Below, in pieces: positions 1 through 36,735 of a DNA stretch of 36,735 nucleotides. Source of the stretch: an uncultured Ectothiorhodospiraceae bacterium (lineage in GTDB: Bacteria; Pseudomonadota; Gammaproteobacteria; S012-40). A program made the translations under genes and the position numbers. The notes under the pieces were generated by a model that saw only the letters and a list, made by a program, of their open reading frames with translations, had not been told where the DNA came from and searched no databases. Location: positions 1-36,735 of the forward strand of contig CALZJE010000032.1 of NCBI GenBank assembly GCA_945787715.1, in the 5' to 3' direction. Every line of letters starts with the position of its first letter. Positions within the stretch are counted from its first letter, which is position 1.

Positions 1-2063
1 ATGAAAAAGAATTGTCCAGTTTCATGACCTGCATGTTTTATTGGTGCATATTCTGGTGTTTGAATATTCGATGAATTTGTCGATACATCTTTTGTGACTT
101 GTCGATACAAAGCATAGCCCTGAAGAATTGTATCGTTCTGTTTTAATGCTCTTAAAAATGCATTTGCGAAAATTGAGTGGTTTCCTTCGCCTTCATCAAA
201 TACCGGCTGTATGCCACCAGATGATAACACTGTTCTGGAACGACTTTTTGCCATGAGCTTAACCCATTTTTTCTGGATTTCAGGTGAGATATTATTATCG
301 ATACGAGGCACTGCTGTACGTGTCATTGTGCCTGAATAACAAGAATCTGCGACAACCATTACGTGGTTTGCGTTAATAGAGTTAAGCATATCAGTGACGG
401 CAACATTAGAGATCCAGTTTGCCGTATTGTCTGTCTCAGCGTCAATTGGTAACCAATAGCCTCTGTCATTGATTTTATCCAAATCACCGTGGCCAGCATA
501 GTAGACAAGTAAATTATCTTTCTTTGTGAGCTGTTGACGTAGTTGATGGAGTGCAGACAGGATTTCATATCGATCTACATTTATTAACAGTTTAGTCGTG
601 AAACCATATTTTTCCTTCAAAACACGAGCTGTCTCTTCCGCATCTGAGACGGCAGTTTTCAGATTAGGTAAATTTTGGTATTTGTTGTTGCCGATAACAA
701 GGGCATAGTACTGTCCTGCATCTATATCTGCGAGGTTGGTTTTTACGCGAGATTTACCAGGTACAGGTGCAATCGCGTTACCCGTAGGCGATGATATTGT
801 GAAATCCAGAATAGTTGATCTATTTCGCTTGTCTATCGCTTCTAACTTTACACTGACCAGGTTGCTGTTAATTTCTACAGGGATGCGGAAACTATTATCA
901 GGTCGTAAAAAAAGACGTTGGTTATTATATTTAAAGTTTTTTAACCCAGCTGGCGCACTAACTTTTCCATAAATGTCTTTTGATTTAACCGGGGAGCGTA
1001 ATAACACACTCGGTAACCCTCGTGTCAATGCGAGTGGGGGATCTAATATCTCAATACTAGGACCTGCTAATGCCAGTTGTTGCATTTCAACATTAGCGAT
1101 CTGCTTTTTATAGTTGTTAGTTTCTTTATTTAGCTTGGCGATAATAAGCCCTTGGGATTTTAAATCTTCTTCTTTCTCTTTCATTTGAGCAAATAATTTA
1201 TTAATAAGTGCTTGGACCTCTTTGGGAGCCATTTTTTGCTGGGATGATGATTTATCTTCAATTGTAGCTATAGATACACTTTGCTGATTGTTCTTTTTAC
1301 TGTCATCTAGGGCAGTTTTGAATTGTTTGATACGAGATTTTAGTTGAGTGATTTTGGATTGCGTTGAGTCCTGTTCATTTTGGACATTTTTAAGTTTTTG
1401 CTGTGAGTGGCGCAGTTGCTTTTTATATTTTTCAGCTTCCGCTTCGAGTTTTTGAACTTCCTCACGTAGCGATCCAAGTTCTTCGTTTTTCGCAGACAGC
1501 TCAACAGAAGATATATATTCTATGTCTTCCGGCAAACCAGAAGCTTTGCGGTACCAGTTCATTGCTTCAGAAATATTCTGCTCGACGCCCAAGCCTTTTT
1601 CATAGAGATAGCCTAAATTTATTTGAGCCCTTGAATAATTTTGCCTAGCAGCTTTTTTATACCAGAGAGCAGCGATCTCATAATCCGGCTGGATGCCCAT
1701 TCCTTTTTCGTAGATTTCTCCAACTTGAGTCTGTGCATTTGGATCTCCCGCCTGCGCTTGAGGTAGCCATATTTTTAAAGCGGTTGCATAATCTGCTCTA
1801 TCGAATGCGACATATTCTCCACCGCGGATTTCGCAATCTAGTGCGGATGTTTTGATGGGGCGGCGAGGGGTGATGTAATTCGCTGAGCGTCCCAAGCTTC
1901 GAACCTGACCTGGCAATAGGCAATCGATTATATAGATTTTATCGACATTATCGCGTGTAACATCTGCATTGGCATTTATTTGAATTTCGCTATCTTTGGT
2001 ACCTTTACCGGCACAACCAATCAGAAATAGAAAACAGACAATAAGGGAAAGCAACTTTTTCAT
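1..2063 (-). CDS. Caspase-like (peptidase C14) lipoprotein with SEL1 repeats, C-terminus off the window
   Basis: The reading frame is open from the ATG at 2063 to the left edge (687 codons visible, no stop). The N-terminus is a lipoprotein signal: MKKLL, a hydrophobic run, then lipobox LIGC near residue 18. Two SEL1-like repeats follow (about 105-175; motifs EIYEKGMGI and YLYEKGLGV), then a long charged coiled coil (about 185-330), an Ig-like segment (about 335-430) and a caspase fold from about 448 (YYALVIGNN). The catalytic dyad is visible: His525 in YYAGHGD and Cys575 in DSCYSG. The last visible residues, GQFFF, resemble the usual end of the family, so only a few residues are probably missing. 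It lies 175 bases downstream of the kinase gene on the same strand. A membrane-anchored protease exported to the periplasm is inferred; its substrate is unknown. Confidence 0.9.
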   Translation of the reverse strand, partial: MKKLLSLIVCFLFLIGCAGKGTKDSEIQINANADVTRDNVDKIYIIDCLLPGQVRSLGRSANYITPRRPIKTSALDCEIRGGEYVAFDRADYATALKIWLPQAQAGDPNAQTQVGEIYEKGMGIQPDYEIAALWYKKAARQNYSRAQINLGYLYEKGLGVEQNISEAMNWYRKASGLPEDIEYISSVELSAKNEELGSLREEVQKLEAEAEKYKKQLRHSQQKLKNVQNEQDSTQSKITQLKSRIKQFKTALDDSKKNNQQSVSIATIEDKSSSQQKMAPKEVQALINKLFAQMKEKEEDLKSQGLIIAKLNKETNNYKKQIANVEMQQLALAGPSIEILDPPLALTRGLPSVLLRSPVKSKDIYGKVSAPAGLKNFKYNNQRLFLRPDNSFRIPVEINSNLVSVKLEAIDKRNRSTILDFTISSPTGNAIAPVPGKSRVKTNLADIDAGQYYALVIGNNKYQNLPNLKTAVSDAEETARVLKEKYGFTTKLLINVDRYEILSALHQLRQQLTKKDNLLVYYAGHGDLDKINDRGYWLPIDAETDNTANWISNVAVTDMLNSINANHVMVVADSCYSGTMTRTAVPRIDNNISPEIQKKWVKLMAKSRSRTVLSSGGIQPVFDEGEGNHSIFANAFLRALKQNDTILQGYALYRQVTKDVSTNSSNIQTPEYAPIKHAGHETGQFFF

Positions 2064-2238
2064 ATGTATTTCTCTATAAAGCTTTTGACGACTAAAGTTA
2101 ATATCTAACATTCTGTGACATCTTAACATTATTTCCTATGACTTAATTCACAGGTGTCATGAAATCTGTATATGTCAGTAAATCTTCTGATAAAGTAATG
2201 ATAGAAAACATTTCAAGAGAGTGAAAGTGTCAATAGAG

Positions 2239-4023
2239 TTAGAAATCTCTTGTGTTTTCAATTTCTTCTTTGAGAGACAATAACGATTCATGCTCAGGAT
2301 CGACAAATAATCCCATGTTAATCATCTCTAGAGATTCGTTTTTATCACCGGATTTAAGTTTTGATTCCGCGAGAGTTTTATATTTGTTTACTATTCGTTT
2401 TTTACCTTCTATTGCTTCTTGATGTGCTGGATTAATCGCCAATATCTTTTCGTATTGGTCAAACGCACTATCGCCAGGAGGAGAGGCTAAATAACCCATA
2501 GTGAAGTAAAGTTCTGCAACTTCTAGATAGTTATCAATAGATTGTAGTTGCTCTGTAGTGAGTTTTTTGAGCGGGATAACTGGCTTTTGTTTGTAAATGG
2601 TCCAGAAATACACACTGAGAGCAAGGGCAATGATCATTGCTGTCGTACTGGCAATCAGTAAAGGTGAACGTTTTTTAGGTGCAATGCCATTGTAGAATTC
2701 TTCTACGGTTGCAATTCGTTCTTCACGGGAGAAGGCCAGGGAGTCTTCTAGTGTTTGCCATTGTCGACGGTTAAGCTCGTTAATTTTTTTTGGTTTAAGC
2801 CCTTCGTTTCGAGCGTCGATAGCCGACTTTTCTTTAAATGGATGAATACCTGTTAATAATTTATAAGTAATACAACCTAGCGCGTAGATATCGTCACTGG
2901 GGTCAGGCGTTTTCCGTTCGAACATCTCACAGCTGGCGTATGCTGGGGTTAGTGCGCCCAGAGAGCCAGCATCAAATTCGTCAGCCTCAGGTAATTGTTT
3001 TGCACGAGCGATCCCAAAATCCAGGACTTTTACGATATTGTCTTTGGTGAGGTAGACATTTTCAGGTTTGAAATCCGAATGTATGATGTCTTTTGAATGG
3101 GCGTATTGAAGCGCTTTACACATGCTATCAATAAAGGGTAGGGCGTCTTTGAGGGGCATACCCAGTTTGTTTTTCAGAATTGTCTCATCAAGCGATTCGC
3201 CATCAAGACACTCCATTGTCATGTAGATAGTATCTTGATCTCTATCGAAATCATAAACGGTAATGATGTTAGGGTGCGCTAGATTTTGTATTTTTTGAGA
3301 TTCGCGCTCAAGGGTAAGGAATGACTGAGGGTGTTGTTTAAAAACATCACCAAGTAGTTTTATGGCCACATAGGGGTAAGTGTTTTTCGCCTCTTGTTTC
3401 CTGAGATCCAATGCTTTAAACACGACACTCATTCCACCTGAGCCAATTTTACGTTGTAAGATAAAACGGTCTTTAATAATACTACCGGGTTTTAGAATAA
3501 GTGGTTTTTTTCTGGGTGGTGTTGTTGCGAAAGAATAGGGTTGTGTCACATTCTCGATTGTCGCATTTGTAACAACCGTTTCAGCGGTAGTATCAAACGG
3601 CTGGGGTTGGCCGGCAATAACTGTCTCTGCCAAATGGTTGTTACCCGACATTTTTTGATCTGCAAGCACGGTTTCTTGCTGTGTCGCTGGTCGTACAACC
3701 GTTTTATCTTCAACCGCTGTATGTAAGACGGTTTGATCATCTCCTGAAATTCGTGTTTTATCTTGCTGTTCATGCGCTAAATTAATTCTAGTGCTATCGT
3801 CGATTATTGTATCTTGCGGTGGGATGTTTACAAGGCTGCTAAAAAAAAGATCATAGTGAGCCTCAGATATCGCATTTCTAGCGTGTAGTTGATAAAGACC
3901 TTCTATAAGATCAGCTTCTTGAAGTTTTTCTTCTTTTAAAAGTTGTTTGACGTCTGAGAGTGCTTGGTCAATATCAACTTGATGAGTTTGAAGATTAGCA
4001 ATGATTTCATTCAAACGGTTCAT
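2239..4023 (-). CDS. Membrane-anchored Ser/Thr protein kinase with Thr-Val motif ladder and TPR-like tail
   Basis: This is a Hanks-type kinase. From the ATG at 4023: helical N-terminus (1-65), a Thr-rich linker (70-165), kinase domain (about 187-445), one membrane helix (about 454-474) and a TPR-like tail outside the cytosol (about 490-594). The Gly-rich loop is IGSGGMSV (193-200), the ATP lysine is in AIK (222), the catalytic loop is HSDFKPEN (315-322) and the metal site is DFG (335-337). The loop reads HSD rather than HRD, so it is a non-RD kinase. The linker repeats acidic-x-Thr motifs (QTVL, KTVV, ETVL, ETVI, ETVV), likely autophosphorylation sites. A TTG at 4041 would add six residues; neither start has a strong Shine-Dalgarno, so the ATG is preferred. 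The caspase-like lipoprotein follows on the same strand. Confidence 0.92.
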   Translation of the reverse strand: MNRLNEIIANLQTHQVDIDQALSDVKQLLKEEKLQEADLIEGLYQLHARNAISEAHYDLFFSSLVNIPPQDTIIDDSTRINLAHEQQDKTRISGDDQTVLHTAVEDKTVVRPATQQETVLADQKMSGNNHLAETVIAGQPQPFDTTAETVVTNATIENVTQPYSFATTPPRKKPLILKPGSIIKDRFILQRKIGSGGMSVVFKALDLRKQEAKNTYPYVAIKLLGDVFKQHPQSFLTLERESQKIQNLAHPNIITVYDFDRDQDTIYMTMECLDGESLDETILKNKLGMPLKDALPFIDSMCKALQYAHSKDIIHSDFKPENVYLTKDNIVKVLDFGIARAKQLPEADEFDAGSLGALTPAYASCEMFERKTPDPSDDIYALGCITYKLLTGIHPFKEKSAIDARNEGLKPKKINELNRRQWQTLEDSLAFSREERIATVEEFYNGIAPKKRSPLLIASTTAMIIALALSVYFWTIYKQKPVIPLKKLTTEQLQSIDNYLEVAELYFTMGYLASPPGDSAFDQYEKILAINPAHQEAIEGKKRIVNKYKTLAESKLKSGDKNESLEMINMGLFVDPEHESLLSLKEEIENTRDF

Positions 4024-4164
4024 TGTTATGGTCCGAGGCAAATTACATCGTAGAGTTTGGTTTATACAAAATTAAAAACAATAAATGGCACTGTAATTCT
4101 AGAAAAACACGTTCTATTTCCACGTCCAACTGCATTTTCTAGGATAATGTCGACTTATGTGATG

Positions 4165-5016
4165 TTATGGGTGCAATATTTCGTTTGCATAACATGTGTT
4201 TTCCATAAGCATAGCAACCGTCATTTGGCCTACACCTCCGGGCACAGGTGTGATCCACGACGCGCGCTGTTTTGCTACTTCAAAATCAATATCTCCGGTA
4301 AGTTTACCGTTTTCCAGCCGGTTCATACCGATATCAATAACGATAGCACCTTCTTTAATCCATTCACCCTTAACTAAATCTGCTTTACCTACACCAACAA
4401 CAAGTATTTCTGCTCTTCCTATATGTTCTGCCAATTTGCTTGTAAAGCGGTGACATGTTGTCACCGTACAACCTGCCAGTAGAAGCTCCAGCCCCATCGG
4501 ACGGCCAACATTGTTAGAAGCGCCAACAATTACAGCATTTTTACCTTTGATAATTTCTCCAGTCGCTTCGAGTAGCTTCATTACGCCATAAGGCGTACAG
4601 GGACGTAGAGTCGGAAGTCGTACAGCGAGACGGCCGACATTATAGGGATGAAATCCATCAACATCTTTCTCTGGTAATATTCTTTCGATGACAGTTTCCG
4701 AATCAATGGCAGGGGGTAAAGGTAGTTGTACTAATATCCCATCGATAGTATCGTCATTATTTAAATCATCGACGATTTTTAATAACGCTTCCTGAGTCGT
4801 TGATTCAGGTAGGTCATATGAAATAGATCTAATACCGACCGCTTCGCAGGCTTTCTTTTTATTGTTGACGTAAACTTCTGAGGCTGGATCATTACCGACG
4901 AGTACAACCGCGAGTCCGGGTGCTCGATATTTATTGCTTAGTCTTTGGTCGATTCGAGATTTAACATTGTCTTTTACCGTTTGAGCAATTGCTTTACCGT
5001 CTAAAATTTGCGCCAT
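4165..5016 (-). CDS. folD: Bifunctional methylenetetrahydrofolate dehydrogenase/cyclohydrolase FolD
   Basis: FolD interconverts 5,10-methylene-THF, methenyl-THF and 10-formyl-THF using NADP in the cytosol. The 283-residue length is typical. Visible family features are YVNNKKKAC (catalytic Lys region, about 49-57), GILVQLPLP, the segment [13 protein letters not shown], a nucleotide-binding loop GASNNVGRP (commonly GRSNIVGRP in relatives) and the C-terminal signature [14 protein letters not shown]. The ATG at 5016 begins [12 protein letters not shown], the usual family N-terminus. It is followed on the same strand by the kinase gene after about 140 bases, with no obvious functional link. Identification is firm. 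Confidence 0.97.
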
Positions 5017-5204
5017 AATTGTTTTGTTCTTTCATCACTATATTGTTATAAATAGAAATATTTGTAAGCAATACATCCTGCCATTGGGACGGATTACTTA
5101 AAAAGGCTGGAGTAGTCATCCTGGAAGTAAGGAATCCGGTGATATGATACCGAAAAAGGTTTGTCGTCGATAGAAAAAATAATAAAAAAAACTCAAAGAA
5201 TTTA

Positions 5205-5233
5205 TTGACCTGTGGAAACCTAGCGGGTATTAT
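5205..5233 (+). promoter_or_regulatory. Sigma-70-type promoter of the tRNA operon
   Basis: TTGACC (5205-5210), a 17-base spacer and TATTAT (5228-5233) match the -35/-10 consensus closely and lie about 47 bases before tRNA-Pro. The stretch after the -10 (CCTGCCTCGC) is GC-rich, as expected of a stringently controlled stable-RNA promoter. Confidence 0.75.
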
Positions 5234-5279
5234 CCTGCCTCGCTTTTGACGAGACACGCTCTTCTTCAAAAGTGTTATT

Positions 5280-5356
5280 CGGGGTATAGCGCAGTCTGGT
5301 AGCGCGCCTGCTTTGGGAGCAGGATGTCGGGAGTTCGAATCTCTCTACCCCGACCA
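5280..5356 (+). tRNA. tRNA-Pro (anticodon TGG)
   Basis: The acceptor stem CGGGGTA pairs with TACCCCG at 5346-5352, followed by ACCA. The anticodon stem CCTGC/GCAGG encloses TTTGGGA, with anticodon TGG at 5314-5316. The T-arm contains GTTCGAAT, and the CCA end is encoded. It is first in a three-tRNA operon. Confidence 0.98.
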
Positions 5357-5386
5357 ATATCTACCCAGTAGGATTACTTTCTTTCT

Positions 5387-5463
5387 GCGCCCGTAGCTCA
5401 TCTGGATAGAGCATCGGCCTTCTAAGCCGAGGGTAGCAGGTTCGAATCCTGCCGGGCGCGCCA
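5387..5463 (+). tRNA. tRNA-Arg (anticodon TCT)
   Basis: The acceptor stem GCGCCCG pairs with CGGGCGC at 5453-5459, followed by G and an encoded CCA. The anticodon stem TCGGC/GCCGA encloses CTTCTAA, with anticodon TCT at 5421-5423. It reads AGA (and AGG by wobble) codons, which are frequent in an AT-rich genome. Confidence 0.98.
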
Positions 5464-5487
5464 TTATTTGCGCAAACAAGTCTCTAT

Positions 5488-5564
5488 GGTGGCTATAGCT
5501 CAGTTGGTAGAGCCCCGGATTGTGATTCCGGTCGTCGGGGGTTCGAGTCCCCTTAGCCACCCCA
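5488..5564 (+). tRNA. tRNA-His (anticodon GTG)
   Basis: The acceptor stem GTGGCTA (5489-5495) pairs with TAGCCAC (5554-5560). The extra G-1 at 5488 faces C73 at 5561, the histidine identity element, and CCA is encoded. The anticodon stem CCGGA/TCCGG encloses TTGTGAT, with anticodon GTG at 5522-5524. It is last in the operon; no clear hairpin terminator follows, only a T-rich run near 5579. Confidence 0.98.
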
Positions 5565-5821
5565 TTTTTCTCTCCCCGTTTTTTTGTTCGATATTTATTC
5601 GATTATCAACGCGCCATAACATTTTCTCAATCCTGTTTCCTTATTGCTAGACTCATACCCAGATTTAATGCGGTGCGTATTGTCTCTTCTGAGCATTCCA
5701 ACTGATCTTTCTAGGTTTAAACATCACTTCAATTTGCTTACTCCAGATAGCCATTATTCTTTGCAGCTTCAATCTTATATGCCATATTGTTAGTTGTGCA
5801 ATAGGCAGCAAATTACTCATT

Positions 5822-6541
5822 ATGAACAATTCTATACAGATTATTCCTTTGGCAAGTTTGGCGATTGTCTTTATCCCTGTTATTGCTGTTTTGCTTATTT
5901 ATATAAAGTGGGCGATGGATGTTAAAGAAGCGACTTATTCAATCGCTCGAATGTTATTGCAACTAACCATAATCGGGTACGTTTTAGGATTTATATTTAG
6001 CGCTGAAAGTGGCTGGGTTTTATTTAGCGTTTTGTCCATTATGTTATTTGCATCTAGCTGGATAGCACTTCGCACTGTCAAAAAGGCTCGTGTCCAATTA
6101 TTAGGATTATCACTAGTTTCGATTCTGATTGGCAGTATTTCAATATTGTTATTGATTATGATTGGTGTATTGGATTTAAACCCATGGTACGAGCCACGCT
6201 ATATGATTCCACTCGGTGGAATGATACTCGCGAGCGCAATGAACTGTATAAGTTTGTCAATTGATCGCTTGTTATCAGAATTACAGCGCAATGTACCTTA
6301 TCCTGAAGCGAGAAACACAGCCTTTCAAGCAGCGCTCATTCCTGTGGTAAATTCTTTATTCGCAGTTGGATTAGTGACATTACCTGGCATGATGACCGGT
6401 CAAATACTGTCTGGTATTGATCCGTTGATCGCAGTACGTTATCAAATTATGGTGATGTGTATGATATTCGGTTCTGCCGGATTTACGACTGCCTGTTTTC
6501 TTCTACTCTGCGAAGGGAAAATTAAGAAAGTCTATTTGTAA
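5822..6541 (+). CDS. fetB: FetB/YbbM (UPF0014) family ABC transporter permease
   Basis: This is an integral membrane permease of the UPF0014 family; the E. coli member FetB works with the ATPase FetA in iron export. The 239 residues contain about six or seven hydrophobic helices. The conserved family segments are IPLGGMILASAMN (about 130), ARNTAFQAALIPVVNSL and LVTLPGMMTGQILSGIDP with RYQIMVM near the C-terminus. No FetA ATPase gene lies beside it, so it is an orphan in this window and the substrate remains inferred. The stop codon TAA (6539-6541) coincides with the left end of an inverted-repeat element, and the C-terminus is about 20 residues shorter than E. coli FetB, so the end may have been replaced by the insertion. 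The body of the protein looks intact. Confidence 0.88.
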   Translation: MNNSIQIIPLASLAIVFIPVIAVLLIYIKWAMDVKEATYSIARMLLQLTIIGYVLGFIFSAESGWVLFSVLSIMLFASSWIALRTVKKARVQLLGLSLVSILIGSISILLLIMIGVLDLNPWYEPRYMIPLGGMILASAMNCISLSIDRLLSELQRNVPYPEARNTAFQAALIPVVNSLFAVGLVTLPGMMTGQILSGIDPLIAVRYQIMVMCMIFGSAGFTTACFLLLCEGKIKKVYL

Positions 6542-6716
6542 CTACTCAGCGTATTCTAAATTTAAAACTTAGAATTGAGCGTTTGGTGCTATACCTGTCG
6601 TAGAAACCGTTGTCCGTATGGGTGCGGACTTCGAGCGCCCATGGATGGGTTCACAGCGTGTTTTGAAAACATGTATAGTACCAAATGCGATTTGTGCATA
6701 ATACGCTGAGTAGTTA
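6539..6716. mobile_element. MITE-like palindromic element with 17-bp perfect terminal inverted repeats
   Basis: TAACTACTCAGCGTATT (6539-6555) is exactly inverted at 6700-6716. The outer TA on each side could be a TA target duplication, as made by IS630/Tc1-type transposases. Nested inside are TTTGGTGCTATAC (6582-6594) against GTATAGTACCAAA (6673-6685, one mismatch) and smaller hairpins (TTCTAA/TTAGAA, GTCCG/CGGAC, CCCAT/ATGGG). There is no coding capacity, so any mobility would need a transposase in trans. Its left end supplies the fetB stop codon. Confidence 0.75.
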
Positions 6717-6852
6717 CGTCTATTTTTTAATAATTCCGTCTAAACTTTAACTTATTCCTAAACTATCTATCTTATGTGATTTGAAATATTCATATCTATG
6801 AACAATACTTAGTTTATAAGCAATAGATAATTATATGGGGTGTTGAATTGTC

Positions 6853-7830
6853 ATGGATGAGTCAATAGATCTTAGCTCAAAGAAAACAATGATTGACGCT
6901 GAAGAAGGTGTTTTATCGGCGCTATTAAAAGATTCTATGCGTATGGCTTCATATGCTGTTGAGGTTGGGCGATTGCCAGAGCAGGTTAAATTTGCGGAGC
7001 TATACCGGCTTTGGGATTTAAAAATTGAACAATCGAAGAGTTTAACAGCTGACGATATCAACAAACTTGAAAGTTATTACCGCCTTCTTGAGGAAGAACT
7101 GGAGCCGGTAAATGCGGTAAGTTTATATGCTACAGATGCCAGGAGAGATTCTAGTAACTCAAAAAATTACATGAATACCGAAGCAGGGAAACATGCACGT
7201 CGCGTATGGCGAATGGCATTTTCTATACTAGCGTTGATAATGGGGATCAATCTCTTTCAATATGTATTTGATATGCTATCCAGTGACTGGGCTGTTAAGA
7301 TGCCAGAGGGTTTTGTCTATATCACTATTCTCTATTGGCTATCTGCCGGTATTACACCATTCGCCTATGGTGCATTTGGTGCCTGTGTTCGACTGTTACG
7401 TGTAACCGAAAGACGATTGAGAGATCGATCATTTGATCCTCGCAGAATCCCTGAACATAATAATAGACTAGTACTTGGAACATTAAGTGGTGGTGTTATT
7501 GTTCTTTTATATAGTAGTGGAGGGGTAGGTGAAACTGATGTGATGCTTACAGAAGCTGCGCTTGGTTTTTTGGCTGGATATAGTATCGATCTATTATTTT
7601 CGATTATCGACCGAATGGTTAATGCGCTTTCTCTTGAAAAAACGAATACAGCACCAATAAAGAAAAAGTCTAGTGCTCGTAGCTTTGGCTTAGTTCAGCA
7701 AACTGATGTCGCAACAAAAAATAGGGAGAGTAAAGAAGAATTAAAAAAGTCGCAATCTGATGTTGCGCCGATAGCATCGGTTCAAGCGGATGATAACCCG
7801 CAAAAAACGACAATAACTAAAGTTAATTGA
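6853..7830 (+). CDS. Hypothetical multi-pass membrane protein
   Basis: I do not recognise a family for these 325 residues. The first 110 are soluble, acidic and mostly helical. Four hydrophobic segments follow: about 117-137, 148-175 (containing ITPFAYGAFGACVRLL), 210-230 and 235-260. The tail (about 262-325) is hydrophilic, rich in Lys, Ser and Gln, and probably disordered. There is no signal peptide. The ATG at 6853 is preceded by a GGGG run (6837-6840), a modest ribosome site. It stands alone between the MITE-like element and the convergent glutamate-synthase-like gene, so context gives no function. The reading frame is long and uninterrupted, so it is probably a real gene. Confidence 0.8.
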   Translation: MDESIDLSSKKTMIDAEEGVLSALLKDSMRMASYAVEVGRLPEQVKFAELYRLWDLKIEQSKSLTADDINKLESYYRLLEEELEPVNAVSLYATDARRDSSNSKNYMNTEAGKHARRVWRMAFSILALIMGINLFQYVFDMLSSDWAVKMPEGFVYITILYWLSAGITPFAYGAFGACVRLLRVTERRLRDRSFDPRRIPEHNNRLVLGTLSGGVIVLLYSSGGVGETDVMLTEAALGFLAGYSIDLLFSIIDRMVNALSLEKTNTAPIKKKSSARSFGLVQQTDVATKNRESKEELKKSQSDVAPIASVQADDNPQKTTITKVN

Positions 7831-7962
7831 ATACTCAGTGCACGCATTATTCGCATCCATTACTTTCTTTGCAACGCTGGAAGTTGGGGCTCTTAGCTGT
7901 GACAAACTGCAACAATTTATCTGTTAACACTGTGAATTAGGGTGGGTAGATTCGAATTGCCT

Positions 7963-9480
7963 TTATATTTCTTCATTGTTTGGTTTGTTGGACTGGTATG
8001 CTTCAGCTAAACTAATAGATTGTCCGTTTTTGATGACCAGCCGGGCATGTTTTCTGTTGAGTTCTCTTGGTTCTTGCACCCCACAAGCATGCGCAATCAC
8101 TGCCAGCTCTTTTTCCATATTTCTTGCATAATTAGCAACTCGTACAGACTTATGTCTTACGTGTAAGCCTTTTTGAAGATTTTTTTTGTGCGTTGCTATT
8201 CCTGTTGGGCAGGTGTTTTTGTTGCACTGCATAGCTTGTATACAGCCTAACGAGAACATAAATCCACGCGCGGAAACAACAAAATCTGCACCCACACAAA
8301 GTGCCCATGCGACTTCTGCAGGTGTGATTAATTTTCCGGAAGCAATGAGTTTTATACGATCTTTTAGCTTATGTTTGCAGATCAAATCATTGACTCGAGG
8401 AAGACTTTCACTAATCGGCAAGCCCATATAATCCATTAAGCTTAAAGGCGCTGCACCCGTGCCACCGTCAGCGCTATCGATGGTAATAAAATCGGGTGCT
8501 GAATCAGCACCTCTTAGATGTATTTCTTCAAACAGTTCATTAAACCAGTTGTAGTCTCCGACAACAGCTTTAAAACCGACAGGTTTTCCAGTGGTACTAC
8601 GAACTAATTCAATAAAATCCAGTAGATCTTTCGTGCTTTTTATATCTGGATGACGGTTTGGGCTGATGGAATCAGAATCCATCGCGATACCTCGGATTTC
8701 AGCAATTTCTTTGGTGACTTTGTTGCCGGGCAATATACCGCCTTTACCCGGTTTGGCCCCTTGGCTTAATTTAATCTCAAACATTTTAACTTGCTCTTGC
8801 TCACCAAGCTCTTCGAGTTTTTCTTTGCAAATTTCACCGTTTTCATTACGTATGCCGTATTTGGCGGTACCTATTTGAAACACCAAATCGGCGCCACCTT
8901 CTAGGTGATATGCCGATAATCCACCTTCTCCAGTATTCATCCAGCAACCTGCCATCTTTGCGCCAAGTGATAAAGAGCGGACAGCAGGTTTGGAGATTGC
9001 ACCATAACTCATTCCAGAAATATGAAAGATATTTTGTGTGTGGTAAGGTTTTTTGCAATTCTCACCAATCACAATATCTCTCGAAGTTTTTGCATCTTGA
9101 CTTAATGTTGGAAACGGCGTGTTTACAAAAAGAATTGTATTTTCTGGCTTTAAATCGCGTGTCGAGCCAAATGCGGTTGTATTCTCCAAGTCTTTCGCTG
9201 CTCGATAAACCCAGGATCTAATCGCGCGGTTAAATGGCATTTCCTCTCTATCCATAGCAAAGAAATACTGCCGAAAAAATTCCCCCATTTGCTCAAAAAA
9301 ATAACGAAATCGACCTACAACAGGATAATTTCTACGAATTGCTTGAGAAGTTTGAGTGACATCGCTAATGTACATTACAATAATAGAAAGGAATAAAAAA
9401 CCAACCACCATAATAAAGGTGTAAGACATAAACTCAAAAATTCGTATCATCGATGTTAATTCTGAAATTTGTGATTGCAT
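7963..9480 (-). CDS. FMN-binding glutamate synthase family protein, N-terminally membrane-anchored
   Basis: The 505 residues correspond to the FMN/Fe-S (GltB central) domain of glutamate synthase without an amidotransferase domain. One membrane helix lies near residues 14-36, so the enzyme is probably tethered to the inner membrane facing the cytosol. Signature segments are GEGGLSAYHLEGGADLVFQIG, SQGAKPGKGGILPG, the FMN-barrel IDSADGGTGAAPLSLMDYMG and SARGFMFSLGC. Three cysteines in CIQAMQCNKNTC (C-x5-C-x4-C) match the 3Fe-4S ligands of GltS. The true substrate of this stand-alone family is not established. Its start is only two bases after the stop of the ALDH gene, so the two are co-transcribed and probably coupled. 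Confidence 0.9.
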   Translation of the reverse strand: MQSQISELTSMIRIFEFMSYTFIMVVGFLFLSIIVMYISDVTQTSQAIRRNYPVVGRFRYFFEQMGEFFRQYFFAMDREEMPFNRAIRSWVYRAAKDLENTTAFGSTRDLKPENTILFVNTPFPTLSQDAKTSRDIVIGENCKKPYHTQNIFHISGMSYGAISKPAVRSLSLGAKMAGCWMNTGEGGLSAYHLEGGADLVFQIGTAKYGIRNENGEICKEKLEELGEQEQVKMFEIKLSQGAKPGKGGILPGNKVTKEIAEIRGIAMDSDSISPNRHPDIKSTKDLLDFIELVRSTTGKPVGFKAVVGDYNWFNELFEEIHLRGADSAPDFITIDSADGGTGAAPLSLMDYMGLPISESLPRVNDLICKHKLKDRIKLIASGKLITPAEVAWALCVGADFVVSARGFMFSLGCIQAMQCNKNTCPTGIATHKKNLQKGLHVRHKSVRVANYARNMEKELAVIAHACGVQEPRELNRKHARLVIKNGQSISLAEAYQSNKPNNEEI

Positions 9481-9482
9481 AT

Positions 9483-10922
9483 TTATAACTCTGTTGATTT
9501 AATAACTAACATTTTTTCAATTTGCATATCATGAAAGGTATATGGAATACCCCCAACCCCTAGGCCTGATTGTTTTAATCCAGCAAATGGCATCCAATCA
9601 ACACGAAATGCGGTATGGTCATTTACCATGACAGCAGAAGCGTCTAGTTGTTTGTAAGCTTTAAGGGAAAGATCTAGGCTATTGGTGAAAATGGCAGCTT
9701 GGAATGCAAAGGGTAAAGCGTTTGCAGTATGTATTGCCTCATCAATATCATCATAAAAATAAACAACGACAACAGGGCCGAAAACCTCCTGTCGTGATAT
9801 TTTTGAAGATCTTGCAGGGTTAAGCAAAATTGTTGGTGCGTAACAAGATTCTGATATTTTTTTTCCACCCGTGATTAAAGTTGCACCTTCGTTTATGGCT
9901 TCTTTCACCCATTGATCAATGCGATCAATTTCTTTTGGACGTATCAGAGGGCCGACATCTGTATCTTCAAGCGTTGGATCACCAACAATTAATCTGTCAG
10001 CTATTTGAGCTAACTTAGATGTGACTTCCTCAACAATCTGGCGCTGGCAAAAAATGCGCTGTACAGAAACACAAACTTGCCCTGCGTGGTAAAAGCCACC
10101 TTTTGCAATAGCTGCAATGGCTTTATCTAAATCTGCGTCAGCCGCGATTATTACTGGCGCAACACCTCCATGCTCAAGGGCGCATCGGGTACCTGGTGCG
10201 AGTTTTGAGCGTAACATCCATCCAACTTGCGCACTGCCGATAAAACTGAAAAAAGCAACACGTTCATCAGTCACCAATCTTGTTGCCAATTCACGATCCG
10301 TAATCAATAAAGCTTGGCACCATTCCTGGGGAAGACCAGCTTCATAAAAAATCTTAACCAGGCGCAAGCAAGAGAGCGGGGTATCTTGTGTGGGTTTGAC
10401 GATAACAGGGCAGCCTGCAGCGATGGCAGGACCTACTTGATGGGCAATTAAGTTCAATGGATGATTGAATGCACTAACAGCAACGACAACACCTATGGGC
10501 TCGTTTGTAGTAAAAGCCAGATGTTCTTCTGACGCTGGATTGATACCCATAGGAATTTCCTGCCCAGCGCTGTGTCGAAGTGTATCCGCACATAGTTTAA
10601 TACTTTCTATGGCTCTGATGACTTCAACACGTGAATCGATTAACGGCTTCCCACCTTCTCTTGCGGCTTCGATGGCAAGGGTGTCAATCTGTGTTTCCAT
10701 CAGCTGTGCTGCTTTATTGAGAATTGTTATGCGTTCTGTTTTTGAAAGCCAATGTGATCGATCAATAAATTGTTGGTAAGCGATTTGTAATGCTGAATCG
10801 ACTGACTTTTCATCGGCTACATCGACAGTCGCAATAACCGATTGATCGAACGGTGCAGTAACTTCGATTTTTTTTAAATCAGAAAATTGCTTAACGCTGA
10901 GTTGAGCGTAATGTTGCGCCAT
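9483..10922 (-). CDS. NAD(P)-dependent aldehyde dehydrogenase family protein
   Basis: A 479-residue ALDH, which oxidises an aldehyde to the acid with NAD(P). The catalytic cysteine is Cys284 in GQVCVSVQ and the general base is Glu250 in LEHGG. The cofactor segment VVAVSAFNHPLNLIAHQVGP and the late motif EVFGPVVVVYFYDD are present. The subgroup resembles phosphonoformaldehyde- or lactaldehyde-type ALDHs, but the substrate cannot be assigned. The ATG at 10922 has a good ribosome site (AAGGAATTTGA on the minus strand). It is the first gene of a two-gene unit with the FMN glutamate-synthase-like protein. No gene for a pathway partner is visible nearby. Confidence 0.93.
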   Translation of the reverse strand: MAQHYAQLSVKQFSDLKKIEVTAPFDQSVIATVDVADEKSVDSALQIAYQQFIDRSHWLSKTERITILNKAAQLMETQIDTLAIEAAREGGKPLIDSRVEVIRAIESIKLCADTLRHSAGQEIPMGINPASEEHLAFTTNEPIGVVVAVSAFNHPLNLIAHQVGPAIAAGCPVIVKPTQDTPLSCLRLVKIFYEAGLPQEWCQALLITDRELATRLVTDERVAFFSFIGSAQVGWMLRSKLAPGTRCALEHGGVAPVIIAADADLDKAIAAIAKGGFYHAGQVCVSVQRIFCQRQIVEEVTSKLAQIADRLIVGDPTLEDTDVGPLIRPKEIDRIDQWVKEAINEGATLITGGKKISESCYAPTILLNPARSSKISRQEVFGPVVVVYFYDDIDEAIHTANALPFAFQAAIFTNSLDLSLKAYKQLDASAVMVNDHTAFRVDWMPFAGLKQSGLGVGGIPYTFHDMQIEKMLVIKSTEL

Positions 10923-10962
10923 TCAAATTCCTTTTTATTTTTTGTTTGGCATAATAAATCTT

Positions 10963-11145
10963 CTATATCTGACAGACTAATTCACCAAACTTTCCTGTTA
11001 GCTTCATGTTCTCACCATAATCTACTGCATGGTCGATATCAATAACAGCTGTGCGGGTCATATTTATATCAGTGCCCCCTGTAATCAGGTGAGTGGCTCT
11101 TAGTGTAATGTGGTTAAATATACACCGAACTCCTCGCTGGATCGC
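10963..11145 (-). pseudogene. Unrecognised 60-codon open fragment ending just before the ALDH gene
   Basis: On the minus strand an open frame runs from just after a TGA (11146-11148) to a TAG at 10963-10965. It contains HLITGGTDINMTRTAVIDID and HAVDYGENMKLTGKFGELV, which read like the end of a real protein rather than random sequence. There is no convincing start or ribosome site for it. It may be the C-terminal remnant of a gene that once preceded ALDH. I cannot name the family. Its composition, with balanced charged and hydrophobic residues, is the only support. Confidence 0.3.
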
Positions 11146-11370
11146 TCATAAATTCACCACCTCATTCATGCCTCGTCGCATTAATTCAGCCATTACACAT
11201 AAAAGTCTTTTACAACAGGAACGTCGATTATCTACGTGCCCCGCTTATAAACGAACTGATCGGCAAATTGTTACAACTTCTAAAGTAACTCAAGGATATA
11301 CGATATAATATTTAACATCTGGCGCTGAATAAGTGCTGATTATAGTTTTAACGAGATTGAGGTTTAATGA
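11146..11370. other. Intergenic region upstream of cysG
   Basis: No convincing gene, RNA or repeat is visible. A plus-strand open frame at 11093-11308 has no ribosome site and a composition unlike a protein. The region probably contains the cysG promoter, which I could not place with confidence. Confidence 0.4.
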
Positions 11371-12771
11371 ATGGATTTTTTTCCGGTATTTATGGCACTG
11401 AAAGATCAACCCTGTTTAGTCGTGGGTGGGGGAGACGTTGCTTTTCGAAAAATTGAACTGCTACGAAAAGTGAAGGCCAAAATAACAGTGGTTTCGCCTC
11501 ATAATTGTGAAGATGTGCATAGATTGATAACTGAACAAAAAATAGCGCATGTTCATAGAGCGTTTGAAGATCAAGATATCTGTGGTTATCGACTAATTAT
11601 TTCTGCAACAAATAATTCAGAAGTCAACAAGCAAGTCTCTATGCTTGCGAGTGAAAAGAATATTCCAGTTAATGTTGTCGATGCACCAGAGCTTTGTAGT
11701 TTTATAGTCCCATCCATTATCGATCGATCTCCAATTGTTGTTGCTGTCTCTTCCGGCGGATCTTCTCCTGTATTGGCAAGACTACTAAGAGCTCGATTGG
11801 AAAGTATTATTCCAGCGTCTTATGGCAGGCTTGCGAGTTTACTCAGTGATTTTCGAGAGCAGGTGAAAAAACAATTTTCGACCACAAATGAGCGCCGACG
11901 TTTCTGGGAGAAAATACTACATGGTCCAGTTACCGAGTATGTGTTTGCCGGACAAGAAAAACAGGCAAAAAAATATTTAGAAAATGCAATAAGCAAAGCT
12001 AATGCAAGCCTTGGCAGCAATGGCGAAGTCTATCTGGTTGGTGCTGGCCCAGGCGATCCTGATTTATTAACATTCCGTGCGCTGCGCTTGTTACAACAAG
12101 CAGATGTCGTGGTTTATGATCGTTTGGTTTCTAAACCTATTTTGGATATGGCGCGAAGAGATGCCGATAAGATTTATGTTGGTAAACGTAAGGCCAACCA
12201 TGCACTTCCCCAAGAAGATATTAATGAACTATTAGTTAAATTAGCTAAAGAAGGTAAACGTGTTTTACGATTGAAGGGTGGAGATCCTTTTATTTTTGGT
12301 CGTGGTGGTGAAGAGATAGAAAGACTGATGGAAGCCGGAATCTCTTTTCAAGTCGTTCCCGGCATCACAGCGGCATCAGGATGTGCATCTTATTCGGGAA
12401 TTCCATTGACACATCGTGACTATGCTCAATCTGTTGTATTTGCCACAGGTCATTTAAAAAATAACACCATTGATTTGAACTGGAGTGCATTAGCACAACA
12501 AAATCAAACGATTGTGTTCTATATGGGATTAACAGGCTTAAAGATTATTTGCAAAGAATTGATTGATCACGGTTTGCCTAAAGAGACGGCAGTGGCGATG
12601 ATCGAACGGGGAACGACGGTCCACCAACAAGTTCATATTGGTGACTTGGAAACATTGCCGGCTCTGGTGGAACAAATCGATATTAAACCACCGACTTTAA
12701 TCATAGTTGGTAATGTTGTTAAGTTACATGAAAAACTTTCTTGGTTTGATCCAGAAAATATTCAAGAATAA
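11371..12771 (+). CDS. cysG: Siroheme synthase CysG (trifunctional)
   Basis: CysG turns uroporphyrinogen III into siroheme, the cofactor of sulfite and nitrite reductases. The N-terminal precorrin-2 dehydrogenase/ferrochelatase module (about 1-205) starts MDFFPVFMAL with the NAD loop VVGGGDVAFRK and contains SSGGSSPVLARLLRAR, which includes the regulatory serine known from Salmonella. The C-terminal uroporphyrinogen-III methyltransferase module (about 216-466) shows VYLVGAGPGDPDLLTFRALR, RLKGGDPFIFGRGGEE and VPGITAASGCASYSGIPLTH. The 466 residues fit the usual length. The start follows AGATTGAGG about ten bases upstream. The PPIase lipoprotein gene follows after about 30 bases, perhaps in one transcript. 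Confidence 0.97.
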   Translation: MDFFPVFMALKDQPCLVVGGGDVAFRKIELLRKVKAKITVVSPHNCEDVHRLITEQKIAHVHRAFEDQDICGYRLIISATNNSEVNKQVSMLASEKNIPVNVVDAPELCSFIVPSIIDRSPIVVAVSSGGSSPVLARLLRARLESIIPASYGRLASLLSDFREQVKKQFSTTNERRRFWEKILHGPVTEYVFAGQEKQAKKYLENAISKANASLGSNGEVYLVGAGPGDPDLLTFRALRLLQQADVVVYDRLVSKPILDMARRDADKIYVGKRKANHALPQEDINELLVKLAKEGKRVLRLKGGDPFIFGRGGEEIERLMEAGISFQVVPGITAASGCASYSGIPLTHRDYAQSVVFATGHLKNNTIDLNWSALAQQNQTIVFYMGLTGLKIICKELIDHGLPKETAVAMIERGTTVHQQVHIGDLETLPALVEQIDIKPPTLIIVGNVVKLHEKLSWFDPENIQE

Positions 12772-12803
12772 TAAATATTGTGGAAATTCTACAGAGATCC
12801 CCT

Positions 12804-13454
12804 ATGAAATATATTAAATTAGTATCCCTAATGGTAGCAGTAATTATTCTCAGCGCGTGTGCCGGAGAAGAGGTTACCTGTGCCCAAAATACTAGCTTTA
12901 AACAGACAACAACAGAAAACAGAGACCGTGTTTACAGTTGTTATCGAATGGAAACTAGCTATGGAGATATTGATTTAGCAGTAAATAAAGAGAAAGCTCC
13001 TCGCCATGCTGAAAATTTTTCTTTCTATGTAAACAGGGGACACTATGACGGCACAATATTTCATCGAGTGATTGGTAATTTTATGATACAGGGTGGGGGT
13101 TTCACCGTTGATCTTGAAGAAAAACAGACCTTTGATCAAATCGAGATAGAATCTGATAATGGACTCAGTAATAAACGTTGCACTCTTTCAGCTGCCCGAC
13201 AGACAGAACCAGATTCAGCTCAAGCACAATTTTTTATTAATTTGGTAGATAACAGCCGTGCACTGGATTATAGGAGCAGTGAGGGAGGTCAATGGGGCTA
13301 CACAGTTTTTGGTCATGTTATAAACGGAATGAGTGTTGTTGATTATATCGGTGACGTATTAACGGGTGGCAAAGGCCTCTTCGCAAGTGATGTGCCTTTA
13401 AATGATATAATCATTAACTCAGTGAAGCCGCTTGCATGTGGCGATACGTTTTAA
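12804..13454 (+). CDS. Cyclophilin-type peptidyl-prolyl isomerase lipoprotein
   Basis: A 216-residue cyclophilin that should catalyse proline cis/trans isomerisation in the periplasm. The ATG at 12804 is chosen because it begins a lipoprotein signal (MKYIKLVSLMVAVIILSAC, lipobox LSAC, Cys19); a GTG at 12780 would bury that signal behind eight residues. The core motifs are GTIFHRVIGNFMIQGGGF with the catalytic arginine, SAARQTEPDSAQAQFFINL and YTVFGHVINGMSVVD. It is PpiA/PpiB-like; the lipid anchor suggests attachment to a membrane. It lies downstream of cysG. Three 14-bp direct repeats start at its stop codon. Confidence 0.92.
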   Translation: MKYIKLVSLMVAVIILSACAGEEVTCAQNTSFKQTTTENRDRVYSCYRMETSYGDIDLAVNKEKAPRHAENFSFYVNRGHYDGTIFHRVIGNFMIQGGGFTVDLEEKQTFDQIEIESDNGLSNKRCTLSAARQTEPDSAQAQFFINLVDNSRALDYRSSEGGQWGYTVFGHVINGMSVVDYIGDVLTGGKGLFASDVPLNDIIINSVKPLACGDTF

Positions 13455-13494
13455 TAGAAAAGAACGAATAGAAAAGAAGGAATAGAAAACAAAT
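13453..13494. repeat. 14-bp tandem repeat, three copies
   Basis: AATAGAAAAGAACG (13453-13466), AATAGAAAAGAAGG (13467-13480) and AATAGAAAACAAAT (13481-13494) lie head to tail. The first copy overlaps the stop codon of the PPIase gene. It looks like a simple slippage repeat; no function is evident. Confidence 0.8.
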
Positions 13495-13603
13495 AGTTTA
13501 AAAATTAATAAATGTGAGCATTTCTCACTTTGTTACTGATTTTTCCGTTCTTTCAATCAGTAAAGTAATTACTCTAATCAATCTAATGTATTAAGGATAA
13601 ACG

Positions 13604-14044
13604 ATGGGTAGACCCAAAACACCCGAATTGACTGTTGATATAATTATTCAATTAATCGATAGAGAGTCGCAACCCATTGTGTTAATTGAAAGAAAGTATC
13701 CACCATTTGGATGGGCTTTACCCGGTGGATTTGTTGATATTGGTGAAACAGTGGAATCAGCTGCTATTCGAGAGGCCAAGGAAGAAACGTCACTTGATGT
13801 ATCACTTTCTGTATTGCTGGGTTGTTATTCAGACCCTACACGCGATCCACGGGGGCATACCATCAGTCTTGTCTATGTCGCTGATTCTGTAGGAATACCC
13901 ATGGCCGCGGATGATGCTAAAAATGTTCAACTCTGGGAAATGAAGGCATTGCCTGAGGCATTGGCTTTCGATCATGACAGGATTTTAAGGGATTACCTCT
14001 ATTATCGGCAAACTGGAAAGTTACCCTCTTTAAATATTACTTAA
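13604..14044 (+). CDS. NUDIX hydrolase
   Basis: A 146-residue single-domain NUDIX protein that should hydrolyse a nucleoside diphosphate linked to another moiety. The NUDIX box spans about residues 42-64: [20 protein letters not shown] gives G-x5-E-x7-RE-x2-EE, with the metal-binding glutamates present; the final glycine of the consensus is serine here (TSL). [14 protein letters not shown] precedes it. The overall pattern resembles ADP-ribose pyrophosphatase-like members, but the substrate is not assigned. The ATG at 13604 has AAGGAT five bases upstream. It stands alone between the PPIase and the DUF5658-like gene. Confidence 0.93.
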
Positions 14045-14257
14045 AGTTAACGAAGTATTAACGAAATATAATATCTTATTTGCCAAATTATTTTGTTTTA
14101 AACAAGTAAGATTACATTAGCTAAACTTTATTGTTAACGTTCAAATAATGCTTATCCTCTAAAATTTTGCTCCTTAGTACCTTTAAAACGTCTAAATAGT
14201 CCTTCTGAATCGATTTCTCGCCGATGTCGACATAAAACTTGAGTAAAAGAAAAGCCT

Positions 14258-14776
14258 ATGAATAATATCAATAACATTTCAATAGAGCATGACGGTAATC
14301 ATTATTTTCCACAAAAGGTAAAAGATCAAAAAATACGAAATGGTGTAGACCGGAGAAAAAACACTTCACGCTCCCTACTTGTTTCACCATTTATGAGGCG
14401 AAGAAAAACAATAAGACGTGAAGGTGGTGGTAGAAATTCATATGTCGATATTCATGAAAAAAGTCTATTTATTATTTTTACTTTAACAATCACCTTTTGT
14501 ATTATCGATGCGATATTTACATTAATAATTATTAAAAATGGCGGGGAAGAGTTGAATCCATTTATGAAATATATAATGGATCGTGACGTTCTTACTTTTT
14601 TTTGGGTTAAATTTTCTGTCACCTCGTTTGGTATGTTGTTTCTGGTTGTTCATAAATTCTTTGTGGTTTTTCGTTTTATCACCGGTTACCATTTTCTCTA
14701 CAGTATATTTTCCATGTATCTCATATTGATTCTTTATGAAATTTATTTGTTAGAGTTAATTTTTAACGTCATATAG
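14258..14776 (+). CDS. DUF5658-like small membrane protein
   Basis: A 172-residue protein with a basic, hydrophilic N-terminal part (1-66; contains GVDRRKN and MRRRKTIRR) followed by about three or four membrane helices (from about 68). The pattern DAIFTLIIIKNGGEELNPFM followed by FFWVKFSVTSFGMLFLVVHK has the Asp, Glu-x-x-Asn-Pro and Lys spacing I associate with DUF5658 proteins. Function is unknown. It is transcribed toward the convergent peroxidase gene. No strong ribosome site is seen at 14258, but it is the first ATG of the long frame. Confidence 0.75.
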   Translation: MNNINNISIEHDGNHYFPQKVKDQKIRNGVDRRKNTSRSLLVSPFMRRRKTIRREGGGRNSYVDIHEKSLFIIFTLTITFCIIDAIFTLIIIKNGGEELNPFMKYIMDRDVLTFFWVKFSVTSFGMLFLVVHKFFVVFRFITGYHFLYSIFSMYLILILYEIYLLELIFNVI

Positions 14777-14905
14777 TAAAGTTAAAAAGCTCTTCAATGG
14801 GGATTTTTAATCACAGTTATTACATGGATGTATGGATTTATCGCTTTGAATCAATTCACAAGGGAGAAAACGTAATATTTATGCCTCTTCAGAAAAAACT
14901 GTGGG

Positions 14906-15946
14906 TTAATTGATTAAAGTGGCGCCTTCTGTTTCTGGTAGCCGAGGAAGTGTCATCGGTGGGTAAATCCCTGTGAGTGTTTTTAGAAACGAAACAATAT
15001 CATCGACTTCTTGTTCATTTACGCCATAATTAAATTGCACTCTATCCATCACTCTGACTGCTTCATGTAAATTTTTTACCGCACCATTATGAAAATAAGG
15101 TGCCGTGTCTGCGATATTTCTTAAAGGCGGTACTCTCCAAAATAGTCGGTGTTCTTCATCTAATGTATGATGATATACACCTTGATCATCAAGGAAGTTA
15201 TATTTGCTTTCGTAATTACTACCTCGAATAGTGGGCATGAGTTCATAAAATGCATCTCCCATTTTAAGAGCAGGCCCCGGTGCAGGACCGGCAAAGTTGA
15301 CACCAAAATGACAACCTAGGCATCCCTTATTTTTAAATAGATTCAAACCACGTTTTTCTTTTTCGTTTAATGCAGATTTATTGCCTTTAATATATTGGTC
15401 GTAACGACTGTCATGCGCAATCAAGGTTCTTTCAAAAGCAGAGAGAGCCATTGCAATATTTTCGGTTGTTATTTTTTCATTAGGAAATGCTTTGCTGAAA
15501 GCAATGACATAACCTGGAATTGACTTTAAACGACTCTCCAAAAATGCTGAACTTCCCATATCCATAATCTTCGGATCAAACAAGTGTTCTAAAGCCTGGA
15601 CTTCAAGGCTCTCTGCTCGGGCATCCCAGAAATATGTGGAGAGATAAGCCACATTCCAAAGGCTAGGGGCTGATCGTTTTATTTTACGATCGGCCATGTT
15701 GAAAACAGCACCATCATCATCACCTCCTGCGGCGAGGTTGTGGCAAGTGTTACAGCTAACATCGCCTTTTAATGAGAGCCTTGGATCGAAATAGAGTTGC
15801 TTACCAAGTGTTATTTTTTCTTCTGTCTGTAGATTGTTGTCAGGAAATATTGGTTTATCGGGTAACGGTTGTAGATATTCAAACGCGTATACTGATTGCG
15901 AAATAATAATAAGTATAGACACTAACGTAATGAAGAAACTTCTCAT
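14906..15946 (-). CDS. Diheme cytochrome c peroxidase (CcpA/MauG family) with altered acid residue
   Basis: A periplasmic diheme peroxidase-family protein of 346 residues. A signal peptide (MRSFFITLVSILIIISQSVYA) is followed by two heme sites, CNTCH (65-69) and CLGCH (209-213). WDARAESLEVQA and APYFHNGAVKNLHEAVRVM carry the electron-transfer Trp and the likely distal Met. At the place where relatives have Glu-Met-Gly, this protein has Asp129-Met-Gly, so the catalytic acid is conservatively changed. It could be a peroxidase with altered activity or a MauG-like oxidase. A paralogue with the normal Glu lies at 25219. It converges with the DUF5658-like gene. Confidence 0.93.
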   Translation of the reverse strand: MRSFFITLVSILIIISQSVYAFEYLQPLPDKPIFPDNNLQTEEKITLGKQLYFDPRLSLKGDVSCNTCHNLAAGGDDDGAVFNMADRKIKRSAPSLWNVAYLSTYFWDARAESLEVQALEHLFDPKIMDMGSSAFLESRLKSIPGYVIAFSKAFPNEKITTENIAMALSAFERTLIAHDSRYDQYIKGNKSALNEKEKRGLNLFKNKGCLGCHFGVNFAGPAPGPALKMGDAFYELMPTIRGSNYESKYNFLDDQGVYHHTLDEEHRLFWRVPPLRNIADTAPYFHNGAVKNLHEAVRVMDRVQFNYGVNEQEVDDIVSFLKTLTGIYPPMTLPRLPETEGATLIN

Positions 15947-16345
15947 ATCCCCCTAAACCCCCAATTAAAAAGTTGTGATAACTGATAATTATACATGAAG
16001 CGAATTCATTACATGATCTTGGTGTGAGAAATTATTGTCTCAGGCTGCTTGATTTTTGTCCTGATACCCTGTCAGCGTTGAATTGACGTGTTAAAAGTTT
16101 CCCATATGTATCAATGTTAAATGTGTCGTAAAACGAATGGTTGCTCCCTTCGTAAAAAGTAAAACCCGGTAGTAACGAAACTCAAACGTTAATAGATCCT
16201 AATTTAAGTCTCTGAGTATTCCTGTCGATACATCAGTGCACAATATTGTATTCAGGGAGATAAAAGGCGTACTGGCTTTTATAGAGTGATGTTTATTCAC
16301 TAATCAGCGCAGATAGAGTTAGAAACAGTCGCCTGTTAAAGAAAT
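15947..16345. other. Divergent intergenic region between peroxidase and motA
   Basis: About 400 bases without a convincing gene. It must hold the promoters of both divergent genes. One candidate flagellar-type promoter is listed separately at 16205-16231. I see no repeat, RNA gene or broken frame. Confidence 0.5.
16205..16231 (+). promoter_or_regulatory. Possible sigma-28 (FliA) promoter for motAB
   Basis: TAAGTCTC (16205-16212), an 11-base spacer and GTCGATAC (16224-16231) resemble TAAAGTTT-N11-GCCGATAA, with six of eight matches in the -10 and four of eight in the -35. It lies about 115 bases upstream of motA. The match is partial. Confidence 0.3.
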
Positions 16346-17197
16346 ATGACAGTTATCGTAGGTTTAATTACAGTGTTAGTTTGTGTATTTGGTGGGTTTA
16401 TGCTCTCAGGCGGAAACTTGATCGCATTATGGCATCCGCCAGAATTAGTTATTATTGCCGGTGGGGCAACAGGCGCACTTATTCTCGCCAATCCTCCAAA
16501 AGTTTTAAAAATTGTTATCAAAGAAGCCCCCGGAATTACTAAAGGCTCTCCTTATGATAAAGAAATGTATATGGATTTACTCGCGTTGCTATTTGAACTA
16601 TTTAGTATGGCGCGAAAAGAAGGTTTGATGTCGCTGGAGTCACACATCGAGGATCCGGATTCTAGTGCTGTATTTACAAAATACCCTAAAATTTTAGCGA
16701 ATCATCACGCGATAGAATTTATGACTGACTATCTTCGTTTGATGGTCACTGGCGCAGCAAACGCCATGGAAATGGAAAACCTCATGGATTTGGAGCTTGA
16801 TACGCATCATGCTGAAAGCGGAGTCCCTGCTGGAGCAGTGCAAACAATGGCTGATGGCTTACCAGGTTTTGGAATCGTCGCAGCGGTTATGGGAGTTGTA
16901 ATTACCATGGCGTCGATTGACCAAGGTCCTGCGGTTATCGGTGCAAAAGTGGGTGCCGCATTGGTAGGTACCTTTGTTGGAATTTTATTGTCCTATGGTA
17001 TTGCCGGGCCAATTGCTTCGGCAATGGGACATATAAAAGCCGATGAATCAAAATTTATTGAAGTGATTAAAGTCGCATTGCTCGCATCACTAAATGGATA
17101 TAGCCCACAAGTAGCGATTGAATTTGGTCGTAAAGTTATTTTTTCAACTGAAAGACCCGCCTTTTTAGAGCTTGAAGATTACGTTAAGCGTAAATAA
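16346..17197 (+). CDS. motA: Flagellar motor stator protein MotA
   Basis: MotA forms the ion channel of the flagellar stator with MotB and transmits torque to FliG. The 283 residues show four membrane helices: about 5-22, 30-50, 165-190 and 200-225. The segment PGFGIVAAVMGVVITM carries the conserved helix-3 proline; the cytoplasmic loop has MARKEGLMSLESHIEDP, the charged region that contacts the rotor. GAALVGTFVGILLSYGIAGP is the helix-4 signature. It is first in a motA-motB unit, 22 bases ahead of motB. The closest match by length and motif is the long proton-type MotA. Confidence 0.96.
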   Translation: MTVIVGLITVLVCVFGGFMLSGGNLIALWHPPELVIIAGGATGALILANPPKVLKIVIKEAPGITKGSPYDKEMYMDLLALLFELFSMARKEGLMSLESHIEDPDSSAVFTKYPKILANHHAIEFMTDYLRLMVTGAANAMEMENLMDLELDTHHAESGVPAGAVQTMADGLPGFGIVAAVMGVVITMASIDQGPAVIGAKVGAALVGTFVGILLSYGIAGPIASAMGHIKADESKFIEVIKVALLASLNGYSPQVAIEFGRKVIFSTERPAFLELEDYVKRK

Positions 17198-17219
17198 TTT
17201 ATAGGTTGTTACCAAGACA

Positions 17220-18209
17220 ATGGCAGAAAACGCACAACCGATAATCATAAAAAAAGTTAAAAAGGGTGGCCATGGTGGTCACCACGGTGGTTCGTGGAAA
17301 GTTGCATATGCTGACTTTGTGACGGCTATGATGGCTTTCTTTCTTTTGTTATGGTTACTGAGCTCAACGAATGAAGAGACATTAAGTGGTGTTGCCGATT
17401 ATTTTGATAACCCTTCAGCGATTGAGGCAGCTGGTGGCGCCAGCACAAGCATGATCAAGCTTGGGAATAATGTTGATTCATCAAAAGGGGATGGTGATAA
17501 AAATCGGGAAAGCAACAGCTTCGAATATTACAGTGAAGCCTTTGAGAAGATGGAGTTAGAAAGACTTGAGGATTTAAAAGACGAGTTGGAGTATGAGATC
17601 GAACGTTCACCTGCTCTCAGTGAGTTTAAAGATCAGTTAATGATAGACATTACAGAGGAAGGTTTACACATACAAATTATTGATAAAAAAAATCGGCCTA
17701 TGTTTGATTTAGGAAGTGCACAACTTAAGTCTTATGCCAGAAAAATTATTCGAGAAATTGCGCCAATATTAAATAAGGTCGAAAATAAGATCAGTATATC
17801 CGGCCATACTGATGCACGACGCTATATGCGGAGTGATGGCTATAGTAACTGGGAGCTCTCAAGTGATCGAGCAAATGCTGCGAGAAGAGAATTGGTAAAA
17901 ACTGGATTTCCTCAGAAAAAAATCGCAAGAGTCGTCGGACTTGCTTCAAAGTTTTTACTCTACAAAGAGAATCCTTTAGATCCGCGAAATAGACGCATTA
18001 GTATTTTATTAATGAAGAAAAAAGTCGAAGATGATATCTATCGCAGTCAAGGATTAGAGCCAGAGAAGCGATCAGAAACAATAAAAGAAGAGACTTCTCA
18101 ATCAGAAACGAAGAACAGCGAAAATGAGCAAGCTCTAGAAGATGCCATTCGCAGTGGTACGACGCGTCGAACGGGTGAAATTATTCGTTTTCGAGGAACT
18201 GGAAACTAA
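17220..18209 (+). CDS. motB: Flagellar motor stator protein MotB
   Basis: MotB anchors the stator to peptidoglycan. The 329 residues start with a His/Gly-rich cytoplasmic segment (16-24), then one membrane helix with VAYADFVTAMMAFFLLLWLL; Asp32 is the ion-binding aspartate. The plug region and an OmpA-like peptidoglycan-binding domain (about 145-275; ISGHTDARRY and NWELSSDRANAARRELVKTG) follow. The tail (about 278-329) is charged and probably unstructured. The gene is 22 bases after motA and is closed by a hairpin terminator at 18224-18246. No other flagellar genes are in the window. Confidence 0.96.
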   Translation: MAENAQPIIIKKVKKGGHGGHHGGSWKVAYADFVTAMMAFFLLLWLLSSTNEETLSGVADYFDNPSAIEAAGGASTSMIKLGNNVDSSKGDGDKNRESNSFEYYSEAFEKMELERLEDLKDELEYEIERSPALSEFKDQLMIDITEEGLHIQIIDKKNRPMFDLGSAQLKSYARKIIREIAPILNKVENKISISGHTDARRYMRSDGYSNWELSSDRANAARRELVKTGFPQKKIARVVGLASKFLLYKENPLDPRNRRISILLMKKKVEDDIYRSQGLEPEKRSETIKEETSQSETKNSENEQALEDAIRSGTTRRTGEIIRFRGTGN

Positions 18210-18220
18210 AGCGATAAATT

Positions 18221-18250
18221 AAAAAAGCCTCCATTTTGGAGGCTTTCTGT
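18221..18250. terminator. Bidirectional intrinsic terminator between motB and folE2
   Basis: AAAGCCTCC (18224-18232), loop ATTTT, GGAGGCTTT (18238-18246) form a perfect 9-bp stem. Six A residues (18221-18226) give a clean T6 tract on the minus strand, ending folE2; on the plus strand the T tract is shorter, ending motAB. Confidence 0.9.
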
Positions 18251-18269
18251 TTAAATAGCTTAGGAAAAG

Positions 18270-19052
18270 TTATTTTATCTTTTCGATAAAAGCATAGGCA
18301 GAATGGTTGTGAATTGATTCAAAGTTTTCTGATTCAACCGTATAAGCAGTAATTCGATCATCGGCATTTAATGATGCCGCCACATCACGAATCATATCTT
18401 CAACAAACTTAGGATTGTCATAGGCTTTTTCAGTCACATATTTTTCGTCAGGACGTTTTAGCAAGCCATAAAGTTCACAAGAAGCTTGTGCTTCAATCAT
18501 TTCGATTAACTCTTCTATCCAGACAAAAGCTTTTGTTTTAACACTTACTGTAACGTGAGAACGTTGGTTGTGAGCGCCATATTCAGAGATTTTTTTAGAG
18601 CATGGACATAAGCTGGTAACTGGAACCACAATTTTAATTATTAATTGTGGTTTCTTTTCATGTAGTTCACCAATAAATGTGACCTCGTAATCCAAAAGGC
18701 TTTCGACTTTTGTTACTGGCGCAGCTTTGTTGATGAAGTAAGGAAACTGCATTTCAATATGACCTGATTCAGCTTCAAGCTTTTCAGTCATCTCATGCAG
18801 CATTTCCTTGAATGAATCGACGGTTATTTCTCGTTCGTGTAAATTCAAAATTTGCACAAAACGAGACATATGTGTGCCTTTAAAGTTGTGAGGCAGATTC
18901 ACATACATATTAAAATTGGCAACAGTATGTTGATCTCCACCACTACGATCCCGAACTTTAATTGGGTGCCGTATGTCCTTTATCCCAACTTTATCTATGG
19001 CAATGTGGCGTGAATCTTCGCTACTTTGAACATCAGCGATTTTTTGAGACAT
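18270..19052 (-). CDS. folE2: GTP cyclohydrolase FolE2 (type IB)
   Basis: FolE2 converts GTP to 7,8-dihydroneopterin triphosphate, the entry to folate and queuosine synthesis, and can work without zinc. The 260 residues show the family segments [40 protein letters not shown] (with the conserved metal/substrate cysteine) and ERP-like [18 protein letters not shown]. The ATG at 19052 has GGAAG seven bases before it, located inside the end of queD; the genes are nine bases apart. The pairing with QueD suggests that the pterin product feeds queuosine as well as folate. I saw no obvious Zur operator upstream of the cluster. Confidence 0.96.
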
Positions 19053-19061
19053 TTTTTCTTC

Positions 19062-19442
19062 CTATTCTTCCGCGTAACGCGCACATGCTCGTTCCGTTTC
19101 CCACACGGTAACTGCGCTAATTTTAACGGTATCTGTATTAATTATTAAGCCAATACTGGCATATAGATGCGCAGCAATATTTTCAGCCGTGGGATTAATT
19201 TCAGTAAACGGTGGGATATCATTAAGATGATAATGGTCAAGCCCTTCAATCACTTGATTAGTGGCCTTTTTTATCACTTTAAAGTCAACTGCCATGCCCA
19301 CTTCATTGAGCTTATTGGCAGAAGCTTCTACTTCAATTTTCCAATTGTGCCCGTGCATACGCTGGCATGCACCTTCGTAATTTCTTAATGAGTGAGAGGC
19401 CGCAAAGTCTGTCACTACTTTCAGTGTGTAACGCGCTGTCAT
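19062..19442 (-). CDS. queD: 6-carboxy-tetrahydropterin synthase QueD
   Basis: QueD turns dihydroneopterin triphosphate into 6-carboxy-tetrahydropterin, the second step toward queuosine/preQ1. The 126 residues have the zinc histidines in SHSL and HGHN and the catalytic Cys in the C-x3-HGH pattern (ACQRMHGHNW), which distinguishes QueD from the PTPS-III group. GLDHYHLND and the PTAENIAAHLY segment complete the active site; the final WETERACARY includes the substrate Glu. It starts 16 bases after the dxs stop and runs into folE2. Confidence 0.94.
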   Translation of the reverse strand: MTARYTLKVVTDFAASHSLRNYEGACQRMHGHNWKIEVEASANKLNEVGMAVDFKVIKKATNQVIEGLDHYHLNDIPPFTEINPTAENIAAHLYASIGLIINTDTVKISAVTVWETERACARYAEE

Positions 19443-19458
19443 AATGTTGAGTATTTTA

Positions 19459-21360
19459 CTAGGAATTGACGCCTAAGGGTAGGGTATGTGTCAAATTGTT
19501 ATTAACGATTCTTTCAACTGAGGCAATTATACTCTCAGCATCCAGCCCACAATCGTGTAATAATACATCACGTTCGCCGTGTTCGACAAACTTATCAGGT
19601 AATCCAAGATTTATTATTGTCGGTGGGGGTGTCATTGAAACAAGTAATTCGTTTATTGCACTTCCCGCTCCGCCAGCAATGGCATTATCTTCAATGGTAA
19701 CGATAATATCGTGCTGTTGCGCCATGTCTATTACAAGTCTTTCATCTAGCGGTTTAACAAATCGCATATTGACGACTGTGGCATTGAGTTGTTCGGCTGC
19801 TTCAAGTGCAGGTGTTAACATTGGACCAAAAGCTAATATTGCAACACTTTCCCCTTTGCGTTCGACACTACCTTTACCGATAGCTAATTGCTTCATGATT
19901 TTTTGAACATGAACGCCAGGGCCTTTACCGCGAGGATAGCGAATTGCCGATGGACCATTATGTTTGTATCCCGTGTAAAGCATTTGTCGACATTCGTTTT
20001 CATTGGCCGGAGCCATAATGATTAAATTTGGAATGCAGCGTAAAAAGCTGATATCAAAACTGCCCGCGTGAGTAGGGCCATCTGGGCCTACTAAACCTGC
20101 ACGATCAATGGCAAAGACTACGGGTAAGTTTTGAATAGCGACATCATGAATGAGTTGGTCGTATCCACGTTGAAGAAAGGTGGAGTAGATAGCAACAATG
20201 GGTTTAACGCCTTCGCATGCAAGACCAGCAGCCAATGTTACTGCATGTTGTTCTGCAATACCCACATCAAAATATCGGTCTGGAAAACGTTCTGAGTATT
20301 CCACCATGCCTGAACCTTCACGCATAGCAGGTGTAATCGCAACCATATTGTCATCCGCATCAGCGATATCACATAGCCATTCACCAAATACTTCAGTGTA
20401 AGTCGGCGTTGTTTTAACCACTTTTTTTAGTGCTTCACCCGTCTCAAGATCGAACGGTGTTACACCATGAAATTTACAGGGATTCTCTTCAGCAGGTTTA
20501 TAACCGTAGCCTTTTTTAGTCACGATATGCAGAAACTGAGGGCCTTTAAAATCTTTCATATTTTGCAGGGTTTCAAGCAAAACAGGAAGATCATGCCCAT
20601 CTATGGGGCCAATGTAATTGAATCCTAATTCTTCAAATAGTGTCCCCGGTACGACCATACCCTTAACATGTTCTTCTGTTCGTCTAGCTAACTCAGACAT
20701 AGTGGGCATAGACTTCAATACTTTTTTGCCGCTTTCTCGAACTTGAGAATAAAGCTTACCAGTAAGAATTTTTGCGAGGTAGTTAGATAAGCCGCCGACA
20801 TTTGGAGAGATGGACATATCATTATCGTTTAGGATTACCAACATATCGGTATCCATATCGCCGGCATGGCTAAGCGCTTCAAAAGCCATCCCACCGGTAA
20901 GCGCACCATCACCAATAATACCGACCACTTTTCGCGGATGATTTTGTAATTTGGCGGCGAGGGCCATGCCTAGTGCTGCACTGATTGAAGTGCTTGAGTG
21001 TCCGGTTCCGAAAGTATCATATTCACTTTCTTCGCGTTTGGGAAAGCCAGAAAGTCCACCTTTTTGACGTAAAGTATCCATTCGATTTTTACGACCGGTT
21101 AATATTTTATGTGGATAACTTTGGTGGCCCACGTCCCAAATGATACGATCTTCAGGTGTGTTATAGACGTGATGGAGAGCAACAGTGAGTTCTATTGTAC
21201 CGAGACCAGATGAGAGATGACCGCCTGTTTTACTGATTGACTGTAAAATATACTGCCTTAACTCATCGACTAATTTTGTTAGTTCTTTTAACTCTAAATC
21301 ACGCAGATCATCAGGTGTGTTTATTTGGTCAAGCAAAGGGTATTTTAAAGTTTCAGTCAT
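19459..21360 (-). CDS. dxs: 1-deoxy-D-xylulose-5-phosphate synthase Dxs
   Basis: Dxs condenses pyruvate and glyceraldehyde 3-phosphate with thiamine diphosphate, the first step of the MEP isoprenoid pathway. The 633 residues have the usual three domains. ThDP/Mg binding is visible as [18 protein letters not shown] through [13 protein letters not shown]. The pyrimidine domain has [18 protein letters not shown] and [15 protein letters not shown], and the C-terminal domain [11 protein letters not shown] onward. It is third in the xseB-ispA-dxs order common in gammaproteobacteria, but separated from ispA by 226 bases, so it may have its own promoter. queD follows closely. Confidence 0.98.
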
Positions 21361-21586
21361 TTCTAGCTATGCTTTCTTTTTTAGTGCCACTCATATAATA
21401 GACGTATCATTAAGATAATGAACTTCGTATAACAGTTATGCAAGTTTTAATTTTCAATGAGTCACGGATTTATTACTACGATAATAAACATCTAAGACAA
21501 TCATTTAGTGCTTGTTTTCATTTTACACAACTTGCAAGCGTTGGGTTTATTTGGCTTGCAAAGTGCTCTATTCATTCGGATGCAAT

Positions 21587-22483
21587 CTACTTTTTACGCT
21601 GAACAATATAGGCGGACAATTCGCGTAATACATCAGCTTTAGCGTCAAAGTCATTAAGCAAACTCAGCGCTTTGTCACGCAGCTCACTTGCCGCTTTTTT
21701 TGCACCTTCCATACCGAGTAAAGCGGGATAGGTTGGTTTATTTTTCGCTTCGTCAGAACCTTGAGCTTTTCCAATGACTTCCGTATCACCTTCAACATCC
21801 AAAATATCATCTCGGATTTGAAATGAGAGGCCAATACAATCTGCATAATCAGAGAGCGCTTGAATTTTTGTACTGTCTTGTTGTGCTTCAGCAGCATATG
21901 CGCCTAATAAAACACTTCCCCGGATTAATGCACCGGTTTTATGCGCATGCATATTTTTTAATGTATCCAGCGATAAATTTTGACCAACTGATTCCAAATC
22001 AATCGCTTGGCCACCGACCATACCCAATGAGCCACTGGCTTTCGCGAGTATTTGGATCATATTTAGACGCGATTCTTGATCTTTTATATTTTTGTCATCA
22101 TTGCCTAACACCTGAAATGCGAGTGTTAGTAAAGCATCACCCGTCAGAATAGCGGTAGCTTCATCATAGGCTTTGTGACAAGTAGGTTTACCACGACGAA
22201 GGTCATCATCGTCCATTGCGGGGAGATCGTCGTGAACCAACGAGTACGCGTGGATTAATTCGACAGCCGATGCAGCAGCATGTAATTGACTAATATTTGC
22301 ACCGAGTGCTTCACCTGCTGCATATACAAGGGTAGGGCGGACACGTTTTCCACCATTAAAAACGACATAATGTAAGGCATCATGCAGGCGTTCAGGTGAA
22401 CTATTTTTAGGCGGCAAGAAATGCATTAATGCATTGTCAACTTCTGAACGATAATATTTAAGCTTTTCAGCCAACACCCGCAT
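21587..22483 (-). CDS. ispA: Farnesyl diphosphate synthase IspA
   Basis: IspA elongates DMAPP with IPP to geranyl and farnesyl diphosphate. The 298 residues show the first aspartate-rich motif in VHDDLPAMDDDDLRRGKPTC (about 84-103) and the second in FQIRDDILDVEGD (about 220-232), with GGKRVRPTLVYAAGE early and KTGALIRGSVLLGAYA in the middle. The start is two bases after the xseB stop, so the two are coupled. It shares the isoprenoid pathway with dxs downstream. Confidence 0.97.
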   Translation of the reverse strand: MRVLAEKLKYYRSEVDNALMHFLPPKNSSPERLHDALHYVVFNGGKRVRPTLVYAAGEALGANISQLHAAASAVELIHAYSLVHDDLPAMDDDDLRRGKPTCHKAYDEATAILTGDALLTLAFQVLGNDDKNIKDQESRLNMIQILAKASGSLGMVGGQAIDLESVGQNLSLDTLKNMHAHKTGALIRGSVLLGAYAAEAQQDSTKIQALSDYADCIGLSFQIRDDILDVEGDTEVIGKAQGSDEAKNKPTYPALLGMEGAKKAASELRDKALSLLNDFDAKADVLRELSAYIVQRKK

Positions 22484-22485
22484 CG

Positions 22486-22734
22486 TTAACTATTACTTTC
22501 TGATGGCGCAGTAAATGGTTCGAGAACAAATTTTTCATCTTTAGGAACAAGTCTGTTCACTTTTTGCTCTGCCGTTTTGAGGGCTTTTTGACAATCTTTC
22601 GTCAGTTTTATGCCTTGTTCAAATGCTTGCAGTGACTCCTCAAGCGTCAGGTCGCCATTTTCCATTTTATTGACAATATTTTCCAACTCAGACAAGGAGC
22701 TTTCAAAATTCTTGTTGTCTATTTTTTGCGCCAT
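22486..22734 (-). CDS. xseB: Exodeoxyribonuclease VII small subunit XseB
   Basis: XseB is the small regulatory subunit of exonuclease VII. The ATG at 22734 gives 82 residues, the usual family length, beginning MAQKIDNKNFESSLSELENI, and has a GGAG ribosome site six bases upstream. A longer frame from 22800 would add 22 residues unlike the family. The conserved core is ENGDLTLEESLQAFEQGIKL followed by CQKALKTAEQKV. It overlaps nothing, ends two bases before ispA, and begins the cluster. Confidence 0.95.
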   Translation of the reverse strand: MAQKIDNKNFESSLSELENIVNKMENGDLTLEESLQAFEQGIKLTKDCQKALKTAEQKVNRLVPKDEKFVLEPFTAPSESNS

Positions 22735-22971
22735 AATAGCTCCGATAGCTCCGTTGGATAAAAAACAGCGTAAGTTACAGTAGCTGATGGGCGTGGTCAA
22801 ATCTTACTGACTTTGATGATTTCATGACGAGCAGAGAATGAAAATATGTGGTGAATTTATAGACATATTCTCTCATGTTAGATTAAAAAACATTAAGGAT
22901 AAAGAAACACGATTATTTTGCTAAACTATAGAACAATCTCGATGCGCTAAAAAACATCGCATGCCAATTTT

Positions 22972-22988
22972 AAGAGGATCGAAAACTG
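22972..22988 (+). promoter_or_regulatory. Shine-Dalgarno plus likely CTG start of the COG4255 protein
   Basis: AAGAGGA (22972-22978) lies about seven bases before an in-frame CTG (22986-22988). Translation from it adds residues reading KKKARHITIF before the ATG at 23019, which itself has no ribosome site. An in-frame TAA at 22971 limits the possible starts to this short interval. Confidence 0.5.
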
Positions 22989-23018
22989 AAAAAAAAAGCG
23001 CGCCATATCACAATATTT

Positions 23019-24008
23019 ATGCCTGATTTGCAGAAAATTATTCAACAGAATGACACGAGCAAACTTAATAATCTTGAGTTGATGCTTTCACGAGGCACAA
23101 TGGAAGATTGTGTTGACTTGCCGTGCTACTCTCAAATTGCAGAACAATTAGGACTTATTATTGAAGGTGACTCATTTCCAATGGCAGCAATTGAGTTGTA
23201 TGCTGAGAAGCTGTCAGATGATAAACGTTGGGTAGCAATCGCATCGCCCGGCTTATTAGTCCCTAATCGGGATCATCTATCTATGCTTCAAGCAGATCAC
23301 TTTGATATCTCTGAGGAAGACGCTAAATCATTCTGCAAGGAAATGAATATTCATTTTAAGGATGATGGATTACAATTTATTTTTACAGATGCCAATAGAT
23401 GGTACTGCTACTCAGACAATCCTTTCACAACATCAATAAATTCACCACAGGATATTGTGGGCCAAAATATAATTACTTATGTACCACATGGTGAAAACAA
23501 AATGGGTTGGCAAAACATATTTAATGAAACGCAAATGCTGCTGCATCACTCGGCCACTAACCAAAAGCGAATGAGTGAAGGAAAACCTGAAATTAATAAC
23601 ATCTGGTTTTGGGGCGGAGGGACACTGCCAAGCACATTTCAATCAAAAATGACAAATGTGATAACTAATGACAAATGCGTAAAAAATATGGCGAATCTCG
23701 GCGGTGTATTGGCTTCACCTTATAATGAACAACTAATATCGAATATCGGCAATCTCAATAATTCGGTTCTCATCGTTTTAAATATTGAATCATTAGGATT
23801 GTCAGATTTAGCTGAACTTGATAGCACGCTATTTTCGTCTTTAATTAAGATTTTAAACAAAAAACAAGCTGATGAATTACACTTGTATTATGGACAAGAA
23901 AAAAAATTAGTTTTAACACGAAAAATGCTAAAACAGTTTTGGAAACGAAAAAAAGCCCTTAATCATTTTTTCCCGCTTGCAAACGATGATTATTTTCTTG
24001 ATGGCTAG
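23019..24008 (+). CDS. COG4255/RpfE-like protein (phosphoglycerate mutase-related fold)
   Basis: At 329 residues this matches the uncharacterised COG4255 family, distantly related to cofactor-independent phosphoglycerate mutase and named RpfE in Xanthomonas; biochemical function is not established. The hallmark is QMLLHHSATNQKRMSEGKPE followed by NNIWFWGGGTLPS (about 170-210). A second recognisable feature is DANRWYCYSDNPF (about 128-140). The ATG at 23019 has no ribosome site. The true start is probably CTG at 22986 with a good Shine-Dalgarno, adding 11 codons that restore the first beta strand seen in relatives. Divergent from xseB. Confidence 0.87.
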   Translation: MPDLQKIIQQNDTSKLNNLELMLSRGTMEDCVDLPCYSQIAEQLGLIIEGDSFPMAAIELYAEKLSDDKRWVAIASPGLLVPNRDHLSMLQADHFDISEEDAKSFCKEMNIHFKDDGLQFIFTDANRWYCYSDNPFTTSINSPQDIVGQNIITYVPHGENKMGWQNIFNETQMLLHHSATNQKRMSEGKPEINNIWFWGGGTLPSTFQSKMTNVITNDKCVKNMANLGGVLASPYNEQLISNIGNLNNSVLIVLNIESLGLSDLAELDSTLFSSLIKILNKKQADELHLYYGQEKKLVLTRKMLKQFWKRKKALNHFFPLANDDYFLDG

Positions 24009-24181
24009 GTGTTGGGCTCTGTTACATGTATATCCGGCCTTCCTTGGCCTATCGTTTTTTTGCCTCGCTTAAGTAGACTACTTTTGAAGCTAATAATGAA
24101 TAAGCTATTTAAATCTGACGCACTGCGTATCTAATCCTGGTTCGATACAGTTGCTTTGAGTTTAGGGTAATAGCTCACTGG

Positions 24182-24271
24182 CTATAAAAAAACAAAACCT
24201 GAAACTACGCCAATAGATCCAATGACGGCGGCCATAATAAAGAAAACTGTGTGTAATGTTTTCTCATCCAT
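24182..24271 (-). CDS. 29-residue single-helix membrane protein
   Basis: A small ORF preceded by AAGGAGGTA ten bases before its ATG (24271-24269), a near-perfect match to the 16S anti-Shine-Dalgarno. It begins MDEKTLHTVF and continues with a hydrophobic stretch ending GVVSGFVFL, stop TAG at 24182-24184. The topology is a short acidic/basic N-terminus and one membrane helix of about 20 residues with small residues (Gly, Ala, Ser) on its surface. Such proteins often join larger membrane complexes (CydX- or CcoQ-like sizes), but no partner is adjacent. I do not recognise the family. The ribosome site is the main support. Confidence 0.65.
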   Translation of the reverse strand: MDEKTLHTVFFIMAAVIGSIGVVSGFVFL

Positions 24272-24558
24272 TTATTTACTTACCTCCTTCGTTGTAAACA
24301 TTGAATGGCTATATACAAAATATATTGTTTAAGATCAGTTTTTCAAGTAAAATTTTATTGGAATACTCGAGTGTTTTTCTAATAATTATTTTCCACCCAA
24401 TATCGAAAAATACAAAATCCTCTAAGCTAAGTAATACAAGAATTAAGGGGGAAGTAAGCAATTTCATCCCGCGTCAAACCCAGTATTTTATAGTAGTCTT
24501 TATATTCCATTGATCATTCCTGCTATCACCACTTCAATACTAGATAACGAGACATGCC

Positions 24559-25105
24559 TTAATCATTGATCAATAATAATACTCTATTTTGTATTTTTCT
24601 GTTCTCTACTGCTTTTTTAAATTCCAAGGCACTATTCACCGCTTGTTGATTAACTTGCAATATCACTGTGCCGTTACGAATTCCTGCGATTGCGGCAATT
24701 GAGCCATTTTTTACATCTGTTACAACTACGCTTCTGCCAGCTTGTGTATCAAATTGTTCTGCTAAATCTGTAGTCATGGTTTGTACCGTTAAACCTAAAT
24801 CATCAGCGCTTTGAGCTGGGCGTTTTGCCAGTTGTTTTTCACTAGTTTGATCGCTATTATTGATGGTAAATTCTTTTGTTTGCCATCATGAATAACCGTT
24901 AGTTTTGCGATACTAGCAGGCGTTGTGAGTGCGACCCGGTTGCGAAATTGAAAAATTGTTCACTAGCCATGTCCGTATTTAACATAATTGCTTATCATAT
25001 CGAAGATAAAGTCATAGCCCCGCTTAATTTTTCAAAATTCTTTTTGCTGATATCAGCATTTTTATCCCAGATTTGTTCATATCTATTTTCATATCGTTGT
25101 TAAAT
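24559..25105 (-). pseudogene. Degenerate Deg/HtrA-type serine protease remnant (PDZ part)
   Basis: The last 72 codons (24777-24559) remain open and read as a C-terminal PDZ domain: GRSVVVTDVKNGSIAAIAGI then FKKAVENRKIQNRVLLLIND. Upstream in the same direction, DLGLTVQTMTTDLAEQF joins in frame, and before that FQFRNRVALTTPASIAKLTV (about 24950-24880) matches the end of the first PDZ domain. A one-base deletion in an A run (near 24868) and in-frame TAG/TGA (near 24960) separate the pieces. No protease catalytic domain is left. Farther upstream (24990-25105) sequence is open in pieces but unassigned. The remnant lies between the small membrane ORF and the second peroxidase. Confidence 0.7.
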
Positions 25106-25218
25106 TGTGCTAACAGATTCAATCCACAAATAGTGTAGAATTTTACTGGAATTCTGGTTGGAGTCTTCCTAAACTTTAATAGTTACTTTACTAATATTAG
25201 CAACGAGGTTGAAAAAAA

Positions 25219-26253
25219 ATGAAAAAATTTATGTTATTTATAATGGCTACCATCTTGATATTTACATCAAGCTTAAGCCATGCGTTTGAAGCATTGCCTG
25301 CAACACCACCTATACCTGCAGACAATCCAATAAGCGCGGCAAAAATAGAATTGGGGAAACAGCTTTTTTTCGACCCCAGGCTTTCCGTTGATGGCACGAT
25401 TTCCTGTAATTCCTGCCATAATGTAATGTCAGGTGGTACCGATAACCGTGCAGTTTCAGTGGGGGTAGGCGGACAAAAAGGTGGCCGATCGGCTCCTACC
25501 GTTTGGAATGCTGCATTCTTATCTTCACAGTTTTGGGATGGCCGGGCAGCAACTCTGGAAGATCAGGCAAAAGGTCCTATCCTGGCACATGTGGAAATGG
25601 GAATGCCATCAGCAGACACAGCGGTAAAGCGCATTAAAAGCATTAACGGATATGTACAGTCATTTAAAGCAGTTTTTGGCGGGGATGATCCCGTTACATA
25701 TGATAATATCGCCAAAGCAATTGCAACCTATGAACGTACTCTGGTAACTCCAAATAGTCCTTTTGATCGCTATCAACGAGGGGATAAAAATGCAATGTCG
25801 GCTACAGCGATTCGCGGCATGAAAACCGTCAGCGATTTAGGTTGCACAAGTTGCCATAGTGGCGTTAACTTCGCTGGGCCGGATTTACCCATGGGGCAAG
25901 CCTTTTTACAAAAATTCCCGGTTTTTCCTGGCAGCGAATATGATAAAAAATATAAACTGATGGATGATTTAGGTCGCTATACAGTCACAAAAAAGGACAG
26001 TGATAAAAATATCTGGCGTGTCCCTACGTGGCGAAATGTTGTTTTAACTGCTCCTTATTTTCATAACGGTGCAGTTAAAACATTGGACGAAGCTATTCGC
26101 GTGATGGCAAAAACTCAGTTAAATAAAAATGTCACAAATGAGCAAGTAGCAGATATTTCAGCGTTCCTGAATAGTTTAACAGGAGAGTTTCCTGTTCAAA
26201 CTCTGCCACATTTGCCCAATTACTCCTTCGCAAGCATTGTGGATGATGAGTAA
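25219..26253 (+). CDS. Diheme cytochrome c peroxidase (CcpA/MauG family)
   Basis: A periplasmic diheme peroxidase of 344 residues that should reduce hydrogen peroxide with electrons from cytochrome c. A signal peptide ends SSLSHA (about residue 22). Heme sites are CNSCH (63-67) and CTSCH (209-213). FWDGRAATLEDQAKGP has the conserved Trp, and Glu126 in VEMGMP is the normal catalytic acid. The late segment APYFHNGAVKTLDEAIRVM carries the probable Met ligand. It is a close paralogue of the protein at 14906, with both heme sites at almost the same positions. The ATG at 25219 follows GAGG. It is monocistronic and flanked by gene remnants on both sides. Confidence 0.96.
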   Translation: MKKFMLFIMATILIFTSSLSHAFEALPATPPIPADNPISAAKIELGKQLFFDPRLSVDGTISCNSCHNVMSGGTDNRAVSVGVGGQKGGRSAPTVWNAAFLSSQFWDGRAATLEDQAKGPILAHVEMGMPSADTAVKRIKSINGYVQSFKAVFGGDDPVTYDNIAKAIATYERTLVTPNSPFDRYQRGDKNAMSATAIRGMKTVSDLGCTSCHSGVNFAGPDLPMGQAFLQKFPVFPGSEYDKKYKLMDDLGRYTVTKKDSDKNIWRVPTWRNVVLTAPYFHNGAVKTLDEAIRVMAKTQLNKNVTNEQVADISAFLNSLTGEFPVQTLPHLPNYSFASIVDDE

Positions 26254-26280
26254 TTAGGGTGTTAAACAACAGAGTTGTAA

Positions 26281-26344
26281 TCTCACCGTGAAAGATATCC
26301 TTTATCAGTATGAAGTTGCACGAAGGTTAAAAATCACGGTGAGA
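26281..26344. repeat. 11-bp perfect inverted repeat downstream of the peroxidase
   Basis: TCTCACCGTGA (26281-26291) is exactly inverted as TCACGGTGAGA (26334-26344) with 42 bases between. There is no T tract, so it is not a standard terminator. It may be an operator pair or the ends of a short element. Confidence 0.6.
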
Positions 26345-26391
26345 AATGTCAGCTATTGAAAAGCATTTGTTTTTACCATTCGACTACCACC

Positions 26392-26745
26392 CATTCTTAT
26401 CATTTTCATTTCCTGACGCTGCTGATTCTAAGTGGTTGAAAGTTCCAACAGCTGTTCACTGATGTTACGTTCTGCTGCTTGCATGGATACCAGGCGGCCA
26501 GCATTTTTGCTGGCAAGGGAAAATGCACAGGCGCGAAATACCCAGACGAGCAGGTACTGACGCACGAGAGCGGCAAACAGTTTGGTGTGCTTCATAGTGT
26601 AAGCGGGTAGGGATTGGGATGGCCATTTAGGGGCGTTTGTGCCTTGAAATTTTATAAACTCAAGTGGCAGCAACTGTGACACCTTAGTTAGTGCAGCCAG
26701 TTTATTAAGTGCCGGCCAATTTGGTGAGATTTATTGGTTACAGAT
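26392..26745 (-). pseudogene. Fragment of alternative (N-type) F-ATPase gamma subunit
   Basis: Minus-strand sequence reads KLAALTKVSQLLPLEFIKF, then KWPSQSLPAYTM and LFAALVRQYLLVWVFRACAF, SLASKNAGRLVSMQAAERNI. This is the C-terminal helix region of the gamma subunit of the N-ATPase type of F1Fo. An in-frame TAG (26428-26430) interrupts it, but the expected continuation (NQQRQE) follows directly in the same frame. The last residues and the whole N-terminal part are missing, and no other ATPase gene is near. It is therefore a relic of a lost N-ATPase operon or of an acquired fragment. Confidence 0.72.
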
Positions 26746-26956
26746 TTGTGAGTTTATTTTTTCACACCTTATGCGTATAAATACCTATATTATAAATTCA
26801 TTAATTAAATTATAAATATTACCTTCAGGAAGTTGAGTTGTATTGAGTTGTTAATGCCCTATGTTTATGCCATAGCTGTATTGGAGATTTTTTTGTTTTC
26901 ATAAAAAGCGACAATGATGAATATAATTAAAAGAGCAGTGAAAGGAGAGAATAAAT

Positions 26957-27364
26957 ATGCAAGGCCGATGTAGTCATCGAAAGGCAATTGAATTTACAGT
27001 GAGACTTTATAAAAACAAAGCACTTATTGGATTGGCGGAAACACTTAATTTTGCATCAACGGGTTTATTTATAAAAACAGATGCACTACTTTTTCCTAAA
27101 AATAGCTTGTTAGAAATCGAATTTATTAGTGAAGGTTTCAGTAAGGTGAATCGTATTGCTGCTATAGTTGTACACCGCTCATTTGAGGGAATAGGAGTCA
27201 AGTTCGAGCAATCCATTTGTCACAACCATACACTGAGCTCGGCCCGCGAAAGAAATGGATTTTTCACTTCCCAAAAGTTTTCTCTATCAAAGAATACTTC
27301 ATTTGATGTAATAAATCCTAGTTTAATTCATAACATTAGATTCATACATCCTATCCAAAATTGA
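26957..27364 (+). CDS. PilZ domain protein
   Basis: A 135-residue protein whose first about 95 residues form a PilZ domain, which in other proteins binds cyclic di-GMP. RCSHRKAIEF has the R-x3-R motif at 4-8, and NFASTGLFIKT stands where N-x-S-x-x-G is expected, with Ala instead of Ser. GIGVKFEQS closes the barrel. The weakened second motif makes c-di-GMP binding uncertain. The ATG follows AAAGGAGAG with good spacing. Residues about 96-135 do not resemble the family and end directly at the IS30 remnant, so the C-terminus may have been altered by the insertion. Confidence 0.82.
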   Translation: MQGRCSHRKAIEFTVRLYKNKALIGLAETLNFASTGLFIKTDALLFPKNSLLEIEFISEGFSKVNRIAAIVVHRSFEGIGVKFEQSICHNHTLSSARERNGFFTSQKFSLSKNTSFDVINPSLIHNIRFIHPIQN

Positions 27365-27369
27365 AACTT

Positions 27370-27969
27370 TTATCATCAACGTCATTGAAGTGGGTGCTTA
27401 TAGGATACGCTTGTCGAATTATTACCTCGCCGTTCACAATCGTGCCTCGCTGCTATGATGAACAAGGATGACAAAAGTAGTCGTCACACTCCAGCTTTAC
27501 CGCTATTTTCTACCAATCACGAAATTCAAATCCATTATCACTGGTAATCGAATAAATCCGATCTTTTATCGGCATCTCCAGCAACGCTTTGTTGATGGTG
27601 CCCGCCTTTTGCTTTGGTATCAGCGTAGACCAGGTATATAGCGCCTAACGATTAATCATCGTTAGCATGCCTCCTTATGTTCCCCATACATTATTGTGTC
27701 CATTTCAAGGTCGCCTACAGTTTCTTGGTTGTTAATGACTTCTGGACTCTTTCTATGGCTGTCGTTGAGATTTTTATACGGACCTTTTACCACAATCGTT
27801 TTAATAGTGGCTTTGATCCATCTGGCTTATTTTCCATAATATATTCAATAGGATATAGTATATATTTTTGAGTATAGTGGAACGAATCTATTTCTACAAA
27901 GATTTTATCAAATTTAACACGGCTCATGAGTGGATTATCAATCCAAGAGAACTCCAAAGGGGTACGCAT
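27370..27969 (-). pseudogene. Shattered IS30-family transposase
   Basis: Minus-strand pieces in order match the IS30 transposase: IEYIMENKPDGSKPLLKRL (about 27845-27790), KGPYKNLNDSHRKSPEV (about 27780-27735), VGDLEMDTIMYGEHKEA (about 27715-27665), KAGTINKALLEMPIKDRIYS then ITSDNGFEFRDW (about 27610-27515), then YFCHPCSS and GEVIIRQAYP (about 27460-27400). The DDE acidic residues in GDLEMDT and TSDNG are still seen. At least two frameshifts and several stops (including TAG in a Trp position) separate the pieces. No terminal repeats were recognised. It lies between the PilZ gene and the glutamate dehydrogenase. Confidence 0.8.
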
Positions 27970-28125
27970 AGTCCTTTTGTCGATGTAAAATTGAATTATT
28001 CGTACAGCACAGAGTTTAAAGTGTTAATTTAAAGTTTTGAATACTCAACGGTAATAGCATATAAAGTTACCTTGGGAATTCGCCAAACAAATAAAAATTA
28101 TAGGTAGAAGGGAGAGGGGAGAGCC

Positions 28126-31100
28126 ATGTCACTCACTCATAAAAAAGAAAAAGATGCCGTTATCGCTCAACTTCTGGACATGCTGGAAAAACGGCTGCCG
28201 AAGGAAGATGTTGGATGCGCGACACGATTTGCTAAACAGTATTATGCGCGCATAGCTCCCAGTGAGTTATTGAACCTTTTTATTGATGACCTATACGGTG
28301 CCTTGCTTAGCCATTGGCATTTGGCGCGCCGTCGAAAACCGGGCAAACCATTGCTCCGCATCTATAATCCTTTATTTGAAGAACACGGCTGGCAGTCCAC
28401 TCATACTGTGATTGAAGTTATAGTCGATGACATGCCGTTTCTGGTCGACTCCCTAAACATGGGCTTGATTCAGCTGGGTATTAATATTCATTTCACGTTG
28501 TTTCCGGTTATTCCTGTGCGCCGTGACGTCAATGGTAATCTGCTTGATGTATTGAGTGTTGGTTCAGAAGGTAAAGATGTTGCCCATGAGGCTTTCATAC
28601 GTTTTGAAGTGGACAGACATACCGATCCGCAGTTGTTTTCATCAATACACAAGAAATTTTTACATGTCTTGATGGATGTGCGTTTAGTTGTTGATGATTG
28701 GAAACCTATGCAGGCTAAGATGGGAGAAATTATTGAACAATTGACGGCCCAGAGTTTACCAGTTGCTCAGGAGGAAAAAGAGGAGAGTATCGCTTTTTTA
28801 CGTTGGGTTGAGGTAAATCATTTTACGTTTATCGGTTTCCGGGGCTATGAACTTGTCGAAGAAGCAGGAGAAGATATCTTACGTGTGATTGCCGATTCGG
28901 GTCTGGGCATATTCCGTAACACCCCGCCGAATCATGTCTCAAGGAGCTTTGCTCAGCTTCCCTCAGCCATGCGCAGTGAGGTACGCGAGCCAAGTTTGTT
29001 GATCATTACTAAGTCAACTGCACAGTCCCCGCTACATCGACCTGCCCATATGGATTATTTGGGTATTAAGCGATTTAATGATGCAGGCGAAGTGATTGGC
29101 GAATGGCGTTTTCTCGGTCTGTACAGTTCATCCGCTTATAGTTTATCGCCCAATGAAATTCCAATTCTGCGTCGTAAAGAGGCATGGGTGTTGGCGCAAA
29201 TGAAACTCTCTCCCAATAGTCATGTGGGGAAGGCTATAAAGCATATATTGACAACGTTTCCACGGGACGAGATGTTTCAAGCCAGCGCAGAGGAATTGTT
29301 GGATATTACAACTGGCATACTCCAAGCCCAGGATCGCAACAAACCACGTTTGTTTTTGCGTCAGGATCCCTTCGGTCGATTTATTAGTGCCTTTGTCTAT
29401 GTACCAAGAGATCGCTACAACACGGAAATACGGCTGCGCATACATGAGATTTTGATGCAGGCGTTTGATGGACAGAGTTCCGAGTTTGATGTGCAGTTCA
29501 CCGAGGGCGTATTAGCGCGTGTGCTTTTTATTATCCAAACCAACAGGGATCATATTCCCGAATTCGATGTTGGTGAATTGGAGCAGATAATTGCAACTAC
29601 ACTACTATCTTGGGAGGATGAACTGGAATTGGCTTTACTGGAACGTTATGGAGAAGGTTCCGGTGTTCAGTTGACACATAAATATGGGAAAGCTTTCCCG
29701 TCGGCTTATCGTGAAGATTTTATCTCACGCACTGCCGTTTCGGATATCGACCATCTGGAAAATATTTCAGCAACTAAACCGCTCGACACTCAGCTATACC
29801 GTCCCGTTGAGGAGAGCGACGACATGCTGCGCTTCAAAGTTTATGGGTCGGATAGTCCAATGCCATTATCCGATGTGCTACCCATACTCGAACGTATGGG
29901 GCTACGTGTGCTCGGTGCGCGACCTTATGAAATTGAGATGCCCGGCGGAGAGCGTCGTTGGATCTTAGATTTTGTGATGACTGCTGGTCAAGGCATCGAG
30001 ATTGAAGTGCTGCAAGTGAAAAAAATCTTTCAAGAAGCATTCTCACGTGTCTGTTCAGGAGAAATTGAAAACGATGGTTTCAATCGACTGGTACTGGCAG
30101 CTTCGCTGAACTGGCGCATGGTGATGTTGTTGCGTGGTATCTGCAAATATCTATTGCAAACACATGCGCCTTTTAGTCAGGTCTATATGGAATCGACATT
30201 GGCTAAAAATTCTCATATTGCAAACCTGCTGTCAAAACTGTTTATGGTGCGCTTTGATCCCAAGCCCAAGAAAGACACATTGGAGGCGGAGGAAAAACTA
30301 ACTGCTCGCATTGTGGATGCACTGGATACGGTGAATAATCTTGATGAAGATCGCATTCTACGTCGTTATCTGGCGGTCATTCAGGCCATGTTGCGTACCA
30401 ACTATTTTCAGCGCGACAAGAATAAAACATTCAAACCCTATTTTTCCTTCAAACTGGATTCATCAAAGGTACTCGATCTACCATTACCACGACCTATGTT
30501 TGAGATTTTTGTCTACGCACCGTGGGTGGAAGGGATTCACTTGCGTGGTGGTAAAGTGGCACGTGGTGGTTTACGCTGGTCGGACAGACGGGAAGATTTC
30601 CGTACCGAAGTCCTCGGCTTGATGAAGGCGCAAATGGTCAAGAACTCCGTGATTGTACCAGTGGGCGCCAAAGGTGGCTTCATTGCCAAAAAATTACCGG
30701 ATAGTAGTCGTCGTGACGCTTTGCAGAATGAGGTCATTCATTGTTATCGTACCTTTATCTGCGGACTGCTAGATCTCACTGATAATTTACTGGATGGCAA
30801 GATTGTATCGCCACCTGAAGTTGTCCGCTACGATGAGAATGATGCTTATCTGGTTGTTGCTGCAGATAAGGGTACAGCTACCTTCTCTGATATCGCCAAC
30901 GATGTCGCTGCCGACTACAATTTCTGGCTGGGAGACGGGTTTGCTTCCGGAGGTTCATCGGGTTATGACCACAAAAAAATCGGCATCACAGCGCGTGGAG
31001 CGTGGGAGTCTGTTAAACGCCATTTTTACGAGCTAGGTATTAACTGTCAACAACAGGATTTTACCGTGCTCGGAATAGGTGACATGTCAGGTGATGTGTT

Positions 31101-32976
31101 TGGAAATGGAATGCTCTTGTCACGACATATCAAACTGATCGTAGCATTCAATCATCTACACATTTTTATCGACCCAAATCCGGATCCAGAGCGTTCCTAT
31201 CAGGAGCGTGAGCGCTTGTTTAATTTACCAAATGGTGATTGGCGTGAGTACGATAAAGAACTTATATCTGCGGGTGGCGGAATATATTCACGTAACGCAA
31301 AATCGGTGCAACTCAGTACTGAAGCGCGACAGGTTCTAGGGATAGAGGCTGAGATTCTGACGCCAAGTGATCTGATACAAGGCCTGTTGCGAGCACCTGT
31401 GGACCTGTTGTGGAACGGCGGTATTGGCACCTACGTTAAGGCCAGCCAAGAAAGCCATGATGATGTGGGCGATCGCTATAATGTTACATTGCGCATCGAT
31501 GCCAGAGAATTACGTTGTAAGGTAGTGGCAGAGGGTGGAAACCTAGGATTTACCCAGTTGGCACGCGTCGAGTTTGCCCGTAACGGCGGTCTGATCAATA
31601 CTGATTTTATTGATAATTCAGCGGGTGTGGATTGTTCTGATCATGAAGTAAATATCAAGATTTTGTTAAACCAGGTGATGCGTGCTGGCGACATGACGTT
31701 AAAGCAGCGTAATCAACTACTCGTTAATATGACGGATGATGTCGCAGCACTGGTTCTACATCATAATTATCTGCAAACACAAGCACTCAGTATTGATGCC
31801 GTGCAAGCGCATTTGCTACCCAGCGAGCATATCCGTTTGATTAAGGAACTGGAACGAGAAGGGCGATTGAAACGCAAGCTTGAATTCCTCCCTGGTGATG
31901 CGGCGTTGATTGAAAGGGAGCAACTCGGTGAAGGACTTGCACGGCCTGAAATCGCAGTATTGCTGTCTCACAGTAAAATAAAATTATTTGAAGAGTTATG
32001 CAATTCCAGCATCGGCGAGATTAATTCTCTAGCATCAGAATTAATCGAATATTTCCCCCGTGCTATGCACGATGGATTTACTATTCCCATGCAGGCACAT
32101 CCTCTACGGCTCGAAATTATTGCAACTCAGATCAGTAATAGCATGGTGAATCGCATGGGCAGTACGTTTGTGTTGCGAATGAAAGATGAAACCGGACACG
32201 ATGTTAGGGATATTGCCTGCGCTTTTACCACTGCCCGAGAATTATATCGTGTGCGTGAAGTATGGGACACAATTGAAAGTCTGGATAAAAATATTCCTGC
32301 GCAGATTCAAAACGCGATGTTGATCGAAATCCGACACTTGCTGGATAGAACGACAGTATGGTTGTTGCGCAACCGACGATCACCCATTGATAGTGCTACT
32401 ACGGTTGCAGAGTTTGCAGATAAGGTAGCTGCTACTATTAAGCGAATCCCCAAAATGTTACAAAGCGATACACGAACTCGATACCATAAAACAGTTCGCC
32501 AATATAGCCATGCAGCTGTACCAGCTGAACTGGCCCAACAGGTGGCTATTTTTGATGCTGTTTATCCGGCACTGGATCTGGTAGAGATTCAGATTGATCT
32601 GAATATGAGTATTAATGAGGTTACAGATGCCTATTTTAAACTTGGCTTCGCACTAGATCTTTTTTGGCTGCATGATCGAATCCAGGAATTATCACGGCGT
32701 GATTATTGGCAGCGCAAGGCTCGCATGGCTCTACGCTATGATTTATATGCTGAATTGCGCGTGTTGACTAAAAATCTATTACAACAAACATCTCATCTGC
32801 GCAGTACAAAAGCGCGGTTGGCACACTGGCTTGAGGAAAATGCAGTTTCTGTGGATCACTGGCGTAATTTACTGGTCGATATTCAAGCAAGTGGAGTGCA
32901 AGACCTTGCCATGCTGTCTGTGGCGATGCGTGAAATTCGCAGTTTTGGACGGGTTGGTGCGTCAACACATGATTAA
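28126..32976 (+). CDS. gdhB: NAD-specific glutamate dehydrogenase, large GDH-180 type
   Basis: A 1616-residue NAD-dependent enzyme that deaminates glutamate to 2-oxoglutarate, about the size of Pseudomonas GdhB. The N-terminal half has ACT-like regulatory domains. The catalytic domain starts near residue 800: RGGLRWSDRREDFRTEVLGL (about 811-830) and VPVGAKGGF (about 844-852). GDMSGDVFGNGMLLS (about 985-999) and NPDPERSYQERERLF (about 1017) belong to the dinucleotide-binding part. A C-terminal helical region follows to the end. The ribosome site is strong (GGGAGAGGGGAGA). It is monocistronic, starts 157 bases after the IS30 remnant, and is intact. Confidence 0.97.
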   Translation: MSLTHKKEKDAVIAQLLDMLEKRLPKEDVGCATRFAKQYYARIAPSELLNLFIDDLYGALLSHWHLARRRKPGKPLLRIYNPLFEEHGWQSTHTVIEVIVDDMPFLVDSLNMGLIQLGINIHFTLFPVIPVRRDVNGNLLDVLSVGSEGKDVAHEAFIRFEVDRHTDPQLFSSIHKKFLHVLMDVRLVVDDWKPMQAKMGEIIEQLTAQSLPVAQEEKEESIAFLRWVEVNHFTFIGFRGYELVEEAGEDILRVIADSGLGIFRNTPPNHVSRSFAQLPSAMRSEVREPSLLIITKSTAQSPLHRPAHMDYLGIKRFNDAGEVIGEWRFLGLYSSSAYSLSPNEIPILRRKEAWVLAQMKLSPNSHVGKAIKHILTTFPRDEMFQASAEELLDITTGILQAQDRNKPRLFLRQDPFGRFISAFVYVPRDRYNTEIRLRIHEILMQAFDGQSSEFDVQFTEGVLARVLFIIQTNRDHIPEFDVGELEQIIATTLLSWEDELELALLERYGEGSGVQLTHKYGKAFPSAYREDFISRTAVSDIDHLENISATKPLDTQLYRPVEESDDMLRFKVYGSDSPMPLSDVLPILERMGLRVLGARPYEIEMPGGERRWILDFVMTAGQGIEIEVLQVKKIFQEAFSRVCSGEIENDGFNRLVLAASLNWRMVMLLRGICKYLLQTHAPFSQVYMESTLAKNSHIANLLSKLFMVRFDPKPKKDTLEAEEKLTARIVDALDTVNNLDEDRILRRYLAVIQAMLRTNYFQRDKNKTFKPYFSFKLDSSKVLDLPLPRPMFEIFVYAPWVEGIHLRGGKVARGGLRWSDRREDFRTEVLGLMKAQMVKNSVIVPVGAKGGFIAKKLPDSSRRDALQNEVIHCYRTFICGLLDLTDNLLDGKIVSPPEVVRYDENDAYLVVAADKGTATFSDIANDVAADYNFWLGDGFASGGSSGYDHKKIGITARGAWESVKRHFYELGINCQQQDFTVLGIGDMSGDVFGNGMLLSRHIKLIVAFNHLHIFIDPNPDPERSYQERERLFNLPNGDWREYDKELISAGGGIYSRNAKSVQLSTEARQVLGIEAEILTPSDLIQGLLRAPVDLLWNGGIGTYVKASQESHDDVGDRYNVTLRIDARELRCKVVAEGGNLGFTQLARVEFARNGGLINTDFIDNSAGVDCSDHEVNIKILLNQVMRAGDMTLKQRNQLLVNMTDDVAALVLHHNYLQTQALSIDAVQAHLLPSEHIRLIKELEREGRLKRKLEFLPGDAALIEREQLGEGLARPEIAVLLSHSKIKLFEELCNSSIGEINSLASELIEYFPRAMHDGFTIPMQAHPLRLEIIATQISNSMVNRMGSTFVLRMKDETGHDVRDIACAFTTARELYRVREVWDTIESLDKNIPAQIQNAMLIEIRHLLDRTTVWLLRNRRSPIDSATTVAEFADKVAATIKRIPKMLQSDTRTRYHKTVRQYSHAAVPAELAQQVAIFDAVYPALDLVEIQIDLNMSINEVTDAYFKLGFALDLFWLHDRIQELSRRDYWQRKARMALRYDLYAELRVLTKNLLQQTSHLRSTKARLAHWLEENAVSVDHWRNLLVDIQASGVQDLAMLSVAMREIRSFGRVGASTHD

Positions 32977-33047
32977 CGTGTTCAGCTAAATTATTGAGCT
33001 GTGTATTCAGAAAATAGAATAATATATCAATTATTTGGAGACTAAAT

Positions 33048-33431
33048 ATGAGTTATGAAAAGGTAGCATTCGCCTTTTTTATCGTCATGGCATTAACATT
33101 AAATTTTGGTTTTTTTCTTGGTGATATTGACGTTCCAGCGCATCATAATGTTTATGAATTATTTGCCGCAATTATCATTAGCTTGATTGCGACCATCATG
33201 AAATTTGGTGACCGAACTCAAATCGGCTCGTACTTGTTAGCCACTAGTTTGGTTGCTGATGTGCAGTTAATTATTGCTGCATTGGTTTGGGGGATCATTA
33301 TTTATGGATTGAATCAGCCTATGACGCCAGAACACATGAGCAGTATTGTTTCTCTTTCTGGCGGTGCATTACTTGCCAATGTGACATCCGTTGTTTTACT
33401 GATATTAGAAGCTTCACGAGTCAGACGTTAA
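33048..33431 (+). CDS. DUF6394 family membrane protein
   Basis: A 127-residue protein with about four membrane helices. LTLNFGFFLGDID, HHNVYELFAAIIISLIATIM, KFGDRTQIGSYLLATSLVAD and SLSGGALLANVTSVVLLILE match the DUF6394 family known from Pseudomonas and relatives. Its function is unknown. It ends one base before the channel gene, which makes translational coupling likely; this genomic pairing suggests a channel accessory subunit. The ATG follows TTTGGAGAC. Confidence 0.88.
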   Translation: MSYEKVAFAFFIVMALTLNFGFFLGDIDVPAHHNVYELFAAIIISLIATIMKFGDRTQIGSYLLATSLVADVQLIIAALVWGIIIYGLNQPMTPEHMSSIVSLSGGALLANVTSVVLLILEASRVRR

Positions 33432-33432
33432 A

Positions 33433-35142
33433 ATGATGAGTGGTACAGTGTTTATGTTATTAAGGCGAATGCGTTTGCCTTTGATTATTCTCATTAGTAG
33501 CTATGCTATATCCATTGTAGGCTTCGTCACAATTCCTGGTCAGGATGATCTGGGAAACGTTTGGAAAATGGATTTTTTTCACGCATTCTATTTTGTGAGT
33601 TTTATGGGTTCTACCATCGGTTTTGGTGAGATCCCCTATCCATTTACTGATGCACAGCGCTTGTGGACCACATTTGCATTATATTCAACAGTTATCTCCT
33701 GGCTATATGCAATCGGTGCGTTACTCTCAATAACACAATCACGTGCCTTCAAACAAGTGATTAGCCAAGCGAGATTCAATCATAGTGTCGATCGTATTTC
33801 TGAACCTTTTTATATTGTATGTGGTTATGGTGATGTCAGCTTCTATCTGCTCAATGTCTTGTTCAGACAAGGCATACGAGTTGTGGTCATTGATAATAAT
33901 CAAGTCAATATCGATAATCTGGAAATTGCAGATCTGAGTTTTGATACGCCAGCATTATGTGCAGATGCTGCTGAATCTGAATCACTGATTGCCGCAGGTT
34001 TGAATAAAGATAATTGCAAAGGTGTTTTAGCACTTACTGATCAGGATGAAGTCAATTTAATGGTTGCCATTGCGGCTAAATTAATTGTACCTGATATTTT
34101 TGTTATCTGTCGTGCCGAGAACCAGGACAGCGAAGTGAATATGGCTTCTTTTGGTACTGATTATATTGTCAATCCGTATTCATCATTTGCTGACAGACTC
34201 AGTATGGCTATTCAGTCTCCCAAGTTGTTTTTACTCACGGAGTGGCTTACCGACAATAAATATCGCGCTAACGATACTGGTCTCGCACCTCCTAAAGGAC
34301 GATGGATTATTTGTGGTTATGGGCGATTTGGTAAATGTTTCGAAAAATATCTATCTTATGTTGGTTGTGAAACGACAATCATAGAAGCCGAACCCAAAAA
34401 AACCAATGCGCCGAATAACGCTATCGTAGGTCGTGGCACAGAAGCGGTTACCCTGCGAGAAGCAGAAATTGAGCAAGCAGTAGGAATAATCGCAGGCACC
34501 GATAACGACCCAAACAATCTTTCTATTATCATGACAGCTCAAGAGCTAAATTCTGATCTGTTTTGTGTTATTCGTCAGAACCATGATTATAACCAAACTG
34601 TGTTTAGTTCTGCAAAATGTCATTGGGTTATGCAGCCTGGTCGTATAGTGGCGAGAAAAGTTTTATCGCGAATCAATATGCCATTGTTATTTAGTTTTCT
34701 CCATGTATCTCGCCGTGAAAAAGAAGAATGGACATCTTTGTTAGTCGAAAAAATTTCGACTATGTTGGGTGAAAACTTACCCCATTGCTGGAGCCAATCA
34801 CTGAACCAATATGAGTCTCCTGCATTTGCCGCATTGTCCACTCAGCATACCATTCCCCTGGCAACTATTATAAAAGATCCATCTCAACAAACACGTAACC
34901 TGCTTTGTGTTCCATTACTGCTGAAACGCGAGGATCAAATAATTTTATTGCCTGATGAGAATACCGAATTGCAAATTGACGACGCTTTGTTATTTTGTGG
35001 GCATGAATCCAGTGAATTATTAATGACAGAAACCCTGGATGATATTTATTTGCTAATTTATTTGATAACAGGGCAAGATCAACCTCGAGGAAGCCTGCTG
35101 CGGAGATTGAAAGGGCTACCATCTATGCCGAAAATTAGTTAG
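33433..35142 (+). CDS. Two-TM potassium channel with tandem RCK/TrkA-N domains
   Basis: A 569-residue channel. TM1 lies at about 12-32, the pore loop contains STIGFGE (60-66) as selectivity filter, and TM2 at about 75-97. The filter reads T-I-G-F-G instead of T-V-G-Y-G. Two Rossmann-type RCK domains follow: the first starts with YIVCGYGDVS (about 128-137) and the second with WIICGYGRFGKC (about 290-301). A TrkA-C-like region lies near the end (LLCVPLLLKREDQIILLPDE). Potassium transport gated by a nucleotide or ion is inferred. It is coupled to the DUF6394 gene upstream. The first Met of MMSG is used. Confidence 0.92.
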   Translation: MMSGTVFMLLRRMRLPLIILISSYAISIVGFVTIPGQDDLGNVWKMDFFHAFYFVSFMGSTIGFGEIPYPFTDAQRLWTTFALYSTVISWLYAIGALLSITQSRAFKQVISQARFNHSVDRISEPFYIVCGYGDVSFYLLNVLFRQGIRVVVIDNNQVNIDNLEIADLSFDTPALCADAAESESLIAAGLNKDNCKGVLALTDQDEVNLMVAIAAKLIVPDIFVICRAENQDSEVNMASFGTDYIVNPYSSFADRLSMAIQSPKLFLLTEWLTDNKYRANDTGLAPPKGRWIICGYGRFGKCFEKYLSYVGCETTIIEAEPKKTNAPNNAIVGRGTEAVTLREAEIEQAVGIIAGTDNDPNNLSIIMTAQELNSDLFCVIRQNHDYNQTVFSSAKCHWVMQPGRIVARKVLSRINMPLLFSFLHVSRREKEEWTSLLVEKISTMLGENLPHCWSQSLNQYESPAFAALSTQHTIPLATIIKDPSQQTRNLLCVPLLLKREDQIILLPDENTELQIDDALLFCGHESSELLMTETLDDIYLLIYLITGQDQPRGSLLRRLKGLPSMPKIS

Positions 35143-35284
35143 TGAAATTTGCCAATTTGTCCGACATTATTTAAGAAAGCATGAAAGAATTTTTATAGTA
35201 CCAATATTTTATCCTATTTACCGTGAAGCAGATAGAACTCAGGTTGAGGTTTTGCAAAGTGGCCTGGCCAATTAGGCAAAGAAT

Positions 35285-35372
35285 GGCATTCGGGTCAGGC
35301 TTGGGCATTCGGGTCAGGCTTGTATAATTGCATATTTGATTGTCTTTATATGCAGTAATACAAGCCGACCCC
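35285..35372. repeat. REP-like element: 19-bp tandem copies plus long imperfect hairpin
   Basis: GGCATTCGGGTCAGGCTTG is present twice in a row (35285-35303 and 35304-35322). The second copy begins a hairpin: GGGTCAGGCTTGTAT (35311-35325) pairs with ATACAAGCCGACCC (35358-35371, one base bulged), and inner TTGCATA/TATGCAG extends the stem to about 22 pairs. GGGTCAGGCTTG-type hairpins are typical of REP sequences mobilised by TnpA-REP transposases; that assignment is an inference. Confidence 0.7.
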
Positions 35373-35373
35373 A

Positions 35374-35765
35374 ATGGCTCTAATGGATCAGCTCAAGAAA
35401 AAGCAGGTTGATCTTGCGATAGGTGCAACAACAGTTACCGCAGAGCGCGAGAAATTTTCTGATTTTTCTCATCCTTTTTATACAACTGGTTTAGGTATGG
35501 CGACCAATACTGAATCCACAAATATTCTGTCTTTTGTTAAAGGGTTATTTAACTGGCAATTGCTTCATGCGGTTTCCGGCCTGGTTGTATTGCTCTTGAT
35601 CATTGAAACTATAATCTGGTTTTTTGAGCTTAAAAAAACCACCAGCAATTCGGTGGTAATCCGGTGAAAGGGATTGGCAATGGTTTTTAGTGGTCAGCGA
35701 TAACTATGACGGCAGTAGGTTGTGGCGATACAGCTATGAACGGGTGTTATTTTGTTTTTTTACGA
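35374..35765 (+). pseudogene. Fragment of GluR0-like ionotropic glutamate-receptor-type channel
   Basis: The open part (35374-35667) reads LKKKQVDLAIGATTVTAERE then FSDFSHPFYTTGLGMA, the end of a periplasmic-binding lobe, followed by a membrane helix and FNWQLLHAVSGLVVLLLIIE. A frameshift near 35650 moves to another frame that reads GGNPVKGIGNGF, a stop in a Trp position, then WSAITMTAVGCGDTAMNG, which is a channel pore with TAVGCG where TTVGYG is usual. The binding domain's first lobe and everything after the pore are gone. The 5' end abuts the REP-like hairpin. Homology is to bacterial GluR0-type glutamate-gated potassium channels. Confidence 0.72.
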
Positions 35766-35786
35766 AAGTTTTATATGTATTTAGTG

Positions 35787-36188
35787 TTAGGCAAAATAAG
35801 ATTCGAGAGATTTTGCAATTTCAGGAAATTCTCGAAGGATTTTTTTATCCGCAGTAATGAGTGGTACATCTAAATACTGAGCTAACGCAACAAATTCACA
35901 GTCATATGATGAACAACTACTCGATTTAACAAGTTGCATAATATGAGCTGAAGATATTTCATATTCCTTATCGGTTAGTAATTTTTCTGCCTGCTGAATA
36001 ATGAGCAAAATATCTTCAATTGATAAAATGTCTTTTCGTAAGTACTGGCTTAAAACACTTCTGAATTCACTGCGCCATAAGATGGGGGCGTTCCAATCGG
36101 AGTCTTTAGATAATAGATGTTCAGCCTGTTGTGATCTATCTCCAGAAATATACAAATACGAAATGATATTAGTATCTACAACGATCAT
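35787..36188 (-). CDS. vapC: PIN-domain toxin, VapC type
   Basis: A 133-residue PIN-domain ribonuclease of the VapC type. Acidic active-site residues are visible: Asp5 (VVDTN), Glu41 (SEFRSVL), Asp96 (SSYDCEFVALA) and Asp114 (TADKKIL). VapC toxins cut tRNA or rRNA to stop translation; the exact target is not predictable. The ATG overlaps the antitoxin stop by four bases (ATGA), so the two genes are translationally coupled. All four acidic residues are present, so it is probably active. Confidence 0.95.
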   Translation of the reverse strand: MIVVDTNIISYLYISGDRSQQAEHLLSKDSDWNAPILWRSEFRSVLSQYLRKDILSIEDILLIIQQAEKLLTDKEYEISSAHIMQLVKSSSCSSYDCEFVALAQYLDVPLITADKKILREFPEIAKSLESYFA

Positions 36189-36427
36189 GGACGGCCTTTA
36201 TTCTTTGCTGCATTTAGCTCGTCGTCAGTTAAAGGATTTGAAGCAGTTTTAGCTCTCAATGCTCTTGCTACAGTAAGATGTTCAGAAACATCTATTTTAT
36301 GAGAACCCAAAGTGCGCTCAACACAATAAAGTATCTCGCTATTCAAACTTCTGTGATGAGCTTGTGCTGCTTCTTTTAACCGAGCATAAAGATCATCTGG
36401 TATGTTTTTGATAGTAAGGGCGGGCAT
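36185..36427 (-). CDS. vapB: Ribbon-helix-helix antitoxin, FitA/VapB type
   Basis: An 80-residue antitoxin. The N-terminus ALTIKNIPDDLYARLKEAA (3-21) with HHRSLNSEILYCVERTL is an Arc/FitA-like ribbon-helix-helix DNA-binding domain; the hydrophilic C-terminus should wrap the toxin. It precedes vapC with a four-base overlap and normally represses its own promoter. The ATG at 36427 has AGGAG six bases upstream. Confidence 0.93.
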   Translation of the reverse strand: MPALTIKNIPDDLYARLKEAAQAHHRSLNSEILYCVERTLGSHKIDVSEHLTVARALRAKTASNPLTDDELNAAKNKGRP

Positions 36428-36443
36428 ATAATACTCCTAGAAA

Positions 36444-36460
36444 TAAACCTATATGGTTTA
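36444..36460. promoter_or_regulatory. Palindromic operator of the vapBC-type operon
   Basis: TAAACC (36444-36449) and GGTTTA (36455-36460) form an inverted repeat with a five-base centre. It lies between the -10 element and the antitoxin ribosome site, the expected place for a ribbon-helix-helix autorepressor. Confidence 0.65.
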
Positions 36461-36489
36461 ATTATGGTTCCCCATAATAAGAGAGTCAA
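36461..36489 (-). promoter_or_regulatory. Sigma-70 promoter of the vapBC-type operon
   Basis: On the minus strand, TTGACT (36489-36484), a 17-base spacer and CATAAT (36466-36461) match the -35/-10 consensus closely. The operator palindrome starts immediately after the -10. Confidence 0.75.
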
Positions 36490-36735
36490 GTAAAATATTG
36501 CCTTATAAGTCACGGTAATATAAGGTTTTATTATGAAATCACATCCAATAATAGCTTTACGATCATATTCCACAATTAATACATGGCAAATTACATGATT
36601 TAACTAATTAATATCATTGGATCGCTTTCTTGCAGATTCCATTAACATTGGTGTATAAACTTTCGCCTAATGGTCAACTTTAACATGACCCCCACAATAA
36701 ATTATTAACATAAATACTGAAGATACGTGCAGTAT
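36490..36735. other. Right-end non-coding sequence
   Basis: AT-rich sequence upstream of the toxin-antitoxin promoter. I see no supported gene, RNA or clear repeat; a short minus-strand frame over the promoter is not credible. Confidence 0.4.

Follow-up and report, generated by a model that had tools for sequence, protein, structure and literature searches.

A transmembrane Ser/Thr kinase and a caspase-Sel1 lipoprotein suggest a little-known pair that carries a signal across the bacterial envelope, in some species perhaps to the T6SS

Introduction

The described systems closest to the locus reported here are built around membrane kinases of the PpkA type, which work together with partners in the cell envelope, namely TagQRST in Pseudomonas aeruginosa, RtkS in Serratia marcescens and TssW in Acidovorax citrulli (PMC10482370, PMC6082577, PMC12607579). 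PpkA is activated from the periplasm either by TagR together with TagQST (PMC10482370) or by RtkS, which binds the periplasmic domain of PpkA and stabilises the kinase (PMC6082577); TssW also binds this domain (PMC12607579). In these systems the input arrives from the periplasmic side and the kinase acts on cytosolic FHA proteins (PMC6082577, PMC12607579). Sensing beyond the inner membrane by PpkA-type kinases has been worked out in only a few species, and no role has yet been assigned to most bacterial caspases. Sel1 repeats have already been recorded in 6% of prokaryotic metacaspases (PMC3501461).

Here we describe a locus in which a membrane kinase is paired with a caspase-Sel1 lipoprotein, found in a 36,735-nucleotide stretch of DNA (hereafter the window) from an uncultured Ectothiorhodospiraceae bacterium. 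No description of such a pair was found in the open-licence literature under combinations of caspase, kinase and T6SS or autotransporter.

Results

The kinase (594 aa; 2239..4023, minus strand, as are all features of the pair given below) was recognised from its ORF, a match to PF00069 (E=3.2e-40) and an AlphaFold model with a mean pLDDT of 80.6; it starts with the ATG at 4023, and the TTG at 4041 is a possible alternative upstream start. In this model (m5c6d2c60bd11), behind which, as behind that of the lipoprotein, stands an alignment of 40-45 rows, an N-terminal four-helix domain (aa 1-65; 3829..4023; helices mostly above pLDDT 90) is followed by a disordered linker (aa ~70-167, pLDDT below 50) and by the catalytic domain (aa 181-450; 2674..3483), which Pfam PF00069, the structure model and the motif positions delimit. 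The catalytic motifs are present (G-loop at 194, AIK at 220, HSDFKPEN at 315-322 and DFG at 335), and with its HSD loop (3073-3081) the protein is thus a non-RD kinase with a complete catalytic core. A single transmembrane helix (aa 454-477; 2593..2664), placed by model and sequence and preceded by KKR as expected from the positive-inside rule, leads to an all-helical tail (aa 490-592; 2248..2556) that is predicted to be periplasmic. The tail is of the TPR type according to the model, to a tail profile that matches TPR proteins in the PDB and to a motif common to the tails, GRLxxPPGxNAxxxYxxVLxxDPxNxxAxxGL. The transmembrane non-RD Ser/Thr kinase of the original prediction is thereby recovered in full, including its HSD loop.

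The lipoprotein (687 aa inside the window; 3..2063) was defined by its ORF, Pfam, a structure model and a contig overlap. Sequence and homologue comparison identify a signal peptide (2013..2063) with the lipobox LIGC, Cys17 and Ala at +2. The lipobox was found in 66 of the 83 homologues counted, by a regular expression that misses some, and Asp at +2 in none; Arenimonas-type homologues carry a plain signal peptide instead. A type II signal peptide with its Cys and no Asp at +2 predicts an outer-membrane lipoprotein. There follow a family-specific N-terminal domain (DCLLPGQVR...DCEIRGGEY, aa 45-90; 1794..1931), delimited by homologue comparison and model, which drew no match in the Pfam search of the window protein and served as our marker A6; two Sel1 repeats (aa 92-175; 1539..1790; PF08238, E=5.9e-20, and the model); a long modelled coiled coil (aa 186-332, with helices 186-257 and 280-332; 1068..1508); a domain whose all-beta secondary structure in the model suggests an Ig-like fold (aa 336-424; 792..1058); and a caspase (C14) domain (3..713; PF00656, E=3.3e-26, and the model), whose nearest folds in the PDB are the MALT1 paracaspase, GSU0716 and metacaspases.

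The catalytic residues of this domain, His525 (489-491) and Cys575 (339-341), are invariant in the 45-row alignment, and the dyad is intact, as the motif or its listed variants, in essentially all full-length homologues examined, which argues for selection on catalysis; the domain has the C14 fold and is a putative cysteine peptidase. Both residue numbers are exactly those given in the original prediction, which also names the SEL1 repeats and coiled coil. In one lineage (L216:9741-10796 and L217:9088-10212) lipoprotein homologues retain the N-terminal domain, Sel1 repeats and Ig-like region beside an autotransporter gene and have no caspase domain, a loss that was probably a single event.

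On the minus strand the kinase gene lies upstream and the lipoprotein gene follows after a 175-nt gap, in which no terminator-like site was found on that strand. The caspase gene runs past the contig end, which corrects the original prediction. The last 99 nt of the window are exactly shared with the beginning of contig C49, as expected for adjacent contigs of a k-mer assembly, from which we infer that the two are joined; C49 would then supply the last four residues of the caspase protein, IPKT, and its stop codon. Across this putative join the next ORF would begin ~17 nt past the caspase stop and encode a 386-aa autotransporter-domain protein, followed by one of 1346 aa that contains Big_5 and fn3 domains. 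In the relative G004 the autotransporter has beside it a protein of 1570 aa that is rich in RCC1 repeats and also contains Big_5 domains (L071:12931-17643). The window locus is free of T6SS genes, those of its own genome being on other contigs; no FHA gene adjoins the window pair, and a search for plasmid carriage at E 1e-40 found none.

Several further features of the window and its relatives are recorded here in their own right. The window encodes two MauG-type di-haem cytochrome c peroxidases (14906-15946, minus strand; 25219-26253, plus strand) and a 325-aa ORF that no Pfam family matches at cut-off (6853-7830, plus strand). Downstream of each of several other, short caspase-domain genes in the window genome and in G004 (L079:2-1527, L080:331-2003, L071:6216-7830) lies a gene whose product has ~220 aa; in L071 this product is a predicted outer-membrane beta-barrel.

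Three relatives retain the adjacent order of kinase and lipoprotein: L068 belongs to the same genus, whereas L071 and L069/L070 are from the same family, the kinase gene of L069/L070 being divided between two contigs. In a scan of 84,980 species genomes the lipoprotein had 313 relatives, of which the 80 best were taken as loci; L085 and L086 were left out, and the other 78 were counted by profile searches of six-frame translations. Of these 78 loci, selected by their similarity to the query, 66 have a kinase and 47 an autotransporter beta-domain (barrel) gene within 8 kb; 51 have an alpha/beta-hydrolase lipoprotein, 22 have PP2C, and 11 have a T6SS core gene no more than 10 kb away. Because of the way these loci had been picked, the count was repeated on an evenly drawn sample of 369 genomes of the class, 26 of which carry marker A6; at the 27 independent loci, with the window's own left out, counting by eye gave a kinase in 20, an autotransporter in 19 and the hydrolase in 15. 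Gene order and orientation vary across the loci and the linkage persists; the conserved co-occurrence that the original prediction proposed to search for is found well beyond the species. Given this conservation, and given that the 4.4-Mb window genome contains ~6 Ser/Thr kinases and 5 C14 domains (besides 5 autotransporters), the pairing is not a matter of chance. Cultured carriers include Methylomonas, Marinobacter, Hahella and Arenimonas. The alpha/beta-hydrolase lipoprotein was considered as a universal third partner and rejected: it is present in 51/78 loci but has no match in the window's genome or in three family relatives.

Most lipoprotein-linked kinases carry the ~120-aa TPR tail (those of L073, L135, L142, L208, L211 and L215 do not), and in 39 non-RD kinases of the lipoprotein loci the stretch after the transmembrane helix is close to 120 aa. 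The same tail motif occurs on kinases of the HSD/HFD and HRD types, and in a FastTree phylogeny of 90 kinase domains the linked kinases fall into several separate lineages; the linkage is therefore not explained by one inherited kinase gene. Tail matches above 110 bits were obtained in 13 of the 369 genomes, all of them marker-positive (13/26 versus 0/343, p=3e-17, kinship ignored), and four marker-positive genomes, G086, G213, G216 and G259, hold a strong-tail kinase away from the lipoprotein (p=2e-5, kinship ignored); since linked loci, some of them from the same lineages, served to train the tail profile, and since the genomes are related to one another, both p-values overstate the evidence. 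The unlinked tail kinase adjoins PP2C in G086 and G213, and PP2C, TssK, TssL and TssM in G216. Lower-scoring matches to the tail fold occur in many other proteins (95/369 genomes), and the genomes of L216 and L217, where the caspase domain was lost, are absent among the tail-kinase hits. A Planctomycetia protein (L148:1786-3483) that the kinase profile classes as a non-kinase matches both the FHA and the kinase tail profiles.

VipB is present in 13/26 marker-positive and 58/343 other genomes (p=2.3e-4, uncorrected for genome size and kinship). At ten loci (L071, L087, L090, L091, L122, L123, L125, L126, L141 and L144) the pair lies amid T6SS genes with PP2C and/or FHA, the T6SS proteins having been confirmed by Pfam for representatives; the relatives L071, L087, L122 and L250 hold PP2C with TssM/TssL, and L122 also FHA. 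As an obligatory partner the T6SS was rejected, half of the carriers being devoid of VipB, and since the window locus also lacks T6SS genes, this system is not the general output. In Marinobacter (L105, L108, L110) the genes after the pair encode an oxidoreductase, a small membrane protein and a fusion of an FHA domain with multihaem cytochrome domains, so that an FHA partner is possible without T6SS genes in the locus. The operon of L105 (9908-20733) runs from the caspase lipoprotein and kinase through a cNMP-binding/ferredoxin oxidoreductase and the small membrane protein to the FHA-multihaem cytochrome fusion and an HbpS-like protein.

Discussion

These findings point to a little-known pair that would relay a signal through the envelope and may, in some species, pass it to the T6SS; we lean, with modest confidence, towards a sensor module that spans the envelope and resembles the PpkA system of the threonine phosphorylation pathway. 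The lipoprotein would reside in the outer membrane, with its Sel1 repeats and coiled coil extending into the periplasm, and would sense a change at the cell surface or in the envelope, perhaps via the neighbouring autotransporter-barrel protein. It would then relay the signal to the TPR tail of the kinase, either by binding it or by cleaving something beside it, and the kinase in turn would phosphorylate a cytosolic target, which may be an FHA protein driving T6SS assembly in some species and another output elsewhere. The lipoprotein is placed upstream of the kinase by analogy: since the input to PpkA is periplasmic and its FHA targets are cytosolic, and since some loci hold FHA, PP2C and T6SS genes, an outside-in flow is likelier, which turns around the originally predicted, and here unsupported, route from a cytosolic kinase to a periplasmic protease. 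The accompanying proposal that the kinase tail and the Sel1/caspase protein share the periplasm agrees with the compartments predicted here, so that neither of the two outcomes originally named as refuting, a lack of conserved adjacency and a prediction of separate compartments, was observed.

A broader version, which we put forward tentatively and with more doubt than belief, is that the pair represents an undescribed, widespread caspase-gated trans-envelope module, in which an outer-membrane caspase lipoprotein would control several kinase lineages via one TPR tail, with exchangeable outputs such as T6SS firing or, in Marinobacter, FHA-linked redox proteins. Were a conserved caspase lipoprotein indeed linked to PpkA-type kinases, these kinases and bacterial caspases would both gain a testable job, and the cultured carriers make this directly testable.

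The data can conceivably be read in other ways. It is unlikely, though worth weighing, that the caspase lipoprotein mainly processes neighbouring surface proteins (the autotransporter and large Ig/propeller proteins) by trimming or releasing them, and that the kinase is a co-regulated but separate sensor. This would fit the autotransporter genes at 47/78 and 19/27 independent loci, the autotransporter as next ORF after the window caspase gene across the 99-nt overlap, and the known role of clan CD peptidases in processing surface proteins (PMC3482391); however, linkage is more frequent for the kinase than for the autotransporter, and the lineage that lost its caspase domain, probably in a single event, retains the autotransporter and yields no tail-kinase hit. 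The same lineage would be accommodated by a somewhat less likely scheme, in which the lipoprotein, anchored in the outer membrane, serves to position or stabilise the kinase, much like TssW and RtkS in the case of PpkA, and in which peptidase activity is secondary. RtkS indeed both binds and stabilises the periplasmic domain of PpkA (PMC6082577), and the Sel1 repeats and coiled coil are binding modules, but the intact dyad in essentially all full-length homologues examined points to selected catalysis.

That the kinase instead signals outward to activate the protease in the periplasm, in stress or in programmed cell death, we regard as improbable, even though both modules are predicted to meet in the periplasm and caspase homologues are discussed in connection with bacterial cell death (PMC3501461). 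FHA and PP2C neighbours point to cytosolic targets, and the PADLOC matches to caspase defence are weak and partial (39 bits over 160 aa). The originally proposed cell-death role finds no support; a caspase-based anti-phage or cell-death defence reading was rejected on the same match. We also know of no Hanks-type kinase of this layout that signals outward across the membrane, which weakens this alternative further. Finally, an accidental adjacency or a functionless relic of shared ancestry deserves hardly any credence, for although close relatives have the local gene order in common, the linkage outlasts changes of order and orientation, the linked kinases come from several lineages, and copies that are unlinked still occur together.

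How the preferred sensor module relates to described systems can be stated for each partner. Like PpkA, the window kinase is a one-pass Hanks-type protein with its kinase domain inside and a C-terminal domain predicted here to lie in the periplasm; as in PpkA systems, its partner would be in the periplasm or outer membrane, and PP2C and FHA genes lie nearby in some loci. The kinase tree unites it with the kinase of its own genome's T6SS cluster (L067) in one non-RD clade, with 0.97 support at the clade including L101, in a tree that contains no characterised PpkA sequences and whose inner order in this clade is weakly supported; a Foldseek search with the window kinase returned PpkA (5hnv) at rank 48, among many kinases. 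A PpkA cluster with pppA and fha is not found at the window locus and is found in part in relatives. Unlike in PpkA systems, the partner here is a caspase-Sel1 lipoprotein and the tail a ~120-aa TPR domain, and the module also occurs without T6SS and beside autotransporter genes.

The lipoprotein, for its part, shares the C14 fold and His/Cys dyad with prokaryotic caspase homologues (orthocaspases, peptidase C14; PMC3501461) but is predicted to be secreted as a lipoprotein, which also sets it apart from cytosolic defence caspases, and has an N-terminal domain specific to its family; the operon section of that survey does not contain this kinase/autotransporter linkage. With the caspase-like releasing peptidases of polymorphic toxins it has in common a clan CD peptidase tied to secreted proteins, but those are mostly domains within the toxin polypeptide (PMC3482391), whereas here the peptidase is a separate lipoprotein with which no toxin domain was found. 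A new arrangement had originally been proposed: the pairing of a membrane kinase with a partner in the envelope has precedents, but a caspase lipoprotein in that role appears to be new.
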